DNA from: Enchytraeus crypticus
Taxonomy: Eukaryota > Annelida > Clitellata > Enchytraeida > Enchytraeidae
Assembly: GCA_905160935.1 (NCBI GenBank)
Contig: CAJHZI010000711.1
Location: 754,501-818,500 of the forward strand
DNA length: 64,000 bases
Direction of reading: 5' to 3'
Below, in pieces: positions 1 through 64,000 of this stretch (position 1 is its first letter; every line of letters starts with the position of its first letter). The position numbers were made by a program, and so were the translations under genes. The notes beneath the pieces are model-generated. The model did not search any database, had not been told where the DNA came from, and saw only the letters and a list, made by a program, of their open reading frames with translations.

Positions 1-610
1 TCTTCGTCTCTTCCAAATATACTTCTAGCTGCCGTAGCTTTAATGTAAATTTTCACTTATTTGGAAAAGTGGGTGAACCTATAAAGTGAAAGTACTGCCG
101 TAAAGGTAACAGCTAGAAACACATAAAGAATTTAGTAGAAAATAATCGTAGTTAGGCATTAAGGTCTAATGAATAACGAAATAGTTGTGAAGTGTTTTAA
201 TTGTCAAATATAGCGCCGCTAAGGGACGCCACTGATGGGTAGAATTCTCATCTGAGCTTAGTATTCTATTCTATGAATTGAGACTAGGGAATTAGACTAG
301 GTTCCACACTGATCAATCTCTAGGGCAATGCCTGTTGCCCTGTTACCCTATTGCCCATTGCATATTCCATGGTATGTAACTCCTCCACATATCTGACTAT
401 GTACAATTATAGAACATCCTATGCAGTACAGCCCTTGACAGTGTAGAACAGTAGAAACAACTATAGATGATTCTATGTAAACAGCTAAATCATGTGTAAC
501 TAATTAACTTAAACGAAATACTGTCTATCTGTGGGTTGACCATTTTGTGTTGATCCATGTTTACCTGCAACTTTAAACTTGTATATCTCTCACTTATTGC
601 TCTTATCTGC

Positions 611-618
611 TCTGTCTG

Positions 619-650
<32 letters not shown>

Positions 651-685
651 CTCTGTTTCTCTCTTTCTCGCTCTCTCTCTCTCTC
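611..685. repeat. (TC)n microsatellite
   Basis: Interrupted CT dinucleotide tract; the minus-strand open frame over it is a low-complexity artefact. Confidence 0.9.
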
Positions 686-2325
686 ATGACTATTAGACAT
701 GTAGATTGACGCAAGGTTTAGCCTTGCTGATGGCAGAGATGTAGTTGCCTCTGTGTCAGAACGTATAGTTTAATAGGACTTGCAAAAAGCTAAAGCTTGT
801 ATGGTACTATTGTAAAATAGATCAATCAGTAAGTCAATCAATTCACAATTAGACGTTGCGGTTTTTGTATGATTGTATTGTCATCTTGAGACATTTTACG
901 TTTGTTTCCTCAGTGAAGAGTGACTTGAGGCATGCTTATATGACTGCCTATTCCAGAAATCATGAATTCTGTTTTCTATGGATTCAGTTGGGACTCGAAC
1001 CTCTGGTCGTTTGCTTTTTCGATCCTTTGCTCGGTTTAACGCCTGGTTTCCAGGCGATGTAACTGTGGCTGTCTACAGATTAGAGGTTTTTCTTGCGACT
1101 TATTCAAGAGGCTTAAATATTGTCGATTGAGTGTGACTGTGCGCCTATGGAGTATAATGTGGTCCCTAATCTTATTCTGCTCTGCATTTGAAGTGGCTGT
1201 TATATTCTGATTTTAACTTTTTTCAATTTCATTCATCTTTCTTTTAGAATTCATTCAGTTTTTAAAAAGCGAATTTGAAATATTCGTTTAGTATTATCTA
1301 AACCAACGACATGTAATTATAGACTAGTCCTCTCAGCTCTATGCTACTATCAACATTCGTCATATAAGCATTTCAATCATGTTCTATAATCAATCAATGT
1401 TTTCGCATCAGTATATTGAAGAACTGTTATGGGCATATCTTCTTGCTGTGATTCTCTTCTCTAGCCGAATACGAGAGAAGAGATCGTCTTCTCTCTCTCT
1501 ATTTAGAAATAATCTGAGAGAAATATGAGTACTCTGGGTACTAGTAAATGCTGTTACAGAAGGTTTTTGATAATTTATTTTGTAGCGTCGTATGCTGCAA
1601 GAACGTCCTCAATAGCACCCTTCAACGAGGAATCTGACGTTAAACATTTGTCGTAGTTATTACAATTTTTTATTAATATTTAGCAAGTCCTAGTTGAGTA
1701 ACTGGAACAAGATTCGAATGTAGTATGATTATTTCTATATTCCTAGGAAGTTACAACGGTGTAATTTGAGTGTTTAACTAGTGACTGTTTAGATTTAGCC
1801 GTCATAATATGGTTTGAATGTAATGTGTAGTGTTGTACTGTGGCTTTGTCACTTCAAAACGCTGCTATCTAACGTTTACTATATGACAGAGTATTTAATG
1901 TAGACGCGAGGGGTGTGTCAAGGGATTTAAAAAACCTGTGATTTTTAATGTAAACAAGAGAGACGAGCTGATTTAGAGAGAAAATGTTACTTTCTTGTCT
2001 CCACTCTTACATCACTGATCGGCTGACGACACGGAGGTAAAATTGTCAGTGATATTTGTATATTTGCTTACTTTCGTATGAGTGTAGTGCACGTATGTTA
2101 ATGAGATGTTCGTACAAATCGACTTTTGTATGCGTAAAAAGCTTGTAGATATGTGTAAGCTAGTGGCCTAGAATCTGTGGACCTGCGCAGAGCCTGAGCT
2201 CCCTATAGATTTGATTAAGATCCTATGCTGTTCTTACTATGAGGAACACTTGTGGCTTGTTTCTATGGATTCTAGAATTAAATAATCTGTGACATGTGTA
2301 GCGAGTTATGTTCGTCGTTTATATC

Positions 2326-2451
2326 TATTGACCGTGACCTACTAATTGACAGTGACCTACTAATTGACCGTGACCTATTAATTGACAATGACCTACTAAT
2401 TGACAGTGACCTATTATGTGACAGTAACCTACTAATTGACAGTGACCTACT
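2326..2451. repeat. 18-bp minisatellite with AGGTCA in each unit
   Basis: About seven units of GACCTACTAATTGACAGT, decaying into single related copies up to about 2640. On the minus (gene-sense) strand each unit carries AGTAGGTCA. Confidence 0.9.
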
Positions 2452-2649
2452 TCTCTTCTTAGCGTATTTCGCACTCGTTTAACCCTCGTGTATACCTACT
2501 AACCTCCTGACAGTGACCTACTAATAATGACCTACTTACTGTAACCTGCTAATTGTTAACCAGTAGTGACCTGCATACTGTAATCTACTTATTCTGACTT
2601 AGTTACTGGACCTAATAGCAGTGACGTACTAAAAGTGACCTACTAAAAT

Positions 2650-2654
2650 TAATA

Positions 2655-2697
<43 letters not shown>

Positions 2698-2790
2698 CAA
2701 TTAGAGTGCTACAGTCATCCATGTCAACATCGAGCACTATTGAGACAAAATCAAGTCGGGGAGCGAAAAGAACGTCCAAAAACAAACAAA
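2650..2790 (-). mobile_element. Retroposon 3' end of the TTG/TTA-tail family
   Basis: An (AAT)n tract is followed by AGAGTGCTAC, CATGTCAACATCGAGCAC and GAGACAAAATCAAGTCGG. The reverse complement of this block recurs at about 5975, 19545, 37525 and 49925, and the same orientation at 6905, each time ending in a trinucleotide tail. It is a dispersed family with a defined 3' end. Confidence 0.75.
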
Positions 2791-2886
2791 ACTTGACTTG
2801 ATGACGCACCCAATGATGTCAAAGTGGACGTAACGATATGTATAAGTAGCTAGAGAGCAGGACGTTGTGTGGACGGATATGATGAA

Positions 2887-3025
2887 CTAGACGGGAGAAC
2901 CAGGCCAGGATACAACCTGCAGAACAACCAGCCTTGATTCTGAACTCGTCAACAGTTGAGCGGCCTCGCTATGAGTGGCGTCATCTAGCGAATGACTGTT
3001 AACTGATATGATTCTGTCTCCGCTC
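2887..3025 (-). CDS. LNX: LNX last coding exon: end of PDZ4 and stop
   Basis: After tttgtgtttag it opens SGDRIISVNSHSLDDATHSE, then AAQLLTSSESRLVVL and QVVSWPGSPV followed by TAG. LNX1 ends ITLTIVSWPGTFL, so the length and the SWPG motif match. The C-terminal SPV could itself act as a PDZ ligand. The acceptor with the first bases of the exon is repeated three times (see 3004-3188). Confidence 0.92.
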
Positions 3026-3188
3026 CTAAACACAAAACATTATAATATTGAAATTAGTAAATAATGATATAATTCTGTCTCTGCTCCTAAATACAAAACA
3101 TGATTGATATAGAAATCAGTAAATAATGATATAATTCTGTATCCGCTAAAAAATACAAAACATGATTAATATTGAAAATAGTAAATGA
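3004..3188 (-). repeat. Tandem triplication of the last-exon 3' splice site
   Basis: Units start at 3004, 3065 and 3127 (61-62 bp). Read on the minus strand, each contains ATGTTTTGTGTTTAG or a variant, then GAGCGGAGACAGAAT or a variant: the acceptor plus the first exon bases. The 3004 copy is the real one because only it continues into PDZ4. Confidence 0.9.
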
Positions 3189-3369
3189 TAATGATCGCCA
3201 GTCAAGTAAGACCTAGTGATCTGCCATAGTGGTGGCATAAGCTAAGTAGAATATAAAGTATTCATGGATAAAGTGGCAGTAAATTATGTCATATAATGCA
3301 ATTAATAGTGAAGAGAAATACGACCAGCTTAGGCTAAATAATAAAATGTCGTGCTCTGACGAGTAGAAT

Positions 3370-3625
3370 GTCTTAATAGCGTAGGGGTAACGTCATTAAG
3401 TTTTAATTGACATATCCAGAGGTGAATTGAACACTCGTGGGTTCGAATCCCAGCCGCGCTGATCTGAGAGTAAAATCTTGGACGTTCGATGGACTAGCTA
3501 CACGGAAAATGGAATAAATTGACTAACGGTTTAAACATGTTGTATTAAAAAGTGATAGATATCAATATAGTTGATCATTTCACTATAATGCGTGTTTACT
3601 TTTATTTATTTATTAGTATCAAACT
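3370..3625 (+). mobile_element. tRNA-derived SINE, family B
   Basis: An A-box-like TAGCGTAGGGGTAACG is followed by B-box GGGTTCGAATCCC. The 3' body has GCTGATCTGAGAGTAAAATC and AAGTGATAGATATCAATATA. The same body recurs at 21060-21275. Confidence 0.75.
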
Positions 3626-3815
3626 AGCGCTCTCTAACGAATTAAAATAATGAAATTGCGCTTTTTGACTAATTACGTGTATGGTAAATAATAAACTTTC
3701 GCTCTATGAAGAATTAGACTAAATAATAAAGTTGCGCTCTGTAGAGAATTAAATTAAAACAATAAACTAGCGCTCTCTGACGAATTAGGCTAAATAATAA
3801 ACTTGCGCAATGCGC
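3618..3815. repeat. Degenerate ~45-55-bp minisatellite
   Basis: Repeated variants of CTAAATAATAAACTTGCGC and CTCTCTGACGAATTAG; one more copy lies near 3330-3370. Confidence 0.65.
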
Positions 3816-4019
3816 ACCCTGGCGAGTTTTGCTAAAACTTGGCGCAGAGTTAATTTATCTGGGTTCTCATTGTACAGAGAATAGAACTTATAGTTCTACA
3901 AATCATCGGGAGTCATTAAATGAAATATGTGATTTAATTCACGGGTTGAACAAAATTCTGCGATAGAAATGAAATAAAAGCTAGCTATTATGTAAATAAA
4001 TTAAGTTTAACGTCTGTTT

Positions 4020-4090
4020 CCGTTATGACGAGGGATAATGTCACAGACGGTCAAGCTGAGATTCGAACCACTGGCTGTGTGGTTGTATTG
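4020..4090 (-). mobile_element. SINE-like fragment with B-box and GACGTTAAAC tail
   Basis: The minus strand reads GGTTCGAATCTCAGCTTGAC, then GTGACATTATCCCTCGTCAT and GGAAACAGACGTTAAAC. It lies a few bases inside the intron after the PDZ4 exon. Confidence 0.55.
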
Positions 4091-4097
4091 GCCTCAC

Positions 4098-4256
4098 CTC
4101 ATTCTACCGTCCAGCCCGGCAGGTCCATAATAGACAACGGACTTGACGTAGACAGGCACAGACCCGTGGCTGCCTCGATATCCCCCCACGATAGAGAACC
4201 CTAGCGAGCCTGCCGCTGATCTCTCCAAGGTTATTGTCTTCACTGTGTGGCACATA
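4098..4256 (-). CDS. LNX: LNX exon: start and core of PDZ4
   Basis: After ctgtatacag it opens IMCHTVKTITLERSAAGSLG, then FSIVGGYRG and VPVYVKSVVYYGPAGLDGRM. LNX1 has the same spacing from LELP to AGSLGFCIVGGY. Entry is phase 2, exit phase 2 at ATGAG/gtgagg. Its first 19 bases are the seed of the 55-bp acceptor array in the intron before it. Confidence 0.9.
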
Positions 4257-4545
4257 CTGTATACAGAAATAATCGGATTGGATTAAGTATTTCTTCACTG
4301 TGTGGCACATACTGTTTACATAAAATAAAAGGATTTGATTAGGTATTTCTTCACTGTGTGGCACATACTGTTTACAAAAATAATCGGATTGGAATAGGTA
4401 TTTCTTCACTGTGTGGCACATACTGTATACAAAAATTAAAGGACTGGATTACGTATTTCTTCACCGTATGGCACATACTGTATACAAAAAATAAAAGATT
4501 GGATTAGGTATTCCTTCACTGTGTGGCACATACTGTATACAACAA
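4238..4545 (-). repeat. Six tandem copies of a 3' splice site (55-bp units)
   Basis: Units start at 4238, 4293, 4349, 4404, 4459 and 4514. On the minus strand each has a T-rich stretch, then GTATACAG or GTAAACAG, then TATGTGCCACACAGTGAAG (unit 4459 has two changes). The 4238 unit is the functional acceptor of the PDZ4 exon. All six keep the AG. Confidence 0.95.
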
Positions 4546-4565
4546 ATAGACGTTGAACAAATAGA

Positions 4566-4800
4566 CAAAGAAAGTCATAACTTACCTAGGCAAGGAAAGT
4601 CATAACTTATGTAGGCAAGGAAAGTCATAACTTACATAGGCAAGGAAAGCCAAAGCTTACTTAGGAAAGAAAGCCATAACTTACGTAGGCAAGGAAAGTC
4701 ATAACTTACGTAGGCAAGGAAAGCCATAACTTACGTAGGCAAGAAAAGCCATAACTTACGTAGGCAAGGAAAGCCATAACTTACATAGGCAAGGACAGCC
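4566..4800 (-). repeat. Nine tandem copies of a 5' splice site (25-bp units)
   Basis: On the minus strand each unit reads CTTTCCTTGCCTAC/GTAAGTTATGG or a close variant. The nearest unit's donor ends the PDZ3 exon. Eight of nine units keep GTAAG; the unit at 4591-4615 has ATAAG. The array also runs into the last 11 bases of the exon. Confidence 0.95.
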
Positions 4801-4990
4801 AGAACTTCCAGGACGGCTTAAAGTTGATTTCTTCCACATCGTCGAGGGAGCAGGCAGGGGTGGGGGAGAGGTGAAGGAGATGGACCACGAGGTGGGATGT
4901 GATCGAGGCAGCCTTGAGACATTGGACGGCTTCATTGTGTGTCAACCCCAGCAGTGATAGACCATTGATAGATAGCAGAACATCTCCTTT
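4785..4990 (-). CDS. LNX: LNX exon: end of PDZ3 and PSWxxWLxLP linker
   Basis: It opens KGDVLLSINGLSLLGLTHNE, then AVQCLKAA, the end of PDZ3. A linker follows, ending PSWKFWLSLP, the counterpart of PSWVMWLELP before PDZ4 in LNX1. The exon leaves in phase 2 at cctat/gtaagt. The GTAA of the donor reads as an in-frame stop if not spliced. The last 11 bases are the first member of the 25-bp donor array that fills the adjacent intron. Confidence 0.9.
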
Positions 4991-5221
4991 CTGCCATATA
5001 AACAGCGTAAGATTGCTGTATTTTAGTATCATATTTTACCTTTTATTATCTTATTTATTGTCGATTTTGTTCTTTTTATTACTTTTTAAAATCACACACT
5101 ATAAACTAAATACTCACAATATAGGCCTACCTAAGTTTTTAATGTAGTGCGCTTAACGGCAATGTTTAAAAGCAGCAGGCTTTATAGAGACTTGACATCC
5201 TCGAGCTACCATTACAAAGAC

Positions 5222-5425
5222 TTCTAGTTTATTATCTTCTTCTGTGCACTGCCTAGTGGCAGGTTCAAGGTACATATTCATATTCAGATTCGGCTTTCTC
5301 GCTCCATAAGAGTACTCCTTAGATCAACAGGTTAATCCCTTCACAAAGTCTATGCCTTATCCATACCTTATGTAGCCTATGGCTTGGGAAAAGTATGGCT
5401 TCTGAGGTGGTTTCCCGTTGCCTTG
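5222..5425 (-). mobile_element. SINE, family C (shares its 3' tail with the LINE)
   Basis: In plus orientation: TGTGCACTGCCTAGTGGCAG, CTCGCTCCATAAGAG, AAAGTCTATGCCTTATCCAT and TATGGCTTCTGAGGTGGTTT. The same blocks occur at 19240, 24570, 31430, 53925 and 62210. The sense-strand end is CTGCCACTAGGCAGTGCACA followed by (AG)n. Confidence 0.8.
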
Positions 5426-5733
5426 CTCAGGGTTTGTTATAACGTAGCTTAATTATTCATCATCTCAGCACAGCTATAGACTGAGTCTGATAAATATATA
5501 CACCCAAACATGGAAGCATAATTATCGAAATACTTTAGACTCAGCTGCTAGACGCAGCATCATTGCTGTTCGTCTACAATAAATAATCACAAAAGTTAAA
5601 ATAAAATTCTAGTCAACTGCTGCTTCTGTGCTGTCATCTTCCAACGGAGAAATTGCTATTTCATCCGTCTGCTGTCATCTGGCGATTGAATCGGATAAAA
5701 TAGTTATTGTAATTTATTAGATCAATATCTCAC

Positions 5734-5856
5734 CAAAACACGCCCAGTATTAGCCAGAGAGCCATCTAATTGGACATTAGATATGTAAATGGGCGTGTCA
5801 TAACCACCACAGCCACGCCCTCCTGCTATACTCACACCCAGACTTTCTGCTGGATG
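5734..5856 (-). CDS. LNX: LNX exon: PDZ3 carboxylate loop and core
   Basis: The segment reads HPAESLGVSIAGG, then GGYDTPIYISNVQLDGSLA and ends GRVL. It aligns with LNX1 GESLGMTVAGG and DLPIYVISVEPGG. It has 41 codons in phase 0, acceptor ttcactgtag and donor ttg/gtgaga. The expected DGRI is NTGRV here. Confidence 0.9.
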
Positions 5857-5974
5857 CTACAGTGAAAATAAACAAATAAATTTAGGCAATTAATAGATAA
5901 TAAATTAATAACTCAATAATGTAATTAATAAATATTTGCAGGGGGCTGATTGTTCTTGGATTGTGTCCCGTGTT

Positions 5975-6065
5975 CGACCTTCTTTTTTCTCACCGGCTTT
6001 GACTTGTCTCAATAATGCTCGATGTTGTCACGGACTACGGTTGCACTCTAATTCTTGTCATATAA
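5975..6065 (+). mobile_element. Retroposon 3' end, TTG-tail family
   Basis: TTTCTCACCGGCTTTGACTT, then AATGCTCGATGTTGTCACGG and GCACTCTAATTCTTGTCAT; matches the copies listed for this family. Confidence 0.75.
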
Positions 6066-6273
6066 AACATTAATAAATATATTTGATTTAATTAAAAGGT
6101 AAGTTTTAAAAATTAACGTCTAATATAGGCCAAAGATATATAATAGATATAGAATTTCTTTATTCTATGAAGTAGGCTAATCTCGAAACTGATATGTAAT
6201 AGGCCTAGGTTCCCCGAAGATTTCTCATATATCTGCTCTATTTGCGCCGTGCGCTAGCTTTGACTCCACCCAC

Positions 6274-6480
6274 CTTATCAACACTGACGACTTTCTCGCG
6301 CCATACGTCAGGTATATATTCAGGCTCAGGCTTTGTTGGGCTAACATTGTTGTTGTTGTTGCTGATTCCGTAGAATTGATCGGGATAGTTGAGTAAGTGT
6401 CCTTCCAACATTCGCGATGCTGACACCCCAGAAACAGAGGAAGACCTAGACACAACTAGATGTACCTCGTCCGAGCTACC
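6274..6480 (-). CDS. LNX: LNX exon: end of PDZ2, linker, start of PDZ3
   Basis: It opens GSSDEVHLVVSRSSS (last strand of PDZ2; LNX1 RRVHLVVSR). A Ser/Asn-rich linker with a run of five Asn follows. It closes WREKVVSVDK, the first strand of PDZ3 (LNX1 CHEKVVNIQK). It has 69 codons, phase 0 at both ends, acceptor gacatacag and donor AAG/gtgggt. Confidence 0.9.
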
Positions 6481-6514
6481 CTGTATGTCAACATAGATAT
6501 TAAGTATGGATGTC

Positions 6515-6590
6515 AATCAATAAATCAATAAATCAATCAACCAATCAATCAGTCAATTCGCCAGTCAGTCACTTAGTCAATTGATCGCAC
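6515..6590. repeat. (TCAA)n/(GTCA)n array upstream of an LNX acceptor
   Basis: Imperfect tetranucleotide array starting 35 bp upstream of the acceptor at 6480; the gene-sense units are TTGA and CTGA. Confidence 0.85.
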
Positions 6591-6604
6591 TTACTTAGAT
6601 CTGA

Positions 6605-6730
6605 GCCCGATGGCTTATAGGTAAGTTGTTCGACAGCCTACCAGTAGTTGTAGGATTCAAATCCAGTACCCTCCCTGGTACTGACATGCTATCGAGAAGA
6701 AAACTGACGTTACATTTGGCTTTTGTTTTT
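6605..6730 (+). mobile_element. tRNA-derived SINE copy (diverged)
   Basis: A-box-like GATGGCTTATAGGTAAG, B-box GGATTCAAATCC, then TGACATGCTATCGAG and AAAACTGACGTTACATTTGG. Confidence 0.65.
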
Positions 6731-6750
6731 TATCTTATTATTTTGTCTGT

Positions 6751-6880
6751 AGCCAGTGGCGACAAAGGTAAGATACTCGACCACGGATCTGTATGTGCGC
6801 GGTTCTAATCCTGGGCTCGCCCATCACTGACATCGCTTTAGAGTAAGAAAACTGACCTTAAACTTGGTTTTAGCATTTGA
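6751..6880 (+). mobile_element. tRNA-derived SINE, family A
   Basis: AGCCAGTGGCGACAAAGGTA (A-box region), B-box CGGTTCTAATCCTGGGCTCG, then ACTGACATCGCTTTAGAG and a decayed GAAAACTGACCTTAAAC end. Confidence 0.8.
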
Positions 6881-6904
6881 TTTTATCTAAGTAAGCTGAT
6901 GTTG

Positions 6905-6990
6905 ATCAGAACAACAACAACAACAACAGCAAAAACAACAGAATTAGAGTGCTACTGTCGTCCATGACAACATTGAGCACAACGGATCAC
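6905..6990 (-). mobile_element. Retroposon 3' end with (AAC)n tail, TTG-tail family
   Basis: (AAC)n, then TTAGAGTGCTACTGTCGTCC and ATGACAACATTGAGCAC. Confidence 0.75.
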
Positions 6991-7519
6991 AGCATACAAC
7001 AGGGCCACTGTTAGTTCGTTCTCAAGCAGTGAGATATGATTTGACTGCAGAAATCTTGCAGGATTTCTCAAAACAGCAGAACTTATATTAGACATTAAAT
7101 CCATCAGACCTCCAGCTCTGACCAGCTAGGGGAGGGAACGTTCGCACTACTCGTCAGCTCTCATGGGTCCAATGACTCCGTCCCGGCAAATCAGCAGAAC
7201 TGCTAAGTCACATTTATATGCAGCCAAGGCTCCGAGCAATTTGAAATTAAATTACACTCGCGGGAGCAGTTTATGATACGAGTAATTTGACTGATCTGAT
7301 CAAAAGCATTAATAATATGCTCTATAAGCAACCGGTGAAAGCTGTTTACAACGTTGGGCTATTTAGCTCAAATGGCCTGAAAAATGCTCTGTTAATAAAG
7401 ATGTAAATCATTGAATACTTTCTGTACTGTCATTTTCTTAAGCAAAGCATGGAAATATTGAATTTTTTTTGCATATTAATTTCAGATTGTTTTCTTTTTT
7501 AACTACCATTGTAGTTTGC

Positions 7520-7524
7520 AGCCT

Positions 7525-7574
<50 letters not shown>

Positions 7575-7734
7575 GAGAGGAAGAGACAGAGAGAGAGAAA
7601 GCAAAGAAACACGTTTTAAAAAATATAAAGAAAAGAAAGAAAAACGCAAAGAGTGTTCCATTCCACTTGAAAATTGACTGAATCATGTAAATAAGACAGA
7701 TCCGAAGACAATTAGAGATAAACAGAGCAAGAAA

Positions 7735-7777
<43 letters not shown>

Positions 7778-7785
7778 AAGAAACA
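7520..7785. repeat. Two (GA)n microsatellites
   Basis: GA tracts at about 7525-7605 and 7739-7785; open frames across them are Arg/Glu or Ser/Leu artefacts. Confidence 0.9.
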
Positions 7786-8773
7786 GATTCTGCGTATGAG
7801 AATGGGAATTGCATAAAGAGAGGTATTCTAGAGAAATATAAATTTTATAAAAATATAAGAAACTTTTAAACCAGATTCATTTATGTCGAATTTATCCATA
7901 TCTATTTCTTAACTGATAAATTCAGCTAACATTTTTTACTGTGCCAATATAAAGCTGACAGTTTATAGTTTTGAATGCTAATACTGAAATAGATTCAATT
8001 CTCAAAGGTGACATCTCGTGAATGATCGGTACGATCGCTCGATGGTTATCAATCAAATAATTTTGCGCATTCGCCAGAGGGCGAAGAGCTCCGTGGGATT
8101 TAAATATGGAAATTTGAACAAGACATTTCACTCTATAGCACTAGCAAACCGCTACGATATTGATCGAACTCACAAAAATAATCTTACTATCGTTATATTA
8201 TAATTCACGTTGAATGCTCTTCTTGAATCTGATTATCATAGACATGTAATAGAAAACACAAAAGCGTGAAAATTGTAAAAAAGGAAACTAAAGATTGTAG
8301 AATTGGCATAATTAATTAGTAGAATATAACCTACTTCCGACTTATCCTGTCGTAAGAGGAAAATTAGCGGCAACTTAGTAAAACATTTATAAATTATATC
8401 ACTATTTAATTTTCCAGATATTTTAAACCTTCAACGGCTTTACAATCATGACATCCCTTAAGAGCAGTGAACATTCTCAGAGACTAAACTAGGGTCAAGA
8501 AATAAAGGGGGCATTTTGGGGGGCTACATTGTATTGCTTGCGTCTAGCCCGTATATAATTATATGAACAAGCTGGCGAAAGCTGGGGGCTGATCAACGAA
8601 TTTAGGGAGCTTAGCCCCCCACCTCTCACCAATCTCGTTCCTGAATATTCTAAACATTGAAATATTAAAAGAATTCGTAGAATTTAATTTTTGTAAACAA
8701 AAAAATAAATGTTTGTACTTTTTGTACAAAAAAGTATAATTTTGTACAGTTTATGTAAATTTCAAGGATTCAC

Positions 8774-8890
8774 CTGTATGATTTGAACTGCCTGTTCCTG
8801 ACTCCCAAACCTCATGTTCTCACCATTGATCTCCAGAATCTGATCATCAGCCTGCAGCCTCCCATCCCAATAGGCCACACCTCCTTCTAT
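8774..8890 (-). CDS. LNX: LNX exon: core of PDZ2
   Basis: Thirty-nine codons read IEGGVAYWDGRLQADDQILE, INGENMRFGSQEQAVQIIQ, the central part of PDZ2 including the alpha-2 helix. Phase 0 at both ends. The acceptor is gattgtgacag and the donor cag/gtgaat. Tetranucleotide arrays start 7 bp upstream of the acceptor. Confidence 0.92.
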
Positions 8891-8896
8891 CTGTCA

Positions 8897-9205
8897 CAAT
8901 CAATCAATATAAGCACTATAAGTCCGTCAGTGAATGAGTCAATGAGTCAGTCAGTCAATCAGTCAGTCAGTCAGTCAGCCAGCCAGTCAATCAGTCAATC
9001 AGACAGTCAGTCAGTCACTGAATGAGTCAATGAGTCAATCAGTCAATCAGACAGTCAGTCAGTCAGTCAATCAGTCAGTCAGTCAGCCGGACAGTCAGTC
9101 AGTCAGAAAGTGAGAAAGTCAGTCACTGAATGAATCAGTCAATCAGTCAGCTAGCCAGCCAACAAACCAGTCAAGCAGGCTGGCAGTCAGTCAGTCAAAT
9201 TAAAA
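8897..9205. repeat. (CAAT)n/(GTCA)n array upstream of an LNX acceptor
   Basis: A short CAATCAATCAA starts 7 bp from the acceptor at 8890. A long (GTCA)n/(ATCA)n array follows from 8927. Gene-sense units are CTGA and TTGA. Confidence 0.9.
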
Positions 9206-9547
9206 AGTAATATTTGTTTGCTTTCACATTAGTGTTAAGTGACGCTTGCTGAGCCCTATTAGACTAGTGTTATTGACTTTAATTGGGAGTTTGTGTTGTA
9301 ATTCGAAGATTGATCAATAATATATTGATTGATATAACGAATAACCTTACGTGTACAGTTTGTAGAGGCATTCAATATCCCCTCTAGATACTTGTACCTG
9401 AACTAACTGTAACTTGATTGAGTCAAATAGTGTTTTAAAATAATAGATTGATGCCCATTGTGGCTAAATCTGATAATATTTAAGAAATAAAATCATTCCG
9501 CGTAATAAATAATTTAATTGTACTGTCAATGTAATAGAGACACTCAC

Positions 9548-9578
9548 AATTTCCAGAATGAAGAGACCACACTGATTT
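9548..9578 (-). CDS. LNX: LNX 31-nt microexon of PDZ2
   Basis: Acceptor ctgatgtag and donor gtgagtg enclose one base plus ten codons, NQCGLFILEI. Joined to its neighbours it gives KLIQKR, NQCGLFILEI, IEGGVAYW, which aligns gap-free with LNX1 KLVRKV, DEPGVFIFNV, LDGGVAYR. It was located by predicting the missing length and phase, then finding the matching sequence. Confidence 0.85.
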
Positions 9579-9861
9579 CTACATCAGATAAAAAATTATT
9601 TATTTACTTAGTTGATGTTATTAGTAGGTTTGCTTATAGGATAAGCTGTATATAATGTTAAGAAATTGCATAATTACTTTCAGAGGATAATCTAAATATA
9701 ATTCTTTCATTTATCTTCAACTTGAATTTAGATTGACTATTTTTAAGTACTAGCCTGTTCAGAAATGATAAGATTTCTGCTTTGAAACGTTCTTTATCAG
9801 AATACTACAGCAGACAATGCAACTGCGTACATTTTCACATAGAAAGTTGTGCACAATTGGC

Positions 9862-9985
9862 TAAAGCCAGTGACGAATTCTGTACCGCGGATCAGTATGT
9901 GCCATGTTCGAATCCTGGGCTACCTCGTCACTAACATCGCTTTCGAGTGAGGAAACTGACGTTAACAATAGCTTTTTTACAATCG
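9862..9985 (+). mobile_element. tRNA-derived SINE, family A
   Basis: AAGCCAGTGACGAATTCTG, ACCGCGGATCAGTATGTGCC, B-box GTTCGAATCCTGGGCT, then CATCGCTTTCGAGTGAGG and AAACTGACGTTAAC. Confidence 0.8.
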
Positions 9986-10024
9986 CCGCCTTTATCATTA
10001 ATGGCAATGTTGCGTAATGTCAGT

Positions 10025-10110
10025 TAACCTCGTGTTGTGTCTAGATTGCTGAAAAACGTCAACGGTGAATTACACTTGTCGTAAAAGGCGATTAAGAGAA
10101 CCGAGGAAGG
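10025..10110 (+). mobile_element. Dispersed family E fragment
   Basis: TAGATTGCTGAAAAACGTCA, then GAATTACACTTGTCGTAAAA and GGCGATTAAG. The reverse complement of this block recurs at 14440-14560 and 46560-46770. Confidence 0.6.
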
Positions 10111-10347
10111 CCATAGGAAGCCACCTCAGAAGCCATATTTATCAACAAGAAAAGGGCTACATTCAGGTTCAAAAATTTCTTTGCCTTTTTGTTGATAGGC
10201 TTGGGCTTCGAAAGGCGAACCTACTACCATTACATCACTAGGTTTCCCTTGAAGCCTCTTACAGTGATTTATCTATTAAAGTTATCAATTCTTCAATATT
10301 ACACTAGAGTACTCGACATGATATCTCTACTGACAAACAGTGCTGAC

Positions 10348-10414
10348 CTCTTCTGAATGAGTTTTATTCCCAGCTGCTTCCCAGGAAGTTTACTCAGCGT
10401 TACAGTCAATATCT
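10348..10414 (-). CDS. LNX: LNX exon: start of PDZ2
   Basis: After ctgttgcag the segment reads EILTVTLSKLPGKQLGIKLI then QK, the first strand and carboxylate loop of PDZ2 (LNX1 has EEQLGIKLVRK). The donor is AAGAG/gtcagc. It needs a following exon that starts with one base and supplies about ten residues; the 31-nt microexon at 9548 does this exactly. Confidence 0.87.
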
Positions 10415-10954
10415 CTGCAACAGATAAAGACAAAATGTTACAATTTAAAACCATTTTCGCCGTACAATGAAGATGTCAACGATACTACGATAGACCAAAA
10501 CCTCTGCCATTACTCTGGATAAACAAATTGTGTAGCATCAGAGCGCAATGCTTTTATTTAATTAAATTGTCAGCTAATTATTTAAATTGTAATTGGTTGT
10601 GATCCAAAAGGTTCGCTAAAGGGCAAAAAATACATTGACCATTGTGAAAAATTTGTGCTTAAAATTTGTTTACTCACAAACTAGTTATTTATGGAAAATT
10701 TTTGACATATTCTTGTGGTTGGTGCCCAATAGTTTGCTATATTAGAGCGAGTCTCAAATTACTTCCGTATGTATTCGCGAAACATAACTCAACCAATATC
10801 GTAAAATTTTTTCGAAAGTATTATATTCCAAATAATGAACATAATTTAAACATACTCCAAATATGAAAACATTACTGCTGGAAAATAAAATCGTAGGCAT
10901 ATGGAAGACGATCTACTTGATTCTGTAACGAATAGAGAAGCTGACATAGATTAC

Positions 10955-11204
10955 CTTTGTTTTTGTCAGGATCTATGTAGCAGTCAGCGACATCGTAAGT
11001 GATTGATTGACTGTGGCAGGCTAAGTGTTTCTGATGACGATGCTGATGTTGATGATGATGATGATGAGAGATATGATGTTGATTTTGATGAAGGCAGGTG
11101 TCAGAAGGTTCTCGATACACAACGAGGCGACAGGTGGAGCCGCTGGAGCTGAGAGCATAGCAAGCTTCCATGTGAGTGCAGCGTGTTAGGTCAACGCTGT
11201 TCAC
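10955..11204 (-). CDS. LNX: LNX exon: end of PDZ1 and His-rich linker
   Basis: It opens VNSVDLTRCTHMEACYAL and continues through CRLVVYRE, the last helix and strand of PDZ1. A linker of about 45 residues follows, with a His/Gln-rich run (HHHHHQHQHRHQKH) made from a (GAT)n-like microsatellite inside coding sequence. The acceptor gatcag directly abuts a (TTGA)n array. The donor is AAAG/gtaatc. Entry is phase 0 and exit phase 1. Confidence 0.87.
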
Positions 11205-11570
11205 CTGATCAATCAATCAATCAATCAGCCAGTCTGTCAATAAATCAGTCAATCAATCAATCCATTAATTAATCAATCAATCAATCGATCAATCTATAAA
11301 AGAAAGAAATAAATAAATAAATAAATCAATCAATCAATTAGTCACTCAATCAATCAATCAGTCCGTCGATAGAATAATCAATTAATAAATCAATCAAGCA
11401 ATCAATCAATTAATTAACCACTTCATAACTTAATCGATCTATCAACAGTTAAAGTCTCAATATCTGATCAACTGAATGATTGTTTGATGGATGAATATCG
11501 TCATGCACTGAATCCATCAGTCAACAGTCAGTCAGTCAGAAAGTCAGTCAGTCAATAATTCTGTTAGTCA
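11205..11570. repeat. (TCAA)n/(CAGT)n array abutting an LNX acceptor
   Basis: The array begins at the acceptor itself (gene sense GATTGATTGATCAG). It continues with interruptions for over 300 bp, changing to CAGT units near 11520. Confidence 0.9.
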
Positions 11571-12649
11571 GTCAGTCATTTTTTCTGTCTGCCTGTCATT
11601 TTACTATATCTACATGCATTTATTTTTCCCGAGGAAAAATATTATGCTTATCTACTTCTTTTCCTATTGCAAAGATATAAAAATTATACTCCAATTTAAG
11701 AATATGTTAAAAATTATATTTTTGCTCCAAAGTTGGTAAATGTGCTATTGAACCACTGTTCGAAGAAGAAACGTTACCATTTATGTTATTTTAATAATAC
11801 AATTTTTTATCACTTCACGCCACAGTAATCATGCAAAATAATTTCACTAGTAGAGTGAAATTTGTAGCTTGCAGAAAATTGTTATACATATTATTTATAT
11901 TAGCTTCATTAGTTTTTATGGATATTTAATATAACGTCAGCTGCACAACGTAGTGGTTTTAGCTTTAGAACTTTGTGGAGGAGTGAGTACTATAAAGTAA
12001 TTTTAAAGTTTAGACAATCCAGGCTATTGTATGCCAGGAACTAATTAACTCTAGTTAACGATAGGGCTGTAGCAAATTAATGGCCATATTGGACTATACG
12101 TAATTTTATATTTATTAAGTACAAATTGTACTATAAAATTTGAGGATTGAAATTTTTCATGAAAAGAGGAAATATACAGTGGAGTTGAAGCAATTTTAAC
12201 ATTTAGAATGATTCCTACTTTCCCTCTCAATTCTTTCTAAGCTGCAATATTTTGCGCAGGAAATAATCTGAGAGAAATTTGTGGAATTATCGTTCATCTA
12301 AATCAATTACAGGCCGTGTGATGGCGCTCTTTCACGAATCTCCCGATCATGAATTTTAAGCCTCGAAAAATACTTTACTTTACTGCTATGAAACAATCGT
12401 GCCTACAAATCAATTATCAATTATTATTTTAATCTTTTAATCAATTAACAAATGAATTGATCACTCAGTCAGTCAGTCAATCTACATTAGCCTTCTACTT
12501 CCTGTCCGTTGTAAAAAGATATTGTTAGTCTTAAATTGAACATTTAACAATAAGCTGTAAGGATTAGCTAATAAGCTGTAAGGATTGTTGATGATTGAAA
12601 GGAATGGAAGAATGTTGCCGCGTTATGTTCAGTTTAGAACACAAGGAAC

Positions 12650-12735
12650 TAATGATGATGATGACGACGATGACGACGAAGATGATGGTGATGATGATGA
12701 TGACGCTGACGATGATGATGATGATGACGAGTCTT
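12650..12735. repeat. (GAT)n microsatellite
   Basis: Imperfect GATGAT/GACGAT tract; the Met-rich frame over it is an artefact. Confidence 0.85.
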
Positions 12736-12819
12736 AAATTTCTCAATTTACACTTTTCACTCCGTCTATTTGTTATTGTTACCAATCTCGGTACTCAAAA
12801 GCAATCAGCATCTTCATTG

Positions 12820-13020
12820 AACGAGAATGAAATGAAAGAACAATTTTCTATCAGAGCGGCCGATTTCTTCCACTTGGTGAACACCCGCTCGGCAGCCTTG
12901 GGGATCATTACCAGCGAGCGGTGGATAGAGAAAAGAAATGATTTAAGCGGATTAGCAGCGCCTCTGGCTAGAGAATTCCACAGTAATAAACTTATCGTCC
13001 TACAGTTGTAAACACTGGCC
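12820..13020. other. Unexplained GC-richer patch in an LNX intron
   Basis: About 200 bp with clearly higher GC than its surroundings. It is open on the plus strand as the end of a Met-rich frame and open for much of the minus strand. No domain, repeat mate or splice pair recognised. Confidence 0.3.
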
Positions 13021-13139
13021 CCACGGAGACGTAGAAGCGCCTCGAAAATAGTTTTACAAAAAAAGAATTGCTTCTAGAAAAATGAAGTTGTATTTTACTT
13101 TTTGGACTGTCTGATTTGGTTCTGAATTTGTTACACGGA

Positions 13140-13235
13140 GTAGATAGGTTAATGTTAAAGTTTTTTCATTCAAGGGATCTGAGTTCGATTCCAGGTTCAG
13201 TCAGAAGGAGAGTCAGTTCTAATGTTGGAGATTTG
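13140..13235 (+). mobile_element. Degraded tRNA-derived SINE
   Basis: B-box-like GAGTTCGATTCCAGGTTC preceded by GGTTAATGTTAAAG, followed by GGAGAGTCAGTTCTAATGTT. Confidence 0.4.
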
Positions 13236-13542
13236 TGATGTGCCAAGAAATTCTTCATTATTTCAAGGTTGGGTTAATCAGCTGTAATTAGTTTAGAGTA
13301 GGTTAGCTAACACTAGATAATGGAATGGATTCACCAGTAAATGTGGCATTTAATTGATTCTTATTATTCACGGGGATAAGATAGTTTTCTCAGAGAATGA
13401 CGCCCCTGCCCAGTAAATGTTACAGTTAAGGCAGAGTCATGAAGTTATTGTATACACTATTCGTATCGAATCCTAAGTCTACTATTTAAAAACGAACAGC
13501 GCGATTTAGCCCATTCTAAGAATAAGAGTTCATGGTGAATTT

Positions 13543-13612
13543 CAATCAATCAATCAATTGGAATTTAACGTCCGGTTCCTCGCCATAAGGCAATGTCAGG
13601 GACGTCGTTTAA
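13543..13612 (-). mobile_element. SINE 3' domain with (ATTG)n tail
   Basis: Minus strand: GACGTCCCTGACATTGCCTT, then ATGGCGAGGAACCGGACGTT and (ATTG)n. Same block at 39795-39866 and 52975-53040. Confidence 0.75.
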
Positions 13613-13736
13613 GTCTCAGTTTGACACTAGAATCATCAAACAGAAAGTCATACAATATTCGTAGGAACTGAACGATGAATTCTACAAGTAAATAAAAGGG
13701 TATGAGTGATAAATAGAGAATAGTTGAAGTTCGAAC

Positions 13737-13820
13737 CTCGAGTAGCTGGTCTCCAGGTAAGAGGCGACCATCTCTTGCTGCTGTACCGTTCTTGTAGACC
13801 TCTTGTACTATCACACTTAT
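13737..13820 (-). CDS. LNX: LNX exon: middle of PDZ1
   Basis: The segment reads ISVIVQEVYKNGTAARDGRL then LPGDQLLE, the strand/helix core of PDZ1. It aligns residue for residue with LNX1 (QHIYRDG, ARDGRLLPGD). Phase 0 at both ends. The acceptor is ccctcacag; the donor gttcgaac is poor and forms a palindrome with the preceding ctcgag. No better donor keeps the frame into the next exon, which begins VNSVDL. Confidence 0.88.
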
Positions 13821-13944
13821 CTGTGAGGGGGGGTACAGACAGGTTTAGCAAAATAACATTTAATCAATACAGCTCATATAGTGATATAGTAGTATTAATA
13901 TATGTAATATGAACATATTACTTGTACCAGTGTAATATATGGGC

Positions 13945-14131
13945 ATACATATTGGATAGATTAGTAAATGAGGTTATGCAAATAAGAATGGAATTAAAGG
14001 GAAGCAAAAACAGACCCAGATTTAGAATTTCAGATGATTTAAACATCCACTCGTATATGGACATGGAGAGGAAAACGGAAGATAGAGAATAGTGGAGGCG
14101 TTATATACCATGGACCTGCCGAGAGAGAGAG

Positions 14132-14140
<9 letters not shown>
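13945..14140 (+). mobile_element. LINE 3' fragment
   Basis: CCCAGATTTAGAATTTCAGA, then CACTCGTATATGGACATGGA and GGAGGCGTTATATACCATGG, ACCTGCC and (GA)n. It matches the last 150 bp of the element at 19652-20748, and runs antisense to the gene. Confidence 0.85.
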
Positions 14141-14170
<30 letters not shown>

Positions 14171-14186
14171 GGGAGAGAATACATAC

Positions 14187-14305
14187 CAGTGGTGTATCGA
14201 TACCCCCCACCACGCTGATGCCGAGGGGTTGACCTCCCCTGTAGATCTGTATTGTTGAGATCTGCTCCTCAGAGAGAGAAATCTGTTCACTGGGCGGCAG
14301 CATGC
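14187..14305 (-). CDS. LNX: LNX exon: start of PDZ1
   Basis: After tttctctag the segment reads SMLPPSEQ, then EEQISTIQIYRGG and the carboxylate-binding loop PLGISVVGG, ending DTPL at donor gtatgt. It aligns with LNX1 GEITSIKINR and GGSETPL. Entry is phase 1 and exit phase 0. Its acceptor is present three times in tandem (see repeat at 14301-14415). A (GA)n/(GT)n tract begins 6 bp past the donor. Confidence 0.9.
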
Positions 14306-14415
14306 CTAGAGAAATAAATATAATAACATCAATGAGACAACACGCCTAGAGAAATAAATATAATAACTTAATATCAATGAGACAACATGCCTAGAGAAAT
14401 AAATACAATACCCTA
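14301..14415 (-). repeat. Tandem triplication of the PDZ1-exon 3' splice site
   Basis: On the minus strand TTTATTTCTCTAG/GCATG or GCGTG occurs three times, with the exon-equivalent edge at 14305, 14345 and 14390 (40- and 45-bp spacing). The spacer is a variant of TTGTCTCATTGATGTTATTA. Only the 14305 copy leads into PDZ1 coding sequence. Confidence 0.92.
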
Positions 14416-14429
14416 TAAATACAATACCC

Positions 14430-14565
14430 TATTTGAGACTTTTCCATCCGATTAATTTTTTTAGAAATTTCTGGAGCTTAGAAGCTCATCATGGATCTTA
14501 GTGCTTTAGTCGTCTTCTACGACACGTGCAGTCACCGGTTGTTCAATTCTTCAAACAACACGGCC
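14430..14565 (-). mobile_element. Dispersed family E copy
   Basis: Plus strand ATGGATCTTAGTGCTTTAGT, then CGTCTTCTACGACACGTGCA and CGGTTGTTCAATTCTTC. Closely similar to 46660-46770. Confidence 0.65.
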
Positions 14566-14864
14566 ACAACAGGGGGCGATATATATCAATAGTATCACTC
14601 AGTGAAAATTCTACAGTAACTTAGCAAAAAACTCTGTGACAAATGCAATGCGTCATTGAATAACCATATGAACAAAAGTATGTTAAAAACACCCTCTGAA
14701 CATATTGATTATTTGATGAAGCGATCTGGTAAAATTAACAACAATTAATTAAACTACTAAATTGATTCAATTACTAAATCATTTAATTATTAGGTTCCTA
14801 AGTAGATTAAACTCCTAATTTATTGAATAATTGATTGATTCAGTAAACTTGAGGCAAGTTCTTT

Positions 14865-15012
14865 TAGTTCTAGAACTAGAACTAGAACTAGAACTAAAAC
14901 TAAAACTAGATTTAAAACTAGAGCTGGAATTAGAATTAGAACTAAAACTAGAACTAAAACTAGACCTAAAACTAAAATTAGAACTAAAACTAGAACTAGA
15001 ATTAGAATTAGT
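14865..15012. repeat. (CTAGAA)n/(CTAAAA)n minisatellite
   Basis: Six-base units just inside the intron after the second zinc-finger exon. The Leu/Val- and Leu/Glu-repeat frames over it are artefacts. Confidence 0.9.
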
Positions 15013-15022
15013 AGCCTGTTAC

Positions 15023-15132
15023 TCTTATCGCTGTACTGGCACTCATCGAGATGTCTATGAACTGCACTTCTGATGCCTCTGAAGGGGCAACCAACGTAGG
15101 AGTTAATGCAGCTCATCTGCGTTCCCTTACAT
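15023..15132 (-). CDS. LNX: LNX exon: second zinc-finger segment
   Basis: The acceptor is gacaacag and the donor is gtaaca after GATAAGA. The segment reads CKGTQMSC, INSYVGCPFRG, then AVHRHLDECQ. The C-x-C-x-H-x-C layout looks like a TRAF/SIAH-type zinc finger and is better formed than the equivalent stretch I recall for LNX1. Entry is phase 2 and exit phase 1. The linker from here to PDZ1 is short and has no NPxY motif. Confidence 0.85.
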
Positions 15133-15382
15133 CTGTTGTCATAAATACGCAAGAGATAAATTGATAAATAGATGATAGGTAATGCAGAAAAATTCTATGT
15201 GTTAAACACAGAATAAATAGTAGTTTAGATTCAATTCAATAATAGATTTAATTCAATCAATAATGCTATCAATTGAATTGAGTCATGGGTAAAATGAAAT
15301 AATCACAACAAAAAAGCAATTGTTTTATAATTAATAATTGAGCAATTAATTAATAAAAATGAATTAATAATTAGCGGAGTAC

Positions 15383-15475
15383 CTGTAGATAAGGTGAACC
15401 TGTAGATCTCTTCGAGGCAAAACCTCCTGACAGTGTTCACTGTTAGGACACGTGATCAACAGTTTATCCAGCAAC
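15383..15475 (-). CDS. LNX: LNX exon: first zinc-finger segment
   Basis: The segment reads LLDKLLITCP, SEHCQEVLPRRDL then QVHL. It aligns without gaps to the region just after the RING in LNX1 (LLNKLLVTCP, REHC, DLEHH). It enters in phase 2 (first base completes a Lys codon, as in LNX1) after gcttag and leaves in phase 2 at ctacag/gtactc. A near-duplicate ctacag/gttcac lies 14 bp inside the exon. A (TTGA)n array abuts the acceptor. Confidence 0.88.
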
Positions 15476-15480
15476 CTAAG

Positions 15481-15513
<33 letters not shown>

Positions 15514-15665
15514 GATCTGTCAATCAATCAATCAATCAATCTATCAATCGATCGGTCAATTATAAACTTAATGTCAATAGTCAATCAATCAATCATTCAT
15601 TGATTCATTTATTCATTAATTCAGTAATTCAGTCATGAATTCAGTCAGTCAGTCAGAAAGTCAGT
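15476..15665. repeat. (CAAT)n/(TCAG)n array abutting the first zinc-finger exon
   Basis: Starts 5 bp upstream of the acceptor (gene sense GATTGATTGCTTAG) and runs with interruptions to about 15660. Confidence 0.9.
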
Positions 15666-15979
15666 GAATTAAACTACATAAACAGATACATGTACTTGCT
15701 ATTGTCAGCCAATATGAGTGTCATTTATAGACCTATTAATTTTTGGCTTAAATAAATTCTTGTCTAGATAGCAATTTAATTAGCAATTATTAAAATATCT
15801 AAATATAGCATGTAGCAATTGCAATAGGTTTAAAGTCAGCGACACCCTCTACCCCTCCACCCAGCCACTCTTTCAGATCCCTACATCCTCCACCCCCACC
15901 TCACCTCATCCCACCACACCTCACCCCACACTCAGCGGTTTGGACTCGGTCAAGCGGGCAGGCATATAATTGACATTTC

Positions 15980-16190
15980 TTTCTATAAATCATTAGAAAG
16001 TCTCGCTAGCAATGACGCTGCTAGGCGTGCGGAAAATCCGCCTTCCCGCTGACTACAAAACCTCCACTTGGATTTAATATCCGGCTCAATAGAGGCCTTC
16101 AGCCCCAGGGAGATGTAAGGGGAGGAAGGTTTGATAGGGGCTTGAACCCTCCTGAACGCTGTTTTGTATTTTGGCATTGATACTTCAGTG
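15980..16190 (-). other. Unexplained GC-rich open patch
   Basis: A 64-codon minus-strand frame, MPKYKTAF to LLARLSND, with balanced amino-acid use in a GC-rich island. I do not recognise it. It could be a conserved SINE or transposon domain, or an exon of an unknown gene. No clear donor was seen. Confidence 0.3.
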
Positions 16191-17109
16191 GGCAGTGCTA
16201 CAGACTATAGGCTCTGCCTGTCTAGCAAAGTGCTCTCAGTTTTTTTAGTTTTTAATTTATTAATAATTTTAAACATAGATTTATTAAAGCAATTTTTGAA
16301 TTAAATTCCAAAGCAATCAGATAGAATCAGTTCATCAAGATCTATGTAAAAACAGCATTTATTACAATCTAAACTGTGCTGTAAAAACGTGTATTATAGA
16401 ATTAAATTGAAAATGAACAGAAAATATTTACAATTTCTCACTAAATTTTGACTCTTTGTTGTCAACTGCGTTCATTTTTCGACACTTCCTTCAAACCTTC
16501 CTTCAACACTAGCTACCAGAAGAATGACACCATCAACCATGACAAAAGAATTGTCTCTGTCATTAACTCCAACCATTTAGTAGCACTAAACTTTACTTCA
16601 ATTCTCTGGCTCTATACATAATTTCAACAGTGCACTCGCTAAAGTCATACCACGAAGTCTTTCTTGTCTGCCACTGTATTCATTCCACTCTTGAAGGATT
16701 ATTCCGGTGAACGGACTTAATGGTCCTTCATATTTCACAATAAAGAGGACTAGAGAGACGGAGAGATTTGTTGTTTGGGTTTAAAGCGCATTTACAGCGG
16801 AGGTGTCAATAAAAGTCACCTACCTGAGGCATTCACCGGTGTAAGCTGGACCGGTTGTTGGGTTCTAAGCTCAGTGATTGATGGAGAGAATCAAGTGCAG
16901 GAGCAACAAAAGTCCAAGAGGATGCATAAACCCTAGAGCTGGCTCGGCTTAAACTTATATACATGTGTAAGGCCTATATGGCATATACCGAAGCAAATGT
17001 GAAATTTTCGACAGCATTAACTTTATCACTCTCTTTCTATTTATCTATGTTTTTAATTTTTTCTTCTTCATGATGATATCTATTAATTTTATTAATTAAT
17101 TTTATTAAT

Positions 17110-17745
17110 AGTATCTGGTGCCACTATTCTGTATCTGGTGCCACTGTTCAACATCTGGTGCCATTATTCAGCATCTGGTGCCACTATTCTGCATCTGGTG
17201 CCACTATTCTGTATCAGGTGCCATAATTCAGCATCTGGTGCCACTATTCTCCATATGGTGCCATTATTCTGAATCTGGTGCCATTATTCTGAATCTTGTT
17301 CCACTATTCTGTATCTGGTGCCACTATTCAGAATCTGGTGCCACTAATCTGCATCTGGTGCTACTATTCTGTATCTGGTGCCACTATTCTGTATCTGGTG
17401 CCACTATTCTGCATTTGATATCACAATTCTGCAACAGGTGCCACTATTCTGCATCTGGTGCCACTATTCAGCATCTGGTGCCACTATTGTGTATATGGTG
17501 CCACTATTCTGCATCTGGTGCCACTATTCTGAATCTGGTGTCACTATTCAGCATCTGGTGCCACTATTTAGCATCTGGTGCCACTAATCTGCATCTGGTG
17601 CTACTATACTCTACATGGTGCCACTATTCTGCATTTGATATCACTATTCGGCAACTGGTGCCACTATTCAGCATCTGGTGCCACTATTCAGCATATGGTG
17701 CCACTATTCAGCATCTGGTGCTGCTATTCTGAACATATGGAGCTG
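17110..17745. repeat. 20-bp minisatellite, about 31 copies
   Basis: Unit GGTGCCACTATTCTGCATCT with point variants. Because 20 is not a multiple of 3, three unit frames alternate and stay open, giving a spurious 204-codon frame. Confidence 0.95.
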
Positions 17746-19179
17746 AGTGGAATTAGTAATCAGGTAAACGTGTGATGAGGATAATTTTTCTTCCACCACC
17801 AGAGGGAACTGGTAATACCAGGGATTTAGCTGTGACAGGGGCCAAATGAAAATCATCTACTCCATAAAATATTGAGTTCTATTGGAATTTTGAAGCGCTC
17901 CATCCCGTTAACATAAATTAAGTCTTCCGTTATGTTTTGCACAGTTTGACGATTCTGGGTTTCCTAAATCTCGCCAGTTTTCGAACCTGCAAAACTTTAG
18001 CATCCAATGTTGTAGGAGACGAGAGGTTTGTGTTGTTACAGCTGTAGGAAAGTTGAGTAAGGCGAACTATTTGTATTGTGTTATAAAAATATGTTAGAAA
18101 TCTAAAAAAGCAATCGAACCATGATATGGAACAAATTTAGCGTTTTTCACAGGATGCAATAAACGGTTCAAACAAAAATAGTATAATACTTAGTCCACTG
18201 AATCCAGAACAAGCTTATGATTGAATAAATTAGTTAAAGTACTTTTAGGAAGAAATTAATTTTAGGCAGGTTTTTCAATACAGAAGTAGATATTGAGAGA
18301 TTTTTTGTATTCTGTCTAGACCATTGGAAATTATGGAGGAGGAAAGGTAGAATTTCAGTTTTTTGTGAGGACATTAAAGCTGGTCATATAAGTTCTCTAG
18401 TTTAGGTAAGATTTCGATTAACTGTTGGAATTGAATCCCTGGATGAATTGAAGTCGATGATGGATGAGTCAGGGAAAGAAGAACCATGAATAACAAATCA
18501 GCTGAGTTATCAACCAGGTCTTATATTAGATCAACATCGGCTTTAGACGACTCTTCATCGCCTCATGTGGATAGAGTGTCGAAATCCGAGTTAGGTCAGT
18601 CACTGATTATCATAATTGGTAAATATCAATAAGCGATACTAAAAACAATATTGCCTATTAGTATTTGGCTATTGCTTTTTTGAGCATAATATATGAAATA
18701 ATAATATATAAGAAGACAGACTTATGCTTACTAAAGCCTAACTTGCACGGACTAGTCTAAAGTCCTAAATGTTGCAGGATTTCTTTAAAATCTAATTGAT
18801 GTGTAGTATAACGTGAAGGCACTCTAAAGAGGTGGCTATTTGATGCAATTTAACCAATAGATGTAAATGTGACATGCAGTAGAAGTGACATTTAATTTTA
18901 AATGTCAGTAAATGTGCAACCCATTACACTTAACATTCTAACACTGCTGAGACACCGGTTGAGTGAGCTAAAGCGTAGTGGTGCTTCGGATTAAAGTAAC
19001 TTAAAGTTCATTTTGTAACAACATTTTCTATCATTAGAAAAAGTATTTCAGAACTGTATAGGCATAACTAGAACAAAAGAAAATCTATAGTTGCTGCCAT
19101 TTACTCAAATCGACACCCATATAGATCTCCCTGACATCTGATCATCTAGTATTGATTGCCTCTCCTCTCTCTTCCAATC

Positions 19180-19245
19180 TCTCGCTCTCTCTCTCTCTCT
19201 CTTCTGTCTCTCTGTCTCTCTCTCTCTCTCTGTCTCTGTCTCTAG
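19180..19245. repeat. (TC)n microsatellite
   Basis: Interrupted CT tract joined to the tail of the adjacent SINE family C copy. Confidence 0.85.
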
Positions 19246-19425
19246 TGTTCCATCAAATAGCAGGTCTAAGGTGCTGCACATATTCCTATGCACTGCTGTT
19301 TTCTGTTTTCACACTTCAGTAGGCTCCTCTCTATCGATCAACAAGTTAATTCCTATAAAAATGGCTTCGCTTTATTCTCTTCCAAATGTAGCCTACAGCT
19401 TGGAAAATATGGCTTCTGAGGTGGT
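19240..19425 (-). mobile_element. SINE, family C (diverged)
   Basis: TCTCTATCGATCAACAAGTT, then CCAAATGTAGCCTACAGCTT and TATGGCTTCTGAGGTGGTT, preceded by a CT tract equal to the (AG)n tail on the sense strand. Confidence 0.65.
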
Positions 19426-19539
19426 TCGCCCTTGTCCTCCTCAGTTCATTTTTAGTCTCCTGTTTCGTCACATGCAGCTTAGGTCGCTCCTTAAATCTTG
19501 GAACTTACTTTTTGATTTTTTTGAATTTTCACCGTTTTG

Positions 19540-19632
19540 GACCTCTTTTTGCGAGTCGGCTTTGATTTGACTCAATATTAACCTACTCGATGTTGTCATG
19601 GATGACAGTAACACTCTAATTGTTGTTATACG
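19540..19632 (+). mobile_element. Retroposon 3' end, TTG-tail family
   Basis: GTCGGCTTTGATTTGACTCA, then CTCGATGTTGTCATGGATGA and ACACTCTAATTGTTGTTATA. It is followed at once by the target site of the LINE. Confidence 0.75.
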
Positions 19633-19651
19633 TTATATATGTTGCAGTTAG

Positions 19652-20108
19652 CTTAGAATATGGAAATGACGTTTTTGTATGCTTTGTAGACTTCGAGAAG
19701 GCCTTTGACAGGATTGATTGGATAACGATGATGAATATCTTAAAAAGAATAGGAATTGACTGGAGAGATAGAAGACTAATTTTGAACTTGTACATGAATC
19801 AAAGAGCAGTAATCAAAATCCAACAAGAATACTCAGAAGAAGGTGCAATAGGACGTGGAGTTAGACAAGGTTGTAGAATTTCGCCGCTGCTGTTTAACAT
19901 TTACGATGAGGCAATGATGGAGGAAGCCATGGAAGACTTGGAAGAAGGAATAATAGTAGGAGGGAATTTGTTACAAGATATACGATTTGCAGATGACCAA
20001 GGAATGGTAGCGGGCAGCGAGATTGGATTGCAGAAGATAATGGATAGGCTGAATGATACGGCCCTAAGATATGGCATGAAGATTAATATAAAAAGACCAA
20101 GGTTATGA
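19652..20108 (+). pseudogene. Reverse transcriptase fragment, palm domain
   Basis: About 150 residues covering RT motifs A to C, in one frame from the truncation point. The catalytic FADD replaces the more usual YADD. The frame shifts near 20105, where the next segment (VNITINGTKLEQVRSFKYL) continues the same protein. Confidence 0.88.
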
Positions 20109-20740
20109 GAGTGTCCAATAATAAAGGCGAAGTTAATATCACAATAAATGGTACGAAATTGGAACAGGTAAGGAGTTTCAAATATTTGAGTCATACTATA
20201 ACCGATGATGGGAAATGTGAGACAGAAATATGCAGTAGGATTGCACAAGCAAAAGCGGCCTTTGGTAGTAGAAAAAAACTATTAACAAAAAGTCTAAAGA
20301 AAGACACAAAGACAAAGATAGTGAAAACTTTGGTTTGGACCACGCTATCATATGGATGTGAAAAATGGACCTTAAGAAAGGAAGATATTAGGAAACTGGA
20401 GGCATTGGAAATGTGGATTTGAAGAAGAATTGAGAGGATTAGCTGGACTCAAAAGGTTACAAATGAGGAAGTCCTGGAGAGAGTTGGCACAGATAAACAG
20501 TTGATAAATGTATTAAGAAATAGAAAGAAGAGATGGATAGGACACATTCTAAGGGGGGAAGGTCTATTAAAAAGGTCATAGAAGGTAGAATGTAAGGAGA
20601 AAGAGACAGGGGCAGGCCGAGATTAGGTATGTTAGATGATTTAAGGACCCACTCATATGTGGAAATGAAGAGGAAGGCGGACGACAGAGAAGAATGGAGG
20701 CGTTATGTACCATGGACCTGACAGTAGGCAGTGCACTAAG
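20105..20740 (+). pseudogene. Reverse transcriptase C-terminal part, frame-broken
   Basis: It continues the RT thumb and C-terminal region. A TGA interrupts at about 20420, after LEALEMWI, and matching sequence goes on through RIERISWTQKVTNEEVLERV and RKKRWIGHIL to REEWRRYVPWT. Both breaks are seen directly. Confidence 0.85.
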
Positions 20741-21059
20741 AGAGAGAGATGTTGCAGTTAGATAGTATGTACTTGTTTATCACTCGCACAGAGTAAACTG
20801 TGGACATTTATCACAATGAGGTGAAACTAATGAAGGAAAAAAGGCCCACAGGTGACATAGTCTAGCCTATTGGCTGAACCCTTGAGATACGAGAATTATA
20901 ACCGAAGTAATAGCATCAATTATCTCATTCAATTATCAGTAATTCCAGAAGTAAAAACATCACATGCGTCCTGGATATATTCAATTGGTTTGCGTCCGGA
21001 AGAATAATGATGCCTCTGCGCTTTCTAGAGCATATTGCTTGAAATAGTTTTTAGTAATG

Positions 21060-21275
21060 TTTTAAATGACAGTTGCTGAAGTGCATTAAATTCTGGTGGG
21101 TTCGATTCTCGGCCGAGCTGATCTGAGAATAAAATCTCGGACATTCACAGGACTGTTTGCACGGGAATGGACTAAATTGCCGAATGGTTTTAAAAATGTG
21201 GTATTAAAAGTGATAGATATTAACATGGTTGATCAATTCACTATAGTGTGTGTTATTACTATTATTTTAAAGGCA
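21060..21275 (+). mobile_element. tRNA-derived SINE, family B (second copy)
   Basis: GGTGGGTTCGATTCTCGGCC (B-box), GAGCTGATCTGAGAATAAAA, CTAAATTGCCGAATGGTTTT and AAAAGTGATAGATATTAACA match 3430-3600. The A-box side is decayed. Confidence 0.75.
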
Positions 21276-21504
21276 ACTAAACAATTAATTGGATTAGATT
21301 AGTGAAAACTGTTAGTATATATCGAGGTTTAATTCGGAATAATTGTTGAACTTTATGTATTCTGGACAATAAAATCAGCCGATTAGAACTTTTCGCAGAA
21401 AAAGAGATTTTCCAGTTAGCAGGTGGCTCTGCTGTTTTATTATGATGTAAAGATCACAAACAAGATCTGACAGCCGTCAACAAGAATCAGCTGATAGAGT
21501 CAAT

Positions 21505-21541
21505 CCCTTCATCTCTCTCCCTCTCTCTCTCCCTCTCGCTT

Positions 21542-21620
<79 letters not shown>

Positions 21621-21678
21621 ACTTTCCCCCTCTCTCTCTGTCTGTCTGTCTGTCTCTCTCTTTCTCTCTCTCTCTTTT

Positions 21679-21716
<38 letters not shown>

Positions 21717-21726
21717 TCAATCTCTG

Positions 21727-21795
<69 letters not shown>

Positions 21796-21800
21796 AACAG
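21505..21800. repeat. Long (TC)n/(TCTG)n microsatellite
   Basis: About 300 bp of CT with GTCT interruptions. Confidence 0.95.
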
Positions 21801-22695
21801 TTTTCTCCTCCCAGCCCCCTGGTGTTTAGGACGAGGAACATGGACAGGACGTTAGAATTGTGATGTATCATCTTCGATACTACAGGCAGCTTAGCATCAA
21901 TATTCATGACCGTCAAGTCCCTAACACGCCTCTACTGTTAGACCATTTCACTGTAAAAACGACAAAAACACTGCAGTCTAACGTCACTGGTTGATCTCAT
22001 AGAATTTAGGAGTCGTCAATGAATAGGAAAATCACCTGTGTTACCATAACTTAGGCTACTTGAGGCAAAAGCTCTACATCAAAATATCGAAAACTGTTTT
22101 CTTTCTCAAGAAAAAATGTTCATGCGATAATATTATATTGGTGTCGTTTCAGTGACACTCTAAGAAGAACTAAAACATCAAACGTTTAATGAGTGTGTCG
22201 GGATGTAGCACATTGGGAGGAAAGTAGCGGGAAACCACCTGAGGGTACTAATTGTTGGAATAACGATGGATTACCGTTTGATAAGAAATATGAAAACATC
22301 ACATGTACTGCCAATTTCTTAATACGCGGGTTTTCTGTAATATAGTTTTCACGTTAATTTGTTTACGTAAATATTGTAGTTTATAATTAATTAAAACTAG
22401 AAACCCTAACATGGGTCAATTGACCCAAACGCTACTTTCGAACAGCACTACAATTACACCGTAGTTCTAACAACCATCAAACTTGGTGACTTTTATTTAT
22501 TTAAGACATATTACATGAACAATATATAATTATCATTGAATCACCACCCATTCCATCACACGAACCGCGTATACCTAGAATGCCTAAAGTGGGTCAATTG
22601 ACCCAATGTTGCCAGTCAGTATACTTTCTTCAAACACTGAACTAATAAGGAACAGTTTCTATTGACATGACCCTAGCGGCCATGCACCTTAATCC

Positions 22696-22789
22696 AAAAT
22701 AATGTTTTTAAATTATTGTCAATATTTTTCACTAAAAAAATTGTTATTTTTGTGAAAAATATTGACAATAATTTAAAAAGCATTATTTT
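22696..22789. repeat. Long inverted repeat (hairpin) inside the piggyBac relic
   Basis: Arms of 37-38 bp (22696-22732 and 22752-22789) differ only by one extra base in the right arm, around a 19-nt loop. The arm core is AAATTATTGTCAATATTTTT. Confidence 0.92.
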
Positions 22790-23059
22790 TAAAATTCAGT
22801 GTTTTGACTCCGTATCAACATTGACCCCTAGGGCTAAACTAATATAGTTCTTCATGAACTACGATGTTCACTTGGAGCCTTCACTGTCACAAATATCGAA
22901 GATATTCACAGAGACTATAGACCATAGACCAAACATTGACCAAGGAATGCCTCGAGTTCGGTTTCTGTTAGATCCCAGGTAGCATCTGTCAAACGAGCGT
23001 ACGCCTATTCAACGGTACATCGTCTGATCTGGCGTATCATACCCTCGTCCACAATTCTA

Positions 23060-23583
23060 CTAAAGGCTTCCAGAGGAGTTGATATGACTCGTGGGTACCC
23101 CGTGATACCAGTCTTTTATTTCAAAATATTCTACTTCTGAAGTTTGCCAGCAAATTGCTTGATCTGTAATAATGATCCAAGGCGTACTGTCCTTGCTGTG
23201 CACAAATGTGGTGTTATCACTGCAGTCCCCTTGAACAACCTCCACATCACCAGAACTGCCTGAATTACTACCCGAAGCCACGTGAGTTTCAACAGCATTA
23301 TCATGATTTTCAACATCATCATCATCGCCACTAGTATTATTATCATTATCGCTGTTTTAAATATCTGAATCTTCGTAACTGAAATCAGAATCTAGTTCAA
23401 TATCAGAGTTTGATTTATCACTAGCTGCATCTGAACTACCCGATTCACACTCTCATCCTCCAATACGTTCTGCAGTTTTGCTAGAGCCTGCTGTGCAGTC
23501 AAACGCCTGGGGCATTGTGATGAAGTGCTGCGTTGCCCAATAGGGCACGGCTGACTAATGGGATAATTTAAGAAATGTAACAA
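23060..23583 (-). pseudogene. Transposase N-terminal remnant (PGBD-like)
   Basis: The minus strand shows RRLTAQQALAKLQNVLEDES, then Asp/Ser-rich low complexity and WYHGVPTSHINSS in broken frames. A basic (T/L)xQQAL-x-LQ start followed by an acidic Ser/Asp stretch is typical of PGBD4-like proteins. The catalytic domain is absent, so no activity is expected. Confidence 0.6.
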
Positions 23584-24445
23584 AGTTGGGATTTTTGACT
23601 AAATTTAGTGATAGGGTAAATTGAAAGGACGAGAAGAATTCTTCTTTCCACTGGTACATTTTGAAAATTTTCCAAATAGATTATACTTCCTCCACTGGTT
23701 TTTTGTTCAATTTGCGTCTTATTTAGGCTAGTATTTGGTTAGGGTTAGACATTTAGAAGTCTAATAGGAAGTTTTAGTAACTTTGTGTATTATTAATTTT
23801 TAATAATAATTGTTAATAATAATTTTTCTTTATTAAGAAAAGTTTTGAATATTTATTTTAGAACTTTACAGTAGACAAGAACAGTAACAAGAGTAGATAA
23901 CATTAAGTATCTCCTACTTTAAGAATTTCTATTAATGCTTATAAAAATGGTTGAGTAAAATAACCGATAATTCATACGAAATACATGTTGTGTCCATTGA
24001 CCCACTTCAGGGTTTCTAGGTATAATGAAATCTTCGGGTTTCTAGTGTTAAATTTCTAAAATATGGTGAAATATTGTATGATGTATACGCTAAGCAGTTG
24101 GTGTCCTGCTCGATAACTTTAGGGTTCCTCAGGAAGCCACAAACCATTGTTCACTCTCTCAGTATATTTTATATTGTTATGTTATTTTGTAAAGTGTGGT
24201 GGTTTGAAATAAATAAATCAATCAATCAAAAAATACTAGAGCTATACTACACCTGCAAAACTAAACGATCACTTTTATCAGTGCTATGTACAAGTATGAT
24301 GAATACTAGTGAACGAACTTCAGATATTATGAGCTGTATCAGCTCGATTTCAAAACCTGCTTCCGTTGCAGATTGTTTTGAAGTATTAAAGGCTAGCATG
24401 GTTGACTTCTAACATTATGCAGTATTACTACTACCACTTACTAAA

Positions 24446-24550
24446 AGCTGGTAAGGTATACGTTAACGTCAGTTTCCTCACTCGAAAGCAATGTCAGTTA
24501 CGGGAAAGTAAGGATATGAACCCCGCACATAGGCCTACTGATCCGCACAT
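24446..24550 (-). mobile_element. tRNA-derived SINE, family A (diverged)
   Basis: Plus strand GTTAACGTCAGTTTCCTCAC, TCGAAAGCAATGTCAGTTAC, then GATATGAACCCCGCACAT and ACTGATCCGCAC. Confidence 0.7.
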
Positions 24551-24569
24551 ACTTACTAAATATATATCT

Positions 24570-24725
24570 ATCTCTCTTCAGTGCACTGCCAAATGGCATA
24601 TTCAAGGTACATATGCATACTCAAAGTCTGCTTCTCGCTCCATAAGAGCACTCCTTAGATCAACAAGTTAATCCTTTCACAAAGTCTATGCCTTACCCAT
24701 ATCTTATGTAGCCTATGGCTAAAAC
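24570..24725 (-). mobile_element. SINE, family C
   Basis: TCTTCAGTGCACTGCCAAAT, CTCGCTCCATAAGAGCACTC, TTAATCCTTTCACAAAGTCT and CTTATGTAGCCTATGGCT. Confidence 0.8.
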
Positions 24726-24904
24726 GGGAAACAATTAAACATCAGCACACACACAAATCATCTAACAACTAAATATCTATCACGAATTATTACTATTCCT
24801 CAATAGGCCTATTACTATTACAGTTTCTTTATCCGGAACCTCACTCAGGATTTTTTTACAAAGGATACACACGTCACATGGACTCGACAAATGCACGTGG
24901 ACTT

Positions 24905-24990
24905 GTGTCCCGGGGCGGAAGTAATCCCGGTCCAGCTATAAAACACTGGAGCGCTCCGGTAGCCTCCAGATAGCATCTCTCAATTAGCCT
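24905..24990 (+). promoter_or_regulatory. Possible TATA-containing promoter-like patch
   Basis: A GC-rich GGGGCGG (24912-24918) is followed by TATAAAA (24937-24943) and a pyrimidine-rich TCTCAATTAGCC about 35-45 bp further. No open frame follows, so this may be chance in a GC-rich island. Confidence 0.2.
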
Positions 24991-25204
24991 ACTGTAGAGA
25001 GCTGGCTGTAAATCTAAGAGCTATCTCAAGTGGACTGAATCCACACGACTGGAGCGACATTTCCATGTGAAGTCACCAGCGAGATTTAAAAGCATTTTTA
25101 TATCTGGTTGCTGTCTTAATAAGGCGTCAAGGTGTCACGTCTATCGATGAGGTTTATAGGTCAGTCAATATATCATTTGTTAATCAGTCTATCACATATT
25201 CTGA

Positions 25205-25285
<81 letters not shown>
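25205..25285. repeat. (CA)n-(TA)n compound microsatellite
   Basis: A CA tract running into a TA tract. Confidence 0.95.
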
Positions 25286-25288
<3 letters not shown>

Positions 25289-25311
25289 TGTTAGTCAGAT
25301 GACTTATTATT

Positions 25312-25515
25312 TATGATTGCGTTCTGATGACAGAGAGGCGTTAGAACTCATTTATATGTGCGTTCTGGTGAAAGAGAAACATTAGAACTCATTTGTAATT
25401 GCGTTCCGATGACAGAGAGGCGTCGGAACTCATTTATGATTGCGTTCTGAAGACAGAGAGGAGTTAGAACTCATTTATTGATGCGTTCAGATGATAGAGA
25501 AGCATTATAACTCTC
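25312..25515. repeat. ~57-60-bp tandem repeat
   Basis: About four copies of TTGCGTTCTGATGACAGAGA, GGCGTTAGAACTCATTTAT with variants. Confidence 0.85.
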
Positions 25516-25599
25516 ACTTAGTTGTATGTTCCGCCTGAGACGTTCCTAACAGAGCCGTTAGATAAGGAACCGGACGCTAAATCAAGCAATGGTCTATAC

Positions 25600-25675
25600 T
25601 TACATCACGCACACAAACACACGCACATACATACATATTATTCACGAGGCAGTGAAGGCACAAGCTATGCTCTAT

Positions 25676-25709
<34 letters not shown>

Positions 25710-25815
25710 CAATGACAAGGCAGTGAAGGCACAAGCTATGCTCTATACACACACACACACACACACACATCAATGACAAGGCAGTGAAGGCACAAGCTAT
25801 GTTCTATACATACAA
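25600..25815. repeat. (CA)n tracts inside a longer tandem repeat
   Basis: GGCAGTGAAGGCACAAGCTA, TGCTCTATACATAC recurs three times, alternating with CA tracts of different length. Confidence 0.85.
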
Positions 25816-25966
25816 CAAGCACTACGTCAGAACAGACTTCAACAGAGCGACAGGGTGATAGCGCTTTAATATTTCCAGGTCAAAGTTAATGTTGACAGTT
25901 CCATGACAAGCAGGCACTCCCCAGGGTTCTATCAGTGTGTCACATCCGAGATGTAGTCCTGACAGT

Positions 25967-25967
<1 letters not shown>

Positions 25968-26008
<41 letters not shown>

Positions 26009-26225
26009 GACATACAGACAGACTGTGTATGTTTGCTCATGATTGTGGGATGTCAACTAGATAGGATTTATTTATCCTCTTTGATGACCCGTTTGTATGT
26101 GCAATTTTGTATTACTTGCTTTGATGATAATGCCATTAAACAGAGTTAAACATAGACAGACAGACAGGTAGACAGACAGAGAGGCAGACAGGCAGATAGG
26201 CAGACAGACAGACAGACAGAAGGAC
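25968..26225. repeat. Two (GACA)n microsatellites
   Basis: GACA tracts at about 25968-26022 and 26154-26222. Confidence 0.9.
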
Positions 26226-26924
26226 AAACAGAGAAACTGGAGTGGTATAGAATGAAAGCCATAGACAGAGTGAGACTGATACATATAACAGTGTCACGTG
26301 AAAGTTTTTTTTAAAATTTAAATTTTAAGCAGTATGAGAATGTCAGTCTTTCAGAGCGATGGAGCTATGGGATACGGTGGTGGTTTGATGTCGAACTCTA
26401 TCAAATTCTTATCGAAAATTACTGTAAAGGCGATCGCTTGCTGACTCTAACACCTTCAAACGGCGTCAAATCGCAGAAGATGACCTGTCAAATGAAAGAC
26501 CTGAGGGGGCTTGATATATGCCTCTGATATATTTCAAGTTTTGCTTGTGCGTTTAAAACTGCGAAGAGACAGTGAGAGAAAAAGAACCGGAGAGCGCGAA
26601 AGAGAAAGAATGAGAGAATTGGGATTCCTTCCAGCAATATTTTAAAGTGATTTAATATCATATTCACGTAATCTTCAATTCATATAAGAGCAGTTGCTGC
26701 AAATACTTTCAATGAGCATGCGAAATATTGAATTTGTTTCCATTTCTTCTTTATACATGAATAACTTCATGTAGCTCAATTAACGCTCACAACAAACATA
26801 AGTCATTGCTCGTCGGAAGGTAATAGCCTAACCGGAAGTACAATGCCATTGGTCTAGATCCCCATCACCTCTACGCCGGCTATTCTATCTCACTTTACTT
26901 CTCTCAGACTCAATCTCGTCAGTG

Positions 26925-27875
26925 GCGAATCCTTCCATTATCTTCCATCCACTATACTGTGTCTCCCATCATCTCCCATCTACTCACTATCTCTTCCATT
27001 ATCTGCCATCCACTCACTATCTATTCCATTATCTTCCATCCACTCACTATCCTTCCATTATCTTCCACCCACTTACTATCTATTCCATTATCTTCCATCC
27101 ACTTACTATCTGTTCCATTATCTTCAATCCACTCACTATCTATTCAATTATCTTCCATCCACTTACTATCTCTTCCATTATTTTCCATCCACTTACTATC
27201 TATTCCATTATCTTCCATCCACGCACTATCTCTTCTATTATCTTCCATCCACTTACTATATCTTCCATTATCTTCCATCCACTTACTAACTATATCTTTC
27301 ATTATCTTCCATTCACTTACTATATCTCCCATTATCTTCCATCCACTCACTATCACTTCTATTATCTTCTATCTACTTACAATCTCTTACATTATTTTCC
27401 ATCCGTTCACTATCTCTTCCATTTTCTTCCATCCACTCACTATCTCTTCAATTATCTTCCATCCACTCACTATCTCTTCCATCATCTTCCATCCAGTCAC
27501 TGTCTCTTCTATTATCTTCCATCCACTCACTATCTCTTCCATTATCTCCCATCCACTTACAATCTCTTCCATTATCTTCCATCCACTTACTAACTATATC
27601 TCCCATTATCTTCCATCCACTCACTATCACTTCTATTATCTTCTATCCACTTACAATCTCTTACATTATCTTCCATCTACTTACTATATTTTCCATTATC
27701 TTCCATCCACTTACTAACTTACTATCTATTCCATTATCTTCCATTCACTTACTATATCTTCCATTATCTTCTATCCACTCACTATCTCTCCCATCATCTT
27801 CCATCCACTCACTATCTCTTCCATTATCTTCCATCCATTCACTATCTCTTACATTATCTTCCATCCACTCTAGAT
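26925..27875. repeat. ~30-bp minisatellite, about 31 copies
   Basis: Variants of CCATTATCTTCCATCCACTT, ACTATCTATT across nearly 950 bp. Long frames on both strands are artefacts of the period. Confidence 0.95.
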
Positions 27876-29417
27876 CTTCACAATCATTGCATTGCATAGC
27901 CAATACAAACTGTATTGGTTTATATTTTGTTTTGGTCTTTTCTTACGCAGACTTGCCCTTTTTGTGCGAACAATCCTGTGTTTGTGAATTATCTTCGGTA
28001 GAAAAAGCCGACGGTAAATAATCATTTATATATTGAGTGAAATAATTAAGAACATATTATAAGAACGATTACTTATAAGATTTCCTGATTACTTATTCTA
28101 CACAGACTGGTTGAATGAAAATATGTATACACATCGCCTTCGATGTTGTTCAGTCTATCTACGGAATAATATCACAATCCAGGCACTAATCTAGGGTCTT
28201 AGAAAAAATCTTTAGTCTCTTCTCCATACCTTGAATAAATTAACACGGAATTTCGCATTCTCTTATCACACACATGGAACATAAATCATATCCACTGTAT
28301 GTCTTAGTAGCGGCATCGTTCAAATATCGCTAACATAAAAACAACTTTTTTAAAATTTTGAAGATATATTGATTGATTGTTTGATTGATTGATTTCAAGC
28401 AAAGACACACCCGGTTTCCATAGTACTGGAGGATTCTCATTCTTAAACTGTTTCTTGCACCCACTGACCTTAGAGCATCAGGACCTGAGCTAAATTCAAT
28501 CAGAAATCTAATTCTCTTCCGGTGCTTCGCGATTTAGAATTTTTCAATTTCGTTATCGTCCGGTGCTTTATGTCTGGCAACATTTTCACCGAGGAGGAGG
28601 ATTTAGGGATTTAGAACAGAAAGGACTCAATAATGCAGCTTAAGCTGAAAAAAGTTAACGAAGTCCGTGAAATTTAATTTTACTTTAGGGAATCAACCGA
28701 GGATAAATACTAACAAAGATGTAGCTTACGATACAGTGTCTGTGCTCATGAGAATAGTTAACTAATCAGTAAATAAAAACAGTAGAATTTCAGAGCAGAT
28801 ACCACAGGGAAGGCAATGTAAAATCACTTAAGAATCAATGCTTTGTGAACTAAAGGCTACAATGAAACGTTTGGTGTAGGTATAGCATATGGATGCCTTC
28901 ACAAGTCTCAGTATCGAACCCTGTTAAAATGTGTGGTTTTATTTTCAGGTAGATATATCACAATGATGCAAACGTAGAACTAAAAATCACCTTGACTTTT
29001 GCTGAACGTGTTTAGTGACGATCAAACTAAACCAAAATTAAATTTAAATTAGATTAATTCAATTCTCTGTCTTTGTTGTAGTGAGAACTAACTTTTGAAT
29101 CCAGATCTTCTGATTAACAAACTTGACCATATTCCAATTTACCAATCTAGCGCTCTACGCTAAATCTGCTTCTTTGACCTTGCACAATATTGAGGAGATT
29201 AAACATTGCATAGTTTAGTGCACGTCCGCCATCATCTGCTAAAGTCATCACTAATCCTGATCCTAGTAGCCGCTATTCAAATACCGTCTGAAGATAATTC
29301 GGATGTCAACTGATTATCAGATTTTAGTTTTAGATTTAGTAAATCGGATATCCATTCCGCTTGCACTGGAGATTAGTAGATTGTGCTTACTGCAGATAAA
29401 CTGAAGATGTTTACCGG

Positions 29418-29456
29418 TCAAAGATACTTGCTGATAATATCAGCAAGTATCTTTGA
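29418..29456. repeat. Perfect 18-bp inverted repeat
   Basis: TCAAAGATACTTGCTGAT, a 3-nt spacer, then its exact reverse complement. Confidence 0.95.
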
Positions 29457-29654
29457 ACAAACGTTATAGCCTTACAAGATGAAATAAATGACAATAGCAC
29501 TGGTGGTAATAAAGCAGTTACATTGATATGGTAAGGAAGTATAGCAGAAATTAGGTAATTAATAAATTAATTAATATGCCCGTCCAATTCTGTGTCAAGT
29601 TTTTTAAATGAAAATTACGTAGGAATACTGTTAGGTATTTAAATAGACCATGAT

Positions 29655-29719
29655 GTGTTATATATGCATATATATATATTATATATATATATTATATATA
29701 ATACATATATTATATATAT

Positions 29720-29750
<31 letters not shown>

Positions 29751-29752
29751 AC
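29655..29752. repeat. (AT)n-(GT)n compound microsatellite
   Basis: AT-rich palindromic tract ending in a GT run. Confidence 0.9.
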
Positions 29753-29968
29753 AATATATAAATGATGCAATAAAGAAGAAATTAAAGCTGAAGAAGTCAT
29801 AGACTATTGAATCGACAAGTACGGGAGACTTTGGGTTCAGATATCCATGGTAGATGCTCTAAGATAACGGCGCCAATAGGACGTCACTGAGGAAAAGCTA
29901 AATGAGACGGGGGTTAGAGAAAGATGAGATAATAATTTAGCAGAGATGATAAATGAATCCTGACGTAC

Positions 29969-30154
29969 TGGCTGACCCCGCTTCATGAAAATTCTTATAC
30001 ATCGACTTTTCCTTATCCTGAATGCTACGAAGGAAGGATGGGGGAGGGGGGAGGGTTGACCCTGACTCGGACATTCCAGAGGAAGTGGAGAGGATGGGGA
30101 GAGAGGGATCATCGGTTCCGGAAGCTTTGAATCCCTCTTGACCTACTTGTTCCA
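29969..30154 (-). CDS. Candidate isolated exon, unknown product
   Basis: Acceptor attgtttag and donor CCA/gtacgt enclose 186 bp that are open with protein-like composition: EQVGQEGFKASGTDDPSLPI, then TLPPPPSFLRSIQDKEKSMY. Phase 1 at both ends, so it does not fit directly between the large exon and the zinc-finger exon (both phase 2). It could be an exon of another gene, or chance. Confidence 0.33.
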
Positions 30155-30334
30155 CTAAACAATAGAATCCATAGAAGTTAAGAGCTCTGTTCTGATAAAG
30201 AGATTTGCTTCTTTGTACAGTTTATCTGATTGTGTCAGTTATTTAGGTTACAGTCTAAGTAACGAAACAAAGTAAAAGTTTAATACATTTCTGTTTATAT
30301 CTTTGTTAACTATTAACCGTTATGTTCTTGACTC

Positions 30335-30455
30335 AGTAGCAGGCTCGGTAGAGGTTTAGAGTGCAGCTCAGTAGGCGAGGGTTCGAATCCGGAGCTCTGC
30401 GGTTATTGAGTTCCTTTCGAGGCATTACAATGACGTTAAACTTATTCAGCATAAA
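30335..30455 (+). mobile_element. tRNA-derived SINE, another head type
   Basis: CTCGGTAGAGGTTTAGAG, GCAGCTCAGTAGGCGAGG, B-box GGTTCGAATCC, then TCCTTTCGAGGCATTACAAT and GACGTTAAAC. The head differs from family A but the 3' end is shared. Confidence 0.65.
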
Positions 30456-30477
30456 GACTTGAATAAGAGGAACTGCT

Positions 30478-30605
30478 GGAGCCAGTGGCGAAGTCGGTAA
30501 GATACTCGACCGCGGATCAGTTGATGCGGGTTCAAATCCTGGGCTCGCCCGTCACTGACATCGCTTTCGAGTGAGGAAACTGACGCTAACCTTAGCTTTT
30601 TTGAG
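30478..30605 (+). mobile_element. tRNA-derived SINE, family A (best preserved)
   Basis: GGAGCCAGTGGCGAAGTCGG (A-box), GGTTCAAATCCTGGGCTCGC (B-box), then CACTGACATCGCTTTCGAGT and GAGGAAACTGACGCTAAC. Confidence 0.88.
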
Positions 30606-30789
30606 CGAAAGGTTAATTAAGATAGAAAAAGGTATAGATCTATTTCATCAACCCGAATCTGGTTAAGATGAGATTGAAGGTAAGAAGAAGAAGATGATGA
30701 TAAAGGTATACGTTTGCTCATTTTAGTTATTACCAGATATATGATAATCTAATACTCTGACAATCGATATTCGATAGCTGAGGAAAGCA

Positions 30790-30977
30790 TAGGGGCCCAT
30801 TTCATCATAAGCAGAATCCCCCCAAGATTAATGGTAAATCAAAAGGAATGTAATAGATAATTATAATTTAGAGGTCCACTCATACGTGGATTTGAAGAGG
30901 AAAACGGAACAATGAGATGAGTGGAGGCGTTATATACCATGGACCTTACAGTTGGCAGTGCACTAATAGAGAGAGAG

Positions 30978-31046
<69 letters not shown>
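30790..31046 (+). mobile_element. LINE-related 3' fragment ending in (GA)n and (TA)n
   Basis: GCCCATTTCATCATAAGCAG, CCACTCATACGTGGATTTGA, GTGGAGGCGTTATATACCAT and GGCAGTGCACTAATAGAG, followed by a TA tract to 31046. The same subfamily is at 53715. Confidence 0.82.
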
Positions 31047-31047
<1 letters not shown>

Positions 31048-31429
31048 TTTAATAATGATACCTCTATAATCCTGATTCCTATTCATAATCGTTGGGAAAA
31101 TTGGAGAAAGGTACCAAATTGTAAGTGTTATTAAAGTTTCTAAATTAAACGATAATGCAGTATAGAAAATGTTAACTATGGCTTCCTATTGCTCGTCAGT
31201 AGTAAAGTAATTGTTTATTATATTTACTTATAGTTACTATAATTGCTTATTATAATTACTATATCAAATCATGAAATAACGATCATATTTGCAACGTCAG
31301 TTACCTCTAAATGTGTTATGTCTGGACCGCAGAAAAATAGATCAACCCTTAAACTGCACGTGAAGAAAGAGGCGACTGAGCAAGAACTGAAGATGGAAAC
31401 GGGAAACTAACTCACAAGCCACATAATTT

Positions 31430-31600
31430 CAGTTCTATGGGCTACATTATGGTACGGATAATTGTATTCGTTTGCGAAGGGATTAACTCGTTAATCGATG
31501 GATTGCTCTTTATGGAGCGCCAAAGCGCAATGTTAGTAGGAATAGGTAACTTGAACCTGCCACTTGATAGAACTTTAGAGAGAGAGCGAAAGAGAGGGAT
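31430..31600 (+). mobile_element. SINE, family C (diverged)
   Basis: AAGGGATTAACTCGTTAATC, GCTCTTTATGGAGCGCCAAA, ACTTGAACCTGCCACTTGAT and AGAGAGAGAG. Confidence 0.7.
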
Positions 31601-31709
31601 ATATACCATTTTTGATCGCCGGACCGGCTTTCTTTTAGGACCTTATTTCTCCTCAGCACATTTCTTTTCAGATTGGTATGGGTGAATTGATCTGTAGTGA
31701 TGTGTGATG

Positions 31710-31772
31710 TGGGGGCGTCCCTGGCATTATCCTTGGATGAGGAAACGGACGTTAAACCTTTATTATTATTAC

Positions 31773-31812
<40 letters not shown>
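31710..31812 (+). mobile_element. SINE 3' domain with (TTATTA)n/(TA)n tail
   Basis: GGCGTCCCTGGCATTATCCT, TGGATGAGGAAACGGACGTT, AAACCTTTATTATTATT, then (TA)n. Confidence 0.75.
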
Positions 31813-31815
<3 letters not shown>

Positions 31816-32014
31816 GAAGTACCTCCTTAACCCACTGCCCAATTGGTAACCTCCCTGACCCACCGACCCCATTAAACTTGAACCTTTAGTGGTGTACAGG
31901 TTCAGCTTTTATTTAGAGATCAAATCCACATAGGATATTGGATCAGACTGCGACACCGCTGATCTCCTCTCCATAGCGTCGTGTATTACACGATGAAAAT
32001 GAAACGCAGTAAGT

Positions 32015-32140
32015 AGAGAGGATATTATGTCATTGGGGCAACATAATCCAGGCCTATGTAGATGGGATATTATGCCGTTGGGGCAACATATTCCAGTCAT
32101 ACGAAGAGGGGATATTATGCCATGGGAGCAACATAATGGA
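32015..32140. repeat. ~40-bp tandem repeat, three copies
   Basis: Variants of GGATATTATGTCATTGGGGC, AACATAATCCAG. Confidence 0.85.
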
Positions 32141-32394
32141 GTTCTATTCCACGTCTATACGTCGTTTATCATGTCTATATGGCGCATTAGAGCCGATGCA
32201 CCGGCAGTACTCGAGTATTAAACATGAACAGTCGACTCTCTGAGGTACAACTGACCCAATCAACAACGCGGAAGAGTCTACCAGATAGGACTAGCTGCCC
32301 ATTAGTTGACGGACTTTACAATGATAAAGGCTAGGGGCGAATTTAACGTCAGTCTCAAAGCCTGCTAGCGATTAAATCAGTGCAAGCAACGTAT

Positions 32395-32640
32395 TGTATG
32401 CATGTATTGTATACGAGTATTTGTATGTGTTGTATACATGATTTGTATAGAAGTGTTATATACAAGCACTTAATTCAAGTACTGTATACTAGAATTGCGA
32501 TACCAGTATTGTATACAAGTATTATATACGATTAAGTATTGTGTTCATGCTTAATATGCATATTTTGAATAAATGTTTTTTTACATGTTTTGTATATACA
32601 AGTATTGCATACAAGTATTGTATACACCTATTGAATACTT
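32395..32640. repeat. Degenerate minisatellite AGTATTGTATACA
   Basis: Irregular repeats of (A)GTATTGTATACAAGTAT over about 240 bp. Confidence 0.75.
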
Positions 32641-33377
32641 TGTCTTCAGACAAATTACACGTGCAAGATCTTACATTTACAAGAAAATTTGTACCGCTTT
32701 CTCATTTACCAATGAAGGTTTACGAAGAATGTTTAGAACTATTAATAAAGCATACCGGAATAATAGCAAGAATAGAGAGAGATTACTTTTGTCATCTTTG
32801 GGAGAGAAAACTTTCGTTAAATCAGTATTGCAACTCTCGTCCTATTTCAAACAGACTTCAGATCACCAGGAACTGTTTCAAATAACAAACTCTGCATTAG
32901 CTGTGTGGAAGTGGACTAAGCCCTACTGAGACGAAGTCACGTACAGACAATCAAGGCAACGAAAGGTCTCCATAAAAGAAGATATACTTATACAACATGC
33001 CAGGAAGAATGGGGATCCTAGAGGAGTAATGTGAGGGAAATCTCCCCATATTCAACATTTCATTCAAGCCTCTTTGTGTTTCAACTTGGTAGATACAAAA
33101 CTTTAGTAGGACTACAATTGTCGATAAATCCTGAAACTGAAAAATTTGCACAATTTCTTTCAGGAAAAGGAATGAAATAGCATTTGACGTACATTAAAAT
33201 TTCATATGCAGAAAGAGTGAAAGAGTTGGCATACAAAGAAAGTTGATAGGTGCACTAAGAAAAATAAAATCAGTATTAGTCTGATTGGCTGTAATTCGAG
33301 CGATTGATGGATTAACTTATTTGAATTGACTGATTGGATGAATTGAATTGAGTGAATGAATTTAGGCCTAATTTAAT

Positions 33378-33495
33378 GGATGGTCATGATGGTGATGATG
33401 ATGATGCAGCTAATGATGATGATAGTGGTGATGATGATGATGATGATGATGATTGTAATGATCACGATGATGATGACGATGATGCTGATGATTTA
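33378..33495. repeat. (GAT)n microsatellite
   Basis: GATGAT tract with interruptions. Confidence 0.9.
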
Positions 33496-33589
33496 AAATG
33501 ATGTTAATTTAATACCTCAATAACATCTATTTCTATATTACTGCTTAATCTAGTCTAGAAAACCTCTCTCACCCTCTCCACAACTCTGG

Positions 33590-33845
33590 TTTTTGAGCCA
33601 CATTTGACGAAATATACTTTGTATGTAGACACACGCTATGTACATTGACAGATTTCGCTCATAAAATGGCTCGCGATGCTCCGGTAGCAGAGCTGCAGGC
33701 GATTACTGGAACAAGACGTGAGTGTAAATCGCTTTAAGGCGGAGAGATCCTCAACAGCTTTTCCATCCGTATCCAGAGCGTTGTGTGCAAAACCCTTCTG
33801 CCTGCTGGTGACCCAAGCCTACACTGCTTGGGTGTTAAACTAGAA
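33590..33845. other. Unexplained GC-richer patch
   Basis: On the plus strand ATGGCTCGCGATGCTCCGGT opens an 18-residue frame that reaches GAC/gtgagt, a donor-like site. The block also holds GGCGGAGAGATCC. No continuation exon or repeat mate was identified. Confidence 0.25.
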
Positions 33846-33854
33846 ATCTCTTAT

Positions 33855-33878
33855 CATTTATATATATATATATATATA

Positions 33879-33914
<36 letters not shown>

Positions 33915-33964
33915 AAGGTTTAATGTCCGCTTCCTCATACAAGGATGCTGTAAGGGATGTCATA

Positions 33965-34015
<51 letters not shown>

Positions 34016-34144
34016 TGTATATATATATAATAGTAATAATAAAGTTAAAACGTTTTCCTCATACAAGGATGATGTCAAGGACGTCATATGATATATATAT
34101 ATATATGTCTCCATATATATATATTATGTATATATATATATACA

Positions 34145-34194
<50 letters not shown>

Positions 34195-34284
34195 ATCGCC
34201 TTAGGGTTCGTCTTATTTTATATTGTAAATAATGTACAATATATGCATATGTATAATATATGTATAAGATATCTTATACAATAT

Positions 34285-34315
<31 letters not shown>

Positions 34316-34335
34316 AATAATAATACATATACATG
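33855..34335. repeat. (TA)n arrays alternating with SINE 3' domains
   Basis: Several TA tracts (about 33858-33912, 33965-34012, 34090-34190, 34283-34312) separated by minus-strand SINE tails: TTTAATGTCCGCTTCCTCAT at 33918 and CGTTTTCCTCATACAAGG near 34050. Confidence 0.9.
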
Positions 34336-34354
34336 TGTATATATAATATATCAG

Positions 34355-34482
34355 TTGGATGGTCGAATGGACGGCCCGCTCGCCTAAGAAGCAGCAAGCA
34401 AATCGGTTCAAATCTCAGTCGAACCTTGTCTAACAGTATTCCTTGTGACACAGCAACAGGCGTTAAACTTCGTTTTTAAGGA
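34355..34482 (+). mobile_element. tRNA-derived SINE, another head type
   Basis: GGATGGTCGAATGGACGGCC, B-box CGGTTCAAATCTCAG, then TTCCTTGTGACACAGCAACA and GGCGTTAAAC. Confidence 0.65.
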
Positions 34483-36884
34483 TTACGTACAGATATGTAA
34501 TTAATATATAAATAAACAAATAAACTATTCGATTAAGGAGCCGTTTAAGAGCACTAAAGATGAATGTCGCTTGAAAATTTAATATAAAGCACTACAGCTC
34601 GTGCAGCTGACCAAAATTATAAAAATTAAATGAAGTTAAAAAGCAAAAAAAATTGAGTAAAAAGGCTAAATAATCTATAAAAATACTCATAAAGTAGAAA
34701 TCCCAATTTATGTTTACTCGTCAGATATAGTTTGGGCTACTTTTCAAATAGGGAAATGATAAATGATCAAAAATGAGAGCAGACTTTGGCAACGAAACGT
34801 CGATTGCTGGAGATAGAGTCTACAGCGACTGGGCACTGGCGGCGTATAACAAACGGCTTATAACAAATAGGTTTTTGATTGTAGGAAATGAAATCGCCTG
34901 ATTGATGCAGTCCTAATAAAGGTCCTAGCCAAGCCATCGGTCTCAATCCAATATTCTGTGATTTAACCTAACGCCAAGGGAGCTGGTGTGACTTCGGAAA
35001 GATTTCTCAAATGAGTTATAAATAAGAGTATTAGAATATAATATTATGTTCCTTTGAGTAATAGATAAGAATTTAGATTTTTAGATTCACTGAAAGAGAG
35101 ATGCAATATAAGAATTTAAAGAAAGCATCTGGGATACATTAGTCAACATCATTGTGATTTTGTTTCAAAGAGATTAGTTTTATAGCATTAAATTTTTACT
35201 TTGTCACATTGACGCTAGTTTTCGAAAATAGCAATTTTGTTGCCCTAACGCTTTCACTACTGAATCTTCACTGTTGTTTGAGGTATAGAACATAGGCTTG
35301 AATATGGAATTAAATTAAACAAAAATTTTGCTTAGCAACTGAGGTTTACATGATTACATCACTAAGAAAACCCTAAGTTTACATCACTAAAAATAATAGA
35401 TGAAGTATAAAAGACACGATTAAGAATTCTTTGGCATATTTACTTAAAGAAATAAACGTAACTGATACGATCAATATATAAACTCAAACGGTTTCAACAT
35501 TCAAAGTCTTTCTTTATCACTCAGGTTCTCTGCATATATTATTTCTTTGACTGAGAGATTTGCCGTGGTTCGTATAAAGGTACGTTTATACGTCAGATAA
35601 ATCCCAGGTTAACTTTCAAAGACCTAATCCAATGGCAAGAGAGATGGATGGAATTTAACTCTACATCTAAAATCACTTAAGCTGCGTGAGAAGGAAATGA
35701 AACAAATGCTGAAAAGTTATGATTAAAGTGTAGGATAACAACATTTAGCATGGACTAGTGAATTAGGTCTCGGTCTCAAGATCATGAGATATTAAACCTT
35801 AAACAAATACTAGACTGAATTAGACATACATAATGTTGTCCTACTAAAGTGAATTAGATAATTATACATAATATGGTCCATCATTGGACTATCATAATCT
35901 TATTTCTGCACGCGCAATGCTCCATTTGTCTCCCGTTCAAATTCCAAGAATTATTATTCTATCAACTTAAATATTTCATGATGTTACCTATCGCTTTACG
36001 CACTGAACTATTGGGATATTCCATAAAATGAACATCAGTACAAACTGAAGTAACTGAACTTTAATTTTATATTCTAGGTCTTCCTTTTTTCTTTTTTCCT
36101 TGGCTTGGCTTCTAATTTACTGAAATCATTAGGCATTCGTAATAGGCTAAGTGATAAAAAGCCTGTGAAAATAAATATTAGAAATTCTGATTCCAAGTAA
36201 AAAGAAGGCCTATACTGAAAACAGAACACGATACCCTGATAAACAAGTGATCTGTGTTAGTAACCAGGCTTGTTAAATTCTACATTACGATACTTCTAGT
36301 CCAATGAATTCCTTCACTACGTTTTCTCTTCAACACATCCCTGCACGTAATTCAATTACAAGTTTCAACCTCTTTTCTCTAGCAGAATAATTTTACGCCA
36401 GTAAATTACGAGCAAATAAACAAACTTAAAGCACGGCCTGAATTTTCTAGCTTTAGTAGAAGAAATCCAATTTGCAGCTTAGTTAGGTTAATTTATTCGA
36501 CACGTTCTAACTGTTGGACTAATGATTTTCGCCTAGAAATTAGATTCATTTGGACACAATCTTATTCGTTAGTGCAACAGACAAAGACTTTATAGAGGAG
36601 GAGGAGGGATGTTAAGTAATTGTCGAAAATGTATTTGACTCTGATTTAATTAATGCAAATATTAAATAACTGTTTCAGATATATTAAAATGTTAAACTTA
36701 ATCAATAGTACTGGCTCTAAACGTAATTTTTTCTGAAACAAATATGTTCCAGTAAATCAGACTGACTCTACTACTCAGTGTGAGAGCAGGGAGGGGTAGG
36801 TAGGGGGGATAGAGGCGGGGGAGGCTGAAAGAGCTTGGACGCCTGGGGTCACTATTAGAAGCTTGTAGACGAGCATGCTTCTGT

Positions 36885-37160
36885 TAATGGAGCTACGCTC
36901 CTGCTAATGGAGCAATGCTCCTGTTAATAGAGCAACGCTCCTGTTAATGGAGCAACGCTGCTGTTAATGAAGCAACGCTCCTGTTAATGGAGCAAAGCTC
37001 CGGTTAATGAAGCAACGCTCCTGTTAATGGAGCAATTCTCCTGTTTATGGAGCAACGCTCTTGATAACGAAGCAACGCTCTTGATAATGGAGCAACGCTC
37101 TTGATAACGGAGCAACGCTCCAGTTAATGGATCAACGCTCCTGCTAATGGAGCAACGCTT
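36885..37160. repeat. 20-bp minisatellite, about 13 copies
   Basis: Unit GCTCCTGTTAATGGAGCAAC with variants. Each unit is internally palindromic (GCTCC...GGAGC). Confidence 0.93.
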
Positions 37161-37274
37161 CCTTCCTGCCTCGCTTCTCTCACTGACTAGTCTGGCTCTC
37201 GTCCAAGACACAAATTCTTATAATACTTTATGCACAATACCTTAACATGCTTAAAATCTCTAATACTTTATATT

Positions 37275-37395
37275 CCATTCGATATGATTTAAAGATTTAC
37301 TCACATGTGGACATGAAGAGGAAAGCGGAAGACAGAGAAGCACGAAGGCGTTATATATCATGGACCTGCCAGTAGGCGGTGCACTATGAGAAATT
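37275..37395 (+). mobile_element. LINE 3' fragment
   Basis: TTACTCACATGTGGACATGA, AGAGGAAAGCGGAAGACAGA, TATATATCATGGACCTGCCA and GTAGGCGGTGCACTATGAG. Confidence 0.85.
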
Positions 37396-37524
37396 CTATA
37401 AGATGAATCAGGGGCTTCTGTCAACGGACACACAAAAAACCGCATGCGATTAGGCATCATCAATCGATAGACTCGTTCTCTGGATTTTGCATTTTGCGTC
37501 GTTTCTAGACATTTTTAAATCGTG

Positions 37525-37600
37525 GCATGGATTTGCTACAATAGAGCACGATGTTGTCATTTACCGCAGTATTACTCTAATTGTTGTCTATTTTTATCTC
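37525..37600 (+). mobile_element. Retroposon 3' end, TTG-tail family
   Basis: TAGAGCACGATGTTGTCATT, then GCAGTATTACTCTAATTGTT. Confidence 0.65.
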
Positions 37601-38584
37601 TTTATCTGTTTCACTTTCTTTCTAAATATATCCCTGTATCTATCATTCCGTCTTTCAAACTCCATATCCTTTCCGCTCTTTATTTCTCTATTTTCTCTAT
37701 CAAATTAAATTCCACGCGGAATCATAAAATCAAGTTGTTTTCTGTTAATTTTAACAGCACTTATAACCAATCTAATCGCAATTGAGATTAATATCCTATT
37801 AAAGCTAAGAGATCAGCTATAAGGAGTTCCTCGTCTATATTTATACCCCATTTGTTCGACCTCTAGTTGACCTTGGCGCACTCTCTGGTTTCCCTGACAT
37901 CACGACAGGGATTAGAGCGTGGATTGAAAATATGAGCAATATTTCATTAAGTCATGGCTGTGAAATGATGAATGTAGACAACCTTAAGTAACGTGATGGA
38001 TGGCACACAAGTCTCTTTCTCGTTTCCTTATAAAACTAATCAGCAACCCAAACTCCCATAGCAATTCTATCTCCGAAGTTAACTGCGGAGCATCAATGTA
38101 TACTGTAGAGCCGCATTATAGTAGTTACGTTTGCAGGATTGTTACAGGATTGTTTACGACTTTTCGTGTTATCATCATAATCGTCATCGTCATAATTATC
38201 ATCACTGAAGGCACCCTAACTGGGGTTCTAGAAATGACAACAATAAAGAAAATTATTAGGAAATTGAAGAAGTTGGATTGTCGAATAAGGTCATTCAATC
38301 TCTACCAATATCACAGCAGCCTAGTTTGTGATTTCTCAAACGCAGTCGCGCTTGTGATTGTGAGCGGCGATAGAGAGAAAATTGAATCTAGACCCCTGGA
38401 CCCCTAGACAATAAAAATTGTCTAGGGAAATAATTGCTATAGAAATTTCGAAACGCAGAAAATGTATACAATTGTCATACTGTATTCCTTATCAAAGCAA
38501 GCCGACCATCTCTAAGTGATTGTTGAGCTAGTACCCCTAAATGTAAAATTTTTGTAATTTTTAAAGTACAAGACAGTTGGAGTA

Positions 38585-39018
38585 CGAGACCCCCTAACAC
38601 CCCTGGTGTGCCGCGCACGAGGACACCCACTGGGTAGCCCCTGACACCCCTGGGGTACTGGTGCCCCTGACACCCCTGCCTAGGGTGCTGTTGTCCCTGA
38701 CACCCCTGGGGTACTGGTGCCCCTGACACCCCTGGGGTGCAGCAACCCTTGACACCCCTGGGGTGCTGGTGCCTCTGACACCCCTTGGATGCTGGTGCCT
38801 CTAACACCCCTGGGGTGCTGGTGTCTCTAACACCCCTGGGGTGCTGGTGCCTCTAATACCCCTGGGGTGCTGGTGCCTCTAACACCCCTGGGGTGCTGGT
38901 GCCTCTAACACCCCTGGGGAGCTGGTGCCTCTAACACATCTGGGGTGCTGGTACCTCTAATACCCCTGGGGTGCTGGTGCCTCTAACACCACTGGGGTGC
39001 TGGTGGACCCCCACCCAG
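38585..39018. repeat. 26-bp GC-rich minisatellite, about 15 copies
   Basis: Unit ACACCCCTGGGGTGCTGGTG, CCTCTA with variants. It contains the palindrome CACCCCTGGGGTG. It stands out as strongly GC-rich in AT-rich surroundings. Confidence 0.95.
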
Positions 39019-39199
39019 GGGTGTCGCCGCCTCGACTCTCGGGCAGGATAAACTGATTACAGGGTATAGATGGAATTGACAAGGTCGAATCATCGAATGG
39101 CGAGTGATTGATGGAGGCGTCGCTCCACTGAAAGAATTGATTTTCAGCGAAGTTCAGTTGCATTTAGCGCCTGTCGTATCCCATCCTAACATCAAATGT

Positions 39200-39465
39200 A
39201 TCATCGGCTGAGTGTTTGTAGAAGTTAGCACAATACAGTATGTCATATGATATGTGCTTGGAGAAGTTAGCACAATGTGTTATATGATGTGTGCTTGGAG
39301 GAGTTAGCACAATGTGGTATATGATATGTGCTTGGAGAAGTTAGCACAATGTGTTATATGATGTGTGCTTGGAGGAGTTAGCACAATGTGTTATATGATA
39401 TGTGCTTGTAGAAGTTAGCACAATATGTGCTTGGGGGAGTTAGCACAATGTGTCATATGACACAT
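39200..39465. repeat. ~37-bp minisatellite
   Basis: Variants of ATGTGTGCTTGGAGGAGTTA, GCACAATGTGTTATATG; about seven copies. Confidence 0.9.
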
Positions 39466-39535
39466 GATGACGTCCCTGACATCATCCTTGTATGAGGAAA
39501 CGCACATTAAACCTTTATTATTTATTTATTTATTT
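39465..39535 (+). mobile_element. SINE 3' domain with (TTTA)n tail
   Basis: GATGACGTCCCTGACATCAT, CCTTGTATGAGGAAACGCAC, ATTAAACCTTTATTATTTAT. Confidence 0.75.
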
Positions 39536-39794
39536 ATATGATGTGTGCTTGCAGGACTTAACACATCTAGCACCATTTCTAGCACCATGATCACAGTCTT
39601 GACATCCAGTACATATTGGTAAATAAATCTAATTCTCTTATGGAAACGCTCATCACTAAGAAAATTAATACAGCAGTATTAAAAATTTCCTCAACAGAAA
39701 AATTACGTTATCATCAGACTTATTCAGCTTTACTGAAACGTTTGCTGAAGAGATCAGAGCTCATTATCATATAAACTTGACAGCTGTAAATTTA

Positions 39795-39866
39795 ATTAAT
39801 CAATCAATCAATCAATAAGAATTTAATGTCCGGTTCCTCGCCATATGGCAATGTCAGGGACGTCTA
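39795..39866 (-). mobile_element. SINE 3' domain with (ATTG)n tail
   Basis: (ATCA)n, AGAATTTAATGTCCGGTTCC, TCGCCATATGGCAATGTCAG, GGACGTC. Confidence 0.75.
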
Positions 39867-40314
39867 TTGCAGACTCTAGACAAAGAGGCGCCAAAGCACC
39901 ACAAGATGACGACTGAATACACAGAGACCACAAGAGAAATCGAGATGAAAACAGTCTTAGTCCAACGGCTAATGTTTAACATTAAATTACTTTTCTTGTA
40001 TTAGAGGTTGGGCTCAATATACATAATAAATTTTGAAATTGAACCATCATTAGAATACACAAAAACTAAATATTAATTAATATTCAATTACAAAACAATT
40101 AACAAACGCGATCAATTATCCCTCAGCATTTTTCTATAGAAGTTTATTGTACCTTTAGCTCCGCGTCTATGATGTAACGATGACTAACTACTTCCTCCCG
40201 ACTGGTGTTTCCCCGTTAATATAAATTAGTCAAACGAGACTGCGATTTACTGCTCTAAATTCTGCTACTTCAAGAATGTTGTAACATGGACCTAATTGTA
40301 TATGAATTCTTTAT

Positions 40315-40383
40315 ATACAGTATATATATATATATATATATATACAGTATATATATATATATATATACTGTATATATATATAT

Positions 40384-40414
<31 letters not shown>

Positions 40415-40500
40415 CATTATATATGTGTGTGCATACGTGTATATATAGGCCTATTTATATACATGTATATATATATTATATATATATATTTATTTATATA
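40315..40500. repeat. (TA)n microsatellite cluster
   Basis: TA tracts punctuated by CAG, CATG and GTGTG. Confidence 0.9.
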
Positions 40501-40639
40501 ATATCATAAAAAGATGTAATGAATAATAATGCATGATATATGATTTAATTTGATATAATGTGCATGATGCATTGCACTTAGCAGGCATGTATACATGTAA
40601 AGAGTATGACATAGGACATGGTATAGCGAAGATGATTTA

Positions 40640-40830
40640 CTAAATTATATGTATATGAAAGGAAAATGAGAAAGGTGTTAGAGGAAGACCGATATAAGAG
40701 ATTATTGGCGACTAACAATAAATTCATAGAAAAAGATTAGATGAATTGCGAGAGAAAAAATTGATTGATACCGTTAAGCCTACATTCCACGGACCTGCCG
40801 TTGGACAGTACACTGAGAGAACAGTACACA
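40640..40830 (+). mobile_element. LINE-related 3' fragment (diverged)
   Basis: AGAAAGGTGTTAGAGGAAGA, CCACGGACCTGCCGTTGGAC and AGTACACTGAGAG. The tail matches the LINE; the upstream coding part is a different subfamily. Confidence 0.65.
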
Positions 40831-42002
40831 GTGCATTGTAGAGAGCTCGAGGGGCGCCAGAAAACAGGGGCAGGAAAATAACCAGCTAAAAGAAATTATT
40901 TTGAACAAATCGTCTCGGATATCATTTTAGAAAATTGATTTATCTTATCTCTGTGGAAAAATAGAAAGATTTATCTCATCGGAATGGATAAATAGTTATA
41001 TCCAACTCATCGCTATTGATAAGTAAATAGATTTATCGCGATGATATTGCTGACACGACGTGAATCGCCATTTGCAACGTACAAAGAGAATCAATTCACG
41101 AACATTTTTTACTACAATACTGAATTGGCTACAACAGATGCAATTGAAGCAAAAACCGCCTGCCTTTATTTAATATGCTATCGATATACAGTTGATGTTA
41201 TGCTGTGCTATCATTTTAGTTTGGTACCTTTATTTAATTTATTTTTTAATATAATGAGTTAACTTCAATTTTGAACAATCACCGTCGTTCTATCTATCAT
41301 TTTATTTTAGACTCCACAGCAGTAATTGATGCGTTAACAGTGAAGTTTATTTTTAACAATGTTCAATATTTATCGGCTAGTTTGTCAAATGGATAGCACA
41401 CTTTCCTGTAAAGTAGGAGGCCATCAGTTAAAATTTCAGGTAGTGTCTGTCGGTGTTCTAATAAAACAGAAGCCCTGAACTGAACGTTATCATGTCCCTG
41501 GTAAAGATATCTCCATGTATGAAATTACCTGCAAAGTAGGATCTTCAGCTTTTGATCTATGGTATGCTCTTTAATGAGCGCTACTTTTATTGGAAGAGTT
41601 TGAAGGATTGAACTTTCCCACCACATTGGGAAATTATAAGCAAAAAATTATTACAGAAGGTTCTCGACGTGTAAGCTAAAAATACTAATATGGATTCGTA
41701 TGTATCGGACCTGATAACGACAGATCTTTGACAGATTGATTGAGGCGGAGTTTCTAGAGACAGAATTAATTCGTCCAGTAATTCGTGGCGTTGCAGGCGG
41801 GTGTGTGAGGAAACGATAACGAGAAGCAAAATCGGGGTGTTTTCTGTGGCTAATTCTTCAAGTTAATTAAAACTTTCCTCGTCATATCCGCCACTGATAT
41901 TCCACACGACGCCGCCTGGTGACAAATCAGATGTCGTGCTATCTCTCTGTTAACTAGCTGGTTTTATAGTGTTACAGACAACGAAGCTGTGATACACAAG
42001 AT

Positions 42003-42135
42003 ATTCGATAAGATATTCCGATCAGATATTCGACCGCGGTTCACTATGTGCGTGGTTCAAATCCTGGGCTCTCCCGTCACTGACAGCTCGTTCGAGTGAG
42101 AAAACTGACGTTAATCTTAACTTTAGTTTTTTTTA
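42003..42135 (+). mobile_element. tRNA-derived SINE, family A
   Basis: ATTCGACCGCGGTTCACTAT, GTGGTTCAAATCCTGGGCTC, TCGTTCGAGTGAGAAAACTG, ACGTTAATC. Confidence 0.8.
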
Positions 42136-42315
42136 TCTGAAGTGTCTGCTACCCATTTAAAGCACAACGGTGCAATTAATCAAGAGTATGACGGAGGTGC
42201 GAGTGAGCGAGACTGTGGCCACTAAAACTAAAACATCGACTAAATATGAAAGCTCGGTATGTTTGAATTTAACACGCAATCGAGAGAGAGACTGATTTTG
42301 CCTTCATAAAACTGG

Positions 42316-42455
42316 TAAAAGCTAAAAAGCTAAGGCTAACGTCAGTTTCCTCACTCGAAGGCGATGTCAGTGACGAGCGAGTCCAGGATTTGAACCTCGC
42401 ACATACTAATCCGCGGTCGAGTATCTTACCGATTTCGCCACAGGCTCCAGCCCAC
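42316..42455 (-). mobile_element. tRNA-derived SINE, family A
   Basis: Plus strand GCTAACGTCAGTTTCCTCAC, TCCAGGATTTGAACCTCGCA, CCGCGGTCGAGTATCTTACC and GCCACAGGCTCCAGCC. It faces the copy at 42003, about 200 bp away. Confidence 0.85.
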
Positions 42456-42464
42456 AATACCAAC

Positions 42465-42735
42465 AACAATGCCTAATGCAATAACAATACCAACCATTCA
42501 TAACCATGCCAACCATTCATAACCATACCAACGACTCATAACCATACCAACCATTCATAACCATATCAACCATGCATAACCATACCAACAATGCATAACC
42601 ATACCAACCATTCATAATCATATCAACCATTCATGACCATACCAACCATTCATAACCATATCAATCATGCATAACCATATCAACCATTCATAACCATACC
42701 AACCATTCATAACCATACCAACCATGCATAACCAT
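42465..42735. repeat. 18-bp minisatellite, about 15 copies
   Basis: Unit CATAACCATACCAACCATT with ATATCA and GCAT variants. Confidence 0.93.
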
Positions 42736-43254
42736 GCCCTTTTGATTGATTGAGGATAATCCAAAGTAATATACTGCACGATGCTGATCAAAGCGATGAT
42801 TTTGTTTAATCTAACGGCGAAATCGCCAAGGTTCACATATACAAATAATCTCGCATATCAGTCCTAAGCTTAAATTTGAACGAAAATTAAATGGATGCAA
42901 CTAGTTGACAAGAAAAGATGTCAAATTGACTAAAATAGTGTATCTGACATTTGATTGACTGGTTAGTATAAACTCTTGCTATTAATATATTTTTTGTGTT
43001 CATTGTAATTTACCTGTGATTCACAAACGAAGTTAAGCCTATTTGTTGTATAGATAGATTTCGTTGAATAGAAATGAGTGGAACTACGCAGTTTTTTATT
43101 TTCCTTCTTTTTGGTTTAACTTCCAATCTCCACTAGAAATCAGTTTACAACAGTCGGCACAGCCTCAATGGTGAAGAGATCTTTGCTCAATTCGATTACT
43201 TAAAAAGACGGTCACGACCAGATAATGTCAACAGAGCTAATGGAAGGTGCAAGA

Positions 43255-43362
43255 GGATATAATTTTGAGAAATTTACGAGAAGAAGGAGTAAGTGGAGAT
43301 AAATTTGAGAAATTTACGAGAAGGAGTAAGTGGAGATAATTTTGAGAAATTTAAGAGAAGAA
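43255..43362. repeat. ~40-bp tandem repeat, about three copies
   Basis: TTTTGAGAAATTTACGAGAA, GGAGTAAGTGGAGATAA with a small deletion in one copy. Confidence 0.85.
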
Positions 43363-43769
43363 GGAGCAAGAGAATAAAATTTATTGAAATTTAAGAGTTG
43401 TCGGTTGCGAGGACATTAATTTATCGCTCAGTCAAAAAATTCCGAAAGATTGTGAATAACAACAAATACACAGAGTCTGTGATAACATTAATACTGGTAA
43501 AGCTTTAAATCAAAGCCCCGTCAAATTCATAATGGCCCATTTCTAATATTATAATTATCAATTTGAGTAAATCAGCAAAATTGAAAGATTCAGATCTGTA
43601 TGCTTTAGGCGTCTCTTATGAACATGTGCAATTGACGCAGACTCCACTTCTAGAACTTACGCTGATGCTCATTTTCTGCAGAAGAAACTAATTTTTGTAA
43701 AGTGTTGCGACATTTCAGTGCTTCGTGAGAAGTAGCTAGAGTGGTGCTGCTGCTAATGGAGTCTGAATT

Positions 43770-43833
43770 AGAGAGAGAGAGAGAGAGAAAGAAAGAGAGA
43801 GAGAAAGAAAGAGAGAGAGAGAGAGAGAAAGAA

Positions 43834-43865
<32 letters not shown>

Positions 43866-44130
43866 AAGAAAGAGAGAGAGAGAGAGAAGAAAGAGAGAGA
43901 GAAGACAGATAGAGCGAGTATAGAGAGAAAGAGAGAGAGAGTAAGAGAGAGAGAGAGAGAGAACAAGAGAGAAAGTGAGAAAGAGAGAGAAAGAAAGAAA
44001 GACAAAGAGAGCGATATAGAGAGAAAAAGAGAGTTAGAGAGAGTGAGAGAGAGTAAGAGAGAAAGAGAGAGAGAAAAATAGAGAGAGAGTAAGAAAGAAA
44101 GAGAGAGAGAGAGAGCAAGAGTGAGAGAGT

Positions 44131-44166
<36 letters not shown>
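43770..44166. repeat. ~400-bp (GA)n microsatellite
   Basis: GA tract with AAAG and TAGA interruptions; the 168-codon Ser/Leu frame on the minus strand is an artefact. Confidence 0.97.
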
Positions 44167-44168
<2 letters not shown>

Positions 44169-44204
44169 CACTGAGTGCGGAGTAATTTCCAGCTGAAGAA
44201 AACC

Positions 44205-44362
44205 CAGTACAATTCAGTACAATGCAGTACAATGCAGTACAATTCAGTACAATTCAGTACAGTTCAGTACAATTCAGCCCAATGCAGTACAATTCAGTAC
44301 AATTCAGTACAGTTTAGTACAGTTCAGTACAATTCAGTACAGTTCAGCGTAACCAGTACAAC
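44205..44362. repeat. 10-bp minisatellite TCAGTACAAT
   Basis: About 15 copies with AATG and AGTT variants. Confidence 0.95.
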
Positions 44363-44581
44363 TCGGTGGAATAACTCGGTGCAATTCATTGCAATCAAGT
44401 ACAACTCAACAGTACTACGCTAGAAGTAGAACCTAGAGAGCCTCAATTCAATTATTTTCTAAACCAAGAGCAGCTAATAGAAATGGAGTACAAGTATAGG
44501 AGCTTCCAAGACCACTGAATTTTCCGCATTTATCTTTTTTGAAAACTTTTGATTATTAACAACCATTCTCAATAGAGATCT

Positions 44582-44870
44582 AGCATTATTTGTACAATAG
44601 CATTATTTGTACAATAGCATTATTTGTACAATAGCATTATTTGTACAATAGCATTATTTGTACAATAGCATTATTTGTACAATAGCATTATTTGTACAAT
44701 AGCATTATTTGTACAATAGCATTATTTGTACAATAGCATTATTTGTACAATAGCATTATTTGTACAATAGCATTATTTGTACAATAGCATTATTTGTACA
44801 ATAGCATTATTTGTACAATAGCATTATTTGTACAATAGCATTATTTGTACAATAGCATTATTAGAAATGA
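44582..44870. repeat. 17-bp array, essentially perfect
   Basis: Unit TAGCATTATTTGTACAA repeated about 16 times with no visible change, ending in two diverged copies. Confidence 0.97.
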
Positions 44871-45802
44871 TAGCATTATTATTAGGGGTGACATTATTAG
44901 TAAACATGTAGATGGTTTGGTCAAGCTTAAAAATGGTTCGCTGCTCTTATTTCTAACCTTTTAAAGTCTCTTTCTAATCCAATAATTATATATTATTGAT
45001 TAATTAATCATGTAATCAAATTATAAAAGAAAATACAGGTTTATTAACATCTAAAACAAAAATTAGGGACAGCCGCTGGTTAAAGTTTTATAACCCAACT
45101 TAACTCAACCGATCTAAGCACTGCTCCAACTCAACCAAAAATACATCTCAACCTCCCAAGCCAATCCAAATTTAAACAGTATATCTAAGTAATGTTCCCA
45201 ACCTACCGTGTCAAAGACTCCTTCAGTTTCCACATCTTAAGAGAGTACCTCGGATTGCATAGTGTCGGTGCGTTAAGCTACTACATGTGTTTTAGTAATT
45301 TCAGTACGTTAATAAAAACTGATAGCGCAAACAGCTCGTCTGATTTCAAGAAGAAGACGAATGACGAGGCGTTTCTAGATATCAAATCATAAGAACTTTG
45401 CGCAATCATTGTCGAAATATGATGTAGAATTTTCTTTAAGAATCTTATTAAAAAGTGAACCAAAGAACAGTTAATCTTAAGCACCTGTAAATGGGTTCCA
45501 TTATTCATGTCGCGTTGACTTAGAACTACTTTTCTATGTACAGAAGTATGGTAGAGAGAATTCTTTTTACTTCGTAAAGGGAAGTATTTAATATTTAATT
45601 AATTCTCGGCTTCAGCTAAATACATGCATAACGATTGATTGATAACTTCTATTGCGTTTTGAAGTTGTATATTTTTATATTTTATATTTTTACATTTTAT
45701 ATTTTTATATTTTCATATGTTGATCATAACTATTTTGTTATACAAATATTTCACTATTTCACTCCAGAAAATTTCGTATAAGTAATAAAAGATCAATTCA
45801 TT

Positions 45803-45930
45803 AAAGCTGGTTAACGTTAGTTTCCTCACTAGAAAGCGATGTCAGTGACCGGCGAGCCCAGGATTTGAACACCGTATATACTGATCCGCGATCGAATATC
45901 TTTCCGACATCGCCACTGACTCCAGCCTAA
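45803..45930 (-). mobile_element. tRNA-derived SINE, family A
   Basis: GGTTAACGTTAGTTTCCTCA, GCGAGCCCAGGATTTGAACA, CTGATCCGCGATCGAATATC and GCCACTGACTCCAGCC. Confidence 0.85.
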
Positions 45931-46559
45931 AAAGGTTATCCAATGGAACCTACATATTTATTCATTACAGCCTACTTATTTATTCATTATGACCAATTAA
46001 TAATTTACATTAGCCGAACTGCCCCTAAAACTCCGCAAAATCTTCAGGCAATTTATACAAATATTTGACAAAATTTTAACTGAGACTTACTTAGAATTCT
46101 TCGACTTAGTAATTTAAGTCTTAAATAGGAGTTTCTACTTCCAATCTACTTTCAGAATTAAGACAGCTTATAGTCTTATATAAATGTCATAGAAGAAAGT
46201 TCTTTATCAACGGTTGAACATTAAAGGAATATCTGTATTTATTTATGAATATATACCACCACATTGGTCCTAATTGTAATAGTTTATGCCAAATCAGCCT
46301 ATCTTAGTTCATGTATAATCTGTTGAAATATAACGATGAGTTTATTGAGATATTTGAAAGCAGTTACATCAATATGAACAAATGCCTCAATTAATGATAT
46401 TTTAATATATCTGATTACATAGTCATTACTCATTAGTTACTTTTTGCTATCAAAGAAGTTACCAAAAAAACCCAAATATTTACAGCTTTGAAACTATCCA
46501 AAAGGAATTAGATTTAAGTAATATAAATTTTAGATTTAACCCTTTCAGTACTACCGGAC

Positions 46560-46775
46560 GTATATTGCAATCATCATCAGTATCATCGTCATCATCTTCC
46601 CCTCAATCTAAGTTTAACTAGGGTCAGTATTTAGAAAATTTCATAACCATTTCTGGAGCCTAGCTCCCAACCGAATGCCCCTTTCTGACGTTGGTTTGGA
46701 TCTTAGTGCTTTGTCGCCTTTTATGACACGTGTAGTCCACGATTGTTCTATTCGTCAGCAATCCTAACAAAATAC
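46560..46775 (-). mobile_element. Dispersed family E with (GAT)n tail
   Basis: (ATC)n, then CTAAGTTTAACTAGGGTCAG, TGGATCTTAGTGCTTTGTCG and CCTTTTATGACACGTGTAGT. The GATGAT run is the tail on the sense strand. A second copy of the tail side lies at 48540-48600. Confidence 0.7.
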
Positions 46776-46945
46776 GGGTAAGATTAATTACTATAATAGT
46801 TATTATAAAATCAACCAACTTTTATTTCCGGGAGTAGACTAACTCCTTGTAGTTTACAAGTTAATATCATAAGCAAAAGCTGTTACGTAAGCTACTTTAC
46901 TAGTTTTAACTTTATCTAAACTATTTCAAATAAAATTTGACCTAC

Positions 46946-48432
46946 TTGCGTGGTGACAGAATCATCTTAAATGATGAGCCAAGTACCGGTTTATCCACGA
47001 TGACACTGGTGTTGTTGCTAGCATGTTTTATACTGTTGTTGCTTTCGCTGCACAGACTCAAACTGTTACTCTTTCCGTTACTATTACCAGCTGGCGGTCC
47101 ACTGCTTGCTAATGCATTGCTAATGTTTAAACGTTCGCTACACGAGCTGCTGGGTGGACCTTTGCTACATCTGCCTGTATTGCTATTAGCGTATCCATTT
47201 CCTTGACTTCCTACTCCAGAATCCTTATGGAAACTTACTCCGCCATCGAAACTTTCGGAGTAATTTATGTGGCCAGTTTTAGGTTTTGAAATGTCCAGAT
47301 ATCTGTCATTCATGCAGTGGTTGTTTATTCCGGAATGCGTTTGCCTTCGCCGTATCAAATTCTTTGTAGGAATGTTACCACAAGTGTTAGTGCTATTGTC
47401 AAACCTATGATTTGATTTATCGGGTTGTCTGATGGTAGATAAATAGGATGGAGTTAAAATAATACCGTCAGCGCATTGCAGTGAGGACCCCACATTAGGA
47501 TCTTGTCTAGTTCTGCTGCTGCACGTGTCGCTGCTGCAGCTGCTGCAGCTGCTGCTGCTGCCGCTCAGCTGTGATAAATAGCCTGCGTCACTGCTGGGCT
47601 GTGTGACATCATTAATTAAGACGTCATCGATATGTGCTAACTGTGATTCGTCATAGATTATTGCTGTTTTATACGCAAATTCCGATACAATATCATCGAC
47701 AATTGTCAAATCGTTATTTCTCCTATCCACTGAACTGGTGCAGCTTCTTTGGGCTGCTTCCATGTCGAAGCACTGAGTGAAATTCGCTGAGTTCAGGACG
47801 GACTTGTAATCAGTGGATTCTTTGGAAAAGTTCATTGACCCGTGTGGGGCTGGTGTTACCACTTCTGTCTGACAAAAAACTGGATGAACTGAGTCGTCGT
47901 TATTCCAGTTCTCCACTTCAACAACAACAGTTCCATCCTCATCCTTATTGCCTGAACACCTAACCTCAGCGCTTTCGTTACTCGCCTTGATTGATGACAA
48001 ACCTACTGCTCTCTCATCAAACTCGTTTATAGTACCTGTAATGGAACTATCAGCTACTTTACAAGCCTCCATCGGGTAACTATCTGTGGAGTCGATCGCA
48101 ATGCACTCGCTCTTTTCTAAGTTTTCAACACAGTCTTTAGCTTGTGTTAGATCGTGTATGAGATCTTCCATATCACACTTGTTCAAAGAAACATGCGAAC
48201 AGTTTTCGTGATCTGATTGGTTTGCGATGAAGTTTTTGTTGTATCCATTTCCAAGTTTTAAAGAGGCTGCTAAAGGAAGGATTGAATTAATACATTCAAT
48301 GCCTTCATAGACATGGTCCTCAAGTCCTAAAGTATGTCGACATTGCGTAGGCATCACTGTGACGTCATCAATATTAGAGCTGTTAGGAATGACGTAGTCA
48401 ATGTTTGAGTTATTTACACAGCAGGTTTCCAT
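46946..48432 (-). CDS. Large Ser/Asn-rich coding exon, unknown identity (possible 5' exon of the LNX-type gene)
   Basis: The longest open frame in the window: 495 codons from an ATG with an in-frame TAA six codons upstream. The composition is protein-like, unlike the many repeat-derived frames. I recognise no folded domain and no RING. Visible features are a Ser/Cys-rich run (about residues 290-310), DAGYLS at 282-287 and DSGVGS at 404-409. Both resemble the beta-TrCP phosphodegron DSGxxS, the second exactly. The frame ends MILSPRK-stop, but 2 nt before that end of frame lies CGCAA/gtaggt, a 7/9 match to a donor, leaving phase 2. The first zinc-finger exon of the LNX gene at 15475 needs phase 2 and would restore a Lys codon. 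A single-exon gene or a separate gene remain possible. No promoter element was identified. Confidence 0.7.
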
Positions 48433-48539
48433 GACTTTTAACGAAATTTAAGATTCTCTGGTATTTAGATTTTTAATAAATTAAATAATTCTAAAAATTA
48501 AAGTAAATATATAATTACTAACTAATAATTATCTAACTC

Positions 48540-48625
48540 ATCATCATCATCATCTTCTTCTTCCATTGAAGCCCAGTTTAACTAGGGTCACGATACGAAT
48601 AAACCTAAGCCAATCCTCTTTGTCC
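48540..48625 (-). mobile_element. Dispersed family E, tail side only
   Basis: (CAT)n, TTCTTCCATTGAAGCCCAGT, TTAACTAGGGTCACGATACG. Confidence 0.6.
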
Positions 48626-48984
48626 CACAATGTATCATCAGTCAATCCCCCATTTTTCATGTCCTATTAGTCACCGCATCTAATGTCATTCTATTGATTA
48701 AGGGCATTCTATTAATTAATTTTAAAGTAAATTTATTAATAAATATAACACATTAAATACTTTCTAGCAATAAAAGTTTAGATTGGATTAATGATTTTAT
48801 TAGTTCACTCCTACTAGAGATGATAAATAAAAATAAGGTTCAAATTACTGCTCCAAATTATTACTTGATCTTAATTTTAGCGTTAAATTAACTTTGCATT
48901 GTTAATAATTTTCTTTAACATTTTCTAGTCAGAGAACTTAACAAGTTTGGTTGATATCAAAGCAAACAATGAAGTGATTTGAAC

Positions 48985-49045
48985 GTCCTGACATCATCCT
49001 TGCATGAGGAAACGGACGTTAAACTTTATTATTAAACTTATTAAA
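48985..49045 (+). mobile_element. SINE 3' domain
   Basis: ACGTCCTGACATCATCCTTG, CATGAGGAAACGGACGTTAA, ACTTTATTATTAA. Confidence 0.75.
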
Positions 49046-49737
49046 TTGTGAACGTCTTCCAGACGCTTTACTACACAAGAGAATTATTTATATAGGAGGG
49101 CATTGTGAGAAATTCTGTTACGTTATTAGCACCGGCTTTATTTGCGTCAACTCTCATTCTTAGTTTAGTTAGAGTTCATGATTTTTTGTTAGAGTTCAAG
49201 ATTGTGGTGTTTTCCATCAGAGAGTGCTTGAAGTAATAAACTACTGATTGAACGCAGATGCACTTAATAATTAATTTCTCTTTAAAACCAATTATAATAA
49301 AGATACGCTATTTTATTTTGACTGGTTATTTAATTTACTAACTTTGAGTTTTATTATTGACTACTGTCATTTTAATTAGCTTTATTATTATCTTTCTTTC
49401 ACTTTCGTTTCTACGAGTTATTAGCTTACCTATTTAATAATATGTAATCTTACTTGTTTTTAAATTAATTTTTCGTTAGCCAGTACAAAATTTTATGTTT
49501 TAAATTCTGACTAAAAAGAGGTAGTAAGCGTATATTCGTCAACAGAGCAATTCTAATAAATTAGAGTAAAAAATATACTAGAAAAGCAATGTCTACATTT
49601 CACATAGAGCAGTCACTAAACGACTGCACTGTGACTGGAGCGATAGGGAGCTCAGCGATACTGAACTCTTGCAATACTGAACTCTTGTTACTGGTTCAGT
49701 CACTTCAACAACACGGCTAGTCTAGACTAGATCAGCT

Positions 49738-49754
49738 GACTCTCTCTCTTTCTG

Positions 49755-49786
<32 letters not shown>

Positions 49787-49870
49787 TTTTCCCTCTTTCT
49801 CTTTCTTTCTTTCTCTTCCCCTCTGTCTTACTCTCTTTTTCTTCTCTCTGTCTCTCTATTCCCTACTTTA
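49738..49870. repeat. (TC)n microsatellite
   Basis: Interrupted CT tract. Confidence 0.9.
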
Positions 49871-49924
49871 CTCTAGCTCTCTTATTCTATCTATTCACTG
49901 TATTTTACCGACTCTCTCTCACAC

Positions 49925-50035
49925 AGTTTTTGAACCTTCCTTTTTCTCGCCGGCTTGATTTTGTCTCAATAGTGCTCGATGTTCTCATTAATGACTTTAG
50001 CACTCTAATTGTTGTTGTTGTTTTTGTTGTCAGAA
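49925..50035 (+). mobile_element. Retroposon 3' end, TTG-tail family
   Basis: CTTTTTCTCGCCGGCTTGAT, TTTGTCTCAATAGTGCTCGA, TTAGCACTCTAATTGTTGTT. Confidence 0.8.
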
Positions 50036-50379
50036 GAGGAAGCGTAATTATTACTAAACTCGTTAACCTTATTTTAGCTTTAGTTAACAGTCACTTAGTT
50101 GAAGAAGGAATTGTGGAGTTTCAACGAATTCATGCCTAAGTGTCACATTTGAGCGAGATTGTAAATGTCGCACGATTGATCGGTGGAAACGCCATAATGA
50201 ATTCAGATGAAATGATTAATTCAGAGCACTAACATTATTTGCATAAACACATGAATTCATTATGAGAATTTAAAGTAAATTTAATTAGATGACTAAAGTA
50301 AATTTCTGTCGACTTTTTATCTAGACTAGTCATTGAAACCAGTTCGTCATATTTTACCAGCTACACTTAGAATATAGTT

Positions 50380-50640
50380 GGTACAAATAGGCAGTTGATA
50401 AATGTATTAAGAAATAGGAAGAAGAGTTAGATAGGACACAGTCTAAGGGGGGAGTCTACTAAGAGAGGTCATAAAAGGTAGAATGGAAGGAAAAAGAGGC
50501 AGGGGCAGGCCGAGATTAGGTATGTTAGATGATTTAAAGACCCACTCATCTGTGGAAATGAAGAGGAAAGAGAAAGACAGAGAAGAGTGGAGGCCTATAT
50601 ACCATGGACCTGCCAGTAGGCAGTGCAGTAAGAGAGACAC
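50380..50640 (+). mobile_element. LINE 3' fragment with RT C-terminus remnant
   Basis: Encodes RGRPRLGMLDDLKTHSSVEM, KRKEKDREEW like the end of the element at 19652. It ends ACCTGCCAGTAGGCAGTGCA plus AGAGAG. The N-terminal part of the RT is absent. Confidence 0.9.
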
Positions 50641-50659
50641 TTACAATATTAGCCTACGA

Positions 50660-50760
50660 GTCGGTTCCACGCTTGCTCGACAAGCAAGAGGCATAGGATT
50701 CAAATCCCAGCCAAAATCCTCTCTAGGTATCAATCGAGTTTGCGAAATAAATGCCAAACA
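50660..50760 (+). mobile_element. tRNA-derived SINE (diverged)
   Basis: GGTTCCACGCTTGCTCGACA, B-box GGATTCAAATCCCAGCC. Confidence 0.45.
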
Positions 50761-51029
50761 CAGCAATATAGTTTAAAGTTAACTTATGGTCTGTTCAAGG
50801 TTGATTAAATATATTTACTAGGTGCATGCAACGATATAGATCATGTATAGTCCTAGCGTACAAGTTAGCTTTAGCCTTTAACTTAAGTGTTACTGTTTAT
50901 ATAATCCTATTTGTCCTAGATGCATTTACGAAAAATGGCAACTTTAAATGACCTGAGTTTAATCAGAACTTTTCTATTCTAATATGGACGTTCTAGCACT
51001 GTAGCATTTCGTTAGACACTAACTATCAT

Positions 51030-51108
51030 TGAGAGAGAGAAATAGAGAGAGAAAAATAGAGAGAGAAATAAAAAAAGAAAGTAAGAGAGAGAGAGAAAGA
51101 GAGAGGTC
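51030..51108. repeat. (GA)n microsatellite
   Basis: Interrupted GA tract. Confidence 0.85.
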
Positions 51109-51609
51109 TTACAGCTGATTGACTTTTTCTACAATGCTTTTCTTACTTCGCCTTACATCAATAGGAACAAGTCAACAGCTCCTATGCATGCTTCGTGGAA
51201 TAAGACGACGAGTGACTGGGAGTGGAAGAATGGAAGAATGGAAGAGCGGTAATGGAAAGAACTCCAAGGACACAATGTGTTAGGCGGAAACACTAATGCA
51301 GTCCAGCGAGATATCGTAAAAAGACGTCCCAGCCAAGTGTTGTAAATGACTCAATTTCCATGAGAAAATAATTTATTTATTGTAAGTATGGCAGGTCACT
51401 TTTGTTTTACTGTTTTAGATATTGATATACGACAACGATTAACTGATCGTTAGCTGTTGCATATTTTTCTGTTATTTTTCTTCCTGTCAAATGTTGACGA
51501 ATAAAGAAGTGGATATAAATATGAATTGTTTGTTAAATATAAAAAGAAATGAAATTTTTTAAAAATTCTCTATATGAAAAGAAATATGTATTAATTAAAG
51601 ATTAATATA

Positions 51610-51725
51610 GTTCATACATAGTTAAGAAGCGATATAAAAGAATCAAAAGGCAGAGGATAGAAATATATTTAGGAGTTATATGCCATGGACCTGCCAATTG
51701 TAAGTGCACTACGAGAGAGATAAAA
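51610..51725 (+). mobile_element. LINE 3' fragment (diverged)
   Basis: GGAGTTATATGCCATGGACC, TGCCAATTGTAAGTGCACTA, CGAGAGAGA. Confidence 0.75.
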
Positions 51726-52086
51726 GCATATAGAAAGATTAGAGACACACAGAGGCGGACACTAACGCATACATACACATACACTGCGACACACACGCAC
51801 ACATACACAACAAAACGACTCACGCACGCGGAGATACAGTGAAGGGAAAACAGAGATGTAGACAGGGACTTTATCTGTAAAGGAATGTCATTGGGAGTTG
51901 GAACCGAATGGTTATAGAGATTTAGAATGAGAAGTGAAAGAAGAATAATAAGAGGAAATCAGTAGAGGAGTTGTCACCGATAGATCAGGATGTGTAGAAC
52001 ACTTCTCTTCATCCCTAGTATGAACTTGTTGAAGTGTATCGCTATTACGAAACCTTTCATTGTTATAATCTCGTTTCAAAATTAGT

Positions 52087-52854
52087 GTATGCAGACTGGG
52101 GCAAAAAAATAATCCCCTAGCGAAATCTCAACAACTTTAAGAAAACTCAAAATATCTCTACGAAATTTTCGGAGCTTCTAGGAGAGGAATTTCTGCGTAT
52201 ATCCTGCAAATTTGATGAAAATATTTTCATTAGTTACGAAATTATAGCATTTCTACGAGAAAAGTGCTAAAATCAATTTTAACAAGGCTTTTCGAAATGT
52301 CAGTCGTTCCTTTTAAAGAAAATAACGACCCTGAAAAGGGCCGTTTACTTAAGTGGAGGAGTTTAAGCCTGCACTACCATGTTAGCGACTCCAATAAATG
52401 ATGCTTAAAATTCGTTCTTATGCTAAAATTATTCCCAAATTTTGAAGAAAATGTCCGGTACTTTTGTTTAAAAAAGCCTTGTTAATATTGATTTTAACAT
52501 TTTTTTCGAAGAAACTCTGTATTTTTGTTACTTCTGAATATATTTTCACCAAATTTGTAGGATATGTGTAGAAATTCTCCCCTGGAAGCTCCGAAAATTT
52601 TTAAAAACTATTTTGAGTTTTGTCCAAGTTATTAAGACTTTTGACAAAAAAATCCTTGTTAAAACTGATTTTGCAATTTTTTCGTAGAAACGCTGTAATA
52701 TTTTTCCTGCTCAATAGATTTTCATCAAATTTTCAGGATATACGCAGTAATTCCTCTCCTAGACGCTCCGCAAACTTCGTAAAGAAATTTTGAGTTTTCT
52801 TAAAGTTATTGAGATCTCGCTAGGGAATTATTTTTTTTGCTCCAGTCTGTATAC
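52087..52854. mobile_element. Non-autonomous DNA element with long terminal inverted repeats
   Basis: The ends are GTATGCAGACTGG (52087-52099) and CCAGTCTGTATAC (52842-52854), reverse complements with one mismatch. The similarity extends inward about 200 bp: CCTAGCGAAATCTCAACAAC on the left corresponds to the reverse of GTTATTGAGATCTCGCTAGG on the right, and both sides have TCTAGGAGAGGAATT and GCGTATATCCTG. An additional right-arm copy lies inside at about 52470-52640. No coding frame. The superfamily is not assigned and the target duplication is not clear. Confidence 0.88.
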
Positions 52855-52974
52855 TGTGGTTTTATAGCCTTTTTATATGAAAATAAAGGCGCAGCGAGCC
52901 TACCAATGCTCTTCAAAGTTGCAGGACTTTACGAATGCCCAAGTCACCCAAACATAAAGAAATTTCATTTAAAT

Positions 52975-53040
52975 ATATTCAATCAATCATTTAATAAGAA
53001 TTTAATGTCCGGTTCCTCGCTAAAAGGCAATATCAGGGAA
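52975..53040 (-). mobile_element. SINE 3' domain with (ATTG)n tail
   Basis: TTCAATCAATCATTTAATAA, TTAATGTCCGGTTCCTCGCT, AAAAGGCAATATCAGGGA. Confidence 0.7.
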
Positions 53041-53714
53041 TAGAAGAGTGGACTAAATTCTCTCAATTGCTTCCTAGCTTTACTCTTTAATGCCATAAAT
53101 TTGACAAGATCAAACTCTATATTAAGAGGGATTTAACTTCCAACTTTCGAAGGCTCAAAATTGCAGTCTAAATTTTGTATTAGCCTTCAGAAGGAACAGA
53201 ATAGACTGGTGTGTTCTGGATTTAAATTACTCCCTACTGTCGAACTGTACTTAAGTCGGTATGCTTAACAACTATAATAATAAACATAATATTCACTAAC
53301 TCACTGTTCTATTCAACTAAACTTATGAAACAATGTCTTTCTTTCGTTAACCAATGAGCCACAACGACTTAATCTATTGCCATGAGGATGGTGTTGCCTG
53401 AACTAAACAATATCTCGGGGACGTGTCGACATCTGGCCGTGGTGACAATAAACAAGAGCTGATTTGAGCTCAAGACCTGAGCCAGATGTAAAGCGTTGTA
53501 TACAGAGATCACTGGCAACCGTTACCACACTGACAACTGTGGAAGATCTGATCGAACCGTGGCAGAGATTAGTACTAATAGCTATTTGAAATATTTAGAA
53601 ATCGTTATTTTAAATAAAATGGCAGGATTAAATGGCAGTTAATCCATTATAGAATTGAGGAACACAACGGGAAACCACCTCAGAAGCCATATTGTTTCCA
53701 AGCAATAGAAACAT

Positions 53715-53915
53715 TGAGGAATGCATTGGGGCCCACGGCGTCATAAGCAGAATCCATTAACTTTAAGAATAATGGTATATGAAAAGGAATGTAATAAATG
53801 ATTTAAAGATCCACTCGCATGTGGATACGAAGAGGAACGAAGGAAGATAGAGATGAGTGGAGGCGTTATGTATCATGGACCTGCCGGTAGGCAGTGCAAT
53901 AAAAGAGAGAGAGTG
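53715..53915 (+). mobile_element. LINE-related 3' fragment
   Basis: GCCCACGGCGTCATAAGCAG, ATTTAAAGATCCACTCGCAT, GTGGAGGCGTTATGTATCAT, CTGCCGGTAGGCAGTGCAAT. Same subfamily as 30790. Confidence 0.85.
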
Positions 53916-53919
53916 GCTA

Positions 53920-54065
53920 CATTAAGGTGTGGATAAGGCATAGCAATCTTTAAAGGCATTAATTCGTTAATCGATGTTGCGCTCTTTATGGAGCATGAAA
54001 AGCAGCATGTGAGTAGGAATTTGTACCTTGGACCTTCCGCTTGGCAGTACACTAGAAAGAGAGAA
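53920..54065 (+). mobile_element. SINE, family C
   Basis: GGCTACATTAAGGTGTGGAT, GCGCTCTTTATGGAGCATGA, TGTACCTTGGACCTTCCGCT, TGGCAGTACACTAGAAAGAG. It follows the LINE fragment directly. Confidence 0.8.
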
Positions 54066-54084
54066 ATTTTGGAGTATTACTAAT

Positions 54085-54345
54085 AGTCATTTAACATTTT
54101 AACTAATCGTCATTTAACATTTTAACTAATCGTCATTTAACATTTTAACTAATCGCCATTTAACATTTTAACTAATCGTCATTTAACATTTTAACTAATC
54201 ATCATTTAACATTTTAACAAATCGTCATTTAACATTTTAACTAATCGTAATTTAACATTTTAACTAATCGTCATTTAACATTTTAACTAATCGTCATTTA
54301 ACATTTTAACTAATCGTCACTTAACATTTTAACTAATCGTTATTT
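54085..54345. repeat. 23-bp minisatellite, about 11 copies
   Basis: Unit CATTTAACATTTTAACTAAT, CGT with few changes. Confidence 0.95.
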
Positions 54346-55467
54346 TAAATTGATAGAAATTGTTAATAGAAATTTAATAATCGTAATCGTACATTTTTGC
54401 CAATCGTCATTTTTAATTTTTTCTTTATTTTGAATTTGTAATAATCGTTTTTTAGATTAGCAAAGTTTATTATTAATATTATCAATTTTGTCGCTGAGTT
54501 GTCATTGAGATAATATAAAATAAAAGTAAAATTGGAATTACAATGAAGATAATCATGTAAATAAGTGCATGAGTGAAAAATTAAAAACGTAGGAAATAAA
54601 AAAATGGCAGATCGAATCTGTTAATTATTTATTTCATTGTGCCACTAGATAAGTAACTGATTGGATTAGTAACTAGAGAAGTAATTGAGTTTAGCATGCT
54701 TTGACTTATTTATCTTTCAGAAAGCTTCAGATTTAAGACTTTAACAGAATCGTTGTACTTGTATTTGGAGATAATTTTCTCTACATTTTAGTAGCTACAT
54801 CACTTGATATAAATCGATATGACTAAATACTCGTTAATGCTGTATGTTCATTCGGCTTCTTTAATATTAAGTTGTCTTTGTGTATAATTTGTATATTTCT
54901 TCTTGTATAAGCTGCACTATCACCGTAGCACAAATAAACGGCTTTAATTTTCCAAGTAAGTTCCGTAAAGTATCTCTCTCACTCAATCTCGTTCTCTCCC
55001 TCTCTCTCTCTCTCCATCTCTCTCTATCTCGGATACCTTACAAAGTTATTGTATCTCTTTGACAGCATTTCATTCTTCTTCTAATGCTTCGCAATGCGAT
55101 AACTTATGAAATCATTCTCTCTTTGTATTTATATGGAAACTTAGACGGCTGTAACGAACAGCTGATTTCAGTGTATGGCCGGAAGTAAATAGCGACTTGG
55201 GAATCATTAGCTCGATTTTCATCATTTTTTTTACAATTTGGACATCCTGTCATGATATAACATCATCAACACCAATCCAAATCCTCCTCCTACATCATTT
55301 ACTAATATCATCATCCTGAATCTAAGATGTTTTAGTGGAAGATATTCCGGAAGGAATCTTTTGAAGTTAGAATAAGTTTGACAGAAAAATTGGAGAAGAT
55401 TTTATGTTTTCAGCTGTCAATATAATCAGGTTTTACACCTAAAACTGACACAATGCATGGAGGACTA

Positions 55468-55580
55468 TGCTAATCAAGGTTAAATACTTGCTCAAGGTTA
55501 AGCAATCGATGAAGGTCAAGCCTTTAAACAAGGTTAAGCACTTGCTAAATGTCAAGCAGTCGATCAAGGTTAAGCATTTT
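55468..55580. repeat. Short imperfect repeat AAGGTTAAGC
   Basis: Six or so copies of CAAGGTTAAGCACTTGCT and variants. The Lys/Val-repeat frame over it is an artefact. Confidence 0.8.
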
Positions 55581-56423
55581 TATGACAAAAACTCCATTAA
55601 AATTAAATCAAAAATAAGAACTGTAGAGAACGTTGAAAATCTAAAAAGTAAGAGTCAAAATATTGAGATTTTTTCGTATATTTTAATGTAGTTTTAACGC
55701 CCATACTGGTTTACGTTTTTCATTCTATTAACTCACGTGTATATGTAGGCCTAAAGGCCTAGATGGAATACCTGTAATGTACAGCTTAAGAAAATTAAGT
55801 TACATTTAATTTATACTCTGTGTACTTGTTCATTTCACTTACGCACTTACAGAGATTATTTAGTTAGTGGCAGTAACTCACTTATGTTTTTGTCTTTTCT
55901 TCACTGTTAATTGTATTATATTTGATTAATGGATCTAAAACAAATAAATGTTTTCTTTAATGCTAAGTCATGTCGGATATGTGTTTTAACAAAATGCGCG
56001 TGTTTAATATCTAATTTAAATATAAAAATAAGAGAAATAATAAAGAATGGCAGAAATGACGTCAGACAACTATAGAACTCTCTGGTAATAATGATCAGAT
56101 ATACTATTACACTCTCATTTCATTCTGGAACGGTACATTGTCATCAGTCTCGAAGTGTGGATTTGGATCTCAGTTAGGGGGGAGACGCTGAAACATTTCA
56201 ATTAAACTCAAGGAATTAGCCCAGGTTTAACGTCGGTATCGGCTCTCAAAGATATGATTCATATAACCAGGTATAGTTGTCTATTTGATTTTTTGGTAAA
56301 TGTACTTATATAATGCCGTTCTCAGTCTTACATTGAAGTATTGGTTATTATTAGTATTGGTGTTAGTTAAGGTTTATTGAGTCTTAAGCAAGCATGCAAT
56401 TGCTTCCTGACTCTGTAGTGACA

Positions 56424-56520
56424 TGTTTATGTTATGTTATGTTATTTTATGTTATGTTATGTTATTTTATGTTATGTTATGTTATGTTATTTTATGTTAT
56501 GTGATGTTATGTTAGATGAA
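56424..56520. repeat. (TTATG)n microsatellite
   Basis: ATGTTATGTTATTTTATGTT repeated. Confidence 0.93.
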
Positions 56521-56954
56521 GTTAAGATCATCTTAACATCTTCTTAACATCATCACCATGTCAAGATGATGTTAGCGACGAGATGAGGATTAGAATCCGG
56601 TATATATTGAGCAGCGGTCAAAGCTTAATCTTGCTGCCATTACTTCAGCTAATTAAGGAGTCGATATTTGATAAACATGCCGGATTCTTAAATGAATATA
56701 AACGATTTTTTCGGATTCTTAAAAGAACAAGATGATTTATAGGGGAGCACGGCCCCTTTTGTATCCCCAGTCTTAATGTGGTTCGGTTGTCATGTCTCCC
56801 TCGTTAGACTAATCTAATCAACTGCTGTCTGGGATAAAGTGGACTCACATCTCCGGATAGGGACGCGGAATTGTGATCCTGTCGAGCTTCTCTTTCAATC
56901 TAATCCTTCACCACTGCCTCAAACTCCTGTCAACTCTCGTAATAGGAGCAGCGA

Positions 56955-57062
56955 CAACAACAACATCAGCAGCAACAACAACATCAGCAACAACAACAAC
57001 ATCAACAACAACAGCAACAGTAACAACAGTAGCAACAATAAATACGACAACAACATCAACAC
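56955..57062. repeat. (CAA)n/(CAG)n microsatellite
   Basis: AACAACAACATCAGCAACAA-type tract; Asn/Ser- or Thr-rich frames are artefacts. Confidence 0.93.
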
Positions 57063-57204
57063 AGCTAGATGAGAACCCTGAACCTACTAACCATCAGTAG
57101 TACGTCTAATCCACAGCACTACCGAATCGTCTTAATGTTTACAATATGAGGTTGTGAGAGATAGTCACCGACACACACACAAATTAGATACGTAAAGCTA
57201 AAGA

Positions 57205-57325
57205 CGGTAGCATGCTGGCAAGATATCCGACTGCTGATTAATATGTGTGGAGTTCAAATCCAGTACTCTCCCTTCAACGATGTGCTTTAACGGCAGAAAA
57301 CTGCTGTTAAAATGAGCGTTAGCCT
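57205..57325 (+). mobile_element. tRNA-derived SINE (diverged)
   Basis: ACGGTAGCATGCTGGCAAGA, GGAGTTCAAATCCAGTACTC, GCAGAAAACTGCTGTTAAAA. Confidence 0.6.
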
Positions 57326-57349
57326 CTTAAAGGAAAGGAAGATTGGTAT

Positions 57350-57537
57350 CACGGATATATAATGATCAGACCTTTTGACACGTGTAGAAATGATGCATTA
57401 TATGATACAAGATATGCCACAAGATATACGAATGGTCATATCTTTATACACGTATATATATGATACATTATATGATACAATATATAACAAATGATATAGG
57501 AATGATCAGATCTATGTAGATATATATACATGTATAT

Positions 57538-57587
<50 letters not shown>

Positions 57588-57608
57588 TGTATCATATAAT
57601 GCATCATA

Positions 57609-57671
<63 letters not shown>

Positions 57672-57715
57672 GATACATTATATGATACAAGATATGACAC
57701 CAGATATACGAATGA
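57350..57715. repeat. (TA)n tracts in an inverted/tandem GATACATTATATGATACAAG repeat
   Basis: ATGATACATTATATGATACA recurs at about 57390, 57460 and 57670, and inverted near 57590, around two long TA tracts. Confidence 0.88.
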
Positions 57716-57839
57716 TCATTGCCACAGGGTTGAAGATATAATCACATCTACAGCGTGTATCTCATAGACTCGCTTTATGTTTCAAACAACGCAGCTAATG
57801 ATGACTCGTCCTCCACTCCCGATATGTAGAGTTCAAACA

Positions 57840-57945
57840 TTACCCTAGTAACGTCTATTTCCTAGGGTAGCAATACCCTAATAACGCTTATTTTCTGGGG
57901 TAGTAATACCCCAATAACGCCTATTTTCTGAGGTATCAGCATTCC
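57840..57945. repeat. ~34-bp tandem repeat, three copies
   Basis: TACCCTAATAACGCTTATTT, TCTGGGGTAGTAA with variants. Confidence 0.85.
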
Positions 57946-58203
57946 TCCCAAGAAGATTTAGGTTATCAATTATTATCAGACTTGAAGAGGTCTAGCTGCT
58001 ACACCAGCTGTAAACTTTTGATATTGAGGACCATTCCAACATTTTTTGAAGAACATTCCAAAATTCCTTAGGAACCATTCCAACATTTCAAATAAACGTT
58101 TTCCAGCTCCTCTATAATAACAAGAAGTGGCTAAATTTGAAGTCCAATAAAGAAGACCCACAGTATAATCTCAGTATAATCTACACTCACTTTTATGATA
58201 AAA

Positions 58204-58378
58204 AAAGCTAAAGCTAATGTTAACGTCAGTTTCCTCACTCGAAAGCGATGTCAGCGACGGGGCGAGCCCAGGATTTAAACCCATACTGATTCGCGGTACT
58301 GATCCGCGCCGCTTCCGCGGTCGAATATCTTACCGACTTCGCCACTGGCTCCAGCCACATCTCCACTGGCTCCAGCCG
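58204..58378 (-). mobile_element. tRNA-derived SINE, family A with internal duplications
   Basis: GTTAACGTCAGTTTCCTCAC, CGAGCCCAGGATTTAAACCC, CCGCGGTCGAATATCTTACC. The CTGATCCGCG and CCACTGGCTCCAGCC parts are each duplicated. Confidence 0.87.
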
Positions 58379-58737
58379 CATTTTACCAAAATTACGTCAC
58401 GCAGCCGTGCATCAAAAGTCCTTTCATTGATAATCCATGATGAAATCCACTTTCTTATGATCAGTCAGGCGTTAAAAGATTCCAGTTGATCTCTGAGATC
58501 CGTGCAGCCTTCTCATGGGAATTCCCCATTACCAGGATTGAAGAAAATCCTGCGATAAAGAAATTGAATGAGGAAAACAGAAAATAAATGCAAATTATTA
58601 TCTGACTTATTATAAGAAAGAGTATTATAGTATTACTTATTTCTGAATATTTGACTAAAACTTAGGATGCTATACTTGTCTAGAAGAGTATTTCAGCTTT
58701 AGGTAGCGCTTATCTTGAGTTGCGATGTATAATTAGC

Positions 58738-58985
58738 AAGAGAGAGAGAGAGAGAGAGAGGGAGAAAGAGAGAGAGAGCAAGAATGAGAGAGAGCGAGCG
58801 AGAGAGAGAGAGTGAGTGAGAGAGAGAGAGATGAGAGAAAGAGAGAGAGAGCAAGAATGAGAGAGATGGAGCGAGAGAGAGAGAGAGTGAGAGAGAGAGA
58901 GATGAGAGAAAGAGAGAGAGAGAGAGAGAGACGAGAGATAGGGAAGGAGAGAGAGACGAGAGAGAGAGTCAGAGAAAGAGATAGA
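58738..58985. repeat. (GA)n microsatellite
   Basis: GA tract with longer internal duplications such as GAGCAAGAATGAGAGAGA. Confidence 0.95.
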
Positions 58986-60119
58986 GTTCTTGAAAGTCTG
59001 TCTATTGTTGCACCTAATCGCTGGAAAAAATTCATTTATTAATCAACAAATTAAGCAGTCACTTAGTTTATTTGTCTTGTAAATTTTTATCAATATTTCA
59101 GAAGCTCTTGAACATTTAGTCTATGCTGCAGATTCCAGATTTATTGATTGATACTTAATTTTAATATTGATTGATAATAATCTAGTCTTTAAAATTTTTG
59201 TAATCTAGTCCTAAATATTTTGATTATTATCTACGATTTAATATTGATTGATTTTATAGTCTTTAGTATTGATTACCAGAATTTAATATTCATTATCCAG
59301 TGTTTAATATTCCACGCGATTGCACGTCATTCTATTCATTAGCTTAGTGATAATCTATGACTACGAAGCGACCGCAAAATTATTTTTTCTGTTTTATTTC
59401 AACCAAAATGTTTTTCTCATTCATATCATCTTATTTTTCATTTTACCTAAATCATTCTCCCCTCTATTACCTATAATAACCATGATAAAGGTATATTTAT
59501 CTTTCTTCTTATCAGTACTATCTGTCCTTTCTCTTTTCTATGTTATACAAGTTATACGATTTTCTTCTCATTTATACAAATCTATATTTCTTTTTCTTTT
59601 CCTCACTACCCTATCTTTCATCTGCTGTCAATCCGAATAATTTCCGCTCAGAAATTTTTGTTTATCGACGCACGATGTCAAATCCTGCTTGATGAACAGC
59701 TGTGGAGTTGTAATAGACTAAAATAAATAATTGCGATATATCAGCCATTTTGAAAGCCAGAGAGTTGTAAACCTAGAGATTACTGAAAACAGCTAAACGA
59801 AAACTGCATCTGTGAGTAAGATGCGACTAACGCTGGTGGCGTAATAAAATATGATGGATGCATATCGTGATGTCGGAGTCTTAAATTTCTACCGACAGAA
59901 TTTCAGAATTGTTGAAGAATTTGCCAGATTTGATGACAGGTTAGGCTATCGTCTTAGGCTGTATGGACGCCACTGTCCAAATGTTAAGCCTTATGAAATG
60001 TTGTGCTATTGATATACATGTATCTGTAAATTGATTTATTGATTGATTACTTAATCTTTAATATTGACGGACTATCTAGTCATTGTTAAATATCAATTGA
60101 TTGATTATCTAGTCTTTAG

Positions 60120-60270
60120 TGAATATCTTACCGGCTTCGCAATTCGCTTCAGCCAATGGCGGTAAGATATTCGACCGCGGATCAGTATATGCGGGATTCA
60201 AATCCTGGGCTCGCCCGTCATTGACATCGCTTTCAAATGAGGAAACTGACTTTAGCATTAGCTTTTAGCT
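60120..60270 (+). mobile_element. tRNA-derived SINE, family A with an inverted head fragment
   Basis: Full copy from about 60150 (GCGGTAAGATATTCGACCGC, ATTCAAATCCTGGGCTCGCC, ATGAGGAAACTGAC). The preceding GAATATCTTACCGGCTTCGC is the head in reverse. Confidence 0.82.
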
Positions 60271-60420
60271 TTTTAAATATGTGTCATTATCTAGTCCTTA
60301 ATATTGATTATCTAAGATTTAATAGTGATTGATATTGTAGTCCTTAGGATTGATTGATTGATTATCTAGATTTAATTTATAAGTTTTTAGTATCTAGATG
60401 TTAATGTTACATCCAGTATA

Positions 60421-60480
60421 GATCATCGCCATTGACATCGCCACTGGCTGCAGCCATTGGCGATGTCAATGGCGATGATC
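60421..60480. repeat. 60-bp near-perfect palindrome
   Basis: The left arm GATCATCGCCATTGACATCG plus CCACTGGCTG and the right arm are reverse complements with one mismatch and no spacer. The CCACTGGCTGCAGCC core looks like SINE family A head sequence. Confidence 0.95.
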
Positions 60481-60837
60481 TTGGACTGTATCTGGCGATG
60501 TCAGACGACGCCTTTACTGGCTATTGCCAATAACAAATCTGAATATCTGACCCTTAGGATTCACCCAGTCCAGTAATCTAAAATCCCCGCTGGTCGCGAC
60601 AGAATTATCACGGAGTTAAAAGATTTAAACGATCAATTCGCTCGCTACCACCAGTCTATCTTCATGCTCAAAACCAACCAATTAAATCACGCACTAGACC
60701 CGTCCAGTAGTTAGTCCATGATCCTAGTCTGATTACCGATGAAGAAACCTAAAGGGTATGTTGATAATTGTCAACATCATTGCATCATCTATGTCTAAGT
60801 TGGGTCTATTGTATATGTAGGCCTATATTCCTGAATA

Positions 60838-60912
60838 CTTCGCCACTGGCTTTCAGACTGACATCACTTTCGAGTGAGGAAACTGACGTTAACCTTAGCG
60901 TTAGCTTTACTA
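60838..60912 (+). mobile_element. SINE family A, 3' part only
   Basis: TCGCCACTGGCTTTCAGACT, GACATCACTTTCGAGTGAGG, AAACTGACGTTAACC. Confidence 0.75.
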
Positions 60913-61194
60913 CCGATGAGTTGGTATTGGAGTTAATTAAACTTTAAACAAAATAATACAATCTGTGAATTTATTAAAATTTAATTAGTTAAATATGTTC
61001 ATATTAATTATTTAATTCTTAAAAATCTAAACTTAAACATTCTTTCTTAATTATTGCAAAATTCTGGCACTAAATCTATTCATCGGAGGTCAGAAGATTA
61101 TTACATATGGCCAGTCTAACAGAGAGGCAACATGTATTTTAATTAAACTAGACGAACATATAACGATACTGCGTTTGGAGCTTATATAGCGTAT

Positions 61195-61275
61195 GATGGA
61201 ACTCTCAGAAACAACAACAACACTAATAATAACAACAACACCAACATAAATAGCAAAAACAACAACAACAATGAT
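61195..61275. repeat. (AAC)n microsatellite
   Basis: AACAACAACAACACTAATAA-type tract, like the tail of the TTG-tail retroposons but without their body. Confidence 0.85.
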
Positions 61276-62039
61276 CAGAGCACTGTGTAGAAGTTCTATG
61301 TAATCTTCTGCCATATTTTACAGAATACAAGGGACTGTTCACTAATTGTATGTATTACATTTAATAATTACTGCTTAGTTATCGACTACAATATGACATG
61401 ATATCTTTCTATATCAATCTTTATTTCACCGAAAGGCAGCAAATCAGTACAAAAGTGACAAACTAACATGGTGCACATTACAACACATAAGAGAAAAACA
61501 ACGAATAAATACATAAATTCATGTAGGGAGCAATGTCAATGAACCAAATTGCGTAAGTTGATATTATTTATTGTCTTCAGCGTTGACATAAATCTGTCTT
61601 TTCTCAACTGATGTTTATCTTTATTCCATGGATGTTAAATATATTCATGCAAAACAGCAAATCATTATACTTAGCAAAAATTAAAATAAATAAATCAGTC
61701 ATTGCACTATACGTGTATAGCCTACTAATGTAATAAAAGAAAACAGTACAAAGCAAAAAATAATTTACATCTATTTGGCTAAAAGAATTGGGGAAAAGTT
61801 CCTTTCCTATAATATACTGGTGTCATAATTAGTAATTAAAGCTTTACTGTTTTAATAGCAATATCTTATCTAAGCTATTTTCATTTCCTAGTTGCTATTC
61901 CTACCATAATTTATTTTCAGTTATTTTTTTCTTTATTAGGCCTACTTACCTTTTGTCACAAGTTGACGTTTAATAGGTTATTTCTTGTTTGTCCTTTTTA
62001 CCACAAGTTGTCCTTCACCAGGTTATTTGTTATTTGCCG

Positions 62040-62172
62040 GTTGGAGCCAGTGGTGAAGTCGGTAAGATACTAGACCGCGGATCAGTATGTGCGTGGTTCA
62101 AATCCTGGGCTCGCTCGTCACTGACATGGCTTTCGAGATAGGAAACGGATGTTAACATTAGCTTTACCAGCT
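62040..62172 (+). mobile_element. tRNA-derived SINE, family A
   Basis: GGAGCCAGTGGTGAAGTCGG, GTGGTTCAAATCCTGGGCTC, TGGCTTTCGAGATAGGAAAC. Confidence 0.87.
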
Positions 62173-62204
62173 TTTTAAAATTTTATCACGATAATCATTT
62201 GCTA

Positions 62205-62372
62205 TATTTTTTCCCAAGCTAGAGGCTACATAAGGTATGGGTAAGGCATAGACTTTGTGATGGGATTGACTTGTTGATCTGAGGAGTGCTCTTATGGAGC
62301 GAGAAAGCAGATTTTGAGTACGAATATGTACCTTGAACCTGCCACTAGGCAGTGCACAGAAGAGAGAGATAT
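62205..62372 (+). mobile_element. SINE, family C (best preserved)
   Basis: CATAAGGTATGGGTAAGGCA, TAGACTTTGTGATGGGATTG, GTGCTCTTATGGAGCGAGAA, GAACCTGCCACTAGGCAGTG, CACAGAAGAGAGAGATA. Confidence 0.88.
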
Positions 62373-62649
62373 TTCTAATAATCACTCCAGATTTTATCAC
62401 TCCTCTGCAGCAGCTGCCTTCGCTTCCAGACCTGGGACTCTGGGATTCAGTCTGATCGGGAACACGTCCGGTGATAAACGCGTAAAATTTTTCGATTCAG
62501 TATCCAGATTCTCCGGGGAGCCTGTAGACCTCAGCGGGGGGGGGGTGAAGAGGGAGAAGTGGCGGGGGGGCCAACAGCCCCCAGTCTAGTGATATATTGT
62601 CGTGTAGCCAATCGTCGAGTTCTTCTGCTTTACCCGCTACTTGTCATTC

Positions 62650-63005
62650 TACTGCTGCGTGTTTGTACTTCCCCTTCTTGTCACTGTACTGCCGAGTGTT
62701 TGTAATTCTTACTTCTTGTCACTGTACTGTCGCGTGTTTGTACTTCTCACTTCTTGCCACTGTACTGCCGCGTGTTTGTACTTCTCACTGCTTGTGCAGC
62801 TGCCCGCTTGCGCTTGGGTCTGTTTGTACTTGTGCCTATTTGTCCTTGTGCCTGTGTGTCCTTGTGCCTGTTTGTACTTGTACCTGTTTGTACTTGTGCC
62901 TGTTTGTACTTGTACCTGTTGCACTTGTGCCTGTTTGTATTTGTGCCTGTGTGACCTTTTGCCTGTTTTTACTTGTGCCTGTTTTTACTCTTGCCTGTGT
63001 GAGGC
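62650..63005. repeat. Two adjoining minisatellites (39-bp, then ~16-bp units)
   Basis: First: TTCTTGTCACTGTACTGCCG, CGTGTTTGTACTTCTCAC (about four copies). Then: CTTGTGCCTGTTTGTA (about ten copies). The Cys/Val-rich frames are artefacts. Confidence 0.93.
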
Positions 63006-63074
63006 TTACTTTGTCAATATTTCTAGCATCACGAATCAGTCCTACAACTACGACCTGCATGAAACACTGAAATA

Positions 63075-64000
63075 TATTAGATTATTATCAATTGGTTTAT
63101 TATCAATGATTATCAATTGAATTATTATCAATTGTTATCAATTGATTTACCATCGATTATTATCAATTGAATTATTATCAATTATTATCCATTGAATTAT
63201 TATCAATTACTATCAATTATTATCCATTGAATTATTATCAATTATTATCAATTGAATTAGTATCAATAGAATTATTACCAATTATTATCAATTATTATAA
63301 ATTGAATTATTATCAATTACTATCAATTATTATCCATTGAATTATTATCAATTATTATCAATTGAATTAGTATCAATAGAATTATTACCAATTATTATCA
63401 ATTATTATAAATTGAATTATTATTAATTATTATCAATTAAGTTATTAACAATTATTATCAATTATTATCAATTGAATTATTATCAATTATTATCCATTGA
63501 ATTATTATCAATTACTATCAATTATTATCCATTGAATTATTATCAATTATTATCAATTGAATTAGTATCAATAGAATTATTACCAATTATCATAGAATTA
63601 TTATCAATTATTATCAATTAAGTTATTAACAATTATTATCAATTATTATAAATTGAATTATTATCAATTATTATCAATTAAGTTATTAACAATTATTATC
63701 AATTATTATAAATTGAATTATTATCAATTATTATCAATTAAGTTATTAACAATTATTATCAATTATTATCAATTAAGTTATTATCAATTATTATCAATTA
63801 AGTTATTAACAATTATTATCAATTATTATAAATTGAATTATTATCAATTATTATCAATTAAGTTATTAACAATTATTATCAATTATTATAAATTGAATTA
63901 TTATCAATTATTATCAATTAAGTTATTAACAATTATTATCAATTATTATAAATTGAATTATTATCAATTATTATCAATTAAGTTATTAACAATTATTATC
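63075..64000. repeat. AT-rich higher-order tandem array, running off the window
   Basis: The base motif is ATTATTATCAATT. In the right half these form a 60-bp higher-order unit (TTATCAATTATTATCAATTA, AGTTATTAACAATTATTATC, AATTATTATAAATTGAATTA) repeated with almost no change. Confidence 0.97.

Follow-up and report, generated by a model that had tools for sequence, protein, structure and literature searches.

What is to be made of an intron whose two ends carry many copies of its own splice sites, which of these sites would have to be used for its gene to yield its protein, and how might such an arrangement have come about? The questions are raised by a locus of Enchytraeus crypticus, positions of which are given as those of the window, i.e. 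the whole 64,000-nucleotide stretch of DNA that was analysed.

An intron with arrays at both ends

The intron concerned lies between exons G and H of a gene similar to those for LNX proteins, and it is confirmed to carry, at both ends, tandem copies of its own splice sites. Its limits, 4257..4784 on the minus strand (528 nt), are those set by the outermost donor and the outermost acceptor, and the original prediction of a 528-nt intron there, with a PDZ3 exon on one side and a PDZ4 exon on the other, was correct in coordinates and content. In the donor array (4562..4807, minus strand; Tandem Repeats Finder) a unit of 24-25 nt, in which the end of exon G is copied and GTAAGTTATG or something close to it comes next, is present nine times. 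GTAAG is kept in eight of the nine, with GT at 4784, 4759, 4734, 4709, 4684, 4660, 4635 and 4585, and the broken unit, at 4610, has ATAAG. The spacing is 25 nt with one unit of 24 nt, a small departure from the nine 25-bp units, eight with GTAAG, that had been described. What had been considered to be some 25 bp of other sequence between the two arrays rather looks, by eye, like a decayed tenth donor-type unit, with Tandem Repeats Finder giving 9.9 copies.

The acceptor array (4232..4548, minus strand; Tandem Repeats Finder) comprises six CAG acceptors together with copies of the start of exon H. All six keep CAG, within the motif TA(T/A)ACAG, after which come the opening 20 nt of exon H or a copy of them; the exon-like first bases are at 4532, 4477, 4422, 4367, 4311 and 4256, at spacings of 55, 55, 55, 56 and 55 nt. 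Three of the five inner copies agree with the real exon at 20/20 nt, the copy at 4532 at 19/20 and that at 4477 at 18/20. As the sequence upstream of the innermost acceptor, 4532, is unlike that of the other five, there are six acceptors with five full units upstream of them, and not the six 55-bp units first counted; the count of eight donors facing six acceptors stands. Both arrays extend into the flanking exons, to 4807 and 4232 respectively (Tandem Repeats Finder). The innermost donor and acceptor enclose a 53-nt GT..AG stretch (4533..4585, minus strand), which may be what is left of an older, short intron. Comparison of donor with acceptor units gives a similarity score that is reached by 71% of shuffles, and the 25-nt and 55-nt units are accordingly unrelated. 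Probes of 30 nt with a junction at their midpoint, one for each of the two, detect copies that match at as many as 28/30 letters; this value is also reached by 3.7% of 600 random probes (within 1 kb, one side), which indicates that the window overall is rich in tandem repeats.

Identity of the gene

Judged by homology, the gene is an LNX orthologue. A 466-residue protein built from nine exons has LNX proteins as its best matches, with 370 proteins at E <= 0.001 among 7995 scored candidates. The top named matches are molluscan, under the names ligand of Numb protein X 2-like, E3 ligase LNX or similar, at 40-42% identity; among the 120 matches listed P0028 is first, with 43%, and identity to the window protein is at most 46% for all of them. 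When a query of 120 residues was used, Capitella had 56% identity over it, and P0003 had 62% over 43% of it. Four PDZ domains are present in LNX order, PDZ2 by tblastn match only, and VSWPG.. is at the end. An earlier assignment to MPDZ, a domain of which was the first PDB match, was dropped when the longer protein matched LNX along its length.

The exons are all on the minus strand. PDZ1 is encoded by exons A (14187..14305, the start of the domain, with an exon start that is without independent support), B (13737..13820, with a weak assigned donor, GTTCGA) and C (10955..11204, the end of the domain). The first part of PDZ2 is a tblastn match at 10341..10415 whose exon limits are not fixed, and the domain continues in exon D (8774..8890) and ends in exon E (6274..6480), which also has linker sequence. 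PDZ3 begins in exon F (5734..5856), and its second part is in exon G (4785..4990, 206 nt) along with the linker ...PSWKFWLSLP. The first part of PDZ4 is encoded by exon H (4098..4256), whose 159 nt are a multiple of three, and its remainder, with the stop codon, by exon I (2887..3025). Further upstream, tblastn matches to the zinc-finger region of LNX are at 15456-15382 and 15185-15024 (minus strand), and these together with the four-PDZ matches place the LNX-like gene at 2887-15456. A RING finger was absent from the 64-kb window on pattern search and on tblastn with 11 LNX proteins; it may be encoded outside the window, and several LNX proteins among the 120 matches listed are likewise without RING entries.

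Splicing of exons F to I gives a single open frame with a terminal stop. At the G-H junction the window protein reads PSWKFWLSLPIMCHTVKTITLERS, and 14 other aligned rows, among them molluscan, annelid, nemertean, hemichordate and mouse LNX proteins, run through it ungapped, e.g. Capitella with PSWKFWLSMPIVCHSVKTIQLDRG. From this ungapped alignment to LNX orthologues, the outermost donor and acceptor are correct at the protein level. In a protein tree, whose set contained no lancelet LNX, the window protein and that of Capitella are joined at 82/84 (unstarred); groupings of the window protein with molluscs (p-AU 0.26) or with two deuterostomes (p-AU 0.152) are not rejected.

Possible copies at the same acceptor in another lineage

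Two short predicted proteins from ENA contigs, P0003 and P0004, have their last 63 residues in common, exon H included, and their upstream parts run into repeats of the type VCHTVKS..LPLYYS, which correspond to the start of exon H plus the end of the preceding intron. P0004 has three copies, the real one included, 18 residues apart as read from the residues; P0003 has, on our own reading, six with the real one included, 16-19 residues apart, four of them diverged or in another frame. The two proteins suggest that copies are present at the same LNX acceptor in another animal, copying at the nucleotide level being deduced from protein, and six versus three copies similarly suggests change of copy number. 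Twenty proteins of a set of 25 were read (P0003 to P0022). Besides these two, six begin at or just past the exon edge and so cannot show an array; P0008 and P0010 are spliced across, P0009 reads about 20 residues upstream with no copy, and nine represent other domains or are unclear. P0006 and P0007 begin at the same exon edge, which weakly suggests that the intron position is older and shared. As regards a common origin of the two acceptor arrays, the P0003 copy seems to resemble the real exon beyond its first 20 nt, but in the window unit such further resemblance is not significant (equalled by 9% of shuffles), and nor is that between the intronic part of the unit and the core (13% of shuffles); shared descent of the two arrays is conceivable.

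Consequences for splicing

When all 48 pairs of eight donors with six acceptors were translated, the full protein resulted from one, the outermost, as the original prediction had it. The 42 pairs that involve one of the seven inner donors all meet the same in-frame TAA one codon past the junction. With the real donor and the inner acceptors, four of five pairs stop at codons 126, 141, 144 and 178, and in the fifth, that with acceptor 4422, the frame is lost and the stop comes at codon 215, where the normal protein has its stop at 208. The claims that extra donors would bring in an in-frame TAA, that the acceptor one unit upstream would shift the frame and that the 111-nt case would meet a stop can all be seen in these translations. 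Skipping of exon H would keep the frame and damage PDZ4, so that a form of the protein with damaged PDZ4 is possible. Against the U1-complementary consensus, the real donor and six of its copies match at 7/11, the innermost at 8/11 and the broken one at 6/11. In the five acceptor units there are variable columns at 2/20 of the exon part and 13/36 of the intron part, a difference that is not significant (Fisher P 0.057).

It is conceivable, if unlikely, that the arrays act as a regulatory ladder, on which controlled use of inner sites leads to a premature stop and nonsense-mediated decay, or exon H is skipped in frame, and the amount of full-length LNX is thereby tuned; decoy sites and nonsense-coupled regulation had figured as possibilities in the original prediction. 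The uniform stop after every inner donor and the failure of inner acceptors to give full protein would suit such control, as would the retention of eight of nine donors and all six acceptors, an exon H of skippable length, the apparent copies at the same acceptor in another animal's LNX and the ability of human boundary tandem repeats to alter splicing, as described in the part of PMC2812944 available. However, selection on the donor motif is not evident, its GTAAG letters deviating in 1/45 cells versus 15/180 elsewhere in the unit (Fisher P 0.21, not significant), the predicted RNA fold of the intron is ordinary (z -1.0) and the lancelet arrays dealt with below are reported, in the available text, as not disturbing splicing (PMC3087553, PMC3902484).

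Other arrays in the gene and in the window

Intron G-H is not the only site of this type in the gene. The acceptor of exon I has a second acceptor array (3004..3186, minus strand; a 62-nt unit x 3), in which the acceptor and approximately the first 22 nt of the exon are copied; use of its inner AGs, which precede the exon-like bases 3086 and 3145, would lead to stops ahead of the normal end. That of exon A probably has a further one (14304..14410, minus strand; a 45-nt unit x 2.5) with a weak exon part; the acceptor first bases are 14390, 14345 and 14305, i.e. two extra copies 40 and 85 nt upstream of 14305. Within 14304-14432 the 45-nt array abuts a 16-nt repeat. Elsewhere, a tetranucleotide repeat at 11208-11414 lies upstream of the exon C acceptor, about 4 nt from it, and another, at 8921-9150, upstream of that of exon D at a distance of about 31 nt, and a hexanucleotide array (14870-15011) follows the zinc-finger exon match at 15185-15024 so closely that the donor of that exon is not assignable.

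Is this an excess? A copy of at least 24/30 letters within 1 kb is found for 4/17 assigned boundaries, three of them secure, and the other 13 score 14-18, within the null. The candidate AG and GT sites of the exon matches at about 10415-10341, 15456-15382 and about 15132-15020 have no copy of 20/30 or better save two, AG 15516 and GT 14997, both within simple repeats; with these five further boundaries counted as being without an array the proportion is 4/22, the P values below covering the first 17 only. On random placement of the gene's six arrays, with at most 35 coding bases covered, the proportion of 5000 trials in which four boundaries or more are struck is 0.0004, with a mean of 0.40 boundaries, and a local probe null, in which 6% of 400 intronic 30-mers are near-copied within 1 kb on one side, gives P 0.016 for 4/17. 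As intron G-H was chosen for its arrays, a fair test has to leave it out, and the two figures then obtained disagree, with P 0.016 for at least 2/15 boundaries hit by random placement and P 0.23 for 2/15 with the local probe null. These values do no more than suggest that arrays are in excess at junctions. The window does have a general source of tandem duplication, as it contains 55 merged arrays of period at least 10, microsatellite-like ones left out, amounting to 13.6% of its length.

The search for other genes beyond 14500 involved a Pfam scan of 95 open frames, being 109 of at least 58 aa less four removed by a low-complexity filter and 10 by hand. It gave one reverse transcriptase and two weak matches (E 0.0036 and 0.0072), and so no other gene usable for testing more junctions. 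The reverse transcriptase fragment (19620-20422, plus strand; Pfam RVT_1, E 3e-15), with a further open frame at 20087-20422, is perhaps of a LINE-like element. An open frame at 46942-48447 (minus strand) with 501 Ser/Asn-rich codons and without a Pfam match is possibly a large exon of another gene. At 44581-44862 a 17-nt unit is present in 16.6 copies at 100% identity, and this array is perhaps young. In the window Rfam at gathering scores gave no match and a tRNA scan no gene.

Origin of the arrays

The favoured interpretation, and a rather likely one, is that minisatellites of the type termed 'mirages' have been built up from both junctions, and that these are tolerated with the outermost sites being chosen, their use being judged from protein homology. 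Tandem duplication of a segment that runs across an exon end into the adjoining intron would have taken place independently at the donor (25 nt) and at the acceptor (55 nt), with subsequent expansion of both arrays and their divergence by mutation and drift. Duplication would presumably have been due to replication slippage or unequal exchange. The original proposal of splice-site duplication by slippage at both ends is upheld for tandem duplication of both sites, slippage being one presumed cause. Given use of the outermost sites, all copies between them are intronic and the protein is unchanged; the arrays are probably a harmless by-product of unstable repeats.

What would make the outermost sites win is presumably exon definition. 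According to the part of PMC9225289 available, where the hosts studied were other ones, it takes over with introns above 200-250 nt, sites closest across the exon then being preferred, whereas in short introns preference is for the sites closest across the intron. At 743 nt for the intron ahead of exon G, 528 nt for intron G-H and 1072 nt for the one that follows exon H, the lengths here fall in the exon-definition range, and so use of the outermost pair is predicted. Some inner splicing is nevertheless plausible, given that the innermost donor has the best U1 match (8/11 vs 7/11) and given the short-intron rule (PMC9225289).

A broader proposition, which is improbable to about the same extent as the regulatory one, is that introns of distant animals have repeatedly grown by way of minisatellites across their junctions, the array at this LNX acceptor having been retained, or formed anew, in two lineages and the two-ended form serving as a natural test of the mode of recognition. 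If it were true, exon definition would lead to protein and intron definition to a premature stop.

Less probable again, and distinctly so, is that the arrays are remains of the birth of the intron, which on this account arose or grew by tandem duplication of coding sequence with splice signals. It has precedent in the published models of Rogers 1989 and Zhuo 2007, as cited in PMC3087553, in the mirage model of intron gain put forward there and in the human novel introns derived from boundary repeats (PMC2812944), each as given in the available text, and the innermost pair leaves just 53 nt. However, the donor unit is of another length than the acceptor unit and no more similar to it than shuffles are, which makes one exonic tandem array an unlikely source of both ends, and the start of P0006 and P0007 at the same exon edge hints weakly at an older shared intron. 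Mis-assembly of a repeat, with either copy number or whole arrays artefactual, has a parallel in a lancelet mirage that was rebuilt from traces where the draft was wrongly assembled (PMC3087553, in the portion available) and the copy number could be wrong here, but with units that differ by separate substitutions and one-base length changes and with arrays that join the correct exons it is very improbable as an explanation.

Comparison with known systems

For amplification of both junctions with use of the outermost sites, the most pertinent comparison is with the mirages themselves, i.e. tandem repeats across exon-intron boundaries that were named in lancelet Adh3 and later found in globin genes (PMC3087553). 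At intron G-H too, tandem units span the exon-intron boundary and many have splice signals. According to the part of the globin account available, units there are of 10-72 bp and about 150-160 bp, the data suggest regular splicing, and one globin gene has six versus three mirage units in two haplotypes (PMC3087553). In lancelet PGBD5, 60- and 108-bp repeats overlap splice sites at two places, and the mirages of Adh and troponin C are said to give no aberrant mRNAs (PMC3902484, in the text available). As described in the available portions of the two papers, the mirages of Adh3, BflGb6, BflGb9, troponin C and PGBD5 resemble intron G-H in having boundary-spanning units in which AG or GT is often kept; their copy number varies, the 5′ or the 3′ boundary is affected, and PGBD5 has two arrays per gene (PMC3087553, PMC3902484). 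The difference is that intron G-H has an array at either end, with units of 25 nt and 55 nt that are unrelated to each other, and no intron with arrays at both its ends figures in those portions of the mirage accounts (PMC3087553, PMC3902484).

Boundary tandem repeats are also known from human segmental duplications, where 162 alignments were reduced on manual inspection to 27 intron modifications, and where variable repeats have the same position, at exon-intron boundaries, as the arrays of intron G-H (PMC2812944, in the part available). There they are exon-derived and RNA-supported, with novel introns or changed splicing, whereas the G-H copies are intronic, at both ends and known from DNA (PMC2812944, as above). 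No described example was known to the author of the original prediction; the lancelet and human cases are close precedents. An intron arrayed at both ends was not met with in the literature searched, which covered few subscription journals, and a report of one may exist.

Other comparisons are looser. The schemes of intron gain of Rogers 1989, Zhuo 2007 and Gao and Lynch 2009, in which a single duplicated segment reportedly supplies both intron ends, share with intron G-H the creation of additional splice signals by tandem duplication of a local segment; here donor and acceptor are not in copies of the same unit, being in 25-nt and 55-nt ones. Tandem alternative sites of the NAGNAG and GTNGT types likewise have several candidate sites adjacent, but involve single-residue changes, whereas at intron G-H neighbouring sites are separated by 25 or 55 nt and no pair with an inner site leads to full protein (PMC2875228, in the portion available). 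The introns of Lucina haemoglobin were considered as a parallel and set aside, the repeats described in the available text being interspersed and not junction arrays (PMC4732748).

A function of the arrays beyond that of a tolerated by-product is possible. If the arrangement is borne out in RNA, its 48 natural pairings of splice sites, of which one is productive and in which donor strength differs little (6 to 8 of 11), would make intron G-H a ready competition assay of exon versus intron definition. It would also suggest how introns lengthen at their ends harmlessly, since junction-spanning duplications add intronic sequence only, given use of the outermost sites, and a two-ended case would join the lancelet and human boundary repeats. 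Intron G-H is, then, a two-ended form of a structure for which lancelets provide described cases and human genes looser parallels.
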